This document shows, in pieces, positions 1 to 64,000 of a stretch of DNA of 64,000 bases. How positions within the stretch are numbered: the stretch's first letter is position 1; each line of letters opens with the position of its first letter. The notes under the pieces were generated by a model, which saw only the letters and a program-made list of their open reading frames with translations, did no database searches and was not told the origin of the DNA. The stretch comes from Rhizobium etli 8C-3. GTDB lineage: Bacteria > Pseudomonadota > Alphaproteobacteria > Rhizobiales > Rhizobiaceae. A program made the translations under genes and the position numbers. Location of the stretch: assembly GCF_001908375.1 (NCBI RefSeq), contig NZ_CP017241.1, positions 1,987,001 through 2,051,000 on the forward strand, read 5' to 3'.

Positions 1-215
1 TTGGCGGCAATCATCTGCTCGCGGAAATCCGATCCGGTGTCGATGACGACAGTCGTGACCCCGCCGTTGTCGTCATATTGCTGCACCATGAAGGCTGCGC
101 GCGTACGGCGGTTCTTAGGGTTAGCCGGATTGCAGGCGCCCCAATCGCCCGTAATGCGCGGCACGCCGGGCGACGACGCGCAGCCGAGAATGGTGAAGCG
201 CCGCCGGTAGCTCAC
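1..215 (-). CDS. MBL-fold metallo-hydrolase, N-terminal part (runs off the window)
   Basis: About 71 N-terminal codons are present; the rest lies beyond position 1. The protein starts VSYRRRFTILGCASSPGVP and continues through an N-P-A-N-P-K-N-R-R segment to a DTGSDFR element. This matches the start of the PhnP-like metallo-beta-lactamase-fold hydrolases found next to tatD in alphaproteobacteria. The metal-binding HxHxDH motif would lie outside the window. The GTG start at 215 follows the tatD stop by four bases and has an AAAGG Shine-Dalgarno inside the tatD end, so the two genes are very likely cotranscribed. The substrate cannot be predicted. Confidence 0.8.
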   Translation of the reverse strand, partial: MSYRRRFTILGCASSPGVPRITGDWGACNPANPKNRRTRAAFMVQQYDDNGGVTTVVIDTGSDFREQMIAA

Positions 216-219
216 GCGG

Positions 220-1002
220 CTAGACCTTTGGCATCTTAGAGAAGAGCCGGAAAGCATTCTCGGTGGTGATCCGCGCCATCTCGGCGTAATTGACACCGAG
301 CGTCTCAGCCAGAACCTCGGCAGTGTTCACGACATAGGACGGCTCATTGCGCTTTCCGCGCCAGCGTTTGGGCGCAAGGTAAGGCGCGTCGGTTTCCACG
401 AGCAGCCGGTCGAGCGGGACTGTCTTTGCGATCGCCCGCAACTCCTCGGACTTCGGAAAGGTGAGGATGCCAGAGAAGGAAATGTAGCCGCCGAGGTCGA
501 CGCCGGTTCGGGCAAGGGCGGGGCCAGCCGAAAAGCAATGGAGGATGAAGGGGAAGGCCCCCTTCCCCGTTTCTGCTGTCAGGATTGCCGCCATGTCCTC
601 GTCGGCACTGCGGCTATGGATCACTAGCGGCAACCGTGTTTCGCGCGCGGCAGCGATATGGCGCAAAAGGCCAGTCTTCTGGTTCTCCGGCTTCTGCGTG
701 TCGTAGAAGTAATCGAGCCCGGCTTCACCGATCGCGACGACCTTCTCATGCTCGTTGGCGAGGCGCACGAGATCTTCGGTCTGAATGTCGAGTTCCTCAT
801 CCGCATTGTTCGGATGTGTGCCGACGGAGCAGAAGACTGAGGGATATTTCTCGGTGATCGCAAGCAGCTTTTCGAGTTTCCGTACCCGCGTCGAGATCGT
901 CACCATCTGTTTCACACCTGCCTGGTGAGCGCGTGAGACGATATCGTCTAGCTCCTCCTCGAAATCGGCGAAATCAAGATGGCAATGGGTATCGATCAGC
1001 AT
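220..1002 (-). CDS. tatD: TatD family metal-dependent hydrolase (DNase)
   Basis: A 260-aa TIM-barrel hydrolase of the TatD/YcfH family. Family members are Mg-dependent 3'-5' exonucleases acting on DNA or RNA in the cytoplasm. Metal ligands are visible: HCH (His6, His8), Glu93 in GEAGLDY, His129 in LVIHSR, His155 in LHCFS and Asp205 in ETDAPYL. Length is normal for the family. It lies 9 bases after metG and 4 bases before the MBL hydrolase on the same strand, so metG-tatD-MBL form one transcription unit, an arrangement common in alphaproteobacteria. Whether it acts in DNA repair or RNA turnover here cannot be read from sequence. Confidence 0.95.
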   Translation of the reverse strand: MLIDTHCHLDFADFEEELDDIVSRAHQAGVKQMVTISTRVRKLEKLLAITEKYPSVFCSVGTHPNNADEELDIQTEDLVRLANEHEKVVAIGEAGLDYFYDTQKPENQKTGLLRHIAAARETRLPLVIHSRSADEDMAAILTAETGKGAFPFILHCFSAGPALARTGVDLGGYISFSGILTFPKSEELRAIAKTVPLDRLLVETDAPYLAPKRWRGKRNEPSYVVNTAEVLAETLGVNYAEMARITTENAFRLFSKMPKV

Positions 1003-1011
1003 GGCAGACCC

Positions 1012-2562
1012 TCAGGTTTCCGGCGCCACATACCGCGGGAAGACTGGCTTCGGGGCCTCCAGCGGCGTTCCGGGAACAAGGCGTCCGGCTTCGCCCGATT
1101 CCGAGAAATCGCGCTTGTCGACTGGCGCGGCAACGAGGTCGAGCAGCTTACCCGCCGATTCAGGCATGAACGGCTGCAGCAGGATCGCGATCTGGCGGAC
1201 GACTTCAGCGGTGACATAAAGCACGGTGCCCATCCGCGCCGGATCGGTCTTCTTCAGCGCCCACGGCTCCTGGCTTGCGAAATAGCGGTCAGTCTCCGAA
1301 ACGACGGCGATGATGGAAGCGAGCGCCCTGTGGATCATCTGCTTGTCCATGTCCTCGCGCGTGGACGCAAGCAGCGCATCGGCCTGCGCCAGCATCGCCC
1401 TGTCCTCGTCTGTCAGCGGTCCGCATTCCGGTATCTTGCCGTCGCAATTCTTGACGATCATAGACAGCGAGCGGCTCGCGAGATTGCCGATGCCGTTTGC
1501 AAGATCGGAATTGATGCGCGTGCCGATCGCTTCTTCGCTGTAGCTGCCGTCCTGGCCGAAGGAAACTTCGCGCAGGAAGAAATATCGCACCTGGTCGAGA
1601 CCGAAATGGTTCACCAGATTGACGGGATCAACGACATTGCCGAGCGACTTCGACATCTTCTCGCCCTTGTTGAGCAGGAAGCCATGGGCAAAGACCCGCT
1701 TCGGCAGCGGCAGCCTGGCCGACATCAGGAAGGCGGGCCAATAGACTGCATGAAATCGGATGATGTCCTTGCCGATGACGTGAATGTCAGCCGGCCAGTA
1801 CTTCGCCCTCGGGCCGTTCGGATCCTGGAGATAGCCGGTCGCTGTGATGTAGTTGGTGAGCGCGTCGACCCAGACATACATGACATGCGACGGATCGTTG
1901 GGCACCTTGATGCCCCAGTCGAAGGTCGTGCGCGAAATCGAAAGGTCCTTCAAGCCGGACTTGACGAAGGAAACCACTTCGTTGCGCCGTTCGGCAGGAC
2001 CGATGAAATCGGGATTGTCCTCATAGTGCTTGAGGAGCTTGTCCTGGTATTCGGAAAGCTTGAAGAAGTAGCTTTCCTCCTCCACCCATTCGACAGGCGT
2101 ACCCTGCGGCCCGTAGCGCACGCCGTCGGCGCGGAGCTCCGTCTCGTTCTCCTGGTAATAGGCCTCGTCGCGCACAGAATACCAGCCGGCGTAGGAATCC
2201 TTGTAGATGTCGCCGTTTTCCGCCATCAGATTCCAGATGTCCCTGGAGGCTTCGTGGTGACGGGCTTCCGTGGTTCGGATGAAATCGTCGTTCGATGCAT
2301 TCAAGAGCTGGGCCATCGCCTGGAACTCGCCGGAATTGCGGTCGGCAAGCTCCTGGGCGGTAATACCCTCTGCGCGGGCCGTCTGCTGCATCTTCTGGCC
2401 GTGCTCGTCTGTGCCTGTCAGAAAGAAGACATCACGGCCATCGAGACGCTGAAAGCGCGCGATAGCGTCCGTCGCGATCAGCTCGTAGGCATGGCCGATA
2501 TGCGGCTTGCCGTTCGGGTAGGAAATCGCGGTGGTGATATAGAAGGGCGTCTTGTCTGTCAT
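1012..2562 (-). CDS. metG: methionyl-tRNA synthetase
   Basis: A 516-aa class I aminoacyl-tRNA synthetase that charges tRNA-Met with methionine in the cytosol. The signature HIGH is at residues 21-24 and KMSKS (in [10 protein letters not shown]) at about residue 305. The anticodon-binding helical domain follows. The C-terminal tRNA-binding extension of the E. coli enzyme is absent, as expected for the short alphaproteobacterial form. The start is taken at [11 protein letters not shown]; another ATG three codons upstream (2571) is possible. It is first in the metG-tatD-MBL unit. Confidence 0.96.
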
Positions 2563-2800
2563 GGCGGCCATCGTGTCCGGCTTACTCTCTCTGAATATCA
2601 GCCGCTCTTAGCGCATGTCATGAAGAAGAGAAACACTAAGTTTCGAAAGCGCTTATGATTTGGCGGTTTGCCGAAGCGCTGAGCTTGACTCGCTTTCTGC
2701 CACATTCTAGGCCTTGCGAAACTGAAGAACGGGGCGCAACCGACGTGAGATTTCTAGCAGCGGGCAAAAGGCGTTTCTCTGTCTGTCAGAGGTCCGTCGC

Positions 2801-3601
2801 TTGACGTTTCTCGATAATTTCCAGCCTCTCTATTCACTTTCCGGCTTTTTCGTCGGCGCGCTCGTCGGCATCACGGGCGTGGGCGGCGGCTCGCTGATGA
2901 CACCGCTGCTCGTTCTGTTGTTCGGTGTCCATCCGGCAACCGCGGTCGGCACTGACCTGCTCTATGCCGCAATCACGAAGACGGCGGGTACAGCGGTCCA
3001 TGGCATGCATGGCCGTATCAACTGGCGGGTTGTCGGTGCGCTCGGAGCGGGCAGTGTTCCGGCGGCGCTCCTGATGCTCTGGCTGATGGCCGGCGTCGAC
3101 CGCAAGAGCGTCGAGGTTGCCCATACGATCACCGCAGCGCTTGGCTGGCTGCTCGTCATGACGGCCGTGATGCTTGTGTTCCGCGCGCAGATTCTCCGCT
3201 TTGCTCGCCGGGTCACTGGCGAGCGCCCCCCACCTCGTCCGGCGACCATTGCTGTTCTCACCGTCATTCTTGGGCTGGCTCTCGGCATGCTTGTCACGCT
3301 GACATCGGTCGGCGCCGGTGCACTCGGGGTCACTATCCTGCTTATACTTTATCCGCGGCTGGATGTCCGCGAAATCGTCGGTTCCGATATCGTCCACGCA
3401 GTACCCCTGACGCTCATCGGCGGCATGGGCTACTGGATCATCGGCGAGATCGACTGGCTCCTGCTTTTGGCACTGCTGGTCGGCTCGATTCCGGGCATCA
3501 TCGCCGGCAGCCTTCTGGCGCCGAAGCTGCATGAACGCACGATTCGCATCGTGCTTGCGCTCACGCTCGCGATTGTCGCGTGGAAACTGCTTGCCGGCTG
3601 A
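2801..3601 (+). CDS. TauE/SafE family permease (probable anion exporter)
   Basis: A 266-aa hydrophobic protein with roughly seven to eight membrane segments. The N-terminal GITGVGGGSLMTP and the repeated GVGAGALGVT in the second half are the paired half-motifs of the TauE/SafE (DUF81) family, whose members move sulfite, sulfonates or related organic anions across the inner membrane. A TTG start is used; AGAGG lies about eight bases upstream and no ATG occurs before residue 33. It is transcribed alone, towards holB, and its stop abuts the holB stop with no base between. The substrate is not predictable. Confidence 0.85.
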   Translation: MTFLDNFQPLYSLSGFFVGALVGITGVGGGSLMTPLLVLLFGVHPATAVGTDLLYAAITKTAGTAVHGMHGRINWRVVGALGAGSVPAALLMLWLMAGVDRKSVEVAHTITAALGWLLVMTAVMLVFRAQILRFARRVTGERPPPRPATIAVLTVILGLALGMLVTLTSVGAGALGVTILLILYPRLDVREIVGSDIVHAVPLTLIGGMGYWIIGEIDWLLLLALLVGSIPGIIAGSLLAPKLHERTIRIVLALTLAIVAWKLLAG

Positions 3602-4627
3602 TCAGAGACCTGGCTGCTTGATATCGCCGAGAATGCTGAGGATCGTCTGCTTGCGGTCGAGGTTGTAAGCGACGGAGATGGCAAGCCGCTCGTTGATATC
3701 CGATTGCAGCCGTGCCATCCGTTCGGCGGCGGAAAGCTCGCCTGCTTGTGCCGCGTCGCGCGCTCGACGCATCAGGTCGTCGCCGACATGGCTCACGAAG
3801 AATTCGAATATCGTTTCGCTATCCTTGCCGGATAAGGCATCTGCCAGACGATGCATTGCCTTTCGAGCCGCCGGGCCTTGAGCCGACAGGACCTCGTTGT
3901 ATGCGGCGATGATCTCGCCTCCCCCGTAGTTCAGGAGCTTCAGCGCCTCCCCGACGCTGCCTTTCGCGAGCGATAACAGCGAGGCATCGCTGCCGGTTAC
4001 GCCGAGATTGGCGAGTGCCGCGCCCAAGGCGATATTATCCAGTGGCGAAAGCCTGAGCGGCAGGCACCGTGAACGGATCGTCGGCAGAAGTTTTCCCGGC
4101 GCATGCGAAAGCACGAGGAAGAGCGCCCGTTTGGGCGGCTCCTCCAGAATTTTCAAGATGGCATTGGCCGCATTGCGGTTCATGTCGTCTGCCGGATCTA
4201 TGATGACGATGCGCCAGTTTCCGGTTCCGGAGGTCTGCGAGAAGAAGCGTCCGGCGCGCCGTACCTCGTCCACCGTGATCGCCGACTTCACCTTGCCTGT
4301 CTTCTCGTCGACGGGACGCGAAAGATAGAGCAGGTTATGCGATGCCCCGGAAGCGATCTGGCGGCTGACGGCAGAGGCCGCATCAGGATCGCCGATCGCT
4401 GCGGGCGCTGTTGCCGGATCGGGATTCGACAGAACGTAGTTTGCAAAGCGAAAAGCAAGCGTTGCCTTCCCGATCCCCTCCGGTCCCTCGATCAGGACTG
4501 CGTGGTGGCCTTTGCCGGAGCGATAGGATTGGGAGAGAAATGCCTGGGCTTCATCATGCCCGAAAAGTTTTGTGTTTTCGGCAGGCCAGATGGCGCCGTC
4601 CAGAAGCCCCGGCCGCTCATCACTCAT
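3602..4627 (-). CDS. holB: DNA polymerase III subunit delta'
   Basis: A 341-aa AAA+ clamp-loader subunit, part of the complex that loads the beta clamp on DNA. A P-loop GPEGIGKAT lies near residue 50, and an arginine-finger-like SRC motif (TIRSRCLPL) follows. The start is placed at [11 protein letters not shown] (4627), which overlaps the end of tmk by eight bases; a frame open further upstream would run deep into tmk. The tmk-holB coupling is typical of alphaproteobacteria and suggests translational coupling. Confidence 0.93.
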
Positions 4628-5309
4628 GCGCGGCCTCCGGCATCTTGGCGGCGACAACCGGCCAAAGGAGCTGATTGACGATGGCAAGAATTTCCGCGGC
4701 AATCAGCTCTTCGTCCTGTGTCGCGTTGACGACGTGGCACCGCTCCGGTTCGCGCGCAGCTATATCGAGATAGGCTTCGCGGCGTTTTTCGTGCGTCTCA
4801 AGTTCTTCCTTTTCGAAACGGTCCGGTCCGTCCGCTGTTGCCGCACTACGCTTCTTTACTCGCTCCAGACCGAGCCTTGCGGGGATGTCGAGGATAAGCG
4901 TGCAATCCGGAATGACGCCGTTGACGGCAATCCGCTGCAGCGTCTCGATGAAGTCCGCCTCGAGATTGCCGGTCACGCCTTGATATACGCGCGAGGAATC
5001 CATGAACCGGTCGCAAAGCACGATCTTGCCCTGGAGAAGGGCCGGGCGAATGACCGCCTCGACGTGATCGTTGCGGGCTGCGGCGAAGAGAATGGCTTCC
5101 ATGCGCGTGCCAAAAGCTTCCGCACTACCAGACAGCAGCACGTGGCGCACGGCTTCTGCACCCGGCGACCCGCCGGGTTCCCGCGTCAGCAGAACCTCAT
5201 GGCCCCGCGCCCTCAGGGCTTCGGCTAGCCGGCGGATTTGCGTGGATTTCCCAGCCCCTTCCCCGCCTTCAAACGTAACGAACAATCCCGTACCGGATGA
5301 CAATGACAC
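4620..5309 (-). CDS. tmk: thymidylate kinase
   Basis: A 229-aa dTMP kinase converting dTMP to dTDP with ATP. The P-loop GGEGAGKST is near the N-terminus, and the [12 protein letters not shown] segment is the DRX substrate-binding motif. A GTG start is proposed at 5309 ([15 protein letters not shown]). A second GTG at 5333 would add eight residues, and neither has a strong Shine-Dalgarno. The gene overlaps holB at its 3' end and probably shares its mRNA. dacF-like and rlpA lie upstream on the same strand. Confidence 0.94.
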
Positions 5310-5439
5310 ATTCCCGTATTCTTCAGCGCCCACGCCGGGCGGGCTTTCTTCCTATCTATCCGAAGACAGGGCCAAGCGAAACCTTCAGGGTGGGCGCCTT
5401 CAGATCCTTCCCCGTCAATTTAGGTAACGAATATGGCGA

Positions 5440-6633
5440 TCAGGTGGGCTCGGCCTTGTCCCAGAACCATGAGAAGAACAGCGATTCACCAAGTTCCAGA
5501 AGCGCGTCGACCGCGCGGCTCGTCAGCGAACCCTGCTCGACGCCATGTGCGGTGTAAAGTGGCACCTCGCGCAAAACGCGGCCGCCCGCCGAGATCACTA
5601 GCGTGCCCGCTTCGGCATCGGCAGCGATGGGCGCCATCAGCGGCCAGCGGTAAACGATCCGCGCCGAGAGCCTGTCAGGATTGCTTACCGGAATATAGAC
5701 GCTGACAGCTCCCTTCGCGACGAGGTCCACTTTTCCGGCCCGGCCGCCATAGACGCTGGCCGCGCCCACGATTTCGTCGTCCGAAAAAAGCTGTCGATCC
5801 TCGAAGGCTGTCTGCCCCCATTCGAGGATGCGCTTTGCCTCCTCGGTCCGTTCCTTGTCGGAACCAATCCCGCCGAGCGCCAGGAAGAGCCGCTTGCCAT
5901 CGCGCTCCGCCGAGGCGACGATCGAATACCCTTCGCCCTCTGCAAAGCCGGTCGCCAATCCGTCTGCGCCAAGTCCAAGGCCAAGCAAGGGATTTCGATT
6001 GCGCTGGAAAATCTTGTTCCACTCGAAATCCGGCTGCGCGAAATAATGATAGTATTCCGGATAGGATTGCTGCAGATCGATCGCAAGCCTCACCAAGCCA
6101 CGCGCCGATACCTTGCTTCTGCCGTCCGGCAGGCCGGTCGAGTTTCCGAAGACCGTTTTCGGCATGCCGAGCACCTCCGCACGCCGCGTCATCGCGGCAG
6201 CGAAATTGCTCTCTGTGCCGCTCATGCCCTCCGCAAGAATGATGCATCCATCGTTGGCACCCTGGATGGCGACACCCTTGATCAGATCCTCGACGCGGAT
6301 GCGGGATTTCAACGCTGCAAACATTGTGGCCGTCCGCGATGGAGCACCCCCCGTCCGCCAGGCATATTCGGAAACCGGATACTCGGTGTCGAGCGTGATC
6401 TCGCCCTTTTTCAATGAGCCGAAGACGAGGTCCATCGTCATCAGCTTTGCGAGCGAGGCGGGAGAAAAGCTTTGCTCCTCGTTCTTTGCAAGCAGCACTG
6501 TTCCGGTGGTCGCCTCGATCATGTAGGCCTGCGCGGCCTTTGTCACAAAGCCGGCGGGCGCGGTTTCGGCAGCGGAGGATGGCGATGCGAAGGGCAGAAG
6601 GCACGCGCAAAGACGAAGCAGACGCTTCAACAT
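5440..6633 (-). CDS. D-alanyl-D-alanine carboxypeptidase-like protein with altered active-site motifs
   Basis: A 397-aa member of peptidase family S11 (low-molecular-weight penicillin-binding proteins, which trim the pentapeptide of peptidoglycan). A signal peptide ends near residue 21. The nucleophile motif SxxK is intact (Ser60-Leu-Ala-Lys63). The second motif, usually SxN, reads GAN (125-127), and the third, usually KTG, reads ATG (227-229), so two of the three canonical motifs lack their key side chain. The rest of the fold aligns through the C-terminal beta domain. It is downstream of rlpA on the same strand, suggesting a cell-wall role. It could be a catalytically weak or structural paralog; a canonical one is encoded at 55.5 kb. 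Confidence 0.85.
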   Translation of the reverse strand: MLKRLLRLCACLLPFASPSSAAETAPAGFVTKAAQAYMIEATTGTVLLAKNEEQSFSPASLAKLMTMDLVFGSLKKGEITLDTEYPVSEYAWRTGGAPSRTATMFAALKSRIRVEDLIKGVAIQGANDGCIILAEGMSGTESNFAAAMTRRAEVLGMPKTVFGNSTGLPDGRSKVSARGLVRLAIDLQQSYPEYYHYFAQPDFEWNKIFQRNRNPLLGLGLGADGLATGFAEGEGYSIVASAERDGKRLFLALGGIGSDKERTEEAKRILEWGQTAFEDRQLFSDDEIVGAASVYGGRAGKVDLVAKGAVSVYIPVSNPDRLSARIVYRWPLMAPIAADAEAGTLVISAGGRVLREVPLYTAHGVEQGSLTSRAVDALLELGESLFFSWFWDKAEPT

Positions 6634-6705
6634 CGAGGCTCCATAGGATCGAAGGTTGGACTCCAGACGTTAGAGGCAGCGCGCGTTGCGCGCAATCGCT
6701 TCCAA

Positions 6706-7791
6706 TCAGGGCGCGATCTGTTGTGCCTGCTGGCGCTTGAGGGAAGCCCTGATCGAATCCTGCGTCAGCCCGTCGTTACGGACCATGACAGCGTCGAATG
6801 CGAGCTCTACGTTCACCGTCTTCACGTCTTCGTCCTGGTAGCCCATCGCGAGCGAACTGTCCTGCCCGTAGCCATATGGACGCTCATAGGGAACGGGTCC
6901 GATTGTCGGCAGCACGACCATCTGCTCGAAAGCCTGTTCTGATTTTGCGAGAACGGGAGCTTGTGTCGCTACCGGTGCCCCATTGTAGCGCGCGCTCGGC
7001 GTCGAGCCACCGTAGGCCGTCGCAGACATGGGCACCGGCACACGCGATGGATCCACGGTCAAAGTCCCAAGGCTCTGGAGCTGATCGTTGGTGATCCGCT
7101 TGCTGTTCGACGCCACCATCACCCCAGTTGCGATCTGACCTCCAGGATTGACGCTCGGAATCCGGCTTCCCTTCGGAACGTAGGACGCCATCAGGTAGGG
7201 CATGTCGTGCCCATCCATACGCGCCTTGCCGACATACTGCACACGCACCTTGCCGGTGCCGCTGTGCTGCAGGTCGAGCATGTCCGCCGTCTTATTGGAA
7301 AGATCGATGATGCGGCCTTCATGATAAGGGCCGCGGTCGTTGACGCGCACCACCACCGATGAGCCGTTTTCGAGATTTGTGACACGTGCGTAGCTTGGCA
7401 ACGGGAAAGTAGGATGGGCGGCGGAAAGATGCATCTGGTCGTAGACTTCGCCGTTTGCTGTCAACCGGCCGTGAAATGCGGAGCCATACCACGAGGCAAC
7501 GCCCACCTTGTTATAGGCGAAGTCTTCTCTGGGATAATACCACTTTCCCTTGACCTCATACGGGTTGCCGACGATGTAGCGCCCGCCGCCCTTTGGTATG
7601 TTGGCGCCACTGGCAACGCGCGGGCTGGCTTTGACGCCATATTCTTTTTCGGAGAAGTATTCCTTGCCGTGAGCGCGCTTCTTCGGCGCCTGAGAAGCAG
7701 TACCGCAAGCAGTGACGGTGGCGCACATCAACGCCAACGCCAGCCACCGCGTACCCGTTGCGAAAGAGGTCGCCCCGCATTCCACTCTCAT
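6706..7791 (-). CDS. rlpA: RlpA-like septal ring lytic transglycosylase, lipoprotein
   Basis: A 361-aa exported protein with a hydrophobic leader and a probable lipobox (VTAC). A double-psi beta-barrel domain covers about residues 70-165, with the RlpA signatures VGVASWYGSAFHGRLTANGE and VNDRGPYHEGRIIDLS. In Pseudomonas RlpA cleaves naked (stem-peptide-free) glycan strands at the septum. The C-terminal 170 residues are low complexity and show no recognisable SPOR domain, unlike E. coli RlpA. The start is set at MRVECG, preceded by GTGGGA six bases upstream. The DD-carboxypeptidase-like gene follows on the same strand. Confidence 0.9.
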   Translation of the reverse strand: MRVECGATSFATGTRWLALALMCATVTACGTASQAPKKRAHGKEYFSEKEYGVKASPRVASGANIPKGGGRYIVGNPYEVKGKWYYPREDFAYNKVGVASWYGSAFHGRLTANGEVYDQMHLSAAHPTFPLPSYARVTNLENGSSVVVRVNDRGPYHEGRIIDLSNKTADMLDLQHSGTGKVRVQYVGKARMDGHDMPYLMASYVPKGSRIPSVNPGGQIATGVMVASNSKRITNDQLQSLGTLTVDPSRVPVPMSATAYGGSTPSARYNGAPVATQAPVLAKSEQAFEQMVVLPTIGPVPYERPYGYGQDSSLAMGYQDEDVKTVNVELAFDAVMVRNDGLTQDSIRASLKRQQAQQIAP

Positions 7792-8199
7792 ATGTCCCAC
7801 GCCGCCCAAGATCGTATGGTTAAGAACCTGCCCGACAACGGGCCAGTCATGCCTACGCCCACTCGCCTAACGAGACTTTAACTCGGCAGGTATCGTGGCA
7901 GATTTGCGAATGATTTCGCGGCGATAGAAACAATTTTAATGGTTATGGTTTACAAAAACCTAACGCGGGAATCCGCAATCGTCATCCGGCCGGGACCTCC
8001 AGCGGCAGATTTGGGACCTGAACCGTTCGATTGGTCCATATCGTTTGCCCCTTCCCGCTTGATTTACTACTCCCGAGTAGCAAAATCGTAGCAATCCGTT
8101 GATGTGCTTACGATGCCGGTTTCATTGAGCTTCGGTTGAATGCAAATGACATCCCGATACATGGGTATATGAGTCGCAAGACCTCTGTATAATTTCGCA

Positions 8200-8360
8200 G
8201 GGTGCGCACACATGATAGGGTTCTCATAGCCGCCTAATCGGCCAACTCCCCCGATGGGGCGTTAGGTAGCGCCCGGTGTCTCTCCCCCGACTCATTCACC
8301 GGGGCCAGCGGATATCGCATCCGCATTGACCGTCTCGTCAGCCCCGAGGCGGTCTTTTTT
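8200..8360 (+). ncRNA. candidate structured small RNA ending in an intrinsic terminator
   Basis: Successive inverted repeats can be read: GGGCG/CGCCC (8257-8261 with 8270-8274), CCGGTG/CACCGG (8273-8278 with 8297-8302), GCGGAT/ATCCGC (8308-8313 with 8319-8324), then the terminator stem 8328-8337 with 8345-8354 and six T. The first two overlap by two bases and may be alternatives. The loop of the second hairpin is C-rich (CTCTCCCCC), like anti-Shine-Dalgarno loops of trans-acting alphaproteobacterial sRNAs. TATAAT at 8188-8193 could be a -10 box, without a good -35. No family was recognised; the 5' end is a guess. Confidence 0.4.
8328..8360 (+). terminator. intrinsic terminator
   Basis: A ten-pair stem GACCGTCTCG/CGAGGCGGTC with one G-T pair and a seven-base loop is followed directly by TTTTTT. 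No protein gene lies upstream on this strand, which points to a non-coding transcript. Confidence 0.75.
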
Positions 8361-8607
8361 CTTCCCATCCTGTCACTCCTTCGCGTATTCGGCCGTGGCG
8401 GGAATCGCCTCAGGCTTCTCGGACAAACGAAGCAAAACGCTTCCGCCGCCCGGTCCAGGATTGGCGCGAAGCCGAGCGCTTCTCAAACGAGGAGGTCGAT
8501 TCGCGGGAAAGGCACCTCGTTGAAGCTGAAACCTCGCCACGTTGAAAGAATTGGCTTATGTGAGACGGGAGCCCTTGTAGGTTATCGAGGTCGGAAGGCT
8601 GGAAAGA

Positions 8608-8853
8608 ATGCATATAAACTGGTCGAAGCCGGTAACCCTCGCTCTTGAAGGACCGGACCAATGGGTCGTCATCCATACCACTCAGGCTGCGGCGTGGGCG
8701 TTAATTGAAGACTGGCCCATCGAAGACGGTCCGGCGCTCAACAAGGCATGCGCCGTCTGCGCGGATGTCATGTCCGGGAAACGCAACAGAGAGGAAGCCC
8801 GACAAGCATTTATCGATGCTGCGATCGAGGCCGGAATTCCTATCAAAGATTGA
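8608..8853 (+). CDS. DUF982 domain protein
   Basis: An 81-aa protein of the DUF982 family, which is common in many copies in Rhizobium and relatives and has no known function. The family pattern is visible: an N-terminal strand region (VTLALEGPDQWVVI), an aromatic A-W-A-L-I-E-D-W-P element, then a helical A-C-A-V-C-A-D segment and a closing FIDAAIEAGI. The ATG at 8608 follows GGAAAG. A second DUF982 gene of the same length lies at 13507. No EcfG-type promoter was found for this copy. Confidence 0.8.
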   Translation: MHINWSKPVTLALEGPDQWVVIHTTQAAAWALIEDWPIEDGPALNKACAVCADVMSGKRNREEARQAFIDAAIEAGIPIKD

Positions 8854-9190
8854 GATCGAGCCACGCTCCGTTCATGCTTGAACTCCGGCGTGATGATCTT
8901 GCCGTCAATGTGAGGTGGGAGCGAGTTTGCGGAAATCACTCCTGTCCACAAACGCGATGGCCTTTGCCTCGTGTCGGCCGGACCTCTGCCCTCTTGAAAC
9001 AGGATCCAACTGCTCATGCGTTCATCTTCTGCTTCATTGCGGGATGGGCTGACAGGCAAATGCTGCGGAGCAAGTTGACGCTGCGATCAAAGCTGTTAAA
9101 AAGCCAGCCGTTGAGTGATTGGGTGATAAACAGGTATCTATGTTTTCGAGCTTTCAACAACTGTAGAAAGCTGAACCAAATCAATCAGAC
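8854..9190. other. gap before tRNA-Ser; one repeat and a promoter candidate
   Basis: No coding sequence was recognised. An 18-base stretch at 9014-9031 recurs exactly at 11582-11599, where it forms the -10 region of a small-RNA promoter candidate. Here GAAAC at 8996-9000 precedes CGTT by 18 bases, a poorer match, and no terminator follows. The tRNA promoter candidate is at 9111-9140. Confidence 0.5.
9111..9140 (+). promoter_or_regulatory. possible sigma-70 promoter of tRNA-Ser
   Basis: TTGAGT (9111-9116) and TATCTA (9135-9140) are separated by 18 bases. The predicted start of transcription lies about 40 bases before the mature tRNA. Support is the match to -35/-10 consensus and position only. 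Confidence 0.4.
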
Positions 9191-9280
9191 GGAAGAGTGT
9201 CCGAGTGGTTTAAGGAACCGGTCTTGAAAACCGGCGTGCGGGAAACCGTACCGTGGGTTCGAATCCCACCTCTTCCGCCA
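9191..9280 (+). tRNA. tRNA-Ser (anticodon UGA)
   Basis: A 90-base serine tRNA. The acceptor stem GGAAGAG pairs with CTCTTCC, followed by the discriminator base and an encoded CCA end. The anticodon loop reads CTTGAAA, giving anticodon TGA. A long variable arm (CGTGCGGGAAACCGTACCG) is typical of serine tRNAs, and the T-arm GTGGGTTCGAATCCCAC is complete. An integrase remnant lies 150 bases downstream, so its 3' end was probably used as an attachment site. Confidence 0.97.
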
Positions 9281-9431
9281 TTTGTCTTGTTCAAGTTTTC
9301 CCAACAGTGCCACAAAGCCTTGGAACAAGGTTTTTTCGGCTTTTTCATTGCCACCCTTTCCCGTGCTTTGCCGCTCCACCCCACTAATTTGGGATGCAGG
9401 CGGGGTAGCGAAAGGATTGGTTGGGGGCATC

Positions 9432-9518
9432 ATGCTGACGGATGTCCAAATCAGGAAGGCCAAACCGGCGGACAAGCCTAAGAAACTTCCTGACAGCGGC
9501 GGGCTCTATATCGACTAG
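9432..9518 (+). pseudogene. tyrosine recombinase (P4-type integrase) remnant, first 28 codons
   Basis: The peptide MLTDVQIRKAKPADKPKKLP, continuing D-S-G-G-L-Y-I-D, is the start of the arm-DNA-binding domain (DUF4102) of P4-like phage and island integrases, which are about 400 residues long. The frame stops at TAG after 28 codons and no catalytic domain follows. Position next to the tRNA 3' end is the classic place for such an integrase. I read it as the relic of a lost island or prophage. Confidence 0.75.
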
Positions 9519-9537
9519 ATCATTGAAAGCGAAAAGC

Positions 9538-9569
9538 CGTCGGCATTCGCGCCGACGTCGACGTTTTTT
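9538..9569 (+). terminator. intrinsic terminator
   Basis: Stem CGTCGGC/GCCGACG (9538-9544 with 9551-9557), then TCGACG and a run of six T. It lies just after the integrase remnant, and may end transcripts from the tRNA-Ser side. Confidence 0.5.
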
Positions 9570-9592
9570 CACCTGCCTGTGAGTGCTACCGG

Positions 9593-9931
9593 CTAAAAAT
9601 CGAAATAGAGGGTCACTCCCGACCGCCGATGATAGCCGTAATAGTCAGGATAGCCGCCATAGTACCGAGGGTAGCCATAATACGTCGGATAACCGCGGTA
9701 CCCATATGGGCGATAGTAGCAATTGCCGTAGTAACGGCAGGAACGGTAGGCGTATCGCCGGTTCCAATAGCGATCCGAACGCCAATGACCATGGTGCCGG
9801 TGTTTGACCTGCACCACATCGCCGGTTTGCACTTGTTCTGCTTTCGGCACAAAAACCGGCACGGCGTTTACCGGTAAGGCGAAGAATGCAGCCATGCCTA
9901 CGGCTGCGAGGGCGGATAAGAGCTTTTTCAT
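9593..9931 (-). CDS. secreted tyrosine/glycine-rich protein of unknown function
   Basis: A 112-aa protein with a clear signal peptide (MKKLLSALAAVGMAAFFALP, cleavage after VNA). The mature part has a short charged stretch with KHRHHGHW, then a Tyr/Gly/Arg-rich tail built of short YYG, YGY and YPR units up to the C-terminal LYFDF. Small secreted proteins of this composition are frequent in Rhizobiales; the function is unknown. GGAGGAG lies six to eight bases before the ATG. A promoter candidate lies directly upstream. The strong composition bias makes homology assignment unsafe. Confidence 0.75.
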   Translation of the reverse strand: MKKLLSALAAVGMAAFFALPVNAVPVFVPKAEQVQTGDVVQVKHRHHGHWRSDRYWNRRYAYRSCRYYGNCYYRPYGYRGYPTYYGYPRYYGGYPDYYGYHRRSGVTLYFDF

Positions 9932-9954
9932 CGTGAACTCCTCCTCGCCGACCA

Positions 9955-9983
9955 TCATAGAACCATCGAGCCTGAACCGCCAA
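9955..9983 (-). promoter_or_regulatory. possible sigma-70 promoter of the Tyr/Gly-rich protein
   Basis: On the minus strand TTGGCG (9983-9978) and CTATGA (9960-9955) are separated by 17 bases, close to the rhizobial CTTGAC/CTATAT pattern. The start codon at 9931 leaves a leader of about 17 bases. Confidence 0.45.
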
Positions 9984-10191
9984 TGAACGTTGCGTGTGCC
10001 GCGAACTTTGCGCTTTTTTTGCGGAGTTCGCGCGTCAAAGGCACGCTCGTATCTTGCGATGAGGCCGCGAGGCAACAAAGTTTAATTCAAATGCGTAGGC
10101 CGCATTCGACGGTTTTTGATACTAATGCCGGAAATTTGCCGGCACGTTGATCGAAAGCGCCTTGCGCGGCCTCGGCTGGATTGAACGTTAG

Positions 10192-11163
10192 TCACTCCAC
10201 GAGCAGGGACAAAAGCTTTATCTTTGACATCAGATTGCTAGCAATGAGCGAAGCGATGCTGACAATGATGATTGTGATTAGCACCCGTGCGATGGAAGAC
10301 GGCGCAAAAACGGTTTGAACCAACCACAGGAACAATAGGTGGATACAGTACGATCCGAGCGTCTTCTCGCCAAGCTTCGCAATGGTGTCTGGCACGCGGC
10401 GTTGACAACCAAGGGCCAGAAAAAAAATCCCGACGGCGTAAGGGATGGTTGACATGAAATAATTGATGTCAGTTGTGGGCGGCACTTGGAAATAGCGCCA
10501 CAATAAAAAGCTCTCGAGGCACTGAAGCAGCAATCCGGCCGATGCAATTGCGACAGACTGCTTTATCGTCAACGAAAGGTCGGACTTGCCGATCCAATAG
10601 CCCATCGCGATGAAGATGCAGCCAAAAAACGGTCCGTCGCGGAAGTTCCAGTGTATTGGCCCTTCCATATTCAGTTCCACGAAGGGCACTCCCAGGAAGT
10701 AGAGCAATATACCGGCGACGAGTGCTCCGCTTTTGCCTGACACCTTCAGACAAAGAGCGAATGTGACGGCGCTCACGCCTAAAGACGGCAGGAACCAAAG
10801 ATGGTAAGCGGGAACGCCTTCGACGAGAAGCTGCCGGACTCCCATAATCCCGCTATTGCCAAAAAGGAGTTCATGCGCCAGCAGGTATATGAGCAGCCAT
10901 CCGACAAACACAGGGAGAAGCCGGATAAGATAAAGCTTGGCCACGGGAACCAAGTACAGGGGTTTCCTGCTGAGAAAGTATCCTGCCACAAGAAAGAAAT
11001 AGGGGACTGCGAAACGTGGAACGAGCAAGAAAAACTCTGTTGCACGGGGCCCGATGTAATAGCCGCGCGCGTGAGCTGCGACAACAGCGACAAAGGAGAC
11101 GACCCGAAACAAGTCGATGCCCATATGACGTTTGGGACTCAACACATTCGTTGGCTGGCTCAC
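10192..11163 (-). CDS. acyltransferase family 3 membrane protein
   Basis: A 323-aa integral membrane protein with about ten hydrophobic segments. The N-terminal MGIDLFRVVSFVAVVAAH contains the R and the H near the first helix that are typical of OafA/NodX/OpgC-type acyltransferases, which O-acylate surface glycans or lipids from the cytoplasmic side. The GTG start at 11163 (VSQPTNVL) is chosen because AAGGAG lies eight bases upstream; an internal ATG at 11124 is less well served. It is alone, in an otherwise loosely packed accessory region, with long flanking gaps. The acceptor molecule is unknown. Confidence 0.78.
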   Translation of the reverse strand: MSQPTNVLSPKRHMGIDLFRVVSFVAVVAAHARGYYIGPRATEFFLLVPRFAVPYFFLVAGYFLSRKPLYLVPVAKLYLIRLLPVFVGWLLIYLLAHELLFGNSGIMGVRQLLVEGVPAYHLWFLPSLGVSAVTFALCLKVSGKSGALVAGILLYFLGVPFVELNMEGPIHWNFRDGPFFGCIFIAMGYWIGKSDLSLTIKQSVAIASAGLLLQCLESFLLWRYFQVPPTTDINYFMSTIPYAVGIFFLALGCQRRVPDTIAKLGEKTLGSYCIHLLFLWLVQTVFAPSSIARVLITIIIVSIASLIASNLMSKIKLLSLLVE

Positions 11164-11564
11164 GGCAGGAACTCCTTGGATGCCGATATCGTCGGCCCAA
11201 TCGGCTGAGTCAAAAAATCTGGTTGCGATAGACTGCAGCGCATTCGCTTCGTCTCGGTGGCGCGCCCCGATGCCGGGAAAAGCTCCACTTCGCATGTGCA
11301 ATAACTACCGGAATGCCGTAAAGGTGTCGAGGCCGGATACAACGCTGAGGCGATCTTATATCGCACGCTGCTTTCGTGTCGGTTGATGAAATTGGCTGTC
11401 GTTAGCGGTCATGGGGGGCGCTGGTCGCAACCGGGAACATTCCACCACCTCGGATGTTCGACGGAGTGGATCGCGCAGCCAAGATCTCCTGTAACCGTGC
11501 TCAGCCCTTGCACGAGGCTGTGCGGTCCGCCTCAATTCCTCGGGCATCGGTATGTAAGCGTACA

Positions 11565-11590
11565 GAAACCATAAGCCAGTATCATGCGTT
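11565..11590 (+). promoter_or_regulatory. EcfG-like promoter of a small-RNA candidate (one mismatch)
   Basis: GAAAC (11565-11569), 17 bases, CGTT (11587-11590). Compared with the alphaproteobacterial EcfG/RpoE2 consensus GGAAC-N16/17-CGTT there is one mismatch in the -35 box. Transcription would start near 11597, directly before the hairpin at 11599. Confidence 0.5.
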
Positions 11591-11596
11591 CATCTT

Positions 11597-11661
11597 CTGA
11601 ACGTCTTCCGACGTTCCTCTTCGTCGTCAACAACTAGCCCCGATTTCGTCGGGGCTTTTTT
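11597..11661 (+). ncRNA. candidate stress-induced small RNA, about 65 bases
   Basis: The region reads as a compact non-coding RNA. A perfect hairpin GAACGTC-TTCC-GACGTTC (11599-11616) is followed by a pyrimidine-rich single-stranded stretch CTCTTCGTCGTCAACAACT. An intrinsic terminator then closes it: AGCCCCGA (11636-11643), loop TTTCG, TCGGGGCT (11649-11656), six T to 11661. The predicted start from the EcfG-like promoter falls two bases before the first hairpin. No coding frame fits. I do not recognise a named sRNA family. Confidence 0.6.
11636..11661 (+). terminator. intrinsic terminator
   Basis: A perfect eight-pair stem AGCCCCGA/TCGGGGCT with a five-base loop, followed by six T. It belongs to the small-RNA candidate, since no gene precedes it on this strand. 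Confidence 0.8.
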
Positions 11662-11995
11662 GTCTGAAGGAGCGAATGTGATTATTCGAACATGCCCTGC
11701 GAGTGGTTTGAAGCGATGCACGCGGCGATGGTTCGTTGAACCGTTGCGCTGTCTCGATGCTAGGAAAACCTAGCGATGCCTTTTCTGTCCACACTCGTGG
11801 CAACTCCACAAATGCTCCGACGCTTCCCGCGTCTTTGGCGAGAAGAGACTTCTTCGGCTTCAGAGGAGCCATCAGTCCATTCAGCATTCTTGAAGGGGAA
11901 AACTTGCTCAGTAGCGGTGCACCGGCGTACTATCCACGTTTCGCGAGCCTGCCCCTGCGCTCAGCCGAGGTAGGGCCCGGCGAGGGAGGTTTGTC

Positions 11996-12466
11996 ATGAG
12001 AATTGCATCGATATTCGCGACCGGCTTGATCGGATTATGTGGGATGGCTTCCTTTGCTTCGGCAGGGGGTACGCACACATTGGTCACTCCCGATGATGTG
12101 CAGTGGGGCCAGGCTCCTAAGGTGCTCCCCACCGGAGCAGAAGCGGCGGTCCTGTTCGGCGATCCCAGCAAGGAGGGCCTCTTTGCCCTCCGGATCAAGG
12201 TGCCAGCGGGCTATGCGATCCCGCCGCACACGCATCCTGTGCATGAAGTGGTCACAGTCATGTCAGGGACCATCAATATCGGAATGGGCGAAACCGCCGA
12301 TCCAAGCGCCGCCAAGGCACTGCCTGCAGGCAGTTTCATCGCGTTGCCGCCGGGCACGGCGCATTTTGCTCGCTTCGACGAACCGACGGTCATCCAAATT
12401 ACGACGATTGGGCCATGGGCAATCAAGTATATCAATCCGGCTGACGATCCACAGAAGTCGCAATAG
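11996..12466 (+). CDS. secreted cupin domain protein
   Basis: A 156-aa protein with a signal peptide (MRIASIFATGLIGLCGMASF, cleavage near ASA-GG). A single cupin barrel follows, with IPPHTHPVHEVVTVMSG (two His plus a Glu typical of metal-binding cupin motif 1) and the second motif around PPGTAHFARFDEPT (His). Small periplasmic cupins of this kind are usually metal-dependent or ligand-binding, with unknown substrates. GGGAGG precedes the ATG. It stands alone, with a strong hairpin downstream. Confidence 0.82.
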   Translation: MRIASIFATGLIGLCGMASFASAGGTHTLVTPDDVQWGQAPKVLPTGAEAAVLFGDPSKEGLFALRIKVPAGYAIPPHTHPVHEVVTVMSGTINIGMGETADPSAAKALPAGSFIALPPGTAHFARFDEPTVIQITTIGPWAIKYINPADDPQKSQ

Positions 12467-12491
12467 CCCACCCCTCGGTTAATGGCCAACT

Positions 12492-12516
12492 GCCCCACCG
12501 CCGAGGGCGGCGGGGC
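12492..12516 (+). terminator. GC-rich hairpin after the cupin gene
   Basis: GCCCCACCGCC and GGCGGCGGGGC can form an eleven-position stem with one A-C mismatch around a short loop. No T-run follows, so termination at this site is uncertain. Confidence 0.4.
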
Positions 12517-12778
12517 GTCATTAACAAAAGTTGGCGATAAGGCCATCTCCACCATATCTGTTTTGCTCGCGAATCTGCCTCGGAATTTCGATCGCGGCCC
12601 TTAAGGATGGGCGTTCGCAACAAATCGGCCAGCCGGGATGGGATGGGCTCCAACAAGCTCGTCACAAGTGCGGTTCTAGGCGGCGAACAAAGGGCTGACG
12701 CTCACAAAAAAGTTCAAGAAAGAAATTAGAGACAGGGCCGGGCCACAGGTTCGCGCTGCACTCATTCCGTGCAGCGGA

Positions 12779-12804
12779 GGAACTATATCCTTGCCGGCAG
12801 CGTT
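12779..12804 (+). promoter_or_regulatory. EcfG (RpoE2) general stress promoter of the DUF1236 gene
   Basis: An exact GGAAC (12779-12783), 17-base spacer, CGTT (12801-12804). The CGTT end lies 32 bases before the ATG of the DUF1236 gene. This is the consensus of the alphaproteobacterial general stress response ECF sigma factor. Confidence 0.8.
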
Positions 12805-12835
12805 TTACCGCCACACTGAAATCTTGGAGGATAAC

Positions 12836-13123
12836 ATGAAAAAACTGGTCATCTCTGCCGTATCGCTGTTTCTGTCGCTGGGGGGTGCCGCGGTCGGGCA
12901 GACAGCGACGGTCACCGTTCCCGGCGAGGTCAGAACCTATGTTCTTGAGCAGCAATCGCCGTCGGTCACGTTTGAAGGCGATGTTGCAGTCGGTACGACG
13001 CTTCCTGACACGGTCGAGATCAACACCATCCCCGATCAGCCTGAATACGGTTATGTGGTCGTCAATAAGAAGCGCGTGCTCGTCAATCCCAATACCCGCG
13101 CGGTGATCGAGGTCATCGAATAA
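12836..13123 (+). CDS. secreted DUF1236 protein
   Basis: A 95-aa exported protein: signal peptide MKKLVISAVSLFLSLGGAA with cleavage near VGQ, a middle part with PGEVRTYVLEQ, and a C-terminal DUF1236 element (YGYVVVNKKRVLVNP, then TRAVIEVI). DUF1236 proteins are small periplasmic proteins of Rhizobiales with no known activity. GGAGG precedes the ATG, and an exact EcfG promoter lies upstream. The expected control is therefore the general stress response. Confidence 0.85.
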   Translation: MKKLVISAVSLFLSLGGAAVGQTATVTVPGEVRTYVLEQQSPSVTFEGDVAVGTTLPDTVEINTIPDQPEYGYVVVNKKRVLVNPNTRAVIEVIE

Positions 13124-13506
13124 ATTTGAAGCACTGCGGGCCCCCCACGGGCGGGCCCGCGCTTCCCCCGTGCCAATCCACCAGGGACTATTGCCGGTCT
13201 TGAGAGGCGTATGCCGGCCGCGCTGATGAAGACAGCTCAAAATGGCTACTTTGCGAGCAATGCCGAGAAACACGGGCCGACGTGACTATTTGGGTTTGCA
13301 GTACTGCGCCAGACGTGACGTATCGATGCTCTCAAGGAGAGGCAATTGGCGGCCGAAGAACCTGGTATCCCCTTATTAGCCCTTGGTCGGCGCCTATTTT
13401 ACGATCGGTTACTGAAATCCGTGCCGCCCTGCATTCTGCTACACTCTCTCGCGGAACAGAACTTCATGGCTATCCGTTGAAAGGATCGCCAAGGAGATTG
13501 CACATT
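13124..13506. other. gap between DUF1236 and DUF982 genes
   Basis: A GC-rich inverted repeat GCGGGCC/GGCCCGC at about 13137-13162 may end the DUF1236 transcript; no T-run follows. The EcfG promoter of the next gene is at 13453-13478. Nothing else was recognised. Confidence 0.55.
13453..13478 (+). promoter_or_regulatory. EcfG (RpoE2) general stress promoter of the second DUF982 gene
   Basis: An exact GGAAC (13453-13457), 17-base spacer and CGTT (13475-13478). The CGTT end is 29 bases before the ATG at 13507. Confidence 0.8.
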
Positions 13507-13752
13507 ATGAGCTCGGACATCTGGGAACGCAGCATCGAGTTGATCGACTGCAACGATCATTTCCGCACCGTCAAAAATACAAGAGAAGCCGTTGCGTTTC
13601 TGATGACGTCTTGGCCCGATCATAAGGGGCCTGCATATGCGGCAGCTCGGAAGGCCTGCCTTCGAGCGCTCGAGGGCGAAAAGCCGGAGATAGATCCTCA
13701 GACCGCTTTCATCGCAGCAGCAGCGGAATCCGGAATTTTGAGGGCCAACTAA
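13507..13752 (+). CDS. DUF982 domain protein, stress-promoter copy
   Basis: An 81-aa DUF982 protein, same length as the copy at 8608 but clearly diverged. It keeps the family landmarks: a TSWPDHKGPAYAAARKACL core and the C-terminal FIAAAAESGI. AAGGAG lies about eight bases before the ATG; earlier in-frame starts lack such a site. The exact EcfG promoter just upstream indicates induction in the general stress response. Function unknown. Confidence 0.83.
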   Translation: MSSDIWERSIELIDCNDHFRTVKNTREAVAFLMTSWPDHKGPAYAAARKACLRALEGEKPEIDPQTAFIAAAAESGILRAN

Positions 13753-14108
13753 ATCGCTCATGCAGCGCCCCGGATGCTCATAGATTCCGGCGCACCGACC
13801 GGCGCGATGCGGCCATAGACGTCCTGTGATATGCAAACTCGCACTGCCGGGCGTTCCGGCCTGCCGGGCTCAAATGTCTTTTCTGTCCATAACTCGTGGC
13901 GGACGCTCGCTCCTCTGGGTTTTCAGCAGAAAGCAGACACGCCGAACCCTCCCATATCCCAATATCTTACGATATCCGGTCTCATTGGCGCCCTATAAGA
14001 GTTGTATGTCCTTGAGCGCCTGGCGGGCGCTCGGATTTGAGCGGGTCGTGGCGTCGGCGGGGGCGCAAGCTTCGACCCGCTCTTTCTTTCTATCAACGGA
14101 GCGCGCCC
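13753..14108. other. gap with two hairpins and a dispersed repeat
   Basis: Holds the second copy of the 22/23-base repeat (13878-13900) and the paired hairpins at 14014-14032 and 14039-14082. No coding sequence was recognised. Confidence 0.5.
14014..14090 (+). terminator. double hairpin with T-rich tail, terminator or leader structure
   Basis: The first hairpin is GAGCGCC/GGCGCTC (14014-14020 with 14026-14032). The second is a perfect ten-pair stem GAGCGGGTCG/CGACCCGCTC (14039-14048 with 14073-14082) with a 24-base loop, followed by TTTCTTTC. It could end a transcript from upstream or act as a leader for the 39-aa ORF that begins at 14109. Confidence 0.4.
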
Positions 14109-14228
14109 ATGTTTTGGGATTTCATCACGATCGCAGCGATTTTCGGCGGCTTCTTTCTTGTGCGAGAGGCACAAACCGTGCTCGCGAAAGCCCGCCTGTC
14201 GAACTGGAACAGCTTCACCTTCCGATGA
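14109..14228 (+). CDS. possible small membrane protein, 39 aa
   Basis: The peptide begins MFWDFITIAAIFGGFFLV and then turns polar (REAQTVLAKARLSNWNSFTFR), giving one N-terminal membrane helix and a short basic tail. GGAG lies ten bases before the ATG, and the frame sits just behind a double hairpin. A second frame of 50 codons starts at 14225, overlapping the stop by the ATGA arrangement; it is not supported further. No family was recognised, so this could be a chance frame. Confidence 0.4.
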   Translation: MFWDFITIAAIFGGFFLVREAQTVLAKARLSNWNSFTFR

Positions 14229-14711
14229 AGGACAAGGAAGCGACAGCTGGATTTTCAGGCGCCCGAAAATTGCTCCAATCCTATATCGCTGTGGTTGTGG
14301 TGTCGTTGCTGGGAGAACAGCTCGATCCTCTCAGCGACACCGTTTCCAGTTTTCAGAGTACGACTGGATCGCTGTGAGATCGCAGCTTGGATCACCTCGC
14401 GGTGACGTTATCCACCGGTCGGCATTAAAGGCAGCCGTTTTATCCAAACTTCGCAGTTAACCGCCTGTAATATTTAGCTTGCCCACCAAAGCGAATGATC
14501 TATCCTCAAGAATCACAGGGCTGCGTAGAAATGTGCAACGAGAGTTCGCGAAAGTCGCCGGGTTTTGCAGTTCCTGCCCTCCCCGGCCTGTTTCTTTGTA
14601 GTTAGCTTGTTTATTTCACATACCCGGTAACACTGCCGCTACCCTGATACTGTAAGGAACGTTTCTGCAGGTTTTGCGTTCATTTGTTGCTTCTCTAGGA
14701 GGGAGATCACC
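14229..14711. other. gap before the GlsB/YeaQ gene
   Basis: Apart from the EcfG promoter at 14656-14680 nothing specific was recognised. A 50-codon frame at its left end (14225-14377) lacks support. Confidence 0.5.
14656..14680 (+). promoter_or_regulatory. EcfG (RpoE2) general stress promoter of the GlsB/YeaQ gene
   Basis: An exact GGAAC (14656-14660), 16-base spacer, CGTT (14677-14680). The CGTT end is 32 bases before the ATG at 14712. Confidence 0.82.
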
Positions 14712-14966
14712 ATGGAAGGCGAAGGCGTAGGTTGGATTGCGGCGATTATCATCGGCGGTGTCGCCGGCTGGCTCGCCGAAAAATTCATGCACAGCAATAT
14801 GGGCCTGCTCATGAACATCGTTCTCGGCATTGTCGGCGCGATCGTTGCTAATTTCATTCTCGGCGTACTGAATATCCAGCCGCTCGTAGGCTGGCTCGGA
14901 TACCTGATCACCGGTTTCGTGGGCGCTTGCGTTCTTATTGCGCTCGGACGCCTCGTGCGACGTTGA
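14712..14966 (+). CDS. GlsB/YeaQ/YmgE family stress membrane protein
   Basis: An 84-aa, very hydrophobic, glycine-rich protein with three membrane segments. It has the family pattern GWIAAIIIGGVAGWLAEK near the N-terminus and GIVGAIVANFILG in the middle. Members (transglycosylase-associated family) are widely stress-induced; no enzymatic activity is established. AGGAGGG precedes the ATG. The exact EcfG promoter upstream and a hairpin terminator downstream make it a single-gene stress unit. Confidence 0.9.
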   Translation: MEGEGVGWIAAIIIGGVAGWLAEKFMHSNMGLLMNIVLGIVGAIVANFILGVLNIQPLVGWLGYLITGFVGACVLIALGRLVRR

Positions 14967-15013
14967 TTTAATCGTGGAAAAGCCGGAACTCCCGCTCCAG
15001 GCTAATAAATCGA

Positions 15014-15056
15014 GAGACTGGAACATCGGATATGATGTCCCAGTCTCGTTTGCTTC
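15014..15056 (+). terminator. hairpin terminator after the GlsB/YeaQ gene
   Basis: A fourteen-position stem (15014-15027 with 15034-15047) with one A-C mismatch and a six-base loop, followed by GTTTGCTTCTT. The interrupted T-run makes it a moderate terminator. The DUF883-like gene converges on it from the other side. Confidence 0.55.
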
Positions 15057-15136
15057 TTGCCCGGCCTGAACTTTTGTTCGAAAAAACGCAGAAAGCTTGC
15101 GCGTTTCGGGCTTTTCTTGCGTCGATTGCCGTCGTT

Positions 15137-15418
15137 TCAGCGGCGGCTCATGAGGCCGAAGAGGTAGGCAATGCCAGCGGTTACGGCGAGTGCGAAGATT
15201 GGCTCTTCACGCACTTTCTCGCGCACGCGCTCGGTCAACACTGACGCCTCGTCGGTAACAGCGGTCTTTGCGCCCTGCCCCAAGGCAACGACGCTCTCGG
15301 ACAGCCGTGCCAAATCCTCGCGCAACGCGGTGACTTGAGCCGAAAGATCGTCTGCTGCGATTTCCGCCTTCACGCGGGCGCCCGTGGTTTGTCCGGAGGC
15401 GGTCTTGAGTTCGGCCAT
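15137..15418 (-). CDS. DUF883-like (ElaB/YqjD-type) membrane-anchored protein
   Basis: A 93-aa protein with a polar, helical, probably coiled-coil N-terminal part (LSAQVTALREDLARLSESV) and one C-terminal membrane helix (FALAVTAGIAYLFGLM) ending in SRR. This layout is that of the ElaB/YqjD/DUF883 proteins, which are inner-membrane tail-anchored and stress-induced; in E. coli they associate with ribosomes. GAGGAG precedes the ATG (MAELKTASG). An exact EcfG promoter lies upstream on the minus strand. Confidence 0.82.
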   Translation of the reverse strand: MAELKTASGQTTGARVKAEIAADDLSAQVTALREDLARLSESVVALGQGAKTAVTDEASVLTERVREKVREEPIFALAVTAGIAYLFGLMSRR

Positions 15419-15449
15419 TGTCAGCTCCTCTTTTTGCGGATGCGGCTTC

Positions 15450-15474
15450 AACGACGTGAGGGCCGAAAGGTTCC
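15450..15474 (-). promoter_or_regulatory. EcfG (RpoE2) general stress promoter of the DUF883-like gene
   Basis: On the minus strand GGAAC (15474-15470), 16 bases, CGTT (15453-15450). The distance from CGTT to the ATG at 15418 is again 32 bases. Confidence 0.82.
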
Positions 15475-15636
15475 GTTCACCGCTCCATTTCTTGAACGAG
15501 ATCGCCTTCCAGGACGTTCGCCGGCACCTGCCATGTTTTCGCGCGCGGGCGCTTCATTTCCTTACGCGTTTGTTCTAAGGAACGTCGAAAGCTTTGCCCG
15601 TGAAAGGGCGAAATATAATGCGAGGTTTGCGTTTCG

Positions 15637-17529
15637 ATGTTCCATTTCCTGAGAAGAGCCGCCCGGACCTGGGTTGCCAAGCTCCTGATGCTTCTTCTGG
15701 TCGCTTCATTCGGCGTATGGGGCATTTCCAGTTCGCTGCTCACCGGCAGCAGCAGCACGGCCGTGGTCACCGTCGGTGACCAACAGGTAGATGCCACCGA
15801 ATTCCGCCTTGCCTACCAGCGACAGGTCGCAAGCCTCAGCCAGCAGTTCGGCATGCGTCTAACGCCCGAGCAGGCCAAGGCCTTCGGCGTCGAGCAGCAG
15901 GTGATCGCCCAGCTCGTCGCCGGTGCCTCGCTCGACCAGCTTGCCGCCGACATGAATCTCGGGCTTTCCGAAGATCGCCTCGCCCAGCTGATCGCTGACG
16001 ATCCGGCGTTCAAGGCCGTCAACGGCCAGTTCGATCGCACGCTCTTCACCTCCCGCTTGCGCAACGCCGGCATCCGTGAGGCGGACTATATCAGCGAGCG
16101 TAGCAAGGTCGCCGTGCGCAGCCAGATCGTCGATGCGGTGTCGAACGGCTTTATCGCTCCAAAAACGCTCGTCGACGCGCTGAAGCTCTACCGTCAGGAA
16201 AGCCGCGACATCGACTACTTGCTGCTGACGAACGCGAACATCGAGCCTATCAAGGCGCCGGGCGATGATGTGCTTTCAAAGTGGTTCGATGGCGTCAAGA
16301 GCCGCTACCGCGCGCCGGAATATCGCAAGATCGCCTATCTGAAGCTCGAACCTGCCGACATTGCGGATGCCTCGACCGTCACGGACGATCAGATCCGCGA
16401 GGATTTCGACAAGCGCAAGGACAGCTATCGCACGCCGGAGACGCGCACGATCGAGCAGCTGACGTTTGCCAGCAAGGATCTGGCGACTGCTGCCGAAACG
16501 GCGCTCAAGAGCGGCACCGGCTTCGACCAGCTCGTGACCGACCAAGGAAAGACGGCAAGCGACGTGCTGCTTGGCGATTTCACGAAGGACAAGGTTCCGG
16601 ATCAGGCCATCGCAGATGCCGCCTTCGCAGTCGCCAGGGACGGCGGCACGACGCCGGTCGTCGAAGGCTCCTTCGGCCCTGTTATTCTCCGCGTCTCCAA
16701 CATCAAGCCGGAGAGCGCCAAGAACTTCGACGAGGTGAAGGAAGACATCCGCAAGCAGTTGGCTCTTGTCAACGCATCGCAGGAGGTGATCAACGTGCAC
16801 GATCGCATCGAGGATTTGCGCGGCTCCGGCCAGACACTCGAGCAGATTGCCGATCAACTGAAGCTGAAGGCCGTCGTGATCGATGCCGTCGATCCGAGCG
16901 GGTTGGACAAAGACGGTAACGAGGTCAAGGACGTCCCTGCCAAGCCGCAGTTGATCGGCGAAGCCTTCAAGACCGAATCCGGCGTTCAGCCGCCGGCACT
17001 GTCACTCGGCAATGACGGTTATGTCTGGTTTGACGTGCGCGAGATCATACCGGAGCGCGATCGCCCGCTAGCCGAAGTGCGCGACAAGGCCGTGCAGGAT
17101 TGGACCGCCGAACAGCAGAAGCTCGAACTTGCCAAGAAAGCTGGAGAGCTGAAGCAGGAAGCGCAGAAGGGCAAGACGCTAGCCGACATCGCAGCTCCGC
17201 TCGGCATTGCCGTCGAAAGCAAGAGCGGCATAACGCGCGGCACCGAGGACGCCGTTCTCGGCCGCGCCGGCGTGACCGCTGCCTTCTCGGGTCCGGTCGA
17301 TACGGTTGCAAATGCCGTTGGCGGCGATCCCGGCACGCAGATCCTTTTGAAGGTAACGAGCGTCAACGCAGAACCGACCGGCGATGTGCTGAACAATCAG
17401 GATGCGCAGATCACTGCCATGGCAAACGCTGCCGGCGACGATATTCTCGACCAGATGGTGAACCTGCTGCAAACGCACTACGGTGCGTCGATCAACCAGA
17501 CGCTCGCCGATCAGGCAGCCGTTCGCTAG
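15637..17529 (+). CDS. ppiD: peptidyl-prolyl isomerase, PpiD/SurA type
   Basis: A 630-aa inner-membrane-anchored periplasmic chaperone. A single membrane helix lies near residues 12-34 (AKLLMLLLVASFGVWG), followed by a SurA_N-like helical domain, a parvulin-like domain in the middle (around TPETRTIEQLTF to SFGPVILRVSNIKPE) and a C-terminal helical region. It helps fold exported outer-membrane and periplasmic proteins. The parvulin active-site residues are poorly conserved, as in many PpiD proteins, so isomerase activity is uncertain. It is the first gene of the unit that continues with trpD 12 bases downstream. Confidence 0.88.
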   Translation: MFHFLRRAARTWVAKLLMLLLVASFGVWGISSSLLTGSSSTAVVTVGDQQVDATEFRLAYQRQVASLSQQFGMRLTPEQAKAFGVEQQVIAQLVAGASLDQLAADMNLGLSEDRLAQLIADDPAFKAVNGQFDRTLFTSRLRNAGIREADYISERSKVAVRSQIVDAVSNGFIAPKTLVDALKLYRQESRDIDYLLLTNANIEPIKAPGDDVLSKWFDGVKSRYRAPEYRKIAYLKLEPADIADASTVTDDQIREDFDKRKDSYRTPETRTIEQLTFASKDLATAAETALKSGTGFDQLVTDQGKTASDVLLGDFTKDKVPDQAIADAAFAVARDGGTTPVVEGSFGPVILRVSNIKPESAKNFDEVKEDIRKQLALVNASQEVINVHDRIEDLRGSGQTLEQIADQLKLKAVVIDAVDPSGLDKDGNEVKDVPAKPQLIGEAFKTESGVQPPALSLGNDGYVWFDVREIIPERDRPLAEVRDKAVQDWTAEQQKLELAKKAGELKQEAQKGKTLADIAAPLGIAVESKSGITRGTEDAVLGRAGVTAAFSGPVDTVANAVGGDPGTQILLKVTSVNAEPTGDVLNNQDAQITAMANAAGDDILDQMVNLLQTHYGASINQTLADQAAVR

Positions 17530-17541
17530 GAGCTGTAGCGC

Positions 17542-18558
17542 ATGACCGATCTGAAGCCTCTTTTGGCCAAGGCTGCGAGTCGCGAGCCTCTGACCCGTGA
17601 CGAGGCCCGCGAGGCCTTCGAAATCCTGATGTCCGGTCAGGCGACTCCTTCGCAGATCGGTGGTTTCTTGATGGCGCTGCGCGTCCGCGGCGAGACGGTC
17701 GATGAAATCGTCGGCGCTGCGACGACCATGCGCTCGAAGATGCTGCGGGTGGAAGCGCCTGCCGATGCGATGGATATCGTAGGCACCGGCGGTGACGGCA
17801 GCGGCACCTACAATATTTCGACGCTGGCGGCGCTGATCGTCGCGGGCGCCGGTGTTCCGGTCGCCAAGCACGGCAACCGGGCACTGAGTTCGAAATCGGG
17901 AGCCTCCGACAGTCTGGCAGCTCTGGGCGTCAAGCTCGAGATTGCGCCTGAAGTGATTACGCGATGCATCACCGAGGCGGGTGTCGGCTTCATGTTTGCC
18001 CAGCAGCACCATTCGGCGATGCGCCATGTCGGGCCTTCCCGCGTCGAGCTTGGGACCCGGACGATCTTCAACCTTCTCGGGCCGCTGACGAATCCGGCCG
18101 GAGTGCGCCGTCAGCTACTCGGTGTCTTTGCGCCGCAATGGGTCGTGCCTATCGCTGAGGTGATGCGCGACCTCGGTTCGGAGAGCGTCTGGGTCGTGCA
18201 TGGTGATGGCCTCGATGAAATCACCACCACTGGCAAGACCAGCGTAGCCGCGCTTGAAAACGGCAAAATCCGCACCTTCGAGCTTTCTCCAGCGGATTTC
18301 GGAGTTTCACCCTGTGCACTTGCGGCGATCAAGGGCGGCGATGGCGTCGCCAATGCTGCAGCACTTCGCGAAGTGCTGAGCGGTGCGAGGAATGCCTATC
18401 GCGATATCGCCCTTGTCAATGCGGCTGCCTCGCTCGTCATTGCCGGCAAGGTAGAGACGATCGCCAACGGCATGACGCTCGCGACCGAATCGCTCGATAG
18501 CGGCGCGACCGCCGCAGCCCTCGATAAACTGATCGCCGTTTCGAACGATATCGACTAG
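17542..18558 (+). CDS. trpD: anthranilate phosphoribosyltransferase
   Basis: A 338-aa enzyme joining anthranilate to PRPP in tryptophan biosynthesis. Landmarks are the PRPP motif [14 protein letters not shown] near residue 80, [12 protein letters not shown] near 108, and the metal-binding DGLDEIT. Length is standard. It is separated from ppiD by 12 bases and from trpC by 9, so it is part of the ppiD-trpD-trpC-moaC-moeA operon. Confidence 0.97.
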
Positions 18559-18567
18559 GATTGGCCG

Positions 18568-19380
18568 ATGACCGATATCCTGAAAAAGATTGAGACCTAC
18601 AAGCGCGAGGAAATCGCCGCCGCCAGGGCGAAGGTTTCCCTTGCCGACTTGAAGGCGATGCAGGCAGGCAAAACCGCGCCGCGCGGCTTTCATAAGGCTC
18701 TCGTTGCCAAGCGCGATGCCGGACTTTACGGCCTGATTGCCGAGATCAAGAAGGCAAGCCCTTCTAAGGGTCTCATCCGCCCGCATTTCGATCCGCCGGC
18801 GCTCGCCAAAGCCTATGAAGCCGGCGGTGCCGCGTGCCTGTCCGTCTTGACCGACACGCCAAGCTTTCAAGGCGCGCCCGAGTTCCTGACGACTGCACGC
18901 GAAGCCTGCTCCCTTCCGGCCCTGCGCAAGGATTTCATGTTCGAGACCTACCAGGTGCACGAGGCACGCGCCTGGGGCGCGGATTGCATCCTGCTGATCA
19001 TGGCCTCGCTTACTGATGACGAGGCTGAACGGCTGCAAGATGAAGCCTTTGCGCTGGACATGGACGTGCTGGTCGAAGTGCATGACGCCGCAGAAATGGA
19101 GCGGGCGCTGAAGCTCTCCTCACCGCTCGTTGGCATCAACAACCGCGACCTGCGCACCTTCAAGGTCAGCCTGAACGTCAGCGAAGAGCTTTCGGCGATG
19201 GTGCCGGAGGACCGGCTGCTGGTCGGCGAAAGCGGCATCTTCACGCATGCCGACTGCAAGCGGCTGCGGGCGGCCGGCATCAACACCTTCCTCGTCGGAG
19301 AAAGCCTGATGCGCAAGGATGACGTGACGGCTGCGACCCGCGCTCTGCTCTTCGGCGAAGCGGCAATCGCGGCGGCGTGA
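18568..19380 (+). CDS. trpC: indole-3-glycerol phosphate synthase
   Basis: A 270-aa TIM-barrel enzyme that closes the indole ring of CdRP in tryptophan synthesis. The active-site segments [13 protein letters not shown] (catalytic Lys), [11 protein letters not shown] and [10 protein letters not shown] are all present. It is a stand-alone enzyme, not fused to trpF. The stop is one base before the moaC start codon, suggesting coupled translation with moaC. Confidence 0.97.
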
Positions 19381-19381
19381 C

Positions 19382-19882
19382 ATGAGCGGCGAAAAGCCAG
19401 GACTTACCCATATAGCCGCCTCCGGTGAGGCCCACATGGTCGATGTCGGCGGCAAGGCCGATACGGTTCGCGTTGCAACCGCCCAAGGCCACGTTAAAAT
19501 GGCGTCGCAAACGCTGCAATTGATCCTTGAAGGAAACGCGAAGAAGGGCGACGTCATCGGCACGGCGCGGCTGGCCGGCATCATGGCGGCCAAGCAGACG
19601 TCCAGCCTTATCCCGCTCTGTCATCCACTAATGCTGACGAATGTGAGCGTCGAGATCGAGCAGGATGTCGCCCTGCCCGGCCTGCGCGTCACAGCGACCG
19701 CCAAGCTCACCGGCAAGACCGGCGTTGAGATGGAAGCGCTAACCGCAGTGTCCGTCGCCTGCCTCACAATCTACGACATGGCGAAGGCCGCCGACAAGGC
19801 GATGGAGATCGGAGGTATCCGGCTTCTCGAAAAATCGGGCGGAAAATCCGGCGACTTTGTCCATCCGCAGGCTCGCCGATGA
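19382..19882 (+). CDS. moaC: cyclic pyranopterin monophosphate synthase
   Basis: A 166-aa enzyme of molybdenum cofactor synthesis that acts with MoaA to make cPMP from GTP. Family motifs are visible: [12 protein letters not shown] near the start, [12 protein letters not shown] with the active-site His, and the conserved [13 protein letters not shown] segment. It sits one base after trpC and overlaps moeA by four bases (ATGA), so the Moco genes ride on the trp operon here. Confidence 0.97.
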
Positions 19883-21102
19883 GCCTCCTTCCGGTCGCAG
19901 AGGCGCAAGGCAGGTTGCTGGGGCAAGCCAAGCCGATTTCCGATGTAGAGACCGTTTCGCTTGCTGACGGCGATGAGCGCGTGCTTGCGGTCACCTTGAC
20001 GGCGCGGCTGACGCAGCCGCCCTTCGATGCGTCTGCGATGGACGGCTACGCGCTACGCCGCGAGGATGCACCAGAACCTGGAGCCGAACTCAAGATCATC
20101 GGCACGTCCGCGGCAGGACACGCGTTTGACGGCGCCGTAGGCAAGGGTGAGGCGGTCCGCATCTTCACCGGCGCGCCGGTTCCCTCCGGCGCCGACAGCG
20201 TCCTGCTGCAGGAGGATGCTGAGAAAGTCGATGGAGGCATTCGCACGAAGTATCCTGTGCGCCAGGGCCAGCATATCCGTCCCCGCGGGCAGGATTTTTA
20301 TGAAGACGAGGCGGTGCTCAGCGCCGGTACCGTCATGGATTTCACGCGGCTTACAGTGGCCGCCGCAATGAACCATGCTTCGCTCGACGTGCTGCGCAAA
20401 CCGCTGGTGGCGATCCTTGCAACCGGTGACGAACTGTTGACGCCAGGAAGCGACCTGGGTTCCTCCCAGATCGTGGCGTCGAACACTTTCGGTATAGCGG
20501 CGCTGGTGCGCAAGGCTGGCGGCGACGTACTCGATCTCGGTATCGCGCCCGACGACAAGGTTGCTATCACGGCGTCGGTTCGCAGGGCTCAGGCGGCTGG
20601 TGCCGACGTCATCGTAACGCTCGGCGGCGCCTCCGTTGGCGACCATGACCTCGTGCAGGCCACACTGGTCGCGGCGGGTATGAAGCTCGATTTCTGGAAG
20701 ATTGCCATGCGGCCGGGCAAGCCGCTGATGGTCGGCAGCCTCGGAAGCAGGCACGTACTCGGCCTGCCGGGCAATCCGGTTTCAAGCCTCGTCTGCGCCT
20801 TGCTGTTTCTCGAGCCGCTGGTCCGCAAGCTCGCCTGCCTGCCGCCGGTCAAGCGCGACGCTATGGTGGAGGCGGCTGTTACCCTCGCCTCCAACGATCA
20901 ACGTCAGGATTATGTACGGGCAAAGCTCGCCAAATCCTCCTCCGGCAAGTGGCTGGCGGAGCCGTTCGGCAAGCAGGATTCGTCGATGATGAAGGTCTTT
21001 GCCCATGCCGACTGCCTGATCATCCGCCCGCCCCATGCGCCGCAGCTTCCGGCGGGCTCCCCCTGCCCGGTGATGCTGCTCCGGCCGGAGCTTCTCGGCT
21101 GA
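19879..21102 (+). CDS. moeA: molybdopterin molybdenumtransferase
   Basis: A 407-aa protein that inserts molybdate into adenylylated molybdopterin. Domain landmarks: [14 protein letters not shown] in domain III, a MoCF-like domain with [10 protein letters not shown] and [11 protein letters not shown], and [10 protein letters not shown] before the C-terminal beta barrel. It overlaps moaC by four bases. It ends the operon; the next gene is on the opposite strand. Confidence 0.96.
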
Positions 21103-21139
21103 CTTTCATGGAGAAGTGCGGTCCGTCGCGACCGCGGAT

Positions 21140-21790
21140 CTAAAGCGAATACACCCCGCTCACGTTCTCCATGTCGGCCCCGAAGTCTGCGACGGCGTAT
21201 GCCCTCACCAGCCGAAGCCGCTCACGGGGTAATGGCGCCCTGCCTGGGTCGCCGATCAGGACGCCGATGCCAGCGGCTCGGCAGCGGACGAGAAACGGCA
21301 GGATGCGGCTTGCAAGCCTGGCGTCGTAGAACACGTCGCCCGCCAGGATGACGTCGCAATCGGGAGGCGAATCGTCGAGGATATCGGCCTGCAGCGTTTC
21401 GATCGTAGTGCCATTTGCAGCAGCGTTGAGTTCTATCGCAGCAATCGCGTGAATATCGATGTCGATGGCGGTGATATGGGCAGCTCCTGCATTCGCAGCG
21501 GCAATAGCAACAAGGCCCGAGCCTGAACCGAGATCCAGGACATGGCGGTCGCTGACGGTTTGGGGCTGCGAGAGGATATGGCGGGCGAGAACCGTTCCGC
21601 CAGCCCAATGGTAAGCCCAGTAGGGTGCGGCGCCAACCGCACCGTTAAGCCTTGCCAGTCGCCCCAGGCCGCTCTCGGAATGTGCGGAATAGAGCAGTAT
21701 CTCGGGAACTGACCGGACCGGCTGAAGGCGGAGGTTTTTGCGAATGAAATCTTCCGCTGCAGGATATTGCGGGCTGTCTTTGCCTGTCAT
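21140..21790 (-). CDS. class I SAM-dependent methyltransferase, ETFB-lysine methyltransferase-like
   Basis: A 216-aa Rossmann-fold methyltransferase. The SAM motif I reads DLGSGSGLVAIAAA, acidic motif II AIDIDIHAI, and the post-motif DVFYD is the D-x-F-Y signature of the ETFB lysine methyltransferase group (family of METTL20), for which an Agrobacterium homologue is known to methylate the beta subunit of electron transfer flavoprotein. Members are also annotated as nicotinamide N-methyltransferase-like. The ATG at 21790 follows GAGGG. Alone between moeA and a GNAT gene. Confidence 0.78.
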   Translation of the reverse strand: MTGKDSPQYPAAEDFIRKNLRLQPVRSVPEILLYSAHSESGLGRLARLNGAVGAAPYWAYHWAGGTVLARHILSQPQTVSDRHVLDLGSGSGLVAIAAANAGAAHITAIDIDIHAIAAIELNAAANGTTIETLQADILDDSPPDCDVILAGDVFYDARLASRILPFLVRCRAAGIGVLIGDPGRAPLPRERLRLVRAYAVADFGADMENVSGVYSL

Positions 21791-21822
21791 TGGCGCCCTC
21801 GTGTCCACCGGAACTCGCGCGT

Positions 21823-22254
21823 TCAGTAGTTTCTCATGGCGAGATGCGGCATGCCTCCGTCGAGAAACTCATCGCCGAATGCAGTAAAGCCGAACTTCTC
21901 ATAGAGCGCGACCTTGTCGCTTTGAGCCGTCAGGTAAAAGCGATTGCCGCGAACCGCGCAATGCGCCTCCATCGCAAAGCGGATCATCGCACTTGCGATG
22001 CCATGACCGCGCCATTGCGCTCCGACGGCCACGCGCCCGATCTTTACGTGATCGTCGAGATAGACGATCCGAAGCGTGCCCGCGACTTCGCCTGCCTGGA
22101 TGGCGACGATGTGGTGGGCGCTTAAGTCGGCTTCATCAAATTCTTCATCAGCAGGTACATTCTGCTCACTGATGAAGACGGAGCGGCGCAACTTGAAAGC
22201 CTCGTTGCACAAGGTGCTGAAGAGCGGAACGGATAAAATCACTACCTCTGTCAT
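21823..22254 (-). CDS. GNAT family N-acetyltransferase (ElaA-like)
   Basis: A 143-aa acetyltransferase with the acetyl-CoA binding motif GRVAVGAQWRGHGIAS and an N-terminal LRRSVFISEQNVP typical of ElaA/YjgJ-like GNAT proteins. The C-terminal YEKFGFTAFGDEF completes the fold. The ATG at 22254 has AGGAAGG six bases upstream; a GTG two codons earlier is too close to it. Substrate unknown. Confidence 0.85.
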   Translation of the reverse strand: MTEVVILSVPLFSTLCNEAFKLRRSVFISEQNVPADEEFDEADLSAHHIVAIQAGEVAGTLRIVYLDDHVKIGRVAVGAQWRGHGIASAMIRFAMEAHCAVRGNRFYLTAQSDKVALYEKFGFTAFGDEFLDGGMPHLAMRNY

Positions 22255-22310
22255 GGCCACCTTCCTCAGGGAGCATAAACGGAAGGCGCCAATTGTCAGT
22301 CCGTCTCTAC

Positions 22311-24209
22311 TCAGCCTTGCTTCTTCTTAGCGAACTTGCCCTTCGGCTCGAAACCACCCTTGCCTTCGAATTTAGGCTTTTTCGCTGCCTTGCCCCAAGG
22401 CTTGGCGTCGCGTTTCTCACTGTGATCGCCGGTTGCCGGAGCCGTTTTTCCCTTGACGTCCTTCTTGAACTTGCCCTTAGGGCGATCGTCATGAGATGTG
22501 TCCTCACGGCGCTCGCCGTATGCCTTCTTTCCGGCATAAGGCTTTGCAGCAACCGGACGGCTGAAATCCGGGGTGCCGTTCAGACGCGTCACGCGGATGC
22601 CACGCTCCATCGTCTTGTTCGGTCCGACCGCTTGCGCGAAGGCTTCGGCGCTATCGGCAGAGATTTCCACATAGGTCTCTTCCGGTTGCATCTTGATCGC
22701 ACCGATCTCGCGTTTCGTCAGATTGCCATTGCGGCAGAGCATCGGGATCAGCCAGCGCGGTTCGGCATTCTGCTTTCGGCCGACTGAAACCGAAAACCAG
22801 ACACTCGGGCCGAAGTCGTCACGAGGGCCCTTCTGGCTCGGCTCACGGGGTTCGAAGGCATTGTCGCGACGCTGTCGCTTCCGGTCACCTTCGATCGAGA
22901 CTTCGATCAAATCTTCCGGTGCCGATTGATTGGAGCGATAGAGGCGCACGAATGCTGCGGCAAGCTTCTCTGCTCCGTGCTTGGCAATGAGCTGGCTGAC
23001 CAGTGCTTGATCCTCGTCGCGCCCTGCCTCGCTGAGGATGGGGTCGGCGAGCAGGCGCTCGTCGTCGCGCCGCATCACATCTTCGGCCGACGGTGGAAGA
23101 GCCCAGGTGGCGGCAATTCCGGCACTATCGAGGATGCGCTCCGCCTTACGGCGGGCATTGAGCGGCACGATCAGTGCGCTGACGCCCTTGCGCCCTGCCC
23201 GGCCGGTGCGGCCGCTGCGATGCAGCAGCGTCTCCGGATTGGTCGGCAGGTCGGCATGGATGACGAGGTCGAGGCCCGGGAGGTCGATGCCGCGGGCGGC
23301 GACATCCGTTGCGATGCAGACGCGGGCGCGGCCGTCGCGCATCGCCTGCAGGGCGTGCGTCCGCTCGTTCTGCGTCAGTTCGCCGGAGAGTGCCACGACT
23401 GCGAAATTGCGGTTGTTGAAGCGGGCCGTCAGATGATTGACCGCAGCGCGCGTCGAACAGAAGACGATGGCGTTGGTCGCCTCATAGTAGCGGAGGACAT
23501 TGATGATCGCATTTTCGCGGTCAGCCGGCGCAGCGGCAAGCGCGCGATACTCGATATCAACATGCTGCTTTTCTTCGGTCTGCGTCGAAATACGCACGGC
23601 GTCGCGCTGGTAGCTCTTGGCCAGCTTGGCGATGGCGGAGGAAACCGTTGCCGAAAACATCAGCGTCCGGCGGTCGTCGGGTGCCGCTTCGAGGATGAAC
23701 TCCAGATCTTCACGGAAGCCGAGGTCGAGCATCTCGTCCGCCTCGTCGAGCACGACGGCCTTCAAACCGGACATATCGAGAGCTTTCCGGCGGATATGGT
23801 CGCAAAGACGTCCGGGAGTACCGACGACAATATGGGCGCCGCGTTCCAGCGCACGGCGCTCGCTGCGGATATCCATACCGCCGACGCAGCTGACGATCAG
23901 CGCGCCTGTCATCTCGTAAAGCCATTCGAGCTCGCGCTTTACCTGCAAGGCAAGCTCGCGGGTCGGCGCGATCACGAGCGCCAGTGGTTCGGCGGCGGGT
24001 TCAAAGCGCTCCTCGCCTTCGAGTAGCGTCGGCGCCAGCGCAAGGCCAAAGGCGACGGTCTTGCCCGAGCCGGTTTGCGCCGAAACCAGCGCATCCGAAG
24101 CGACAAGCGCCGGATCGAGCATAGCTTTCTGAACGGGGGTCAGCGCTGCATAGCCGCGCTTTGCCAACGCCTTGGCGATCGCCGGTACGACGCTGTTGAG
24201 ATCTGTCAT
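22311..24209 (-). CDS. DEAD-box ATP-dependent RNA helicase with DbpA-type RNA-binding domain
   Basis: A 632-aa RNA helicase with the ordered motifs AQTGSGKT (I), PTRELALQV (Ia), TPGRLCDH (Ib), LDEADEML (II), SAT (III), IATDVAARGIDL and HRSGRTGRAGRKG (VI). After the two RecA domains comes a region with ETYVEISADSAEAFAQAVG and GIRVTRLNGT, the DbpA RNA-binding fold, and a lysine/glycine-rich tail. It may act in ribosome assembly or cold adaptation like CsdA/DbpA. The start is MTDLNSVVPAIAK, since the upstream open frame is low complexity and lacks a ribosome site. Confidence 0.93.
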   Translation of the reverse strand: MTDLNSVVPAIAKALAKRGYAALTPVQKAMLDPALVASDALVSAQTGSGKTVAFGLALAPTLLEGEERFEPAAEPLALVIAPTRELALQVKRELEWLYEMTGALIVSCVGGMDIRSERRALERGAHIVVGTPGRLCDHIRRKALDMSGLKAVVLDEADEMLDLGFREDLEFILEAAPDDRRTLMFSATVSSAIAKLAKSYQRDAVRISTQTEEKQHVDIEYRALAAAPADRENAIINVLRYYEATNAIVFCSTRAAVNHLTARFNNRNFAVVALSGELTQNERTHALQAMRDGRARVCIATDVAARGIDLPGLDLVIHADLPTNPETLLHRSGRTGRAGRKGVSALIVPLNARRKAERILDSAGIAATWALPPSAEDVMRRDDERLLADPILSEAGRDEDQALVSQLIAKHGAEKLAAAFVRLYRSNQSAPEDLIEVSIEGDRKRQRRDNAFEPREPSQKGPRDDFGPSVWFSVSVGRKQNAEPRWLIPMLCRNGNLTKREIGAIKMQPEETYVEISADSAEAFAQAVGPNKTMERGIRVTRLNGTPDFSRPVAAKPYAGKKAYGERREDTSHDDRPKGKFKKDVKGKTAPATGDHSEKRDAKPWGKAAKKPKFEGKGGFEPKGKFAKKKQG

Positions 24210-24318
24210 CTGTCTGTCTTTCGGAATATCGGGCGCAGAAGCGCCGTGGCCGGAACCTGCCGGCAGAGCGGTTGGCGCGTTCCTACCCGCTAAGACGGCA
24301 AATGTCAAAGCGGCAATA

Positions 24319-26178
24319 TCAGCCGGCGCAGCGCCACAGCCAGACGTCGATGCTGCCGGAACGGCCGCGGATTTTCGTCTCCAGCGGACCTTCGAGCGGA
24401 CCTGCCGGCGACGGGCCGGCGCCGGCGGAGGCTGCGTGGACAAGTGCCGCACTAAACGCGATCTCAGCGCCGCGGCTGGCAGCAACTTCCATCAGACGGC
24501 TGGCGACATTGACGGTGTCGCCAGTTGCGGTGATCTGCTGGCGGTCGCCGGTGCCGAGTCGCGAGGCGACGACAGGCCCGCAATGGGCGCCGATCTTGAA
24601 GCCGATCTTCCGCCCCCCTTGGAGGTCTGAATGCGAATCGAGCCAGGAGCGCATGCGATCTGCGAGCGCCAGCGCGCAGGCGGCGGCGCGCGAAGCATCG
24701 TCTTCGGCTGGGTGCGGCAGCCCGAACAGGATCATCGCGCCGTCACCCATGAAGCTCGTGATTGCGCCGCCATGCGCCCGCGCCTCCTGGTCGGCTATCT
24801 CGAAAAAGCCGCTCAGGATCTCGCGCACGGTTACCGCTCCGACCGCTTCGCTAAGCCCTGTAAAGCCAGAGAGATCAATGAAGACCACCGCAGCCTGCTG
24901 CCGGACTGGTTCGGCAAGGAAGGATGGATCGCGTGCGAGCCACGCTCCAAGGCCGGGTGCTTCGATGCGTTGCAGGAGCTCGCTTTGGGCAGCGAAATGG
25001 CGCGCTTGGCGGCGTCCCAGAAAAAGTTGCGCTGCGCCGAAGACGAGAACCGGAGGCAATGCCGCGGCAATCGGCAACGCTGCGCTCAGCCAATAGCCTG
25101 CCTTGAACATGGCAAGATTGATGGTCGCCCAGACCACAAGGACGACGGCGATCAAGACGAAACCGATCAGGCTGCGTCGCCAGGCTATCAGGCCAACGAG
25201 CGCAAGCGGCAGGAGCACCGCGACAGTGGCATCCAGCCGGCGGATATTATGGTCGCGGACGATGCTATCTCCGGCGATCAGATGCGCGATCGCGGTTGAA
25301 ATGACCTCTACCCCTGGGAGAACCGGATCGAATGGCGTCGGAAAAACGTCGCCACCGGCCGTGACGGTTGCGCCAATAACGACGACGCGGTTCTCGATTG
25401 CGTCTGCGGGCAACTTTCCACCGAGTGCATCCATCAGGCTGAAAGTTGGGATCGTCCGGCGCGGGCCATAGAAGGTAAGCGGTAGGCGCTGACCAGTGTC
25501 GGTCGGAATATGCTTGTCGGCAAAGGAGATTCTGCCCGGCTGGAAGGCGGGATCGCGATCGAGCGCCAGCGAGGCCGCGCGCAGCGGAAACGAGGGATCC
25601 ACGCGCCCGGCGCTTCGCGAGATCAGCGGAATGAAGCGGGGGACCCCCGTCTCATCCGTTGCAACATTAACGACGCCGGTGGCTGCGATATCGGAAAAGC
25701 GCTTGAGAGGAAGGAGCAGGCTGTCGGCCACGGGAATGCCTGAAAGAGGATCGTTCGGATCGCTCGTCACCATCTGTTTACTTTCCGGAAAGACGGCGGC
25801 AGCCGCGATGACGGAGGGCACAAGCCCGAGCGCCGATGCAAGTGCGACGTCCCCTTCCTCGGGGCCGGGATCGATCAAGAGAAGATCAATTGCGATCGTC
25901 TTCGGCTTCAACGCGGCAACGGCAGTGATTGCACGGGCAAGAGTTGCCCGACCGACGGGAAAACCGTGCGAAGCTGCGGTGCGGTCGTCTATCGCAATGA
26001 TCGCGACGGCAGGTGGCGGCGTCTTGCCACCGATCAGCACGCTTCGAATATCGGTCAGCGAAGCTTCCATGCGGTCGAGGAACCCGGCGCTGCCGGTGAG
26101 ATGCAGGGAGCCTAGAAAGCCTCCCCAGAGCGCCGACAGAAGAAGGGCTGCAGTGATCAGAAATCGCTGGCGCGGCAT
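24319..26178 (-). CDS. CHASE2 domain adenylate/guanylate cyclase
   Basis: A 619-aa membrane sensor cyclase. An N-terminal membrane helix is followed by a CHASE2 sensor domain outside the membrane (IIAIDDRTAASHGFPVGR onwards), then about three membrane helices, then a class III cyclase domain. That domain begins at VVFIDLSGFT (metal-binding Asp), with MGDGAMILFG (second Asp) and TGDTVNVASRL (transition-state Asn/Arg region). It would make cAMP or cGMP in response to an external signal. It starts six bases after the stop of a FecR-like secreted protein, so the two are probably one unit. Confidence 0.9.
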   Translation of the reverse strand: MPRQRFLITAALLLSALWGGFLGSLHLTGSAGFLDRMEASLTDIRSVLIGGKTPPPAVAIIAIDDRTAASHGFPVGRATLARAITAVAALKPKTIAIDLLLIDPGPEEGDVALASALGLVPSVIAAAAVFPESKQMVTSDPNDPLSGIPVADSLLLPLKRFSDIAATGVVNVATDETGVPRFIPLISRSAGRVDPSFPLRAASLALDRDPAFQPGRISFADKHIPTDTGQRLPLTFYGPRRTIPTFSLMDALGGKLPADAIENRVVVIGATVTAGGDVFPTPFDPVLPGVEVISTAIAHLIAGDSIVRDHNIRRLDATVAVLLPLALVGLIAWRRSLIGFVLIAVVLVVWATINLAMFKAGYWLSAALPIAAALPPVLVFGAAQLFLGRRQARHFAAQSELLQRIEAPGLGAWLARDPSFLAEPVRQQAAVVFIDLSGFTGLSEAVGAVTVREILSGFFEIADQEARAHGGAITSFMGDGAMILFGLPHPAEDDASRAAACALALADRMRSWLDSHSDLQGGRKIGFKIGAHCGPVVASRLGTGDRQQITATGDTVNVASRLMEVAASRGAEIAFSAALVHAASAGAGPSPAGPLEGPLETKIRGRSGSIDVWLWRCAG

Positions 26179-26184
26179 GAGGGT

Positions 26185-26712
26185 CTACTGGCCGAGGCGG
26201 GCAAGCAGGGCGGCGGCGCGGGCGGCCGGCCAACGGCGCACCTCGAGCGCACCCGTGCCGCTCACAACGTCGACACCCTCGCCGGGGCCCAGCACCACGG
26301 GATCACCGGCAGGACGGCGCACGGCAACGGAGCCCTGGACCACGAGCACGGAGGTCTGGCCGCCTGCGACATCGACCGCCCATTGCGTACCGCGCACCGC
26401 AGCGATTGCCTGCGGCGTCACCACCTGAAAGCCGCCCGTGTTGCGGGCGTCGTCGACATCGACCAGGATTGCCTTGCCACGCAGCGACACAACATCGGGG
26501 CTGCCATCGCGGTTGCGGTCATTCAGCCTGAAGGCGGCACCCGCCTCGGCGGTTACCGTTACCCCGTTGGGGCAGCGGAGAATCTCACGCCCGCCCGCTG
26601 CATTCTCGACAGTGCAGCCGCCCGTTTGGCCAAGCGCTGCGCCCGCCGGCAGCAGAAATGCTGCAAGGGCGGTTGCGGCAGAACCGCGCAGGAATGCTGC
26701 CATTACGCTCAT
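26185..26712 (-). CDS. secreted FecR-like domain protein
   Basis: A 175-aa exported protein. After a signal peptide (AATALAAFLLPAGAALGQ) it has a FecR-type beta-rich domain with GKAILVDVDD, FQVVTPQAIAAVRGTQWAVDV and a repeated VLVVQGSVAVR / VLGPGEGVDV pattern. There is no N-terminal anti-sigma domain, so it is not a classic FecR anti-sigma factor. The start MSVMAAF has GGGGAC upstream. It is six bases before the CHASE2 cyclase and may modify signal input to that sensor. Confidence 0.82.
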   Translation of the reverse strand: MSVMAAFLRGSAATALAAFLLPAGAALGQTGGCTVENAAGGREILRCPNGVTVTAEAGAAFRLNDRNRDGSPDVVSLRGKAILVDVDDARNTGGFQVVTPQAIAAVRGTQWAVDVAGGQTSVLVVQGSVAVRRPAGDPVVLGPGEGVDVVSGTGALEVRRWPAARAAALLARLGQ

Positions 26713-26853
26713 GATACGTCCCCACCTCGCGCAAGCACTCCACACGGGCATGGTGTTCGCCATGCGGTCAAGCGCTTGACCCGGCACCGCCACCATAAAA
26801 CAAAACAAGGATTTCGTATGCAGAAAAGCGCAAGCTGGCAAGGCCTGCCGGCC

Positions 26854-27999
26854 TTACGCACCAGCGGTTTCAATCGACGGACCGGTGTAACGGGCTCTTG
26901 GACGAATGAGATGGCCGCTCTCGACCTGTTCCATCGCGTGCGCCAGCCATCCGCAGCTGCGGGCGAGCGCGAAGATCACGAGCGGCGCATCCTGTGGGAG
27001 CTCGAAGCGTTCCGCCATTGCCGTCAGCGCGAAATCGATGTTGACGCGCTCGCCGATCATCGCTTCGCCGGCCATTCGGATCTCGAGAAAAACCTCCGAT
27101 GGCGTAAAATGCGCAAGCAGTGCCTCAGCGCGGATATCACCCTCCGGATAGAGCGGATGACCGAAGGCGCAAATCCCAGTGCCCTGCGCCAGGATGCGGC
27201 GGATGGCTTGCCTGGCGCCAATGCGCGTAGCCGTCTCGGAAAGCGTTGCCACGGCCTCCCAAGCGCCGCCGTGCAGCGGACCCGTCAACGTTGCAAGGCC
27301 GGAAAGCACCGATGCGGAAAAGGGCGCACCCGCAGAAGCCGTGACGCGTGCGGCAAAGGCCGATGCATTGAGCTCGTGATCGGCAAGAAGCACTAAAGCG
27401 CGGCGCACCGCATCGCTGGCTTCTGGCCGGCCCCAGCTTTTTGCAAGGCGCCGATGGAGAGGTTGGTCCGATGCGCCTGGCGCGAGCGCAGAGGCGATCG
27501 TCGTCATGACATCTTGCGCTTCGGCTCTCAAGGTCGCGAGCGAACGGCCGAGGCTCGGCAGGTCTTGAGGCACGCGGGCTGCGAGGGCCGAGAAAGCGGC
27601 AGCAACGGACGGAACGCGCGCCTCGCTCCCGCCTTCGGCGATGTTGATAGGCGTGGCCTTGCTCCAAAGAAGTGCCGCTGCCTCTTCAAGCGTTGCATAT
27701 TCGCAAAGCTTGGCGGCATCACGTCCGCGATAGTAGAGACGGCCATTGACGACGGTTGAAACCGCTGACGGAAGGACCGGATCGCCCCACCGGATGGCCT
27801 CCGCTGCGACGGTCTCGATCTTGCGCCGCCCTGCGTGGCGCTCGGCGAGCCGTGTGATGTCGGCGGTGTGGTAGAGGCTGCGGCGCGGGTCGGACGGATC
27901 GGGTTTGGCGCGTATGCGTCCCCGGCTGACATTGGCATATAGCGTCTGCGGTTTGGTGCCAAGACGGGATAGCGCTTCCTCTGCAGTCAACCAGGACAT
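26854..27999 (-). CDS. citrate synthase family protein with N-terminal helix-turn-helix
   Basis: A 381-aa protein. The first 60 residues (MSWLTAEEALSRLGTKPQTL, then Y-A-N-V-S-R-G-R-I) resemble a MerR/excisionase-type DNA-binding fold. The remaining 320 form a citrate synthase fold with ADHELNASAF (catalytic His), FGHPLYPEGDIRAE (second His, but with Pro where GHR is usual) and NIDFALTA (Asp). Divergent from a second citrate-synthase-like gene, with two palindromes between them. TGAGG precedes the ATG. It could be an enzyme, a regulator, or both. Confidence 0.83.
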   Translation of the reverse strand: MSWLTAEEALSRLGTKPQTLYANVSRGRIRAKPDPSDPRRSLYHTADITRLAERHAGRRKIETVAAEAIRWGDPVLPSAVSTVVNGRLYYRGRDAAKLCEYATLEEAAALLWSKATPINIAEGGSEARVPSVAAAFSALAARVPQDLPSLGRSLATLRAEAQDVMTTIASALAPGASDQPLHRRLAKSWGRPEASDAVRRALVLLADHELNASAFAARVTASAGAPFSASVLSGLATLTGPLHGGAWEAVATLSETATRIGARQAIRRILAQGTGICAFGHPLYPEGDIRAEALLAHFTPSEVFLEIRMAGEAMIGERVNIDFALTAMAERFELPQDAPLVIFALARSCGWLAHAMEQVESGHLIRPRARYTGPSIETAGA

Positions 28000-28010
28000 C
28001 GAAACCTCAT

Positions 28011-28040
28011 ATTGATCAATTTCATCAAGATTGACGTCAA
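28011..28040. promoter_or_regulatory. paired palindromes between two citrate-synthase-like genes, operator candidate
   Basis: Two perfect ten-base palindromes, ATTGATCAAT (28011-28020) and TTGACGTCAA (28031-28040), both built on TTGA/TCAA arms, have centres exactly 20 bases apart, close to two helical turns. They fill the short intergenic region between divergent start codons at 27999 and 28083. The helix-turn-helix domain encoded next door is the natural candidate to bind them. Confidence 0.5.
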
Positions 28041-28082
28041 CCAATCTAGGGTCGATCTTCTTATCCGTAAAGGAGAATGGTT

Positions 28083-29168
28083 ATGAAAAACGGTTTGGAC
28101 GATGTGATTGCCGCAGAGACGCGGCTTTCGGATGTCGATGGCCCGGGCGGTCGGCTGATCATTCGCGGCGTGTCGCTCGACGACCTCGTTGCTGACGGCA
28201 CCTATGAAAGCGTCGCGGCGCTGCTGCTCGACGGAGTTATGGAAGCGCATGTCAATGCCGAGGGTTTGAAAGAACGGCTCGGAGCCGCACGCGCAGAAAT
28301 CTACGCATATGTCGTGGCCGACGCCACCCTCCTCGCCCTGCCGCCGGTCGATGCCATGCGGGCACTGATTGCGCGACTTCCTGACGGCGAGGATTTCGAA
28401 ACGGCGGTCATGCTCCTTGCGGCCCCGGCCGTGTTCCTGCCGGCGGTTCTGCGGCTGCAGTGCAAACAAGCGCCTGTTCGGCCGGATACCTCGATATCGC
28501 AAGCCTCGGACATCCTACGCATGATGACGGGCAGGCTCCCGAGCGTCGAGCAAACGGCTGCGCTCGACGCCTATCTGGTGACGATTTCTGATCACGGGTT
28601 GAACGCCTCGACCTTCGCATCGCGGGTGATCGCCTCGACGAATGCCGGCCTCACATCCTCAGTACTCGCAGCGATCAGCGCGCTGAAAGGTCCGCTGCAT
28701 GGCGGCGCGCCGGGACCTGTCCTCGACATGCTGGATGCGATCGGCGCCGAAAGCCATGCGAAAAACTGGCTCGCAACCGCCCTTGACCGCGGCGAGAGGC
28801 TGATGGGCTTCGGCCATCGCATCTATCGGGTCCGCGACCCGCGTGCCGACGCCTTGAAAAATGCCCTGAAGCCTCTTGTTGCAACCGGCCAGGTCGATCC
28901 AGCGCGAATCACTCTGGCCGAGGCGATCGAAAAGGCTGCGCTCGCGATCCTCAAGGAACGTAAGCCGGATCGTCGCCTGGACGTGAATGTCGAATTCTAT
29001 ACTGCGTTGCTTCTGGAATCGCTTGGCTTCCCGCGCGAGGCCTTCACCGGCGTCTTTGCGATCGGCCGCACTGTCGGCTGGATTGCGCATGCGCGCGAGC
29101 AGCAGCTTGAAGGCAGGTTGATCAGGCCAAAGTCTGTTTATGTTGGGCCTTTTCCGATCGCGGCATGA
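28083..29168 (+). CDS. citrate synthase/methylcitrate synthase family protein
   Basis: A 361-aa citrate-synthase-fold protein without the DNA-binding extension. Catalytic segments: ISDHGLNASTF (His), GFGHRIYRVRDPRAD (second His) and NVEFYTALLL, where Glu stands in place of the Asp of E. coli citrate synthase. Such proteins are annotated as citrate or 2-methylcitrate synthase; the substrate is not decidable. The ATG at 28083 is chosen since AAGGAG is seven bases away; the ATG two codons upstream is too close. Divergent from the HTH-bearing paralog. Confidence 0.85.
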   Translation: MKNGLDDVIAAETRLSDVDGPGGRLIIRGVSLDDLVADGTYESVAALLLDGVMEAHVNAEGLKERLGAARAEIYAYVVADATLLALPPVDAMRALIARLPDGEDFETAVMLLAAPAVFLPAVLRLQCKQAPVRPDTSISQASDILRMMTGRLPSVEQTAALDAYLVTISDHGLNASTFASRVIASTNAGLTSSVLAAISALKGPLHGGAPGPVLDMLDAIGAESHAKNWLATALDRGERLMGFGHRIYRVRDPRADALKNALKPLVATGQVDPARITLAEAIEKAALAILKERKPDRRLDVNVEFYTALLLESLGFPREAFTGVFAIGRTVGWIAHAREQQLEGRLIRPKSVYVGPFPIAA

Positions 29169-29511
29169 ACAGCGCTCCGGCGGCAGGTTCACGCCCGCCT
29201 CCGGATCTGCAGGCTCCCGCGATTTTAGACATCGATGAACCGTGCCCGTGGCGGGCCTGGAGCTGGCATAGATGCCGCCTCCTCAAGCCGGGAACGACGA
29301 TCCGATCCAACCGCAGAAACGGTCTAGAGCTGGTGTGCAATGGCAATGACCGTGTTGCCAGCCATGGAGTCGTAGTGCGTTTGAAGAGCGTGGCCACGGC
29401 ATCCGGCAACCATTCGGCCATGGCGGTGTTACGGATGCCGAATGCAAGGGCATCTGGTAGGTGTAGTCGCCTCCTCTTGTCACATGGAGGCGACGTGTTT
29501 CAGGGGCGAAA
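29169..29511. other. 343-base gap between a citrate synthase gene and pyrG
   Basis: No credible gene. The hairpin at 29466-29494 probably serves as the 3' end structure of pyrG. The open frames in this gap lack recognisable features and ribosome sites. Confidence 0.55.
29466..29494 (-). terminator. hairpin downstream of pyrG
   Basis: A perfect nine-pair stem GTCGCCTCC/GGAGGCGAC (29466-29474 with 29486-29494), 18 bases past the pyrG stop. No T-run on either side, so termination is likely but not certain. Confidence 0.45.
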
Positions 29512-32623
<3,112 letters not shown>

Positions 32624-32757
32624 GCCAGCCTTCCCAATTTCTCCGTATTGAGCGGCCTTAGCAAAAGCAGTCGGCATTGAAAAGCTTTTGAACCTTCACG
32701 TAAGGGAAATAGGGGCCGATTTGCCGTGCAAATGCCAAAAAAATGGCGGCGCACCGT

Positions 32758-33642
32758 CTAAGAAGCGAGAATCGAGTTCAAAACCTTCCGCCAATCGATC
32801 ATGCGGATCGGCGTGCCGTGATTGCCATTTTGAAAAAGCGTGAAATGGGCAGGATATTTCGCCTCATGAAGTTTTTCGAAGAGAGCTTGCTGGCCGGCAG
32901 CGGCATAGACCGGATCGCGGCTGCCATGGACGAACCAAAGCGGCAGCTTGGCCTTGTAGAACGCGCTCCTTGCGAAATCCGGATCCGTGACGCCGCTCAT
33001 GACGACCATGCCCTTCAGCAATTTGACGCTGCCTGCATCGCGCGCAATTCCCCAGCAGACCTGACTGCCCATGGAAGCACAGGAAAGGATTACCGGGCGG
33101 CCGCCGGATTTCGAGCTCGCATAGCGGATCAGCTCGGCCATGTCTGTCACGCCCTCGCCGTCGAAGGTGCGCACAGTCGGCGAATAGTAGACTCCGCCAT
33201 TGGCCACGGCCAGGTTTTTGAGCCGATTGAAGTTGCCGCCGAAGCTGTAGTCGTTGACGCCGAGCCGCCGGTCGCCGTCGCGCCCGTGGATGAAGATCAC
33301 GGTGAATTGCGCATTGTCTACCGGTCCCACCCTCGTGAGCTCCACCCTGCGGCCATTGAGCGACAGCGTTTGGTCCTGCTGCTGCTTGCGCACAGCGAGC
33401 GACACGTATTTCTGCTGCACGCGCTTCTGCGGGATCTGGTCGCGGCCGTTGATGTCGCGCATCTCGTCATATTCGATGGCTTCGAAGGCACCGCCATCGG
33501 AGGTTTGCAACACGTTCTGTCTGGAGAAAAGTTCCTCCTTGTAGGGCGCCAGCGTGTCGGCTGCTGCGCTGCCGATCCCGGCGGACAGGAAAAAGGTCGC
33601 AATTGCGGCGACAATCGTGCAATGACTTGTGGACATTCTCAT
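32758..33642 (-). CDS. secreted alpha/beta hydrolase
   Basis: A 294-aa protein with a signal peptide (AAIATFFLSAGIGSAAA). It has an alpha/beta-hydrolase fold: FIHGRDGDRR after the oxyanion strand, a nucleophile elbow that reads SCASMGSQVC (G/C-x-S-x-G form), FVHGSRDPVYAA (Asp) and NGNHGTP (His). The cysteine-rich elbow is slightly unusual. Probably a periplasmic esterase or lipase-like enzyme of unknown substrate. Monocistronic, between tpiA and parE. Confidence 0.78.
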   Translation of the reverse strand: MRMSTSHCTIVAAIATFFLSAGIGSAAADTLAPYKEELFSRQNVLQTSDGGAFEAIEYDEMRDINGRDQIPQKRVQQKYVSLAVRKQQQDQTLSLNGRRVELTRVGPVDNAQFTVIFIHGRDGDRRLGVNDYSFGGNFNRLKNLAVANGGVYYSPTVRTFDGEGVTDMAELIRYASSKSGGRPVILSCASMGSQVCWGIARDAGSVKLLKGMVVMSGVTDPDFARSAFYKAKLPLWFVHGSRDPVYAAAGQQALFEKLHEAKYPAHFTLFQNGNHGTPIRMIDWRKVLNSILAS

Positions 33643-33856
33643 TCGGGCGGTTTCCTAACCATCATGCCGCTTGCCATTCTAGGCCCGGCAACGCAAACCA
33701 ATCGATAGAATCCCGCCATACGGGCGGCGTCGCCTAACGAGGCGATTTCTGGCAGAATCTGCCTGATTCGCTAACGTGACATCAAATGCGGTGATTTTGG
33801 GTCTGCCCCCTAGCGCACATGCGGCCCAAGACAGGATTGAAGATCTGAACGACTCC

Positions 33857-35911
33857 ATGGATGACAGCAACGACCTCTTTTCCGCAATGCCCCTGATGCC
33901 GAAGCAGGAGGCGGCCGCAAAGCCAGCCGAAAAGCCTGCTGCGGCCCCTGCGTTGCGTCCTGCCCCTGTAGCATCGGGCTCCGACGACTATGGTGCATCC
34001 TCCATCCGGGTTCTCGAAGGCTTGGAACCGGTGCGCATGCGTCCCGGAATGTATATCGGCGGCACGGACGAAAAGGCGCTGCACCACCTCTTTGCCGAAG
34101 TCATCGACAACTCGATGGACGAAGCGGTCGCCGGCCATGCGAACTTCATCGAGGTGCATCTCGATATCCAGGGCTATTTGACGGTCAGCGACAATGGCCG
34201 CGGCATCCCCGTCGAGAACCATCCCCAGGTTCCGGGCAAGTCGACGCTCGAAGTCATCATGACCAAGCTCCATGCCGGCGGCAAGTTCGACGGCAAGGCA
34301 TACGAAACCTCAGGCGGTCTGCACGGCGTCGGCGTTTCGGTCGTCAACGCGCTGTCGGATTATCTCGAGGTTGAAGTGGCGCGAAACCGCAAGCTCTATC
34401 GCCAGCGTTTCTCACGCGGCATGCCGCAAGGCGGTCTCGAGGAGCTCGGCGATGTGCATAACCGCCGCGGCACCCGCGTGCGCTTCCATCCCGACCCTCA
34501 GATTTTCGGCGATCATGCGAAATTCGATGCCGGGCGCGTTTTCCGCATGGCACGCTCGAAAGCCTATCTTTTCGGCGGCGTCGAAATCCGCTGGAGTTGC
34601 GATGAAGGCGTGCTGGCGGACGGCTCGGAAATCCCGGATAAGGCAGTCTTCCACTTTCCCGGTGGCCTGAAAGACTACTTGAAGGCGACGATGGGCAAGG
34701 AATTCACTGTCACGCGCGAAATCTTCGCCGGCAAGACAGAGAAAGCAAGCGGTCACGGTTCGCTCGAATGGGCGATCACCTGGTACGGTGGCGACCAGCA
34801 GATCCACTCCTACTGCAACACCATTCCCACGCCAGAGGGCGGCACGCACGAGGCGGGCCTGCGCATCGCGCTGACCAGGGGGCTGAAGGCCTATGCCGAC
34901 CTGACGCAGAACAAGCGCGCAGCACAAATCACCACCGACGATGTGATGATTTCCGCAGTCGGCATGCTGTCGGTTTTCATCCGCGAGCCGGAATTCGTCG
35001 GGCAGACCAAGGACAGGCTTGCGACTGCCGAGGCGCAGCGCATCGTCGAGAATGCGCTTCGCGATCCCTTCGATCATTACCTGGCGGACAATCCCAACGA
35101 GGCCGAAAAGCTGCTCGACTGGGTAATCGAGCGCGCCGAAGAGCGTTTGCGACGCCGCAAGGAAAAGGAAGTCAACCGCAAGACGGCGGTGCGCAAACTG
35201 CGCCTTCCGGGCAAACTAGCCGATTGCGCACAGAACACCGCTCAGGGTGCCGAACTCTTCATCGTCGAAGGCGATTCGGCAGGCGGTTCCGCCAAGCAGG
35301 CGCGCAACCGCGCCAATCAGGCGATCCTGCCTTTGCGCGGCAAGATCCTGAACGTTGCGAGCGCCGGCCGCGAAAAGCTGGGCGCCAACCAGCAGCTTGC
35401 GGATCTCGTCCAGGCCCTCGGCTGCGGCACCCGCTCCAAATATCGCGAGGAAGACCTACGCTACGAGCGCATCGTCGTGATGACCGATGCCGATGTCGAC
35501 GGCGCCCACATCGCGTCGTTGCTGATCACATTCTTCTATCAGGAGATGCCCGAGCTCGTGCGCGGCGGCCACTTGTTCCTGGCCGTGCCTCCGCTCTACA
35601 AGATCACCCAGGGTGCCAAGTCCGCTTATGCGCGCGACGACGCCCACCGCCAGGAGCTGATGGAAACGGAATTCAAGGGCAAGGCGAAGATCGAGATCAG
35701 CCGCTTCAAGGGGCTCGGCGAAATGCTGCCGGCGCAACTCAAGGAAACGACTATGGATCCGACCAAGCGCACGCTGCTGCGCGTGGTGATCGACGACGTC
35801 GATTTCGAAGGAACCCGCACCGCGGTCGACGACCTGATGGGCACGAAGCCGGATGCGCGCTTCCGATTCATTCAGGAGCGTGCTGCCTTTGCCGAAAACC
35901 TCGATATTTGA
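33857..35911 (+). CDS. parE: DNA topoisomerase IV subunit B
   Basis: A 684-aa type IIA topoisomerase ATPase subunit that, with ParC, decatenates daughter chromosomes. GHKL ATPase motifs: EVIDNSMDEA, DNGRGIPV, TSGGLHGVGVSVVNALS. The TOPRIM domain shows EGDSAGGSAKQ and MTDADVDGAH. An Ala/Pro-rich 50-residue N-terminal extension precedes the ATPase fold. The start MDDSNDLFSA is chosen; the frame is open 27 codons further. It is ParE rather than GyrB from its length and the short C-terminal domain. Confidence 0.92.
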   Translation: MDDSNDLFSAMPLMPKQEAAAKPAEKPAAAPALRPAPVASGSDDYGASSIRVLEGLEPVRMRPGMYIGGTDEKALHHLFAEVIDNSMDEAVAGHANFIEVHLDIQGYLTVSDNGRGIPVENHPQVPGKSTLEVIMTKLHAGGKFDGKAYETSGGLHGVGVSVVNALSDYLEVEVARNRKLYRQRFSRGMPQGGLEELGDVHNRRGTRVRFHPDPQIFGDHAKFDAGRVFRMARSKAYLFGGVEIRWSCDEGVLADGSEIPDKAVFHFPGGLKDYLKATMGKEFTVTREIFAGKTEKASGHGSLEWAITWYGGDQQIHSYCNTIPTPEGGTHEAGLRIALTRGLKAYADLTQNKRAAQITTDDVMISAVGMLSVFIREPEFVGQTKDRLATAEAQRIVENALRDPFDHYLADNPNEAEKLLDWVIERAEERLRRRKEKEVNRKTAVRKLRLPGKLADCAQNTAQGAELFIVEGDSAGGSAKQARNRANQAILPLRGKILNVASAGREKLGANQQLADLVQALGCGTRSKYREEDLRYERIVVMTDADVDGAHIASLLITFFYQEMPELVRGGHLFLAVPPLYKITQGAKSAYARDDAHRQELMETEFKGKAKIEISRFKGLGEMLPAQLKETTMDPTKRTLLRVVIDDVDFEGTRTAVDDLMGTKPDARFRFIQERAAFAENLDI

Positions 35912-36063
35912 GCTTCCGCAATTTCACGGAACTGACGAAGAACCATAACAACTTCGTCAAATAACCGGTGCATGAGAAAAGACGCGACCGGCGCATCCTT
36001 TTCTTTGCAGACGGGGTAGCGCAGTTCGTTCCGCTCTTCACGCGTGCCTGCCGGATGTTTGCC

Positions 36064-37193
36064 ATGACCAAGCGTTTCCTCGCGACTGCCAGCTTTGCGC
36101 TCCTCTCCAGCGCCTCCACGCCACCGATATCGGCGCGACCTTCGAGACTCCATGCCCCTTCGGCGACTGCGCGGCCAACATCTCCCTCACCTATCTCGGT
36201 GAATTCGTCATCCCGACAGGCCACAGGGAAAACGGTGTCGAATTCGGCGGCATTTCCGGCCTCGATTTCGACGCGGCAACGGGCCACTACATCGCCATCA
36301 GCGACGACCGCTCGGAAAGAGGTCCGGCTTCCTTTTACGAGCTCGCAGTCGATGTCGACGGTGCCGGCCTGAAGGGTATTGCCGTTGTCAAGCAAGTGAC
36401 ACTGAAGGACAGGAGCGGCAAACCCTTCGCCAGGCGCACCGTCGATCCCGAGTCGATCCGGCTCGGCCGGGATGGTATCTACTGGGGCAGCGAAGGCGAC
36501 GGCAAGGCGCTGATCGCCCCCTTCGTCCGCGTGACCTCGCAGGACGGCGTGTTCATGCGCGAGTTCAAGTTGCCGGAAGGCTTCGCGCCGACGGCCGACA
36601 AGTCGACGGGCATCCGCGACAACCTCGCCTTCGAAGACCTGGCAATCGCGCCTTCCGGGGATGTCTTTGTTGGCGTCGAGGCGGCGCTCTACCAGGACGG
36701 CCCGGCAGCTTCGCTGATGGGGGCCAGCCTGTCGCGCATCATCCGCTACGATGGGACGACCGGCGAGCCAAAGGCGCAATATGTCTATCCAATCTCGCCG
36801 ATCCCACAGGCCGCGCAGAAGGCTGACGGCAGCAACGACAACGGAATGTCGGAGATCATCGCGCTCGATAACCACCGGTTGCTCACTGTCGAGCGCAGCT
36901 ATGCCCAGGGCGTCGGCAATAATGTGAAGATCTTCATGATCGATCTCGATGGCGCTACCGACGTCTCGGCGATCGCCTCGCTTTCGAAGACCGATCAGCG
37001 TGTGGTTCCCGTCCGCAAGAGCCAAGTTCTCGACCTGCGTGCATCCGGCCTCATACCGGACAATATCGAGTCCATGGCGATCGGCAAGGCTAAGGACGGC
37101 AGCGACGTGCTGATCCTCGGCTCCGACAACAACTTCTCGACCAGCCAAAAAACGCAGTTCTACGTCTTCGAAATACTGCGCCGTCCGAAGTAG
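36064..37193 (+). pseudogene. esterase-like activity of phytase family protein, frameshifted near the signal peptide
   Basis: The frame starting at 36064 gives a signal peptide (MTKRFLATASFALLSSAS) and then degenerates, while the mature protein continues in the next frame from about 36111: ATDIGATFETPCPFGDC, then SLTYLGEFVIPTGHREN and FGGISGLDFDAATG, on to FYVFEILRRPK at 37190. The second frame has no start codon before GTG 36396, inside the domain. A one-base loss (or two-base gain) between about 36064 and 36123 explains this. The family is PF13449, secreted phosphoesterase-like beta-propellers. It could be a true pseudogene or a sequencing error. Confidence 0.75.
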
Positions 37194-37206
37194 CAAACCC
37201 GTGCAG

Positions 37207-37662
37207 CTAGTCGAGGCGAACCTCGATATTCGTCTTCACCGAATTGGCGAGGAAACAGAGTTCATGGGCCTCATGATGAAGCTTTTCTTCCATTTTCCGG
37301 CTCGGCGCTTCGTCCGCATAGATCACGGCGGGCTTCAGCTCGACGCGGCTCACGAGCATTTTTCCGTCGACCTTCTCCATGATCCCAGTCGCGGTATCGA
37401 CATAGCTGTTAACGACGATGCCCTTCTTCGAGGCAAGCCACAGGTAGAACAGCATGTGGCAGCTGGAGAGCGCCGCGACATAAGCCTCCTCAGGATCGAC
37501 GTTCTCGGCGACCGAATACGGAAGCGGAACGTTGTGCGGCGAAGCCGATGCGGGAACCGAATGGCCCCCATCGAAATTCCACATATGACCGCGGCTGTAT
37601 TTTCCGTCCGTGAAAGTACCTCCGCCGCGCTGCCAAGATACTTCCGCTGAAAATTTCGTCAT
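37207..37662 (-). CDS. OsmC family peroxiredoxin-like protein
   Basis: A 151-aa OsmC/Ohr-fold protein. Two cysteines are placed as in the family: one in LSSCHMLFYLW and one in HELCFLANSVKTN, forming the redox pair that reduces organic hydroperoxides with lipoyl or thiol partners. The start MTKFSAEVSW is preferred. Its 3' end faces the frameshifted esterase gene, 13 bases away. The second motif (FLANSV) fits the YhfA/OsmC-like branch rather than Ohr. Confidence 0.88.
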   Translation of the reverse strand: MTKFSAEVSWQRGGGTFTDGKYSRGHMWNFDGGHSVPASASPHNVPLPYSVAENVDPEEAYVAALSSCHMLFYLWLASKKGIVVNSYVDTATGIMEKVDGKMLVSRVELKPAVIYADEAPSRKMEEKLHHEAHELCFLANSVKTNIEVRLD

Positions 37663-37896
37663 CGGTCGAACGAATCCTATGAAACCTGATGCCCCACCCT
37701 GCGGCCATTTTCACCGGCCAACAAGGTCCGGAGGAAATTTCCGTCACATTCCGTACAGAGGCTTAAGATATCCCCTTGCCCCGGTGCCTTGGCGCCTTCG
37801 ATTGGAAGAGGCGCCGGTCATTAGACGATCGACATGCTTGCGTCCGCGCTTCCAATGGCGCATATCCGTGATTGAGAAGAAGGAATAAAAAGCGAC

Positions 37897-39090
37897 GTGA
37901 GCCTCTCGAACAACAAGAAACTGCCTGGCGAGCCGCGGTGGCTTGGGCCTTCTGCGCCCACACGCACGCCGCTCATTCCCTCGATTTCCGCGGCCCGGTG
38001 GCTTTTGATCCTGATCGTTGCTGCAGGCGTCTATTTCTTCTACGGCTTTGTCGTTCCGGTTCTGGCCGCACTCGTCATCGGTTTTGCAAGCTGGCCACTT
38101 TATCGCAGACTTCTTGGGCGCGTCGGCGGCAATACGACGATCGCAGCCACGATCGCGATCATCCTCATCGTGACCTTCCTCGTTATTCCGATCGGGCTCG
38201 CGATCACCTATACGACGGGCGAGGTGCGCGAATGGGTCGCCTGGATAATTCACGCCAACCGGCAGGGTGCCCCGACGCCACAGTGGATCCTCGCCTTGCC
38301 TTTTGCAGGGCCTTATCTCGACGATCTCTGGGTGAAATATATCGGCAGTCCCGGTTCCGTGGGTGAGGTCATTCAGGCTGTCAGCGGCGCCAATATCGGC
38401 AATATTTACCGCGCGGTCCTCGCAGCCGGCGGCGCGTCTTTCCACCTGCTTCTGACGCTGCTTTTTATGCTGATTGCACTGTTCTTCGTCTATCGCGACG
38501 GCGCGTCCTTCTCGCGTCAGATCGACATGCTTGGCGAACGGATCCTACCCAATCGCTGGGAACGGATTTCGCGCGTCGTTCCGGCAACGATCAGTTCCAC
38601 CGTGATGGGTATGACGCTGATCGCGATCGGCGAAGGCATCGTCCTCGGCGTCGCCTATTGGATCGCAGGCGTCCCATCGCCTGTGACACTCGGCGTCTTG
38701 ACGGGCATCATGGCACTGATACCCGGCGGCGCGCCGCTCTCGTTCACCTTGGTTTCGATCTATCTCGTCGCCAGCGGATCGCATGTCGCCGGGGTCGCAC
38801 TCTTCATCTGGGGCACCGTCGAACTCTTCATCGTTGACAAGACGCTGCGTCCGAAGCTTGTCGGCGGGCCGATCAAGCTTCCCTTCCTTCCGACTTTCTT
38901 CGGCCTCGTCGGCGGCGTGAAGACCATGGGCTTCCTCGGTCTCTTCATCGGCCCGGTCTTGATGGCACTGCTCGTCGCGATCTGGCGCGAATGGATGCAC
39001 GAAGTGAAGACGAACGATCAGACCGCGCTCGGCCCGGAAGTCATGATCGACGAGCAGGCGCCGCCGGTGCAGCGCGCTGCCGACGGCTGA
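37897..39090 (+). CDS. AI-2E family transporter (PerM/YdiK type)
   Basis: A 397-aa permease with about eight membrane segments. It has the family layout of two N-terminal hairpins, a periplasmic segment, and a C-terminal block with GVLTGIMALIPGGAPLSF, ELFIVDKTLRP and LPTFFGLVGGVKTMGFLGLF. Members include the AI-2 exporter TqsA and Na/H-antiport-like YdiK/PerM; the substrate is uncertain. The GTG start (VSLSNNKK) has a weak upstream AAGGAA. Its stop abuts that of the GNAT gene on the other strand. Confidence 0.88.
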   Translation: MSLSNNKKLPGEPRWLGPSAPTRTPLIPSISAARWLLILIVAAGVYFFYGFVVPVLAALVIGFASWPLYRRLLGRVGGNTTIAATIAIILIVTFLVIPIGLAITYTTGEVREWVAWIIHANRQGAPTPQWILALPFAGPYLDDLWVKYIGSPGSVGEVIQAVSGANIGNIYRAVLAAGGASFHLLLTLLFMLIALFFVYRDGASFSRQIDMLGERILPNRWERISRVVPATISSTVMGMTLIAIGEGIVLGVAYWIAGVPSPVTLGVLTGIMALIPGGAPLSFTLVSIYLVASGSHVAGVALFIWGTVELFIVDKTLRPKLVGGPIKLPFLPTFFGLVGGVKTMGFLGLFIGPVLMALLVAIWREWMHEVKTNDQTALGPEVMIDEQAPPVQRAADG

Positions 39091-39549
39091 TCATTTGAGC
39101 CGCTTTTCCATGAAGAGGCTGAGCGGATCCGGCAGATACGAGCCGAAGGGTCCGATGTCGGCATAGCCGTATTTGCGATAGAGACCGACCGCCTCCGGTT
39201 GATAGATGCCGGTCTCGAGCCGGATCGCATCAAGACCCACCGCCCGGGCATGCTCCTCCAGCCGCTCCATCAAGCGGCTCGCGATCTTCAGTCCTCTTGC
39301 CTGCGGATCGACGAACATGCGCTTGATCTCCGCCGTACCGTCTCCCGCCTCCAGGAGTGCCGCACAGCCGACGATCTCTCCTGCATTCCGCGCCACGAAG
39401 AAGCTTACCATGGACTTTTCCAGGGTCGAGAGATCGACCAGGTGATTGCTTTCGGCGGGATAAAGCGACTGCGTATAGGCATCCGAAAGCTCGAGCAGGC
39501 GGATGATTTCCTTCTGACGCGGCGATTCAAGAGCGACGGTGACGGACAT
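39091..39549 (-). CDS. GNAT family N-acetyltransferase
   Basis: A 152-aa acetyltransferase. The acetyl-CoA site is visible as EIKRMFVDPQARGLKIASRL, followed by GLDAIRLETGIYQPEAVGLYRKYGY. The N-terminal VALESPRQKEIIRLLELSDAYTQ resembles the putative acetyltransferases of the YedL/PhnO-like group. Start MSVTVALESP chosen over an upstream frame that overlaps non-conserved sequence. Substrate unknown. Confidence 0.87.
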   Translation of the reverse strand: MSVTVALESPRQKEIIRLLELSDAYTQSLYPAESNHLVDLSTLEKSMVSFFVARNAGEIVGCAALLEAGDGTAEIKRMFVDPQARGLKIASRLMERLEEHARAVGLDAIRLETGIYQPEAVGLYRKYGYADIGPFGSYLPDPLSLFMEKRLK

Positions 39550-39671
39550 GGCATTCCCCGGTTCTTCGGGCCCCACCCCGCGGCGCATGACGAAAGGTTA
39601 ATGCAGCCGCCATCTTTCGGTTGGAATTGCCCCGTTTATGACATGGATTTCAATAACCAAAGGGTTCGATT

Positions 39672-40085
39672 ATGCAAGCCATCCGCGTCGCCATGACGAT
39701 TCTCGGATGCAATGATTCAGTGGCGCAATGCAATTATGTCGCAACGATCGATAAGCACTGGGATTCGGTGGCCATGTGCGATGCCCAGTCGGAAAAGCGG
39801 CTAAAGTCCTTCACCGGTACCAACTACCCGACCGTGGTCGCCGTCTGCAAAGCACCGAAGCCCGAGATCGCACCGGACCAGCCCAAAGTCGCTGAATCTC
39901 TGTCCGCTCAGGTGCCGCCTTTTCAGGAGACTGGAAGTAAAGGCGTTGGCGCTTTCGCCATACGCATTCCCGATCAGGTTCACGCGCACTTGCCAACCGG
40001 CGAAAGCGTCAAGCACACGCTGGAGAAGCCGGTGCATTTCGTTACAGATGGCTATTCCTGGGCGGTTCAGCGATTCAAGAATTGA
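39672..40085 (+). CDS. conserved hypothetical protein, 137 aa
   Basis: No domain was recognised. The protein begins MQAIRVAMTILGCNDSVAQC and contains four cysteines in the first 60 residues (including AMCDAQSEKR and AVCKAP), then a Pro-rich middle and a C-terminal VKHTLEKPVHFVTDGYSWAV. There is no signal peptide. The three-base gap to the convergent DUF2336 gene and balanced codon use suggest a real gene, likely restricted to rhizobia. Confidence 0.65.
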   Translation: MQAIRVAMTILGCNDSVAQCNYVATIDKHWDSVAMCDAQSEKRLKSFTGTNYPTVVAVCKAPKPEIAPDQPKVAESLSAQVPPFQETGSKGVGAFAIRIPDQVHAHLPTGESVKHTLEKPVHFVTDGYSWAVQRFKN

Positions 40086-40088
40086 AAA

Positions 40089-41228
40089 CTAGGCTGCCGC
40101 GAGCGCCGTCAGCGATGCATAACTGCGGGCCGATTGGCGTTGCTCAGCGATGTGAAGCTTCTCGACCAGATCCAGCAACTCGCTAACGGCGTCGTGGGTG
40201 CCGTCGTGGTGACGGAAGCGTTCGAGCAGCCTGCCGCAAACGTTGGCAAGCATTGTGCCTGCGGTCTTCTTGGAAGCTTCGCGCCAGAGAAGCGTCGCCT
40301 CGACGAACACCGTGCTGATCTCGCGGGTGAGCCCGGCGGCCTCGTAGAGGGCGCGCACCGCATGCATGCGACCGGTGGCGAGGATCGAGCGTACGCGCCT
40401 TTCGGTGCAGCCGGTGAGATTGACGATAGCGCCGGCGAAGAATTCCACCTTGCCGGAGCAGAGGGCATGCATGAGAAATGACGGCGTCAAATGGCCACTA
40501 AGACGCAGATGTTCGACGAGATCGCCGATCTCGCACGGCCGGGCATCGCCGACAAGCGACACGACGGCCGCCTGCGTCGCCTCGCGGCTGATGCGCTGCA
40601 GACGATTGAGGCCGATCGCTGCCTGGGCCAAGGGAAAGGCGATCAATGCATTGCTGACTTGCTGCGTCAACAGCTGACGGGCATCGACCGGCAGATCGGC
40701 GCGATCAAGCAGAAGATTGCGGATATCGCAACAGTCGCCCAGCCGCTGCGCAATACGCTTTAGGGATACTGGAGCAATCGCGGCTCCCTGGTTTTCGAGA
40801 AGGCATAGGATATCCTCTTCATCGCCAACTTCCGCAAGAGCAGCTGAAACAGCACGCGAGATCGATGCACGTGCGGCGATCAGGATACGGGTGACGCTGC
40901 CGCCGCGGGCTGCAAGATCGACGAGATCGGCGTCCGAAAGAAGCGGGGAATAGGTCACCGCGTGGCAGGCGATCCCCGGCTGGTCTTCGGCGAGGGCAAG
41001 AATGAGCGCGCGCGGCGCTTCGTCGGACCAAGCAATCGCTTCGGCCAGTGCCAGGCGCACGCGCGGCGATGGATCGTCGAGCAGGAAGGTCATCGCCATT
41101 TCCGCGGCCTTGCGTTCCTCAGGAAGCATTTCGGATTGCAAATAGGCACGGCCGAGCGCACTAGCAGCGCGAGCCCTGTCTCCGGCCTTGGCAGTTTCAA
41201 CCCAGCGAAGAAAAGCGTCTACGATCAC
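40089..41228 (-). CDS. DUF2336 domain protein
   Basis: A 379-aa helical-repeat protein. The sequence is a series of HEAT-like helix pairs, for example FLLDDPSPRVRLALAEAIA and LVDLAARGGSVTRILIAAR, matching the DUF2336 family of Alphaproteobacteria. Function is unknown; related proteins are sometimes near signalling genes. The GTG start (VIVDAFLRWVETAKAG) replaces a TTG four codons upstream. No signal peptide. Confidence 0.85.
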   Translation of the reverse strand: MIVDAFLRWVETAKAGDRARAASALGRAYLQSEMLPEERKAAEMAMTFLLDDPSPRVRLALAEAIAWSDEAPRALILALAEDQPGIACHAVTYSPLLSDADLVDLAARGGSVTRILIAARASISRAVSAALAEVGDEEDILCLLENQGAAIAPVSLKRIAQRLGDCCDIRNLLLDRADLPVDARQLLTQQVSNALIAFPLAQAAIGLNRLQRISREATQAAVVSLVGDARPCEIGDLVEHLRLSGHLTPSFLMHALCSGKVEFFAGAIVNLTGCTERRVRSILATGRMHAVRALYEAAGLTREISTVFVEATLLWREASKKTAGTMLANVCGRLLERFRHHDGTHDAVSELLDLVEKLHIAEQRQSARSYASLTALAAA

Positions 41229-41320
41229 ATTGCGCCCCAACCTGCGAAGGCGATTCCTTCGCGTTCTACCCTTGGAATGAGGCTACTGAGAAATGGTTTA
41301 TGATTGGTTCACCATATTCA

Positions 41321-41953
41321 TTAACCCTTCCCGGCCGCGATCAGATCGTTCCGCACCTGCGGGCGCAGCAGCTCGAAGACGTCGCTGCCTTCGCTGTAAT
41401 CCATATACCCCATGCGTGCCACCGGCCGCGCGATCGACATATCGAGGCGCCCCTCGCGGATGATCTGCTCGTCGATATGGATGCCGACGACCTCGCCGAG
41501 GACCATGACGCTTTCAGAAGGCTTGCCCGAGAGGCTCTTTGGTTCGATCAGTTCGGTAACCTTGCATTCGAGCACCGCGAAGGCCTCGCCAACATAGGGC
41601 GCATCGACAAGTTCACCCAGCTTTGCCGTCAAGCCTGCCAGCTCGAACTCGTCGATCCCATAAGGCAGCGCGGCCGACGACAGGTTCATCTGTTCGACAA
41701 GGTTGCGGCTGACGAAATTGCAGGTGAAGACACCGGTTTCGGCTGCGTTGCGCTGGCTGTGCTTGCGGCCGCTGGAGGAAAACATCACCAGCTTCGGCCG
41801 GTCGGAAACGGCGTTGAAGAAGGAATAGGGGCCGAGGTTCAGAGAGCCGTCCCTGCCCTTCGTTCCGATCCAACCGATCGGACGCGGCGCGACGATCGCC
41901 TTGAACGGATCGTGCGACAGGCCATGGCTGTTCGTATCGGTAGGATAGAACAT
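41321..41953 (-). CDS. flavin reductase family protein (FMN-binding split barrel)
   Basis: A 210-aa protein of the flavin reductase-like/DUF447 type. Landmarks are IVAPRPIGWIGTKGRDG and LGPYSFFNAVSDRPKLVMFSSS, the FMN-contacting segments, and later GEVVGIHIDEQII. The ATG overlaps the stop of the upstream nitroreductase (TGATG), so the two are translationally coupled and may form a flavin-dependent reductase pair. The in-frame TTG/ATG seven codons upstream lies in the nitroreductase end. Confidence 0.88.
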   Translation of the reverse strand: MFYPTDTNSHGLSHDPFKAIVAPRPIGWIGTKGRDGSLNLGPYSFFNAVSDRPKLVMFSSSGRKHSQRNAAETGVFTCNFVSRNLVEQMNLSSAALPYGIDEFELAGLTAKLGELVDAPYVGEAFAVLECKVTELIEPKSLSGKPSESVMVLGEVVGIHIDEQIIREGRLDMSIARPVARMGYMDYSEGSDVFELLRPQVRNDLIAAGKG

Positions 41954-42537
41954 CAAGCCTCTCCACCAACCCAAGTGACGGTTTCCGATATTTCCGGACG
42001 GGGTCGTTCAACAACCGGAAAATTTGTCGAGCCGATATGGACGAAGCCGGCAATCCGCTCGCCCGGGTGGACGCCAAGCAGCGGATAGGCACGCTCGTCA
42101 TAGGCGAACCACTCGGTCAGCCAGTTGGCCACCCAGCCATGGGCGTTCGCCGAAAAGATAATATTGAGGCAAACAGCGCCTGCTGACATGATCTGTTCCC
42201 ATTCCGGGATCTTGGAATGCGGCCCGGCTTTGCTGACGACGGCGACGACGACCGGCGCGCGGGTGAAGCGCGTCCGCTCGACCTCGGTCATTTCCTCGGA
42301 AAGATCGGGCTTGGCTTCGAGCGCGAGCTTCAGAAGCTCCTTGCCGATATGGACGCGCTCTTCGCCGCGATAAACGATGAAGCGCCAGGGCGCGAGCTTG
42401 CCGTGGTCGGGAACGCGAGATGCCAGACGGAGGATTTCCCCGATCTCGGCCTTTTCCGGTCCGGGTTCGCACATCTGGAATGCGGGGATGGAACGGCGCA
42501 CGGCGAGGTAATCGATGAGCTTGATATCGGATTTCAT
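41953..42537 (-). CDS. nitroreductase family protein
   Basis: A 194-aa FMN-dependent reductase. It begins [16 protein letters not shown] with the RRS segment that binds FMN phosphate, followed by [21 protein letters not shown] and the C-terminal GFVHIGST of the family. Closest to the YdjA/single-domain nitroreductases. Overlaps the flavin reductase gene by one base. Likely NAD(P)H-dependent reduction of nitro or quinone compounds. Confidence 0.9.
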
Positions 42538-42651
42538 GCGGGAGAAACTTTCATTTTCATGACAGCGGGATGGATGGGTCTTGAATTTGCCATCGCGTTG
42601 GTCTTGAAGTGGCCTCTGTGATTTCAGAAGTCAATCTTGTTCAGGAAACAC

Positions 42652-43746
42652 ATGTCCGGCATTTCGCCTTTCGCGCATATGGCTCTTGCCCTTTTTCTGG
42701 CGGCTTGGGTGCCTGTTGGCGCAAGCGCGCAGGACGCGTTTAAGGAATTCAAACAGCTCGATACAACGGCGAAAATGCCAAAGCTCAATGCTTTCATCGC
42801 CCCCGGCAACGCGCCGCAGGGAGGCGCGTTGCACGAGGTCGAGATCGAGGCGAAGCTGACGGCCGACGGCCAGCCGGTGGAAGATGGCCTTTCCTGGTAC
42901 GTGTTCAGCCCCATCGCCGGCGCTGATGGCAAGCTGCCGCTCGTGGCGAGCGCCCGCGGCGGGTCGGCGGCCTTCCAACTGGCGCCGGGCGACTATCTGG
43001 TAAACGTATCCTTCGGCCGCGCCGGTGTGACCCGGAAGGTGAACGTTCCCGAAAGCGGCAAGCTCGACAAGCAGGTGATGGTGCTCGATGCGGGCGGCTT
43101 GCTGCTCAATGCCGTGTCAGGCTCCGACGTTCGCATCCGCCCCGATCAGCTGCGCTTCTCCATCTACTCGTCGGAAGTCCGCGACGACGGCGAACGCGGA
43201 TTGGTGACGGCAGACGTCTCGCCGAACACCGTCGTCAGGCTGAATGCCGGCACCTACCACATCGTTTCCGAATATGGCGACGTCAACGCCGTCATCCGCG
43301 CCGATATCCAGGTGGAAGCGGGAGGACTCACGGAAGCAACCATTCAGCATCGTGCAGCACAGATCACCTTCAAGCTGGTTTCCGAAGCCGGAGGCGAAGC
43401 GATCGCTGATACGGCATGGTCGATCCTTACGGCTGCGGGTGATAGCGTCGGCGAAAGCGTCAGCGCTTTCCCCACGATGGTGCTGGCCGAGGGCGAATAT
43501 TCGGCCGTCGCGCGCAACAAGGACAAGATCTATCAGCGCGACTTCAAGGTCGAGGCGGGTAAGAATAGCGATGTCGAAGTGCTGATGAAGAACGAGCAGC
43601 CGCAGGAGCCGGCAAGCGCGGCAACGACGCTGCAGCAGGAACCGCAGCCATCAGCGGCCGGCGAACCTCAGAGTTCCACGCAGGCGCTGCCTTCCTATGA
43701 GCAACTGCTGCCGGGCAGCGCCACGGCGGGCGCCGATACCGATTGA
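42652..43746 (+). CDS. conserved secreted protein with repeated beta domains
   Basis: A 364-aa exported protein. Signal peptide: AHMALALFLAAWVPVGASAQ. The mature part has two or three Ig/carboxypeptidase-regulatory-like repeats, visible as pairs such as FQLAPGDYLVNVSFGRAG, VRLNAGTYHIVSEYGD and VLAEGEYSAVARNKDK, spaced about 100 residues. The last 50 residues are Gln/Pro/Ala-rich and disordered. No enzyme motif. AGGAA precedes the ATG; a TTG at 42637 would add five residues. Confidence 0.72.
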   Translation: MSGISPFAHMALALFLAAWVPVGASAQDAFKEFKQLDTTAKMPKLNAFIAPGNAPQGGALHEVEIEAKLTADGQPVEDGLSWYVFSPIAGADGKLPLVASARGGSAAFQLAPGDYLVNVSFGRAGVTRKVNVPESGKLDKQVMVLDAGGLLLNAVSGSDVRIRPDQLRFSIYSSEVRDDGERGLVTADVSPNTVVRLNAGTYHIVSEYGDVNAVIRADIQVEAGGLTEATIQHRAAQITFKLVSEAGGEAIADTAWSILTAAGDSVGESVSAFPTMVLAEGEYSAVARNKDKIYQRDFKVEAGKNSDVEVLMKNEQPQEPASAATTLQQEPQPSAAGEPQSSTQALPSYEQLLPGSATAGADTD

Positions 43747-43848
43747 ATTTTGAGATGCGTTTGCAATCCCTCCTTCGGACCAAGCTGCCGGCGCGTCTCA
43801 ATTCGAGCGCGACGGCTGCTCGCACATCACAGCTCGTTTGAAACGCAA

Positions 43849-43882
43849 AGCCCTCCGGTCCCAGGTGAAAGACCGGAGGGCT
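43849..43882. terminator. bidirectional hairpin between a secreted-protein gene and thrS
   Basis: A perfect twelve-pair stem AGCCCTCCGGTC/GACCGGAGGGCT (43849-43860 with 43871-43882) lies between convergent genes. The flanks are only weakly T-rich on both sides, so it may serve both transcripts. Confidence 0.65.
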
Positions 43883-43906
43883 ATTTCAAAGCGATGACAG
43901 CGTGAC

Positions 43907-45910
43907 TCAGGCAGCCTTCGACTTCTTGGCTTCGATTTTGCGGCGCATATCCGGAGGCGTCGCTTCCCAGGAAAGGCTCTCGATCGCCGCCTCGAGCGGC
44001 ATCGACGTCTGGTCCTGGCTGCCAAGGCGGCGGATGTTGACAGTCCGTTCCTCTGCTTCCTTCCGTCCGCACACGATGATGACGGGAACTTTCGTAATGG
44101 AATGCTCGCGGATCTTGTAGTTGATCTTCTCATTACGGAAGTCGGTCTCGACGTTGAGTCCCGCTTCCTGCAACGCTTCGGCAACTTCTGCGCCATAGCC
44201 GTCCGCTTCCGAGGTGATCGTCGCGACCACGACCTGCAGCGGCGAGACCCAGAGCGGCAGATGACCGGCGAAGTTTTCGATCAGGATCCCGAGGAAGCGT
44301 TCCATCGAGCCGCATATGGCGCGGTGGATCATCACCGGTTGCGTCTTCTCCGAATTGCTGTCGATATAGAAAGCTCCGAAGCGCTCGGGCAGGTTGAAGT
44401 CAACCTGCGTGGTGCCGCACTGCCATTCACGGCCGATCGCGTCTTTCAGCGTATATTCGAACTTCGGGCCGTAGAACGCGCCCTCGCCCGGCAGAATGCC
44501 GGTCTTGATATCGTTCGACTGCTGCTGGATCGTAGTGAGCACGTCCATCATGACGCTCTCGGCGCGATCCCACAGCTCATCCGAACCGACGCGCTTGTCC
44601 GGGCGCGTGGAGAGCTTGATGGTAATCTCGTCGAAACCGAAGTCCTTGTAGACCGAGAGGATCAGGTCGTTGATCTTCAGGCACTCGGCGGCCATCTGCT
44701 CGTCGGTGCAGAAGATGTGCGCGTCGTCCTGCGTGAAGCCGCGCACCCGCATCAGGCCGTGTAGAGCCCCTGACGGCTCATAACGATGGACCGTTCCGAA
44801 TTCCGCCAGACGGATCGGCAGTTCGCGGTAGGATTTCAGCCCGTGCTTGAAGATCTGCACGTGACCCGGGCAGTTCATCGGCTTCAGTGCGAAGACGCGG
44901 TTGTCTGCTTCCTTGTCATCCGGATGCGTCAGCGCATGCGCCGATTTCACCGCAAACATGTTCTCCTGGTACCAGCCCCAATGACCCGATGTTTCCCAAA
45001 GGGAAGCATCAAGAACCTGCGGCGCGTTGACCTCCTGATAGTCGGCAGCAAGGCGGCGGCGCATGTAGGCGACCAGCGTCTGGAAGATACGCCAGCCCTT
45101 GCCGTGCCAAAAGACAACCCCCGGTCCTTCTTCCTGGAAGTGGAACAGGTCCATCTCGCGGCCGAGACGGCGATGGTCGCGCTTTTCGGCTTCGGCGAGC
45201 ATGTTGAGATAGTTGTCGAGTTCGGACTGTTCGGCAAAGGCCGTGCCGTAGATACGCGAGAGCATCGGATTGTTGCTATCGCCGCGCCAATAGGCGCCTG
45301 CCACCTTCAACAGCTTGAAAGCCGAGCCGATCTGACCGGTCGATGCCATGTGCGGGCCGCGGCAAAGGTCGAACCAGTCGCCCTGATAGTAGATTTTCAG
45401 ATCCTGGCCTTCCGGGATCGCATCGACGAGTTCGACCTTGTACTGCTCGCCCTTGGCGGCGAACACTTCCTTGGCCTTCTCACGCGACCACACTTGTTTG
45501 GTGAAGGGGGCGTTGCGGGCGATGATCTCCTTCATCTTCTTTTCGATCTTCGGCAGATCGTCCAGCGTGAAAGGTTCGTTCTTGGCGAAGTCGTAATAGA
45601 AGCCGTTCTCGATGACCGGACCGATCGTCACCTGTGTGCCGGGCCAGAGCTCCTGCACGGATTCTGCCATGACATGTGCTGCGTCGTGCCGGATCAGTTC
45701 CAGGGCGCGCTTGTCATTGCGGGTGATGATCTCGATTTTGCCTGTCGTCACCGGGTCGGAAAGGTCGCGCACGGTGCCGTCGATCGCAATGGCGACAGCC
45801 TTCTTGGAAAGCGACTTGGAGATGGATTCGGCAACGTCGAGGCCGGTCGTGCCGGATTCGAAATTTCGTTGATTGCCATCGGGGAAAGTCAGGGAAACGG
45901 ATTGGGACAT
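43907..45910 (-). CDS. thrS: threonyl-tRNA synthetase
   Basis: A 667-aa class II aminoacyl-tRNA synthetase. An N-terminal TGS domain ([16 protein letters not shown]) precedes an editing domain with [12 protein letters not shown], and the catalytic core has [16 protein letters not shown]-like [23 protein letters not shown] split over motif 2, and the C-terminal anticodon-binding fold. Start MSQSVSLTF at 45910 follows GGAGAAT; the open frame upstream is ten codons longer. Confidence 0.96.
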
Positions 45911-46033
45911 ATCGATATTCTCCTTGTCCAGTCCCGCCAACGAATGCGGGTGGTTGCAATGAAACGCTTCTTCGGCACAATCGTGCTGCCGCCTGATACC
46001 GAGATTTGGCGTGTGAGTAAAGGCAAGGCCCGC

Positions 46034-46570
46034 TCAGCCGATCATTTCGGCAAGGCCGCGCACGGTATTCCAATTTCGCAGCGTTCCGACGCCCATGCGC
46101 CCGGTCGTGAGCGCCGACAGCAGCTTCCATTCGCTGGGTTTTCCGCCGAAGTCGATCCAGAGGTCGCCGTTGGCCACCGCCAAATGCTGGTTGGCTTCGA
46201 CGTACGGCTGAAGCCTATCTAGGGCGGACTGATCGAGCGGCTTGCGCATCACGCGCACGATCACTTGGCTGCCATCGCCATCCGGAAACGGATTTGAGTT
46301 CGCCATCGTCAGCCAGTCCGCGCCCTTGCGGGCGATGATGTCGACGGGTTTTGCAAACTTTGTTTTGAAGGCAGCTTCAAACTTCGCTTCGATGTCACCG
46401 AGCGGCGCACTGTCTGCTTCAAAGACGATATTGCCGGTCGAGGCCAGCGTGCGCGGATTGTTGAAGCCGAGCGCTGCGGCGATGTCGCGTAGATCAGACA
46501 TGACGACCCGGCGCCCGGGCGCAAGAGCAATGCTGTGGAGGAGCGCAACGTAGACGGTTTTACCGTTCAT
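46034..46570 (-). CDS. DUF1697 domain protein
   Basis: A 178-aa protein of the DUF1697 family. Landmarks: YVALLHSIALAPGRRVVMSD (normally L-R-G-I/S-N-V-G-G), LRDIAAALGFNNPRTLASTG, NIVFEAD and later the R-N-W-N-T segment. No known function, but the family is widespread and often cytoplasmic. thrS follows on the same strand 120 bases downstream; yidD is 9 bases upstream. Confidence 0.88.
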   Translation of the reverse strand: MNGKTVYVALLHSIALAPGRRVVMSDLRDIAAALGFNNPRTLASTGNIVFEADSAPLGDIEAKFEAAFKTKFAKPVDIIARKGADWLTMANSNPFPDGDGSQVIVRVMRKPLDQSALDRLQPYVEANQHLAVANGDLWIDFGGKPSEWKLLSALTTGRMGVGTLRNWNTVRGLAEMIG

Positions 46571-46579
46571 GGCTTTCCG

Positions 46580-47020
46580 TCAACCTGACTTCCGTTTGAG
46601 CACATAATAGCGCCAGGGCGTCCACCAATGGAATCGTTCCTCCAGCCCTTCAGGCACGGGATCGAGACCACTCGTCCCGCCCGGCCCGCAGCGCCCGACG
46701 CGAAAGAGCGTCATCCACCCGCCTGCCCACAGGCCGTGGCGTGCGATCGCCTCGTAGCCATATTCGGAACACGTCGGAATATGCCTGCACGAGTTGCCCA
46801 CAAATCCGGATAAGGTCAGTTGATAAAGCCGGATCAACCCCATGCCGAGCAGCCGGTCCGGGGTCTTGCGAAAAGGTCCGGTATAGTTTCGACAGTATCT
46901 TGCCGCTTGTCCGGAGTACCTTCTGTCACTTCGTGAGGTTTCCGGGGCCATTGGCCGGGAGACCCGGCTTTTGGGGAGATCTTCGTCGTCATCGTGATTA
47001 AGAGAGCAAGATTCGCACAT
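46580..47020 (-). CDS. yidD: membrane protein insertion efficiency factor YidD
   Basis: A 146-aa protein whose core (RLYQLTLSGFVGNSCRHIPT, continuing CSEYGYEAIARHGLW, then GRCGPGGTSGLDPVP) is the DUF37/YidD family, which associates with the inner membrane and helps YidC-dependent insertion. E. coli YidD is about 85 residues; here an extra 50-residue Ser/Arg-rich N-terminal part precedes the core. GGAGG precedes the ATG. It is not next to rnpA/yidC but in a cluster with DUF1697 and a NifU-like gene, which is usual for rhizobia. Confidence 0.9.
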   Translation of the reverse strand: MCESCSLNHDDDEDLPKSRVSRPMAPETSRSDRRYSGQAARYCRNYTGPFRKTPDRLLGMGLIRLYQLTLSGFVGNSCRHIPTCSEYGYEAIARHGLWAGGWMTLFRVGRCGPGGTSGLDPVPEGLEERFHWWTPWRYYVLKRKSG

Positions 47021-47139
47021 GGCCTAACCTCCACGTCTTGAGGAGGAGCCTGCAGTGCCGCACGATGCCGATCTTGCCCCTTGTGGGGGTGATGTCGCGA
47101 GCTGACAGATGGGGATGTCACATAGCGGAATACTCAAGT

Positions 47140-47586
47140 TCACGCCTCGGCCATTTCTGCGCGCATGGCCTCGATTTGCCCGACGGCATCGACGACAGCG
47201 TCGAAAGTCAGCATGGTGGACGCGTGGCGAGCCTTGTAATCCTTGACCGGGCGCAGGTAGCGCATGTCCTCGAAGCGGCCGCCCGGGCCCTCTCCGTCCG
47301 CCTTCAGCATGGCGAGCATGTCTTCGCGGGCCTTGCGGAGTTCGCTGGCCGTTGCGCCGATCACGTGCCGGGCCATGATCGAGGACGATGCCTGGCCGAG
47401 TGCGCAGGCTTTGACGTCATGGGCAAAAGCGGTGACCGTATCGCCCTCCATCTTCAGCCAGATCCGCACTTTTGAACCGCAAAGTCTCGAATGCGCCTGT
47501 GCGCTTGCATCGGCATCGGCGAGGCTGCCTGTCAGCGGAATATTGCCTGCAAATTCGAGGATTTTGCTGTTATAGATGTCTTCCAT
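47140..47586 (-). CDS. NifU/IscU-like iron-sulfur cluster assembly scaffold protein
   Basis: A 148-aa NifU_N/SufU-type protein. Segments HSRLCGSKVRIWLKME and VKACALGQASSSIMARHVIG carry two of the usual cluster-binding cysteines; the third position in the helical end (RYLRPVKDYKARHASTML) lacks cysteine, as in many alphaproteobacterial members of this branch. Proposed role: cluster scaffold or zinc/iron carrier for maturation of target enzymes. It starts 307 bases from folE, transcribed in the opposite direction. Confidence 0.88.
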   Translation of the reverse strand: MEDIYNSKILEFAGNIPLTGSLADADASAQAHSRLCGSKVRIWLKMEGDTVTAFAHDVKACALGQASSSIMARHVIGATASELRKAREDMLAMLKADGEGPGGRFEDMRYLRPVKDYKARHASTMLTFDAVVDAVGQIEAMRAEMAEA

Positions 47587-47671
47587 GAGAAATTCCGCTC
47601 CAGATTGCCGCGGATCGGCCTATTTCGGCGGTCATTGTATCATAAACAAAAAACACACCGTGTCGTGCTAG

Positions 47672-47708
47672 CATACTTACATGAAGACGCCGTCTTCCTA
47701 TATGTATG
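47672..47708. promoter_or_regulatory. nested inverted repeat in the NifU-like/folE intergenic region
   Basis: A near-symmetric block centred at 47690: inner arms GAAGACG/CGTCTTC around a single C, and outer arms CATAC/GTATG six bases further out on both sides. It lies 86 bases before the NifU-like start and 185 before folE. Its symmetry suggests an operator for a dimeric regulator; none is recognised. Confidence 0.35.
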
Positions 47709-47892
47709 TCGTTCGAAGACCATGAAAATGCAATGGTCCTCGGGTAAGTTTGATTGGGAAACCGTGCCGGACGGGCTATAAGTTGCCCCGAAAGCCCCGG
47801 AGCCTGCCAAAGGTGCAACATTCCTGACAAGGGATACCAGTGGCGAGTCCGAACGACGGTCCAGACTTTGTGGACCAGGAGACTTGAGCAGT

Positions 47893-48507
47893 ATGGACGC
47901 CATCGTAAAGAATTTTCCGCAGACCAGCCGTGACACCGAGCGCCCCAGCCAGAAGGAAGCTGAAGAGGCGATTCGCGTTCTGCTTCGGTGGGCTGGTGAC
48001 GATCCCTCGCGCGAAGGGCTTATCGATACGCCTGCCCGTGTCGCCAAAGCCTATCGCGAACTTTTCGCCGGCTACGAAATGGATCCGGAAGACGTCCTGG
48101 GCCGCACCTTCGAAGAGGTCGCCGGCTACGACGACATGGTTCTGGTGAAGGATATTCCGTTTTACTCGCACTGCGAACATCACATGGTGCCGATTATCGG
48201 CAAGGCACATGTCGCATATATGCCTGACGGCAAGGTGCTTGGACTTTCCAAGATCGCCCGCGTCGTCGAGATCTATGGCCGCCGCCTTCAGACACAGGAA
48301 ACAATGACTGCACAGATCGCCAAGGCGATCGATGATACGCTGGCTCCGCGCGGCGTTGCTGTCATGCTCGAAGCCGAACATATGTGCATGGCCATGCGGG
48401 GCGTACAGAAACAGGGTTCCACGACGCTGACGACAACCTTTACCGGGACCTTCAAGGCCGAGCCCGCCGAACAGGCGCGATTCATGACCATGGTGCGGAG
48501 CCGCTGA
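47893..48507 (+). CDS. folE: GTP cyclohydrolase I
   Basis: A 204-aa type IA enzyme making dihydroneopterin triphosphate from GTP, the first step of folate synthesis. Zinc ligands are in HCEHHMVPI (Cys, His) and [12 protein letters not shown] (Cys), with [12 protein letters not shown] around the active site. Start [10 protein letters not shown] is taken at ATG 47893; a TTG nine bases upstream is possible. hisI follows after 23 bases on the same strand. Confidence 0.96.
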
Positions 48508-48530
48508 TACGGCTCAATTGAAAGAGCCGA

Positions 48531-48983
48531 ATGATGCCGTTTGCATTCAATGCGCCGTCCGACGACAAATCCGAACTGGAAGATGCCGGCGATTTCACGC
48601 CTCGCTTCGACGATCGCGGTCTGATCACCGCGATCGTCACCGACGTGCATGACGGCGAGATCCTGATGGTTGCACACATGAACGCGCAGGCGCTGGCACT
48701 GACGATCCAAACGGGCAAGGCCCATTATTTCAGTCGGTCGCGCGGCAAGCTCTGGATGAAGGGCGAAACCTCCGGCAACCTCCAAATGGTCAAGGAGATC
48801 CGTACCGATTGCGATCAGGATGCAATCTGGCTTAAAGTAGAGGTCGCAGGCCACGACGCGACGTGCCATACTGGTCGCCGTTCCTGCTTCTACCGCACGG
48901 TGACGCTCCAGGACGGAAAACCAATGCTCGATATCGTGGATGACGAGCGGCATTTCGACCCGAAAGACGTCTACGGAAAATAG
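48531..48983 (+). CDS. hisI: phosphoribosyl-AMP cyclohydrolase
   Basis: A 150-aa enzyme of histidine biosynthesis, opening the adenine ring of phosphoribosyl-AMP. The zinc-binding [10 protein letters not shown] and metal-binding [11 protein letters not shown] are present, together with [22 protein letters not shown]. It is the single-domain form, not fused to hisE. Linked to folE by 23 bases. Confidence 0.96.
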
Positions 48984-49009
48984 CGCGCGTGTCGGTGACC
49001 TGCTCGCTA

Positions 49010-49038
49010 TTGAGACAGATAGCGCTGCTGTATACGAT
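49010..49038 (+). promoter_or_regulatory. possible sigma-70 promoter of the patatin gene
   Basis: TTGAGA (49010-49015), 17 bases, TACGAT (49033-49038). Placed 62 bases before the ATG of the patatin gene, with no competing gene. Confidence 0.4.
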
Positions 49039-49099
49039 TTGGAAAGGGAACGGGGAGACTATAACAAACTGAAATATTTCTGCCTTGAGGAGGCATGCC

Positions 49100-50071
49100 A
49101 TGCTGAACTGGAGTTTGCATCGTCAGAGCTCTGAATCAGGTGGTTCAGGTTCCGGTGTCTCGACAGTTCCAGAAATGACCGCTCCTCCGACGTCCACTCT
49201 TCCCCCTAAAAGAGCAAAGATTGCACTGGCGCTTGGCGGCGGCGCGGCGCGCGGTTGGGCACATATTGGCGTGCTGCGCGCACTGGACGAGGCCGGGATC
49301 GAAGTTGGCATGATCGCTGGAACTTCGATCGGTGCGCTGGTCGGCGGCTGCTATCTTGCCGGCAAGCTGGATGAGCTCGAGGCCTTTGCCCGTTCGCTGA
49401 CAATGCGCCGCATTGCGAGCCTGCTTGATCTTACCATCGGCGGCAGCGGACTTTTCGGCGGCATGCGCCTGACCAAGCGCATGCAGGAGCATCTCGAAGG
49501 TCTGAACGTGGAAGACCTCGACCGTCCCTTTGTCGCCGTAGCTGCTGAGGTGAATACCGGCCACGAGGTCTGGATCTCCAGCGGGTCGCTGATTACGGCG
49601 CTGCGCGCATCCTATGCCCTGCCCGGCATCTTCGAGCCAGTCCGCAGTAACAGCCGCACGTTGGTCGACGGCGCGCTGGTCAATCCGGTGCCGGTTTCCG
49701 TTTGCCGCAGCTACGAGCAGCAGCTCGTCGTGGCTGTTAACCTGAACTACGACCTCTTCGGCCGCTCCGCAGTCGTCAAGCACAATGCGAGCCTCACGCT
49801 TCAGGAGATGCAGAAGCAGGAGGAAGCGCCCTATGCGCGCCTGGGAATGACCGGCGTGATGGTGCAAGCCTTCAACATCATCCAGGACAGGATCTCGCGC
49901 GCTCGCCTTGCCGGCGATCCGCCGGACATTTCGCTGCATCCACGTCTCAGCGACATCGGCCTTTCGGAATTCCACAGGGCTGGCGAAGCGATAGAGCGTG
50001 GATACGAGGAAGCCAGAGCGCGCCTTCCCGAACTCCGGCGGATGCAGGAAGCGTTCGCCACCCAGGCGTGA
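49100..50071 (+). CDS. patatin-like phospholipase (RssA type)
   Basis: A 323-aa patatin-fold hydrolase. The oxyanion motif LGGGAARGWAHIGVLRAL, the nucleophile elbow GTSIGALVGG and the catalytic Asp in VDGALVNPVPV are complete, so it is likely an active serine lipase/phospholipase A. No signal peptide is evident, and E. coli RssA-like proteins are cytosolic. Start MLNWSLHRQSS follows GAGGAGG; the frame begins five codons earlier without support. CBS and rhomboid genes lie convergent downstream. Confidence 0.92.
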   Translation: MLNWSLHRQSSESGGSGSGVSTVPEMTAPPTSTLPPKRAKIALALGGGAARGWAHIGVLRALDEAGIEVGMIAGTSIGALVGGCYLAGKLDELEAFARSLTMRRIASLLDLTIGGSGLFGGMRLTKRMQEHLEGLNVEDLDRPFVAVAAEVNTGHEVWISSGSLITALRASYALPGIFEPVRSNSRTLVDGALVNPVPVSVCRSYEQQLVVAVNLNYDLFGRSAVVKHNASLTLQEMQKQEEAPYARLGMTGVMVQAFNIIQDRISRARLAGDPPDISLHPRLSDIGLSEFHRAGEAIERGYEEARARLPELRRMQEAFATQA

Positions 50072-50087
50072 TGGTGGGCCGAATGCC

Positions 50088-50522
50088 TCAGCCTGCGATA
50101 TAGGCCTTGATTTCTTCTGCCTCGCGCTCGACTTCTGCGATGCGCGTCTTCACGACGTCGCCGATTGATACGATGCCGACAAGCTTTCCGTTGGTTTCGA
50201 CCGGCAGATGGCGGAAACGTCGGCTGGTCATCAGTTCCATCAATTCATTGACGGTCGTGTTCTCGTGGCATCGGAAGACCCTCGATGTCATCAGCGAGAC
50301 TACCGGCTGATCAAGGCAGTCCTTGCCGAACTTTGCAACCGCATTGACAAGATCGCGTTCGGTGAAGATCCCGGCAATACGGCCCTCCTCGCTGACGATG
50401 ACAACGGCACCTATCTTGCGGCTGCTGAGCACTTTCGCCGCTTCGCCGGCGGTCGTGTTCGCCCCGGCCGTGACGACGTTGCGGCCCTTCAGGTCGAGGA
50501 TGGCCTTTACGGTGTTGGACAT
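50088..50522 (-). CDS. CBS domain-pair protein
   Basis: A 144-aa protein made of two CBS motifs: VTAGANTTAGEAAKVLSSRK with IGAVVIVSEEGRIAGIFTERD, and FRCHENTTVNELMELMTS with FRHLPVETNGKLVGIVSIGD. Such stand-alone pairs bind adenine nucleotides or other ligands and often sense energy state. GGGAGG precedes the ATG (MSNTVKAILD). 3' end faces the patatin gene at a distance of 16 bases. Confidence 0.9.
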   Translation of the reverse strand: MSNTVKAILDLKGRNVVTAGANTTAGEAAKVLSSRKIGAVVIVSEEGRIAGIFTERDLVNAVAKFGKDCLDQPVVSLMTSRVFRCHENTTVNELMELMTSRRFRHLPVETNGKLVGIVSIGDVVKTRIAEVEREAEEIKAYIAG

Positions 50523-50625
50523 TCGAAACCTCCCATGTCGAAAGTGAAACACTTAGCTGAACAGAGGCACCTGCGAAGGGCTCTTCGTCCCAACGCGGAT
50601 CAACCCGAATGGTGCACTCCAAAGT

Positions 50626-51396
50626 TCAAGATTGCAATATATCCGGCTCTTGTGAAATCTCAGGCTCTGCAGGAATCTTCCGGTCGAAGAACGAGAAAAG
50701 GAAGAATCCGAAAATGAAACCACCGATATGTGCGTCCCAGGCGATCGGCTGGTTTGGATCGCCGATCAGCGGAATGCCGACGGCGATCAGCCCGTTGCCA
50801 ATCAGCCAGAAGAGCGTGAAAACGACCACCGTGCGGCTACGAAAGGATTGAGCCACCGACAGGCGCGGATTGAGATGTGCCGGACGCGGCACCTTCCGCT
50901 CCGGCGGAAACGCAAAACGGCAGGCCGCTCCCATGAGCCCCGAAACGACACCGGACGCGCCGATGAGCAGGGTCGGGTCGCCCCAGTTCAATCCGGCATG
51001 AAGCGCTGCCGCGGCGACAGATGAAAGAATCCAGAAGATGACATAGCGCAAGCTCCCGATGCGGCGCACGACCGGCGCGCCGAAAGCCATCAGCCACAGG
51101 CCATTGAAAAGGATGTGCTCCACGCTGCCGTGCAGCAGCGAATAGGTCACCGGCGACCAGAGCCATTGCAGCCCCTGCTCGGAGAACGGGATCACATAGC
51201 GTACCGGAATGAAGCCGAAAGTGATGAAAAGCCAGTCGACCGCGTTTGCGGAGAGGAGCAACGACTGGACCGCATGGATCGCACCGAGCAGCCCGAGTGT
51301 AGCCAGCAGAATGCCCGGCAGATTGAAAACCGGCGTCCGGTTTCTTTTTATCGGGATGTCCTCAACCGTTTCCGGCTCCCTCTTGTGATTGTCCAT
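50626..51396 (-). CDS. rhomboid family intramembrane serine protease
   Basis: A 256-aa membrane protease with six or seven helices. The active site has the serine of GASGVVSGLMG and the histidine of DAHIGGFIFGF, and the second-helix HILFNGLWLMAFGAP carries the family His-x4-Asn-like pattern (HxxxN). It cleaves single-pass membrane proteins within the bilayer. The N-terminal 35 residues are polar and cytoplasmic. A minus-strand terminator lies 50 bases upstream of the start codon, so it is probably transcribed from a promoter inside this gap. Confidence 0.9.
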   Translation of the reverse strand: MDNHKREPETVEDIPIKRNRTPVFNLPGILLATLGLLGAIHAVQSLLLSANAVDWLFITFGFIPVRYVIPFSEQGLQWLWSPVTYSLLHGSVEHILFNGLWLMAFGAPVVRRIGSLRYVIFWILSSVAAAALHAGLNWGDPTLLIGASGVVSGLMGAACRFAFPPERKVPRPAHLNPRLSVAQSFRSRTVVVFTLFWLIGNGLIAVGIPLIGDPNQPIAWDAHIGGFIFGFFLFSFFDRKIPAEPEISQEPDILQS

Positions 51397-51443
51397 ATGC
51401 GTCCTCGCCGGATTGAGGCCTCAGCCTTACAGGAGCGAAGATC

Positions 51444-51476
51444 AAAAAAAAAGCCGCCCGGATGAACCGGACGGCT
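51444..51476 (-). terminator. orphan intrinsic terminator upstream of the rhomboid gene
   Basis: On the minus strand the stem AGCCGTCCGG/CCGGGCGGCT (51476-51467 with 51461-51452, one T-G pair) with a five-base loop is followed by a run of nine T. It is preceded by no gene on this strand, so it implies a short non-coding transcript or a leader attenuator. Confidence 0.75.
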
Positions 51477-51590
51477 TGCGAGCGTGCCCCGAGAATGACC
51501 CCGCGCCCGATCAGTGAAGTGCTGAACTTCGTTTCCGAAGCGATACCCGACAGTTGCACAGCACGTGACAGACCTCAATCGAAACCGTTT
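51445..51590 (-). ncRNA. candidate minus-strand small RNA or rhomboid leader
   Basis: The region read on the minus strand contains CTTCG-GAAA-CGAAG (51540-51527), a stem with a GNRA-type loop, then GAAGT/ACTTC close by, then the terminator at 51476-51444. The 5' end is uncertain; a weak TTGAGG-N17-AACTGT pair sits about 40 bases upstream of the first hairpin. No coding frame fits. Confidence 0.35.
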
Positions 51591-51656
51591 CTTAACCTTA
51601 ACCGGCAGCGGTTGGCATGAAATCCGCATGGTAAGCATTACGAGAGCCATTCAGGC

Positions 51657-52310
51657 GTGAATTTGAACCGAAATGAAACAGGTTGGTGTGCCGTGCGTCA
51701 TCAGGCGATCATCGATATTTACGATTACTGGAACCGCCTGCGCGGTGCCAGCGATGCACCGCTGAAATCGCAGATCGAACCGTCGAGTCTTGGCAACCTT
51801 CTGCCAAGCCTCTTCATCCTTGAGAAGAACGACGATCTGGGCGCCGTCACCTTCCGGCTTGCCGGCACCAGGATCTGCGACCTCTTCGGACGGGATCTGC
51901 GCGACGAGAGCTTTGCCGAACTTTTCGGCGATGGCCATGCCGATGATATTGAGGCAACGCTTCTGGGCGCGATGCATCACGTCATCCCGACCCTGCTGAA
52001 TGCGACCGGTTACAGCACCGCCGGCCATCAGGCCACCTTCGAGATCATCGTCATGCCGCTGCGCTGCGAAAACGGCTGCCGCGCCCGGCTGCTCGGGGCC
52101 ATTGCGCCGTCTGTTACGGCAAGCTGGCTGGAAATCGTGCCACTCGACTTTCTGGCGCTCGACCGCAGCCGCCTGCTTCGCGATAACCCCGAGCAGAATG
52201 GCGGCGGGTCCAATTGGCCATACACAGCTGCCGCCGAGCCTCCGAATGGCTTAAGTGCTGTCCTCGGTCGCATGATGTCTTCATTGTTTTCCGGTGCGGC
52301 ACCGCGCTGA
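51657..52310 (+). CDS. PAS domain protein (PF07310-type)
   Basis: A 217-aa protein of the PAS_5 family of Alphaproteobacteria. The fold is recognisable in DIYDYWNRLRGASDAP, LFILEKNDDLGAVTFRLAGT and RICDLFGRDLRDESFAEL. No output domain is attached. The GTG start is taken at 51657 with weak upstream signal. It is followed after 123 bases by a PilZ gene on the same strand, in a run of signalling/envelope genes. Confidence 0.85.
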   Translation: MNLNRNETGWCAVRHQAIIDIYDYWNRLRGASDAPLKSQIEPSSLGNLLPSLFILEKNDDLGAVTFRLAGTRICDLFGRDLRDESFAELFGDGHADDIEATLLGAMHHVIPTLLNATGYSTAGHQATFEIIVMPLRCENGCRARLLGAIAPSVTASWLEIVPLDFLALDRSRLLRDNPEQNGGGSNWPYTAAAEPPNGLSAVLGRMMSSLFSGAAPR

Positions 52311-52433
52311 ACGTCTCATTCCGGCACAGCCTTATCCTATGCTTCAAGGTGTAGTCGCGCCCTTCAGGACAACCTTCTGTTAAGGGATTGCGGGTAATGA
52401 TTGTCGTATAACATTTTATGAAGAAGCGCTTTC

Positions 52434-53048
52434 ATGCACTCATTCCAGCAAGCCCAGACGCCACGGACAACAGTGCCGCGCCCTGAGCAGGGTGTCTTCC
52501 AGCGCGTGCCCATCAATATGCAGGGCCGCCTCATGCTTGCGAACTACGAGGAATACGAATGCACGGTGATCGATATGTCGCCCGGCGACATGTATGTCAC
52601 CTGCGCCGGGCGGCCGCGCGCCAATGAGCGCGTCGTCGCCTATATCGATCACCTCGGCCGTGTCGAGGGTAACGTTCTGACCGTTGACGTGCGCGGCTTC
52701 ACGATGTCGATCAACGCCACCGAGCGCAAGCGGGAGAAGCTTGCCGCACAGCTCACCTGGCTTGCCAACAAGCACGAGCTCGGCCTGCCGGAAGACCGGC
52801 GTCATGATCGCCTGACCCCGCGTGAGACGAAGACAGAGCTAACGCTTGAGGATGGCACGCGCTACACTTGCCGCATCATGGACTTGTCGTTGTCGGGTGC
52901 TGCAGTTGACGTGGAGGTGCGCCCCGCTCTCGGCACGCCAGTGCGCCTCGGCAACATGCGCGGCCGCGTCGTGCGCCACTTCAGCGAGGGTGTCGCGCTC
53001 GAGTTCCTCTCGCTCCAGTCCCGCGAGACGTTGCGCGAATTCCTCTAA
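52434..53048 (+). CDS. tandem PilZ domain protein
   Basis: A 204-aa protein with two PilZ-like halves. The second half has a canonical c-di-GMP-binding arrangement: DRRHDR (RxxxR) and, 35 residues later, DLSLSGAAV (DxSxxG). The first half (QRVPINMQGRL, then VIDMSPGDM) lacks the arginine pair and has a shortened S-x-G, so it is probably a non-binding domain. Probably an effector of c-di-GMP signalling for motility or exopolysaccharide. A 780-base gap follows. Confidence 0.87.
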   Translation: MHSFQQAQTPRTTVPRPEQGVFQRVPINMQGRLMLANYEEYECTVIDMSPGDMYVTCAGRPRANERVVAYIDHLGRVEGNVLTVDVRGFTMSINATERKREKLAAQLTWLANKHELGLPEDRRHDRLTPRETKTELTLEDGTRYTCRIMDLSLSGAAVDVEVRPALGTPVRLGNMRGRVVRHFSEGVALEFLSLQSRETLREFL

Positions 53049-53825
53049 GTGACTGCTGTCATGGATATGACCGATGAAGGCAGCGTGCAATTTGCACGAC
53101 CGTGAGGCGGCACCTATCTTTCTCGCCGATCGGCAGGTTTGCCCAACTGCTGGCGCGATCAGGACTGTGTTCTGGCCCGAGCGAGGATCGTCACGCACCA
53201 TTTCTGCAACGGCGCATGGCTTGATGACTAAGTCCTCATTCGCAATCCAGGACGGCTGTCGAAATTACCGGTGCCGGGCCGCTTCGACCTTGATGCGCCG
53301 CTGACGACCACCCGGGAACTGCCGAAGCGCGGACCGGCAGCCGCCTCGACGTGGTTGAAAATGCCAGGCTTTCCACATCGAACACGCTATCTCTTCCGCC
53401 ATCATCGCCGCAATCGATGAATATCGCGAAATTTCCCAAAATTAATTTTCGGGGCATTGCTGCGAAAAACGCGCCGCAACCGCGGTTCGAAGTGACCCAA
53501 TTGAGGATTTCGGTGTCTTCTTCATGCCGCGCGAGCTTGCTTTCCACCGGGTAGCGCGCTGCAATATCTGGTCGCATCGGTCGCTGTTGTTAACCTTTTC
53601 GCTGAACGGCAGCGCCTGCGGCGCGCTCAAGCCTTGCGTCAACACATAAAATTTTACTCGAATTTACATCGAAACTGCGCCGAGTTTTATGCGTATTCGA
53701 TTTTGTTTTTAGTCAGGTTTTACGCGCTTTTGAATCAACTAAGCTATTAAATTTACTGCGTAATTTTGCGCAGGATAAAAACGTCCGTGTCATTGTCATC
53801 CTCACAAACAGGGACGACAAAGACA
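53049..53825. other. 777-base gap between PilZ and BTLCP genes
   Basis: No recognisable gene on either strand. The right-hand 180 bases (53640-53810) are clearly AT-richer than their neighbours and likely hold the BTLCP promoter. A 12-base match to the tRNA-Ser 3' end at 53391-53402 looks coincidental. Confidence 0.5.
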
Positions 53826-54425
53826 ATGTTCAATGCACTCAAAGGCACCTTTCTGGCCGGTATCTTGATGATGGCAATGGTGAGCTCGGGCCAAGCGACG
53901 CCTGCCAACATGACGCTTGCAGGCAACACAAGCCCGCCGATCGGCCACTATGAATTTTGCAGGTCAAACTCGAGCGAATGCGCCTATGAGGGTGGCGACG
54001 CCGGGCCCGCGATCCTGACCCAGGAGCGTTGGAAGGCCATTCTCAAGATCAACTACGAGGTCAACTCGCAGATCCAGCCCATGACCGACAAGGAAATCTA
54101 CGGCGTCGAGGAGCGCTGGGCCTACCCGCGCAGCGTCGGCGACTGCGAGGATTTCGTGCTGCTGAAGCGCAAGATGTTGATAGACGCTGGCATCTCACCA
54201 TCCGATGCGCTGATAACGGTTGTCATGCAGCCGAATGGTGAAGGACATGCCGTGTTGACAGTGCGCACCGACCATGGCGACTTCATCCTCGACAACATGC
54301 GCAACAAGGTGATGCTGTGGGCGGATACCGAGTACACCTTCCTGAAGCGCCAGTCCGCCGATGATCCGGCACGCTGGATGAAGCTGCAGGACGGCCGTGC
54401 CGTCGCGGTTGGTAGCGTACGCTAA
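53826..54425 (+). CDS. transglutaminase-like cysteine peptidase (BTLCP family)
   Basis: A 199-aa exported protein of PF06035 (bacterial transglutaminase-like cysteine proteinase), the family of LapG. The signal peptide is TFLAGILMMAMVSSGQA. The triad is Cys in VGDCEDFVLLKR, His in GEGHAVLTVRTD and Asp in FILDNMRNK. LapG cuts a surface adhesin when c-di-GMP falls. No LapD or adhesin gene is seen here, so targets are unknown. Start MFNALKG chosen; in-frame codons reach 53766. Confidence 0.87.
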   Translation: MFNALKGTFLAGILMMAMVSSGQATPANMTLAGNTSPPIGHYEFCRSNSSECAYEGGDAGPAILTQERWKAILKINYEVNSQIQPMTDKEIYGVEERWAYPRSVGDCEDFVLLKRKMLIDAGISPSDALITVVMQPNGEGHAVLTVRTDHGDFILDNMRNKVMLWADTEYTFLKRQSADDPARWMKLQDGRAVAVGSVR

Positions 54426-54507
54426 GACAAGTTGCCTCGCCGAAAATCCAGGCGTGCGCCACTCGGCCCGGTCAATCCCCTACATCCCCGTCCCGACCGG
54501 CGCCTGG

Positions 54508-54545
54508 AGCCGCTCCCGCTGTTCCGGGAGCGGCTTGCCCGTTTT
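54508..54545 (+). terminator. terminator after the BTLCP gene
   Basis: A perfect eleven-pair stem AGCCGCTCCCG/CGGGAGCGGCT (54508-54518 with 54525-54535) with a six-base loop, then TGCCCGTTTT. It is 83 bases past the BTLCP stop. Confidence 0.65.
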
Positions 54546-54666
54546 GAGGGGGGCGGCAATCAGCATTAATGTTTCCTTAACCGCATCGCCTGATGATGCC
54601 GTAAGATTCATCCAGGCACCGGCGACTCCAGTCTCTTTCGCGGCGGTCACACACTGAACAACCGCC

Positions 54667-55419
54667 ATGAGCCATCTCGCCCGCAGAACCGGCATATCCG
54701 ACGAGTCGCCCCTCTTCTCGAATGGCTTCATCCTCCGTGTGACCGCAGTTGTCGCAGTGCTTGCGATGCTGACGCTGGCCATCAGCATCGGCGGCCGCTG
54801 GATCGGCCGGCACATTACGCTGGCCGGCAATACCGACAATACTGCCACCGTCACGATCACCATCGGCCGCGACACGCTCAATCTGTCCGAGAACGTGATC
54901 CGCTTCCCGAACCAGAGGCGTAGCGGTGTCTCCGAACGCGCCGACGTCTATCTCACCTGGCCGCAATTGCAGGGCTACACGAAGGAACACCGCGAGCGGT
55001 TCGACGACGTCTCGCAGTCTGCCGATCTCATCTTTCTACAGATCACCCAGAGCACGATGTCACGCGACATGTCCGGCCGAGTCGAGCTCATCTATAAGCA
55101 TGTGATGGAAGGCGCCGCCGTGCCCTACGGCAGCGGACTGACGCTTCACAAACTGAAAGCTGAGGCAGGCTACGGCGGCGAGGTTCTGCTGACGGCGCCG
55201 CGCGCCAATGAGGCCACATATGCCGTGCGCTGCATCCTCCCCTCCCTGACAGTCAGCCAAACAAGCGGGGACTGCCAGCGCGACATCAAGGCTGGCAAAG
55301 ACCTCAGTGTCCTCTACCGCTTCTCAAGTCGCCATTTAAGGGACTGGGACCATATTGATGCCGCTATTCGCAGATTTGTGGAGGCCCGTACCGTGACCCG
55401 TTCCGCAACACCCCGCTAA
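54667..55419 (+). CDS. conserved single-pass membrane protein, function unknown
   Basis: A 250-aa protein with one N-terminal membrane helix (FILRVTAVVAVLAMLTLAIS) and a soluble domain of 200 residues outside the membrane. The domain has no motif I recognise; it contains two cysteines (VRCILPS and SGDCQRD) that could form a disulfide. It lies between the BTLCP peptidase and the second DD-carboxypeptidase. Possibly rhizobia-specific. Confidence 0.68.
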   Translation: MSHLARRTGISDESPLFSNGFILRVTAVVAVLAMLTLAISIGGRWIGRHITLAGNTDNTATVTITIGRDTLNLSENVIRFPNQRRSGVSERADVYLTWPQLQGYTKEHRERFDDVSQSADLIFLQITQSTMSRDMSGRVELIYKHVMEGAAVPYGSGLTLHKLKAEAGYGGEVLLTAPRANEATYAVRCILPSLTVSQTSGDCQRDIKAGKDLSVLYRFSSRHLRDWDHIDAAIRRFVEARTVTRSATPR

Positions 55420-55515
55420 AATGCAGCTATACGGCGAAGTAAACGATTAATCATAAACGGATTGGTAACCCTGCTCGGTTAGATTCAAAAAGACAATGGC
55501 CGACACAACGAGGAC

Positions 55516-57066
55516 GTGTGTTTGCCGGTATTTAAAATGCAAGCGAAGAGTGAAATAGTGTCAAGGTCAATATCCTTCGTATCATCGCCACGATCCGGCA
55601 ATTTTCTGGTGAAGATGCTAGCGGCGATCGCGATCGCAACAACGGCTTTCCTGGTTGAGTCGGTCACAGCCGAAGCAGAAGCTGCAAATTCGAAGTATGC
55701 GGGCATTGTCGTCGATGCGAAATCCGGCAACGTTCTCTACAGCGAGAATGCCGATCGCCTGCAGTATCCGGCCTCGCTGACGAAGATGATGACGCTCTAT
55801 ATGGTCTTCGAGGCGCTTGAGCAGGGGCGCATCAGCCTCGACACGCGAGTTCCCTTCTCGGCTTATGCTTCATCCCAGGCTCCGACCAAGCTCGGCGTCA
55901 AGGCCGGCGGTTCGATCAGCGTCGAACAGGGCATCCTTGGTCTTGTGACACTGTCCGCAAATGATGCGGCAACGGCGCTTGGCGAATTGCTTGCCGGCAG
56001 CGAAAGCCGGTTCGCGCAGACGATGACCGCCAAGGCGCATGCGCTCGGCATGACCCGTACGACCTATCGCAATGCCAACGGCCTGCCGAACACGGCACAA
56101 ATGACCACGGCACGCGATCAAGCCCGCCTGGGTATCGCACTTCGCCAGCATTTTCCGCAGTATTACAGCTATTTCTCCACACGCAGCTTCAAGTTCGGCA
56201 ACCGCGTCATCCGCAGCCACAACCGCCTGGTCGGTTCGGTGCGCGGTGTCGATGGGATAAAGACCGGCTATACGCGGGCTGCCGGCTTCAATCTTGTGAG
56301 CTCAGTGCAGGCCGACGGCAAGTCGATCGTCGGTGTCGTCATGGGTGGAACGTCTACGCCTGCCCGCGATGGGCAAATGCGTAAGCTGATCGCGACCTAC
56401 CTTCCAAAGGCTTCTACGCGCGGCGGCTCCAACCTGATTGCGCAAGCGGCGCCCGCACCGGTTGCGTCGCCTGGCGCTTCTGTGGCTGAAACTCCTGTCG
56501 CGGCCGCCGAAGTCGATCTGCCGCACAAGGGCCCGACGCCGGATGCGCGCTATGAGGTGGCGTCCGCTGCCGTCGCCTATACAGACGCTCCTGCTGCGAA
56601 ATCCGAAAACCCGCTCGTTGCCGAACCGAAGGCCGAGATTCCGGCCCCGACCAAGGTGAAGACCAAGAGCTTCAAGCAAGCCTCCGTTGCTGTCCCCTCG
56701 CCGGCACCAGCCTACACGGCGCAAGAGACCGCCGCCAACTCGGTCGACGCTCTAACGACGGCTTCGGTGGGTCCCGCCGCCGCTGCCTCGAAACCGGCTC
56801 CGGTTGCCGAGCAGGGGCAAGGCGGCTGGGTTGTTCAGATCGGCGTGTCGTCGAGCCGCGAAATGGCAATGGATCTGCTGGAGAATGCAAAGAGCAAGGG
56901 CGGCAAGGCCCTGAGCTCCGCAAAGCCCTTCGCAGTCGCTTATGCAAACGGCGGGGATCAGGTCTATCGCGCCCGCTTCGGCGGCTTCGATGACCAGCGC
57001 GAAGCCGTAAATGCCTGCAAGGCGCTCAAGCGCGCAGGCGTCAAGTGCTGGGCGGCAGCCCAATGA
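55516..57066 (+). CDS. D-alanyl-D-alanine carboxypeptidase with C-terminal SPOR domain
   Basis: A 516-aa family S11 enzyme trimming peptidoglycan stem peptides. All three motifs are canonical: SLTK (Ser87-Lys90), SAN (147-149) and KTG (249-251). A hydrophobic leader spans about residues 28-50. After a Pro/Ala-rich linker (about 300-435) a SPOR domain (GGWVVQIGVSSSREMAMDLL onwards) fills the C-terminus; SPOR domains bind denuded glycan at the septum. The start may be the GTG at 55516 or the ATG at 55537. Confidence 0.92.
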   Translation: MCLPVFKMQAKSEIVSRSISFVSSPRSGNFLVKMLAAIAIATTAFLVESVTAEAEAANSKYAGIVVDAKSGNVLYSENADRLQYPASLTKMMTLYMVFEALEQGRISLDTRVPFSAYASSQAPTKLGVKAGGSISVEQGILGLVTLSANDAATALGELLAGSESRFAQTMTAKAHALGMTRTTYRNANGLPNTAQMTTARDQARLGIALRQHFPQYYSYFSTRSFKFGNRVIRSHNRLVGSVRGVDGIKTGYTRAAGFNLVSSVQADGKSIVGVVMGGTSTPARDGQMRKLIATYLPKASTRGGSNLIAQAAPAPVASPGASVAETPVAAAEVDLPHKGPTPDARYEVASAAVAYTDAPAAKSENPLVAEPKAEIPAPTKVKTKSFKQASVAVPSPAPAYTAQETAANSVDALTTASVGPAAAASKPAPVAEQGQGGWVVQIGVSSSREMAMDLLENAKSKGGKALSSAKPFAVAYANGGDQVYRARFGGFDDQREAVNACKALKRAGVKCWAAAQ

Positions 57067-57073
57067 GAGATAC

Positions 57074-57100
57074 GGTGCCGCCAGCATTCCTGACGGCACC
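57074..57100 (+). terminator. hairpin after the DD-carboxypeptidase gene
   Basis: Stem GGTGCCG/CGGCACC (57074-57080 with 57094-57100), eight bases after the stop. No T-run follows, so its strength is unclear. Confidence 0.4.
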
Positions 57101-57176
57101 GTTCACGGCCGGAACCGGGGTTTGCGGCACCGGCTACAGTTCATAACCTCGATTTGTAATGCGTACGGGGACGATC

Positions 57177-57449
57177 ATGGCGAGCAATGGAAATGTAACG
57201 GGTTTTCCACCCCGCGGTTCAGGCAAACCGGCGCGGTTCGGCCTTCATCCGCTGCACGAGGCAGCGCTGCGGCTTGCTGAGCTCGGCCTGCACCGGCCAA
57301 GAGGAAAATCGGCGAAGACCAAGGATCTCATCAATCTGCTGCTCTGCCACGGCGCGCGCGCTTGGCGCTATTCGCAGCCGGAGGCCACCGTCCACCTGCA
57401 CGTGACGTGCCCGGACGGCAAATCGCCGGTCATGCTGCGCCTGCGCTGA
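57177..57449 (+). CDS. conserved hypothetical protein, 90 aa
   Basis: A small basic protein with a central helical part (LHEAALRLAELGLHRPRGKS) and a C-terminal strand-like end (EATVHLHVTCPDGKSPVMLR). No family was recognised and there is no signal peptide. The ATG at 57177 has GGGGAC upstream; another ATG at 57159 is possible. Its stop is two bases from the DUF1489 stop on the opposite strand. Codon use resembles neighbours, supporting a real gene. Confidence 0.6.
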   Translation: MASNGNVTGFPPRGSGKPARFGLHPLHEAALRLAELGLHRPRGKSAKTKDLINLLLCHGARAWRYSQPEATVHLHVTCPDGKSPVMLRLR

Positions 57450-57451
57450 GG

Positions 57452-57889
57452 TTACAGCAATCCCAACTCCGATAGCTCGCGGCGCAATTCCGCGGGCATC
57501 TCGGCAACACCCTTTCCAAGCGACGTGATGTCCCGCGGCACGTCTTCTTCCGGATAATAGCGCCAGCCCTGGAAGGCGCGCTTCGGCTGCGGCGCAGTTT
57601 CGATCACTTCCGGCCCCAGAACCAGACGGCACCGGCCGATTCCTTCGCTGTCCGTGAAGGTCTGGATGTCCAAGAGCTTCTGGCGCGCTTGCACCTGCCC
57701 CTTGATGACCCAATAGAGTGAGCCACCGTCAAGCAGTTCGTCCACGCGTTTGGGAGCCATACGCGTCGTGTGAACGGAATGCGGCTCGAGGCCGCCTGCA
57801 ATCGCCCGCAGCGAACGCTCCGCTACCCATTCGCGCAAGTCGTCGATCGAGTCCGCGCCGACGCACAATTTGATCAGATGCAATGCCAT
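57452..57889 (-). CDS. DUF1489 family protein
   Basis: A 145-aa protein beginning MALHLIKLCVGADSIDDLRE and containing HTTRMAPKRVDELLDGGSLY, IKGQVQARQ and FQGWRYYPEEDVPRD. These blocks define the DUF1489 family, nearly restricted to Alphaproteobacteria. Function is unknown; the conserved basic and aromatic residues suggest a nucleic acid role, as inference only. sdaA lies upstream on the same strand. Confidence 0.88.
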   Translation of the reverse strand: MALHLIKLCVGADSIDDLREWVAERSLRAIAGGLEPHSVHTTRMAPKRVDELLDGGSLYWVIKGQVQARQKLLDIQTFTDSEGIGRCRLVLGPEVIETAPQPKRAFQGWRYYPEEDVPRDITSLGKGVAEMPAELRRELSELGLL

Positions 57890-57951
57890 GCCGTCGTTGA
57901 AATCCTTTTGAACGGCAGCGTCAAGCGACTAACGGTCGCAAGTCCACAGGC

Positions 57952-59358
57952 TCAGCATTCGACGACGTTGACAGCGAGACCGCCGGTTGAGGTCTCTTTA
58001 TATTTCTCGCTCATGTCGTAGCCCGTCTGACGCATCGTCTCGATGCATGCGTCAAGCGGCACGAAATGCTGGCCGTCGCCTTTGACGGCAAGCGACGCAG
58101 CGGTAACGGCCTTGACGGCACCAAGCGCATTGCGTTCGATGCACGGCACCTGGACGAGACCGGCCACCGGGTCGCAGGTCATGCCGAGATGGTGCTCGAG
58201 TGCGATTTCGGCTGCATTCTCGATCTGGGCAGGTGTGCCGCCCATCACCGCGGCAAGCCCCGCAGCCGCCATCGCAGCCGCAGAACCGACCTCTCCCTGA
58301 CAGCCCACTTCTGCGCCGGAAATCGAGGCATTGTGCTTGATGATGCCGCCGACAGCGGCCGCAGTCAGGAGATAGTCGCGGATGCCGTTCTGATCCCAAT
58401 CCTCGTGGAAATGCTCGTAATAGCGGATCGTTGCGGGAATGACCCCGGCTGCACCATTTGTGGGCGCTGTCACCACGCGCCCGCCAGCCGCATTCTCCTC
58501 GTTGACGGCCATGGCATAGACGCTCAGCCAGTCGTTGGCGAGCAGCGGATTGATGCGGTTGCTCCTCCACTCCTCCTGCAGCTTGTCATGAATCTTCCTC
58601 GCACGGCGCCGGACGTTCAAACCGCCCGGCATGACGCCGTCGACCTTGAGGCCGCGCTCGATACAGGAGCGCATGGCTTCCCAGATACGGTCGAGACCTT
58701 CGTCGAGCTCCTCACGGCTGCGCTGCTTCTCCTCATTGGCGCGCTTCATCTGCGCGATGCTGAGGCCGGAGCGCTCTGCCATCTCCAGCATCTGCTTTGC
58801 GGTGGCGAAGGGATAGGGGACCGCGGTCGCACCCGCGACGGCTTTCTTTTTGGCGCGCAACTGCTCGAGCTCGGTATCGGTGACAACGAAACCGCCGCCG
58901 ACGGAATAGTAGATACGTTTTAAAAGCAGGCGCTCGTCCTTGTCGTAGGCGGAGAAGGACATGCCGTTTGCGTGGCCAGGCAAGGGTTGCTTCTTGTCGA
59001 AGACCAGATCGTTCTTCGGCATGAAGAAATAGGCGGGGTGGCCGGGCGGCGTGATGCGGCCGGTGCGCTCGACCTGCGAGACGATGCCGTCCATCTTGTC
59101 CGGATCGACGCTGTCGGGCTTCTCGCCCATCAGGCCGAGAATGACCGCCCTGCCCGTCCCGTGGCCGATACCGGTATGCGCGAGCGAGCCGTGCAGGCTG
59201 ACCTTGATCGCGCCAACCTGCCCGCCAGAGGACGGACGTGGCCATTCGCTCGAAAGGATCAGCTCGAGGAAGCGGTTGGCAGCCGACATCGGCCCCATCG
59301 TGTGCGAGCTCGATGGGCCGACACCGATCTTGAAAACGTCGAATACCGAAAGGAACAT
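57952..59358 (-). CDS. sdaA: L-serine ammonia-lyase (iron-sulfur, type 2)
   Basis: A 468-aa single-chain enzyme turning L-serine into pyruvate and ammonia. The N-terminal beta domain begins [18 protein letters not shown]; the catalytic alpha domain has [17 protein letters not shown]. Cluster cysteines are visible in [18 protein letters not shown] and QVPCIERNA. The last residue is also Cys (VNVVEC); in the Legionella enzyme the C-terminal Cys inserts into the active site as the fourth ligand of the resting cluster. Start MFLSVFDVF. Confidence 0.96.
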
Positions 59359-59535
59359 GCCTGCTTCCTGTGAAAATCTTCCGCCAGACTATCCAAAAGG
59401 CTAATCAGGCACTCGCGACGAACCGACATCGCGTTTAACTGGCGCGACACTAAAACGAAGGGCGCGTCTTGCCAATCATTGCAGCATGCAATTGCATCTG
59501 TAGAGTGGCGGCGTCGAAGCAGGATTGTAACATTG

Positions 59536-60303
59536 ATGCTGACGGTTGCGGATTATATCGCACTGGCTTTCTTCGCCATTCTGTGGATCGGCTATTCCTG
59601 GCTTTTGGGCGGCAGGACATTCTTCGGTCGCACGAGCCTCACCCATGCCATGACCGAGCGGCGGCGCGAATGGATCTACAATTCGCTTCGCCGCGACCTG
59701 AAGATGATCGACACGCAGATCATGGCCGGGCTGCAGAACGGCACGGCCTTCTTTGCATCGACCTCAATGTTCGCGATCGGCAGCTGCTTTGCACTGCTCG
59801 GCGCGACGGACAAGGTAAATGCCATCTTCGCCGATCTGCCCTATGTATTCAGCAGCGGCACCGCGAGCTTCGAACTCAAGGTCGGCGGGCTGACGGCCCT
59901 CTTTGCCTACGCCTTCTTCAAGTTCGGTTGGTCTTACAGGCTCTTCAACTACTGCAGCATCCTGTTCGGCTCGATCCCGATGGTGCGCGACAGCGAGACC
60001 GATATCATCGCCGCCGAGCGCGCCGCCGAACGGGTCATTCGCATGAATGTGATCGCCGCTGGACATTTCAATGAAGGCCTTCGCGCCATCTTCCTGTCGA
60101 TCGGCTATCTCGGATGGTTCGTGAACGCTTACGTCTTCATGGCGACGACGGCGATCATCGTCGTGGTACTCACGCGCAGGCAGTTCTTCTCGGAGGCGCG
60201 GCTGGCGATCATGGATGTCAAGCCGCCATCAAATCTCCACCTTTCTGCTATTCGCCGCGATATGCCGCCAGATGGCGGAAGTGATTTGCCCGGGGGATTA
60301 TGA
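59536..60303 (+). CDS. DUF599 domain membrane protein
   Basis: A 255-aa membrane protein of DUF599. Helices are visible in VADYIALAFFAILWIGYSWL, FFASTSMFAIGSCFALLGA, LTALFAYAFFKFGWSYRLFN and the last third. The segment RREWIYNSLRRDLKMIDTQI between helices is typical. Function unknown. The last four bases overlap the DUF1624 start (ATGA), so both are coexpressed. The ATG at 59536 is chosen; earlier in-frame codons lack a ribosome site. Confidence 0.85.
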   Translation: MLTVADYIALAFFAILWIGYSWLLGGRTFFGRTSLTHAMTERRREWIYNSLRRDLKMIDTQIMAGLQNGTAFFASTSMFAIGSCFALLGATDKVNAIFADLPYVFSSGTASFELKVGGLTALFAYAFFKFGWSYRLFNYCSILFGSIPMVRDSETDIIAAERAAERVIRMNVIAAGHFNEGLRAIFLSIGYLGWFVNAYVFMATTAIIVVVLTRRQFFSEARLAIMDVKPPSNLHLSAIRRDMPPDGGSDLPGGL

Positions 60304-61268
60304 TGGCTATTTCGGCGAACGAAAACGGTGCGTCCGCCCGACCGCCGCGCATTGGCCTGCTCGATACGGCGCGCGGCATTGCCCTGATTGCGATGGCGAC
60401 CTATCATTTCACCTGGGATATGGAATTCATGGGCTATCTGGCACGCGGAACAGCGGAGGCTGGGTGGCTGAAGATCTATGCCCGTGCAATCGCCTCGACA
60501 TTCCTCTTCCTCGCTGGCGTAGGCTTGATGCTTGCCGGAACACCAAGCATCCGGCGCCAGGCCTATCTCCGGCGGCTTGGCATGATCGTTTCAGCTGCAG
60601 CGCTCATCACCGCCGCGACCGCAATCGCGATGCCGCAGGGCACGATCTTCTTCGGTATTCTGCACAGTATCGCAGCGGCAAGCGTCATTGGCCTGCTCTT
60701 TTTGCGAATGCCCGGGATTATAACGATCGCCGCCGGCATTGCGGCCGTCATCGCCCCCCTCTATCTGCGCTCTCCATTCTTCGATACGCCGTGGCTTTGG
60801 TGGGTGGGACTTTCCCAGACGGTTCCCCGATCGAACGACTATGTCCCGGTTCTGCCCTGGATCGGGCCTTTTCTCATCGGCATGGGCGTTTCGAGCATAG
60901 CGTTGAAACGGCGCTGGGCGGAATGGCTTGCAAAGTTTGGCACCGGCACAACCCTGCTCGCAAAAGCTGGCCGGCACAGCCTCGCCATCTACCTTATCCA
61001 CCAGCCGATCCTGATCGCGATCGCCTATGCGCTTTCGGTCGCCTTCCCGCCCGCAAAGCCGGATCCTGTGCAGACCTACTTGCAGCAGTGCCAGTCCTCC
61101 TGCGTCGTCCAGGAAGGCGAAGCGCTTTGCCGCAGCTTTTGCCGGTGCACGCTGGAAAGACTGCAGGGTGAGAACCTGTTCACGCCACTCCAGTCTGGCG
61201 CAATCCAGGCGGACAAGGATGAAAGGGTACAGCGTATCGCAATGGAGTGCAGCACCGAAGGACAATGA
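60300..61268 (+). CDS. DUF1624 (heparan-alpha-glucosaminide N-acetyltransferase-like) membrane protein with Cys-rich tail
   Basis: A 322-aa membrane protein. The start IGLLDTARGIALIAMATYH and the next FTWDMEFMGYLA are the DUF1624 signature, with the conserved His and about seven helices. The family resembles HGSNAT acyltransferases. After the last helix (LIAIAYALSVAF) comes a soluble 65-residue tail with cysteines 264, 268, 277, 281, 283 and 317, giving CX3C-X8-CX3C. It overlaps DUF599 by four bases and is followed after 10 bases by an ICMT-like gene. Confidence 0.85.
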   Translation: MMAISANENGASARPPRIGLLDTARGIALIAMATYHFTWDMEFMGYLARGTAEAGWLKIYARAIASTFLFLAGVGLMLAGTPSIRRQAYLRRLGMIVSAAALITAATAIAMPQGTIFFGILHSIAAASVIGLLFLRMPGIITIAAGIAAVIAPLYLRSPFFDTPWLWWVGLSQTVPRSNDYVPVLPWIGPFLIGMGVSSIALKRRWAEWLAKFGTGTTLLAKAGRHSLAIYLIHQPILIAIAYALSVAFPPAKPDPVQTYLQQCQSSCVVQEGEALCRSFCRCTLERLQGENLFTPLQSGAIQADKDERVQRIAMECSTEGQ

Positions 61269-61278
61269 AGGTAGTTCG

Positions 61279-61752
61279 ATGAATGCCTATCGTTCGAAGC
61301 CGCTGAAATTTCCCTGGCCGCCGGTTCTGTACGGTCTTACTTTTCTCTCCGCTTTCCTGCTCGGCGATATCGCCGCTTTTCCGCTACCCCGGATGCATAC
61401 CGCCTTTGGCTGGATCATTGGCGCAGCGCTCACCGTCGCGGCCGTCTCGCTCGACATGTGGGCAATCAAGACCCTGCTTGAAAGCGGGACGACGATCATG
61501 CCGCATCGCGCGACATCCCATCACGTCACCCGCGGTCCCTTTCGCTACACGCGCAATCCAATCTATCTTGGTTACACGCTTGCAACGATCGCCTTCGGCC
61601 TCATGACGGGAAACAGCTGGTTCTTCGTCGTAGCGGCATTCGCAGCGATCGTCACCACCGTCTTGGCGATCCGGCGCGAGGAAAGACACCTTCAGGCCCG
61701 CTTCGGCTGCGATTTCGAAAGCTATTGCAGAAGAACCAGGCGCTGGATCTGA
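61279..61752 (+). CDS. isoprenylcysteine carboxyl methyltransferase-like membrane protein
   Basis: A 157-aa membrane protein of the ICMT/PEMT type. The diagnostic SAM-binding block HHVTRGPFRYTRNPIYLGYT is present, followed by EERHLQARFGCDFESYCRR. Bacterial members methylate unknown lipids or peptides. GAAGGT precedes the ATG; the frame is open earlier but overlaps DUF1624. Same strand as DUF599 and DUF1624, likely one operon. Convergent with merR, three bases apart. Confidence 0.85.
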   Translation: MNAYRSKPLKFPWPPVLYGLTFLSAFLLGDIAAFPLPRMHTAFGWIIGAALTVAAVSLDMWAIKTLLESGTTIMPHRATSHHVTRGPFRYTRNPIYLGYTLATIAFGLMTGNSWFFVVAAFAAIVTTVLAIRREERHLQARFGCDFESYCRRTRRWI

Positions 61753-61755
61753 CGC

Positions 61756-62148
61756 TCAGGTACCCACGCCGATTTCGGCGAGGCGGCCAAGACAGGCCTC
61801 TTCGATATTGTCGAGCTCCATCAACGTGTCGTCGATATCCTTGCGCTTCTTACGCAGGTCTTCCCGCTTTTCGTCAACACGTTTCATCAAAAGCTTGAGC
61901 TGGCCGAGTTCCCCCGGCGGGTCCTTGTAGACCTGTATGATCTCGCGAATCTCCGCAATCGTGAAGCCGATGCGGCGGCCGCGCAGGATTTCCTGTATCA
62001 GGCGCCGGTCGGCCGGACGGAAGAGGCGCGTGCGCCCGCGGCGTTCCGGATGGATCAGGCCCTCGTCTTCGTAGAAGCGAAGCGTGCGCGTCGACACTCC
62101 GAATTCGCGCGTCAGCTCCGTTATGCTATAGTACTTGTTCACTGGCAT
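61756..62148 (-). CDS. MerR family transcriptional regulator
   Basis: A 130-aa MerR-type DNA-binding protein. The winged helix reads YYSITELTREFGVSTRTLRF followed by YEDEGLIHPERRGRTRLF, and a coiled-coil dimerisation region with LKLLMKRVDEKREDL follows. No metal-binding cysteine pattern at the C-terminus (only one Cys), so it is not a metal sensor; it resembles the alphaproteobacterial LiuR-like branch linked to branched-chain acid breakdown, though no such genes adjoin. The start MPVNKYYSI is chosen over eight extra codons. Confidence 0.88.
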   Translation of the reverse strand: MPVNKYYSITELTREFGVSTRTLRFYEDEGLIHPERRGRTRLFRPADRRLIQEILRGRRIGFTIAEIREIIQVYKDPPGELGQLKLLMKRVDEKREDLRKKRKDIDDTLMELDNIEEACLGRLAEIGVGT

Positions 62149-62213
62149 TGGCTTCCCACTCTCGCAGCCCATAATATTGACTTTTACGTAATAGTCAATT
62201 TAGGCAAGTCCGC

Positions 62214-63629
62214 TCAGATGCCGAACCACCAGGTGGCGATACCGAGGAAAGCAAAGAAGCCGGTGCAGTCGGTGACGGTGGTCACGAAAACGGACGACGC
62301 GATAGCCGGGTCGGCACCGACCTTATCCAAAAGAAGCGGCCAAAGAATGCCTGCCAGCGCCGCAGCCATCAGATTGATGATCATGGCGGCGCCGATGACC
62401 ATACCGAGCTGGTAGTCGTGGAACCACGTGCCGGCAATCGTGCCCATGATGCTGGCAAAGACGATCCCGTTCATGATGCCGACGCCCGCCTCCCTGCGGA
62501 TGATGCGGCCGGCATTGTAGATGTCGAGATCGCGCGTCGCGAGCGCGCGCACGGTCACGGTCATCGTCTGCGTGCCGGCATTGCCTCCCATGGAGGCGAC
62601 GATCGGCATCAGTACGGCAAGTGCGATCATCTTTTCGATCGATGCGTCAAAGAGCCCGATGACACTGGCCGAGAGCATCGCCGTACCGAGGTTGATCATC
62701 AGCCAGAGGAAGCGCGATCGGACGGTCGAGATGACATTGTCGGAAAGCTCTTCGTCGCCAACGCCGCCGAGGCGTTTGATATCCTCATCCGCTTCCTCGT
62801 GGATGACGTCGACCACATCGTCGATGGTAAGAACACCCACAAGACGCTCGTTCTCGTCTACGACGGCGGCCGAGAGAAGGTCGTATTGCTCGAAGAGGTG
62901 CGCCGCCTCCTCCTGGTCCATTTCGGCTGGGATCGGATGGGTCGTCTCGCGCATGATCGCTTCGATTTTTGTCTGCCGCTTGGTGCGGAGAATCTGGTCG
63001 AGATCGACGGCGCCGAGCAGCTTAAAGGTCGGGTCTATTACGAAGATCTGCGTGAATGAATAAGGCAGGTCCTCCTCTTCGCGCATATAGTCAATTGTCT
63101 GACCGACGGTCCAGAAGGGCGGTACCGCAACGAATTCCGTCTGCATGCGGCGGCCGGCAGAGCTTTCTGGGTAATCCAGTGCCCTGCGCAGGCGCACCCG
63201 CTCGGTGAACGGCAGCTGCGCCAGAATTTCTTCCCGGTCTTCCTTGTCCAGGTCCTCGAGAATGTAGACAGCGTCGTCCGAATCGAGGTCCCCGATTGCA
63301 GCGGCGATCTGCTCGTTCGGAATCTGATCGACAATTTCGCGGCGGATCGTTTCATCGACCTCGGTCAGTGCCGTCATGTCGAAATCGTCGCCGAGGAGGC
63401 GGACGAGCGCCAGGCGCTGATCCGGCTGGATCGATTCCAGCAGGTCGCCTATTTCTGACTCGTGAAGGCGCGCGACGTTCTGGCGGAGAAAGATGGTATC
63501 GCGGTCGGCGATGGCAGCGCCGACAAGCGCCAGAAAGTCGCTGCGGACATTGCCGTCCTCGTCGTAGATATCGGCGCCCTCGTCGTCCGGACGCCTGCGG
63601 ATTCGGTCGTCTTCTCCGGTTTCCGTCAT
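62214..63629 (-). CDS. mgtE: magnesium transporter MgtE
   Basis: A 471-aa Mg channel. The N-terminal superhelical domain (EIGDLLESIQPDQRLALVRL and DDAVYILEDLDKEDREEIL) precedes two CBS motifs (FVIDPTFKLLGAVDLDQI and VVDENERLVGVLTIDDVVDV) that gate the pore, then five membrane helices with the signature MGGNAGTQTMTVTVRA. Length is standard. The start MTETGEDDR follows GAGGACG. A TTGACA at 63704-63699 (minus strand) may be its -35 box. Confidence 0.95.
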   Translation of the reverse strand: MTETGEDDRIRRRPDDEGADIYDEDGNVRSDFLALVGAAIADRDTIFLRQNVARLHESEIGDLLESIQPDQRLALVRLLGDDFDMTALTEVDETIRREIVDQIPNEQIAAAIGDLDSDDAVYILEDLDKEDREEILAQLPFTERVRLRRALDYPESSAGRRMQTEFVAVPPFWTVGQTIDYMREEEDLPYSFTQIFVIDPTFKLLGAVDLDQILRTKRQTKIEAIMRETTHPIPAEMDQEEAAHLFEQYDLLSAAVVDENERLVGVLTIDDVVDVIHEEADEDIKRLGGVGDEELSDNVISTVRSRFLWLMINLGTAMLSASVIGLFDASIEKMIALAVLMPIVASMGGNAGTQTMTVTVRALATRDLDIYNAGRIIRREAGVGIMNGIVFASIMGTIAGTWFHDYQLGMVIGAAMIINLMAAALAGILWPLLLDKVGADPAIASSVFVTTVTDCTGFFAFLGIATWWFGI

Positions 63630-63866
63630 CTGCCGTCCTCGCATTCCAAGATTAAACGACTGCCGCGCTTCATTCGAGAATGGCGGCTGAAAAAGCATTG
63701 TCAACAAGCGGATAAGCGAATTCCGCCTGCCCTTTAGGCCCGCCCGGATTCCAGCCCCTGCTAACCGAAATGCTCGGCGCCGTAAAGCGGCAAAGCGCTT
63801 GGCGCAGATGACAATGCGCCGTCTTGCCGATAGTTTGCGCCCGCCAGCCAACAAGGACCGCCGCCG

Positions 63867-64000
63867 ATGGCCATTCGCCCCATTCTTCGCTATCCGCATT
63901 CCGGCCTGAACACGTTGTGCGAACAGGTGACGGTCTTCGATTCGCGACTGCGTCAGCTTGCCGACGATCTTTTGGAGACGATGCGTGCCGCACCCGGCGT
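63867..64000 (+). CDS. def: peptide deformylase, N-terminal part (runs off the window)
   Basis: The first 44 codons are present: MAIRPILRYPHSGLNTLCEQ, then VTVFDSRLRQLADDLLETM and RAAPGV. This is the start of the peptide deformylase family, which removes formyl from nascent proteins. The GVGLAA motif begins at the edge (PGV). AAGGA lies eight bases upstream. The substitution pattern (HSGL, VFDS) suggests one of the additional deformylase paralogs rather than the one next to fmt. Confidence 0.85.
   Translation, partial: MAIRPILRYPHSGLNTLCEQVTVFDSRLRQLADDLLETMRAAPG

Follow-up and report, generated by a model that had tools for sequence, protein, structure and literature searches.

The closest systems described so far are general stress regulons of rhizobia. 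In Rhizobium etli, the motif of EcfG1 is GGAAC-N16-CGTT, and the start of ReC64 mapped by 5' RACE agrees with it (PMC3892343); boxes are located about 16-50 nt before the ATG, so that short leaders are usual in this regulon (PMC4167512). In Sinorhizobium meliloti, 150 of the 202 genes induced through RpoE2 are without predicted function (PMC3616915), and small unknown proteins are therefore the rule. Small membrane proteins are also under stress sigma factors in gammaproteobacteria. For example, in Escherichia coli RpoS controls ElaB, an inner membrane protein with a protective role in oxidative stress (PMC6389858), Pseudomonas aeruginosa PA3040 (DUF883/YqjD-like) is controlled by the envelope stress sigma factor AlgU (PMC11302039), and a GlsB/YeaQ gene is given as down in an RpoS regulon table of Pseudomonas fluorescens (PMC6372562). 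In the texts searched, no direct report was found of a link between EcfG/PhyR and DUF1236, DUF982, DUF883 or transglycosylase-associated proteins; the nearest case comes from a Bartonella quintana array, where the temperature-responsive genes include both phyR and a DUF883 gene (PMC3595295).

The window considered here, that is, the whole stretch of 64 kb that was analyzed, contains an islet of four small genes, each preceded by a box of this type (Table 1). Judging from the sequence, we consider that the four boxes are very probably real promoters of the sigma-EcfG (RpoE2) type, each serving a single small gene, and that the islet brings ordinary members of the regulon together at one place and forms no dedicated operon or machine.

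Table 1. Genes of the islet and their predicted promoters (positions in the window)
Feature	Position	Strand	Details
DUF1236 promoter, EcfG-type (predicted)	12779..12804	+	exact GGAAC-N17-CGTT; 31 bases to ATG; SD present
DUF1236 gene	12836..13123	+	95 aa; PF06823 73.3 bits vs cut-off 32.4; signal peptide by eye
DUF982 promoter, EcfG-type (predicted)	13453..13478	+	exact GGAAC-N17-CGTT; 28 bases to ATG; SD present
DUF982 gene	13507..13752	+	81 aa; PF06169 59.1 bits vs cut-off 22.2
glsB/yeaQ promoter, EcfG-type (predicted)	14656..14680	+	exact GGAAC-N16-CGTT; 31 bases to ATG; SD present
GlsB/YeaQ/YmgE small membrane protein gene	14712..14966	+	84 aa; PF04226 49 bits vs cut-off 25.3
ElaB/YqjD/DUF883-like gene	15137..15418	-	93 aa; C-terminal membrane anchor by eye
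DUF883-like gene promoter, EcfG-type (predicted)	15450..15474	-	exact GGAAC-N16-CGTT; 31 bases to ATG; SD present

A preliminary description of this DNA had reported four exact GGAAC-N16/17-CGTT boxes and had seen no others in the window, and a scan of the window returned exactly these four, at the same coordinates and on the same strands. It had also called their geometry identical. The geometry is not identical, because the spacer is N17 in two genes (DUF1236 and DUF982) and N16 in the other two (GlsB and DUF883-like). The distances of 32, 29, 32 and 32 that it gave from CGTT to ATG count to the A of the ATG; the bases in between number 31, 28, 31 and 31. With this gap of 28-31 bases between box and ATG, a Shine-Dalgarno (SD) sequence is present in all four genes. 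An Rfam scan of window positions 9,000-19,000 found a tRNA at 9191-9277, and its other matches were below gathering scores.

The preliminary description had named frequent occurrence near random genes as grounds for doubt, and a genome scan bears this out by half: the bare box has 164 matches in the whole genome versus 191 for a reversed control pattern, which is chance frequency, and the motif alone was therefore dropped as promoter evidence. Dinucleotide shuffles of the window (n=100) contained 1.13 exact boxes on average, and four or more in 4 of the 100; the looser pattern GGAAC-N15/18-GTT matched 10 times versus 5.5 expected, a number reached by 8 of 100 shuffles. When a start codon is included, with expectations derived from how often ATG and SD sequences occur in the window, a box with an ATG 24-34 bases downstream occurs 44 times in the genome versus 26 expected (p 3e-4), and a box with both ATG and SD occurs at 28 sites versus about 2. 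Box plus ATG also exceeds the reversed control in 100 of 100 sampled genomes of the genus (4,231 versus 803), but this control overstates the excess, since ATG is three times as common as GTA, and it was dropped as sole control. Downstream of the first 30 strict sites, taken unselected, ATG codons show no clear peak in position, as is expected if chance accounts for most strict sites. The four boxes of the window span 2,671 bases and are the tightest foursome among the 97 strict sites of the chromosome, with a p of 0.003 over all 97 and of 2e-5 over the 29 with ATG geometry. Other genes of the genome behind a box include those for catalase, Cu/Zn SOD, CsbD, PRC-barrel, DUF892 and alpha-amylase-family enzymes.

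Conservation was followed in 28 syntenic loci, with about 6 kb of upstream sequence covered (2 kb in L035). Common to all of them is the pair of GlsB and DUF883-like genes beside surA-trpD, the sole widely conserved part of the islet. The DUF883-like gene has a strict box in 28 of 28 loci, 29-31 bases from the ATG, with the boxes constant and the spacer drifting. Before GlsB the strict box is found in seven loci and the exact box is missing in 21, five of which have GGAAC with a CATT -10, the rest being more degraded or unrecognizable. More widely, a strict box lies within 300 nt before 33 of 82 GlsB matches (80 loci), versus about 0.003 per gene expected from the genome rate; these 33 include GlsB genes of Palleronia, Paracoccus, Wenxinia and Hoeflea, among them some distant Rhodobacteraceae. 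The two other PF04226 copies in the genome (C1:1874407-1874813) have no box near their start, and 327 bases separate the end of the closest box from the nearest in-frame ATG of the first copy. DUF982 accompanies the pair in 2 of the 28 loci (L031 and L032), both of which keep the box with a spacer of N16 instead of the N17 of the window. The same two loci have a DUF1236 stretch, on the opposite strand and boxless in both, so that no syntenic DUF1236 copy with a box was found among the 28. Within the genome, window copies included, a box precedes 5 of 6 DUF1236 copies and 4 of 15 DUF982 copies (11 are without one); antisense and downstream controls for the paralogue counts gave a box in 0 of 79 loci. 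An EcfG promoter for surA was considered and rejected: all 29 aligned sequences have GGAAC upstream (28 of them GGAACG), but none has CGTT at N16-17 on the same strand.

As for the products, the families named in the preliminary description stand for DUF1236, DUF982 and GlsB/YeaQ, which pass their Pfam cut-offs, while "DUF883-like" is right in kind: DUF883_C is matched by 6 of 14 orthologs (best E 9.5e-6) and many relatives are named ElaB/YqjD/DUF883 family in the source annotation, but for the window protein itself no DUF883 profile model scored, even with E allowed up to 10. GlsB scores far below the narrower NCBIfam model PRK10457 (21.9 versus a cut-off of 129). A search of solved structures with GlsB and the DUF883-like protein gave no match below E 0.05. 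The DUF982 model is a small domain of a beta-hairpin and three helices (pLDDT 85.8), and its profile matches the solved structure 2kpq (Atu1219; E 1.3e-14); the fold was set aside as a route to function, this sole stand-out being itself uncharacterized. The DUF1236 product is probably periplasmic and the DUF982 product looks cytosolic; GlsB/YeaQ would be in the inner membrane, and the ElaB/YqjD-like protein would be held there by its C-terminal anchor. From these predicted locations, envelope protection is plausible for three of the four products, with DUF982 apart.

It is highly improbable that one or more of the boxes is a chance match and not a promoter, because the chance frequency of the bare motif and the few shuffles reaching four boxes are outweighed by start-codon geometry, SD sequences, conservation and paralogue enrichment. 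DUF1236, with no boxed syntenic copy, is the weakest single case, yet four of its five paralogues in the genome have the box. Concerning the sigma factor, genes for an EcfG-like sigma (Sigma70 r2/r4), PhyR and an HWE kinase are located together at G000:C1:2.912-2.916 Mb (L141), a stretch that has four boxes itself, and the sigma is called EcfG because it adjoins PhyR. A NepR-like frame was seen by eye. ATG placement, SD sequences, conservation (full for the DUF883-like gene, partial for the others), these sigma and PhyR genes and the published R. etli motif together make sigma-EcfG promoters very probable. The boxes might instead be served in part by another ECF sigma of overlapping specificity (EcfG2 or RpoE6-like). 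The genome has eight PhyR_sigma2-type matches, which include PhyR and the EcfG-like sigma, the rest being further sigma-like candidates; R. etli has both EcfG1 and EcfG2, and S. meliloti RpoE6 targets overlap the RpoE2 regulon in 27 of 40 (PMC6180224). However, the motif is reported in only 1 of 19 EcfG2-dependent units of R. etli (PMC3892343), and we regard a share for such a sigma as distinctly unlikely.

The preliminary description had further proposed EcfG stress promoters and a four-gene "stress unit". The promoters are upheld by the evidence above, whereas the unit is weak, because the four genes are not conserved as a set and short leaders are general in the regulon. A stronger version, in which the four proteins of the islet truly form a functional module, jointly protecting the envelope and kept as neighbors because they cooperate, would agree with the tight clustering of the boxes, with the predicted membrane or periplasmic location of three products, with the stress sigma control of ElaB, PA3040 and the P. 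fluorescens GlsB/YeaQ gene, and with a DUF1236 gene of Rhizobium phaseoli that is among the three strongest aluminum-induced genes (PMC8909678). We consider it unlikely, given that the conserved pair consists of GlsB and DUF883-like only and that the majority of DUF1236 and DUF982 copies are sited elsewhere in the genome. Since the box precedes 5 of the 6 copies in this genome, DUF1236 would seem to be a signature family of this stress response and, in the genus, linked to its regulon. One may speculate beyond this that DUF1236 serves rhizobia as a signature output of their general stress response: a small periplasmic domain with distant RcnB/CigR kin, it would guard the envelope against metal (e.g., aluminum) or oxidative stress, and repeated copying would have carried it, together with its own EcfG promoter, to sites around the genome. 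The islet would then be one gathering of such promoter-gene cassettes beside the common GlsB and ElaB/YqjD-like pair; this reading is conceivable but doubtful. RcnB was not adopted as a firm family for DUF1236, as profile and structural similarity gave no more than a lead.

If the islet is a gathering of ordinary sigma-EcfG promoters, EcfG would be released from NepR by PhyR under osmotic, oxidative, heat or starvation stress, and EcfG-RNA polymerase would initiate a few bases past CGTT, which would leave leaders roughly 20-25 nt long. The GlsB and DUF883-like pair by surA-trpD forms the broadly conserved core, and DUF982 and DUF1236 may be later additions in an R. mongolense-like lineage. Four families about whose function little or nothing is known here gain a specific regulatory assignment that is open to testing.

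Compared with the EcfG1 (RpoE4) general stress regulon of R. etli, the boxes and spacing are the same, the genus is the same, and PhyR and an EcfG-like sigma share one locus here too; in the text of the report on that regulon, no islet of these four families was found described (PMC3892343). The promoter type is also shared with the RpoE2 regulon of S. meliloti. Like RpoS-dependent ElaB/YqjD of E. coli and AlgU-dependent PA3040 of P. aeruginosa, the DUF883-like gene appears to encode a similar small membrane protein under a probable stress sigma, but the sigma factors differ and no Pfam DUF883 model recognizes the window protein. Among the GlsB/YeaQ/YmgE (PF04226) stress membrane proteins, to which the window GlsB belongs by its Pfam score, a P. 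fluorescens member is in an RpoS regulon table, whereas the window GlsB is probably under alphaproteobacterial sigma-EcfG control. The probable EcfG control of GlsB and the ElaB/YqjD-like protein parallels the RpoS and AlgU control in gammaproteobacteria, a hint that unrelated stress sigma factors came to drive the same membrane proteins.

The window contains four exact GGAAC-N16/17-CGTT boxes (hereafter strict boxes), each at the position assigned to it in the preliminary description and each upstream of a small gene of the islet formed by DUF1236, DUF982, GlsB/YeaQ and DUF883-like genes; a scan of the window found only these four, as had been claimed. The identical geometry ascribed to them holds for the near-identical leaders but not for the spacers, which differ in length. 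All four ATGs are preceded by a Shine-Dalgarno (SD) sequence. On the evidence of box, ATG placement, SD and conservation, their reading as EcfG promoters is very probably correct; the observation is sound, and the promoter type is already known.

Location and geometry of the features (G000:C1, R. etli 8C-3 chromosome; L031, R. mongolense USDA 1844 locus; other positions are those of the window)
Feature	Location	Strand	Spacer	Bases from CGTT to ATG
DUF1236 box	12779-12804	plus	N17	31
DUF982 box	13453-13478	plus	N17	28
GlsB/YeaQ box	14656-14680	plus	N16	31
DUF883-like box	15474-15450	minus	N16	31
Second DUF982 gene	8626-8838			
Hairpin block	13950-14230			
ATG of 39-codon frame	14109			
Remnant of coding-looking stretch	14245-14376			
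Block upstream of surA	15541-15600			
Inverted DUF1236 segment	L031:3662-3910			
ecfG-phyR locus (L141)	G000:C1:2906000-2920000			
Sigma factor, PhyR, HWE histidine kinase	G000:C1:2.912-2.916 Mb			

The genome-wide motif scan proposed as a check on chance gave a divided answer. Across 7.31 Mb the box by itself shows no enrichment (164 sites vs 191 for the reversed pattern), and most strict sites are probably chance occurrences, because the first 30, taken unselected, show no clear ATG peak. Requiring an ATG 24-34 bases further on gives 44 sites vs 13 for the reversed pattern, a control that is too favourable because ATG is three times as common as GTA; the expectation from the window ATG frequency is about 26 (p 3e-4), and when an SD is added, 28 sites are observed vs about 2 expected. 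All four islet sites, each with an SD, belong to the 44. In every one of 100 sampled genus genomes, box plus ATG outnumbered the reversed control (totals 4,231 vs 803, subject to the same GTA bias). Lying within 2,671 bases, the islet sites are also the tightest four among the 97 strict chromosomal sites, with p 0.003 under random placement of all 97 and p 2e-5 for the 29 that have the ATG geometry.

A GlsB protein scan found 114 relatives; the best 80 loci were analysed, and many of these, coming from close relatives, do not count as independent. What is widely shared is a core of GlsB and the DUF883-like gene, arranged convergently beside surA-trpD; all four genes occur together in 28 of the 80 loci. 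In all 28, the DUF883-like gene has an exact box 29-31 bases before its ATG; the boxes are constant, whereas the spacer differs in sequence and may be N16 or N17. GlsB has a strict box in 7 of the 28 and GGAAC with a CATT -10 in another 5, the remainder being more degraded or boxless. Over the best 80 loci, a strict box lies within 300 nt of 33 of 82 GlsB matches, against about 0.003 per gene expected from the genome-wide box rate; in 32 of the 33 the distance to the start is 32-63 bases, the start being extrapolated for matches that begin after residue 1, and the 33 include matches in Palleronia, Paracoccus, Wenxinia and Hoeflea.

The proposal that the four genes form a module over-reads this arrangement. 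Within the upstream range compared (about 6 kb; 2 kb in L035, a relative's locus), DUF982 and a DUF1236 stretch accompany the core pair in only 2 of 28 loci, L031 and L032. The closest named relatives at this locus are R. mongolense USDA 1844 (GlsB 96%) and R. mongolense subsp. loessense (95%). Both syntenic relatives with a DUF982 gene retain its box, the spacer being one base shorter. The DUF1236 segment of L031 is inverted, starts from residue ~18-20 and lacks promoter and box, and the L032 copy is more diverged (45% over residues 19-95), on the opposite strand and boxless. Since DUF982 and DUF1236 so rarely join the pair and DUF1236 is inverted and boxless where they do, the four-gene islet looks young and unstable. 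The inverted L031 segment abuts the DUF982 promoter.

The genome holds six DUF1236 and 15 DUF982 copies, window copies counted. In 5 and 4 of them, respectively, a strict box occurs no more than 500 bases ahead of the domain, and every such box is followed by an in-frame start. Among 29 further loci per family, the high-scoring matches among many more from 40 sampled genus genomes, the box was found in 18 (DUF1236) and 5 (DUF982), with an in-frame start in 17 and 4; antisense and downstream controls gave none in 79 loci. From these counts, DUF1236 looks like a regular output of the EcfG regulon and DUF982 only in part. The second DUF982 gene, which precedes the islet by about 4 kb, has no strict box.

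The conserved block upstream of surA (CTTCATTTCC ... TTTGTTCTAAGGAACG) may be a sigma-70-type promoter; GGAACG inside it was rejected as an EcfG box, as surA lacks one in 29 of 29 sequences. The hairpin block comprises two strong GC-rich hairpins, a T-run and the 39-codon frame. Loci of R. mongolense, R. mongolense subsp. loessense and R. sullae conserve it strongly, but a search of 40 further related genomes, 24 of which belong to the same genus, did not recover it; it matched no Rfam family and has a fold z-score of only -1.28. The adjacent remnant belongs to a longer stretch that L031 has and that L032 has for the most part; several hundred bases of it are missing from the window.

By family and by eye, the DUF1236 product is predicted to be exported, GlsB to sit in the inner membrane, the DUF883-like protein (ElaB/YqjD-type, 93 aa) to have a C-terminal anchor, and DUF982 to be a small domain in the cytosol (model pLDDT 85.8; solved relative Atu1219). 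A relation of DUF1236 to RcnB/CigR is a lead suggested by modelling and profiles. The DUF1236 model is of modest quality (pLDDT 71.7), and the top three solved structures in Foldseek were CigR (two chains), which has an RcnB-like domain, and 2l1s (YohN), which is RcnB; the TM-scores reached only 0.36-0.43, and every E value was 0.001 or higher. VIA-align placed YohN first and CigR third, tied with unrelated chains. Against PDB sequences, the DUF1236 profile matched CigR best (E 0.17) and the RcnB profile YohN (E 0.054); profile-profile comparison of the two families gave a probability of only 10%.

The regulator locus encodes, by Pfam, a sigma factor, PhyR and an HWE histidine kinase; the sigma factor is called EcfG-like because it adjoins PhyR, and a NepR-like frame was seen by eye between them. 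This locus has its own group of four strict boxes in 4.46 kb. About 110 bases downstream of one of them comes the gene for a small protein that matches DUF883_C weakly (19.9 bits against a cut-off of 27); the frame after it looks holin-like by eye and would make with it a second candidate pair, of YqjD/YqjE-like type. Other genes preceded by the box are those for catalase, Cu/Zn SOD, CsbD, PRC-barrel, DUF892, two alpha-amylase-family enzymes, DUF1328, DUF2934, DUF3606, two DUF4174 and an AI-2E family transporter, in a list of 17 frames hand-picked as likely genes from 61 downstream frames (two without match). Such a predicted gene set is typical of a general stress regulon.

In R. etli, the motif used by EcfG1 is GGAAC-N16-CGTT; 19 of the 56 transcription units with lowered expression in an ecfG1 mutant carry it upstream (PMC3892343), and such boxes lie ~16-50 nt before the ATG (PMC4167512), so the short islet leaders are normal for the class. 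In S. meliloti, 150 of 202 RpoE2-induced genes were described as lacking a predicted function (PMC3616915), and in R. phaseoli aluminium strongly induces a DUF1236 gene (PMC8909678). Passages of one E. coli report state that YqjD binds ribosomes and that neither ElaB nor YqjD is made without RpoS (PMC6389858); in P. aeruginosa, the envelope stress sigma factor AlgU controls the DUF883/YqjD-like PA3040 (PMC11302039).
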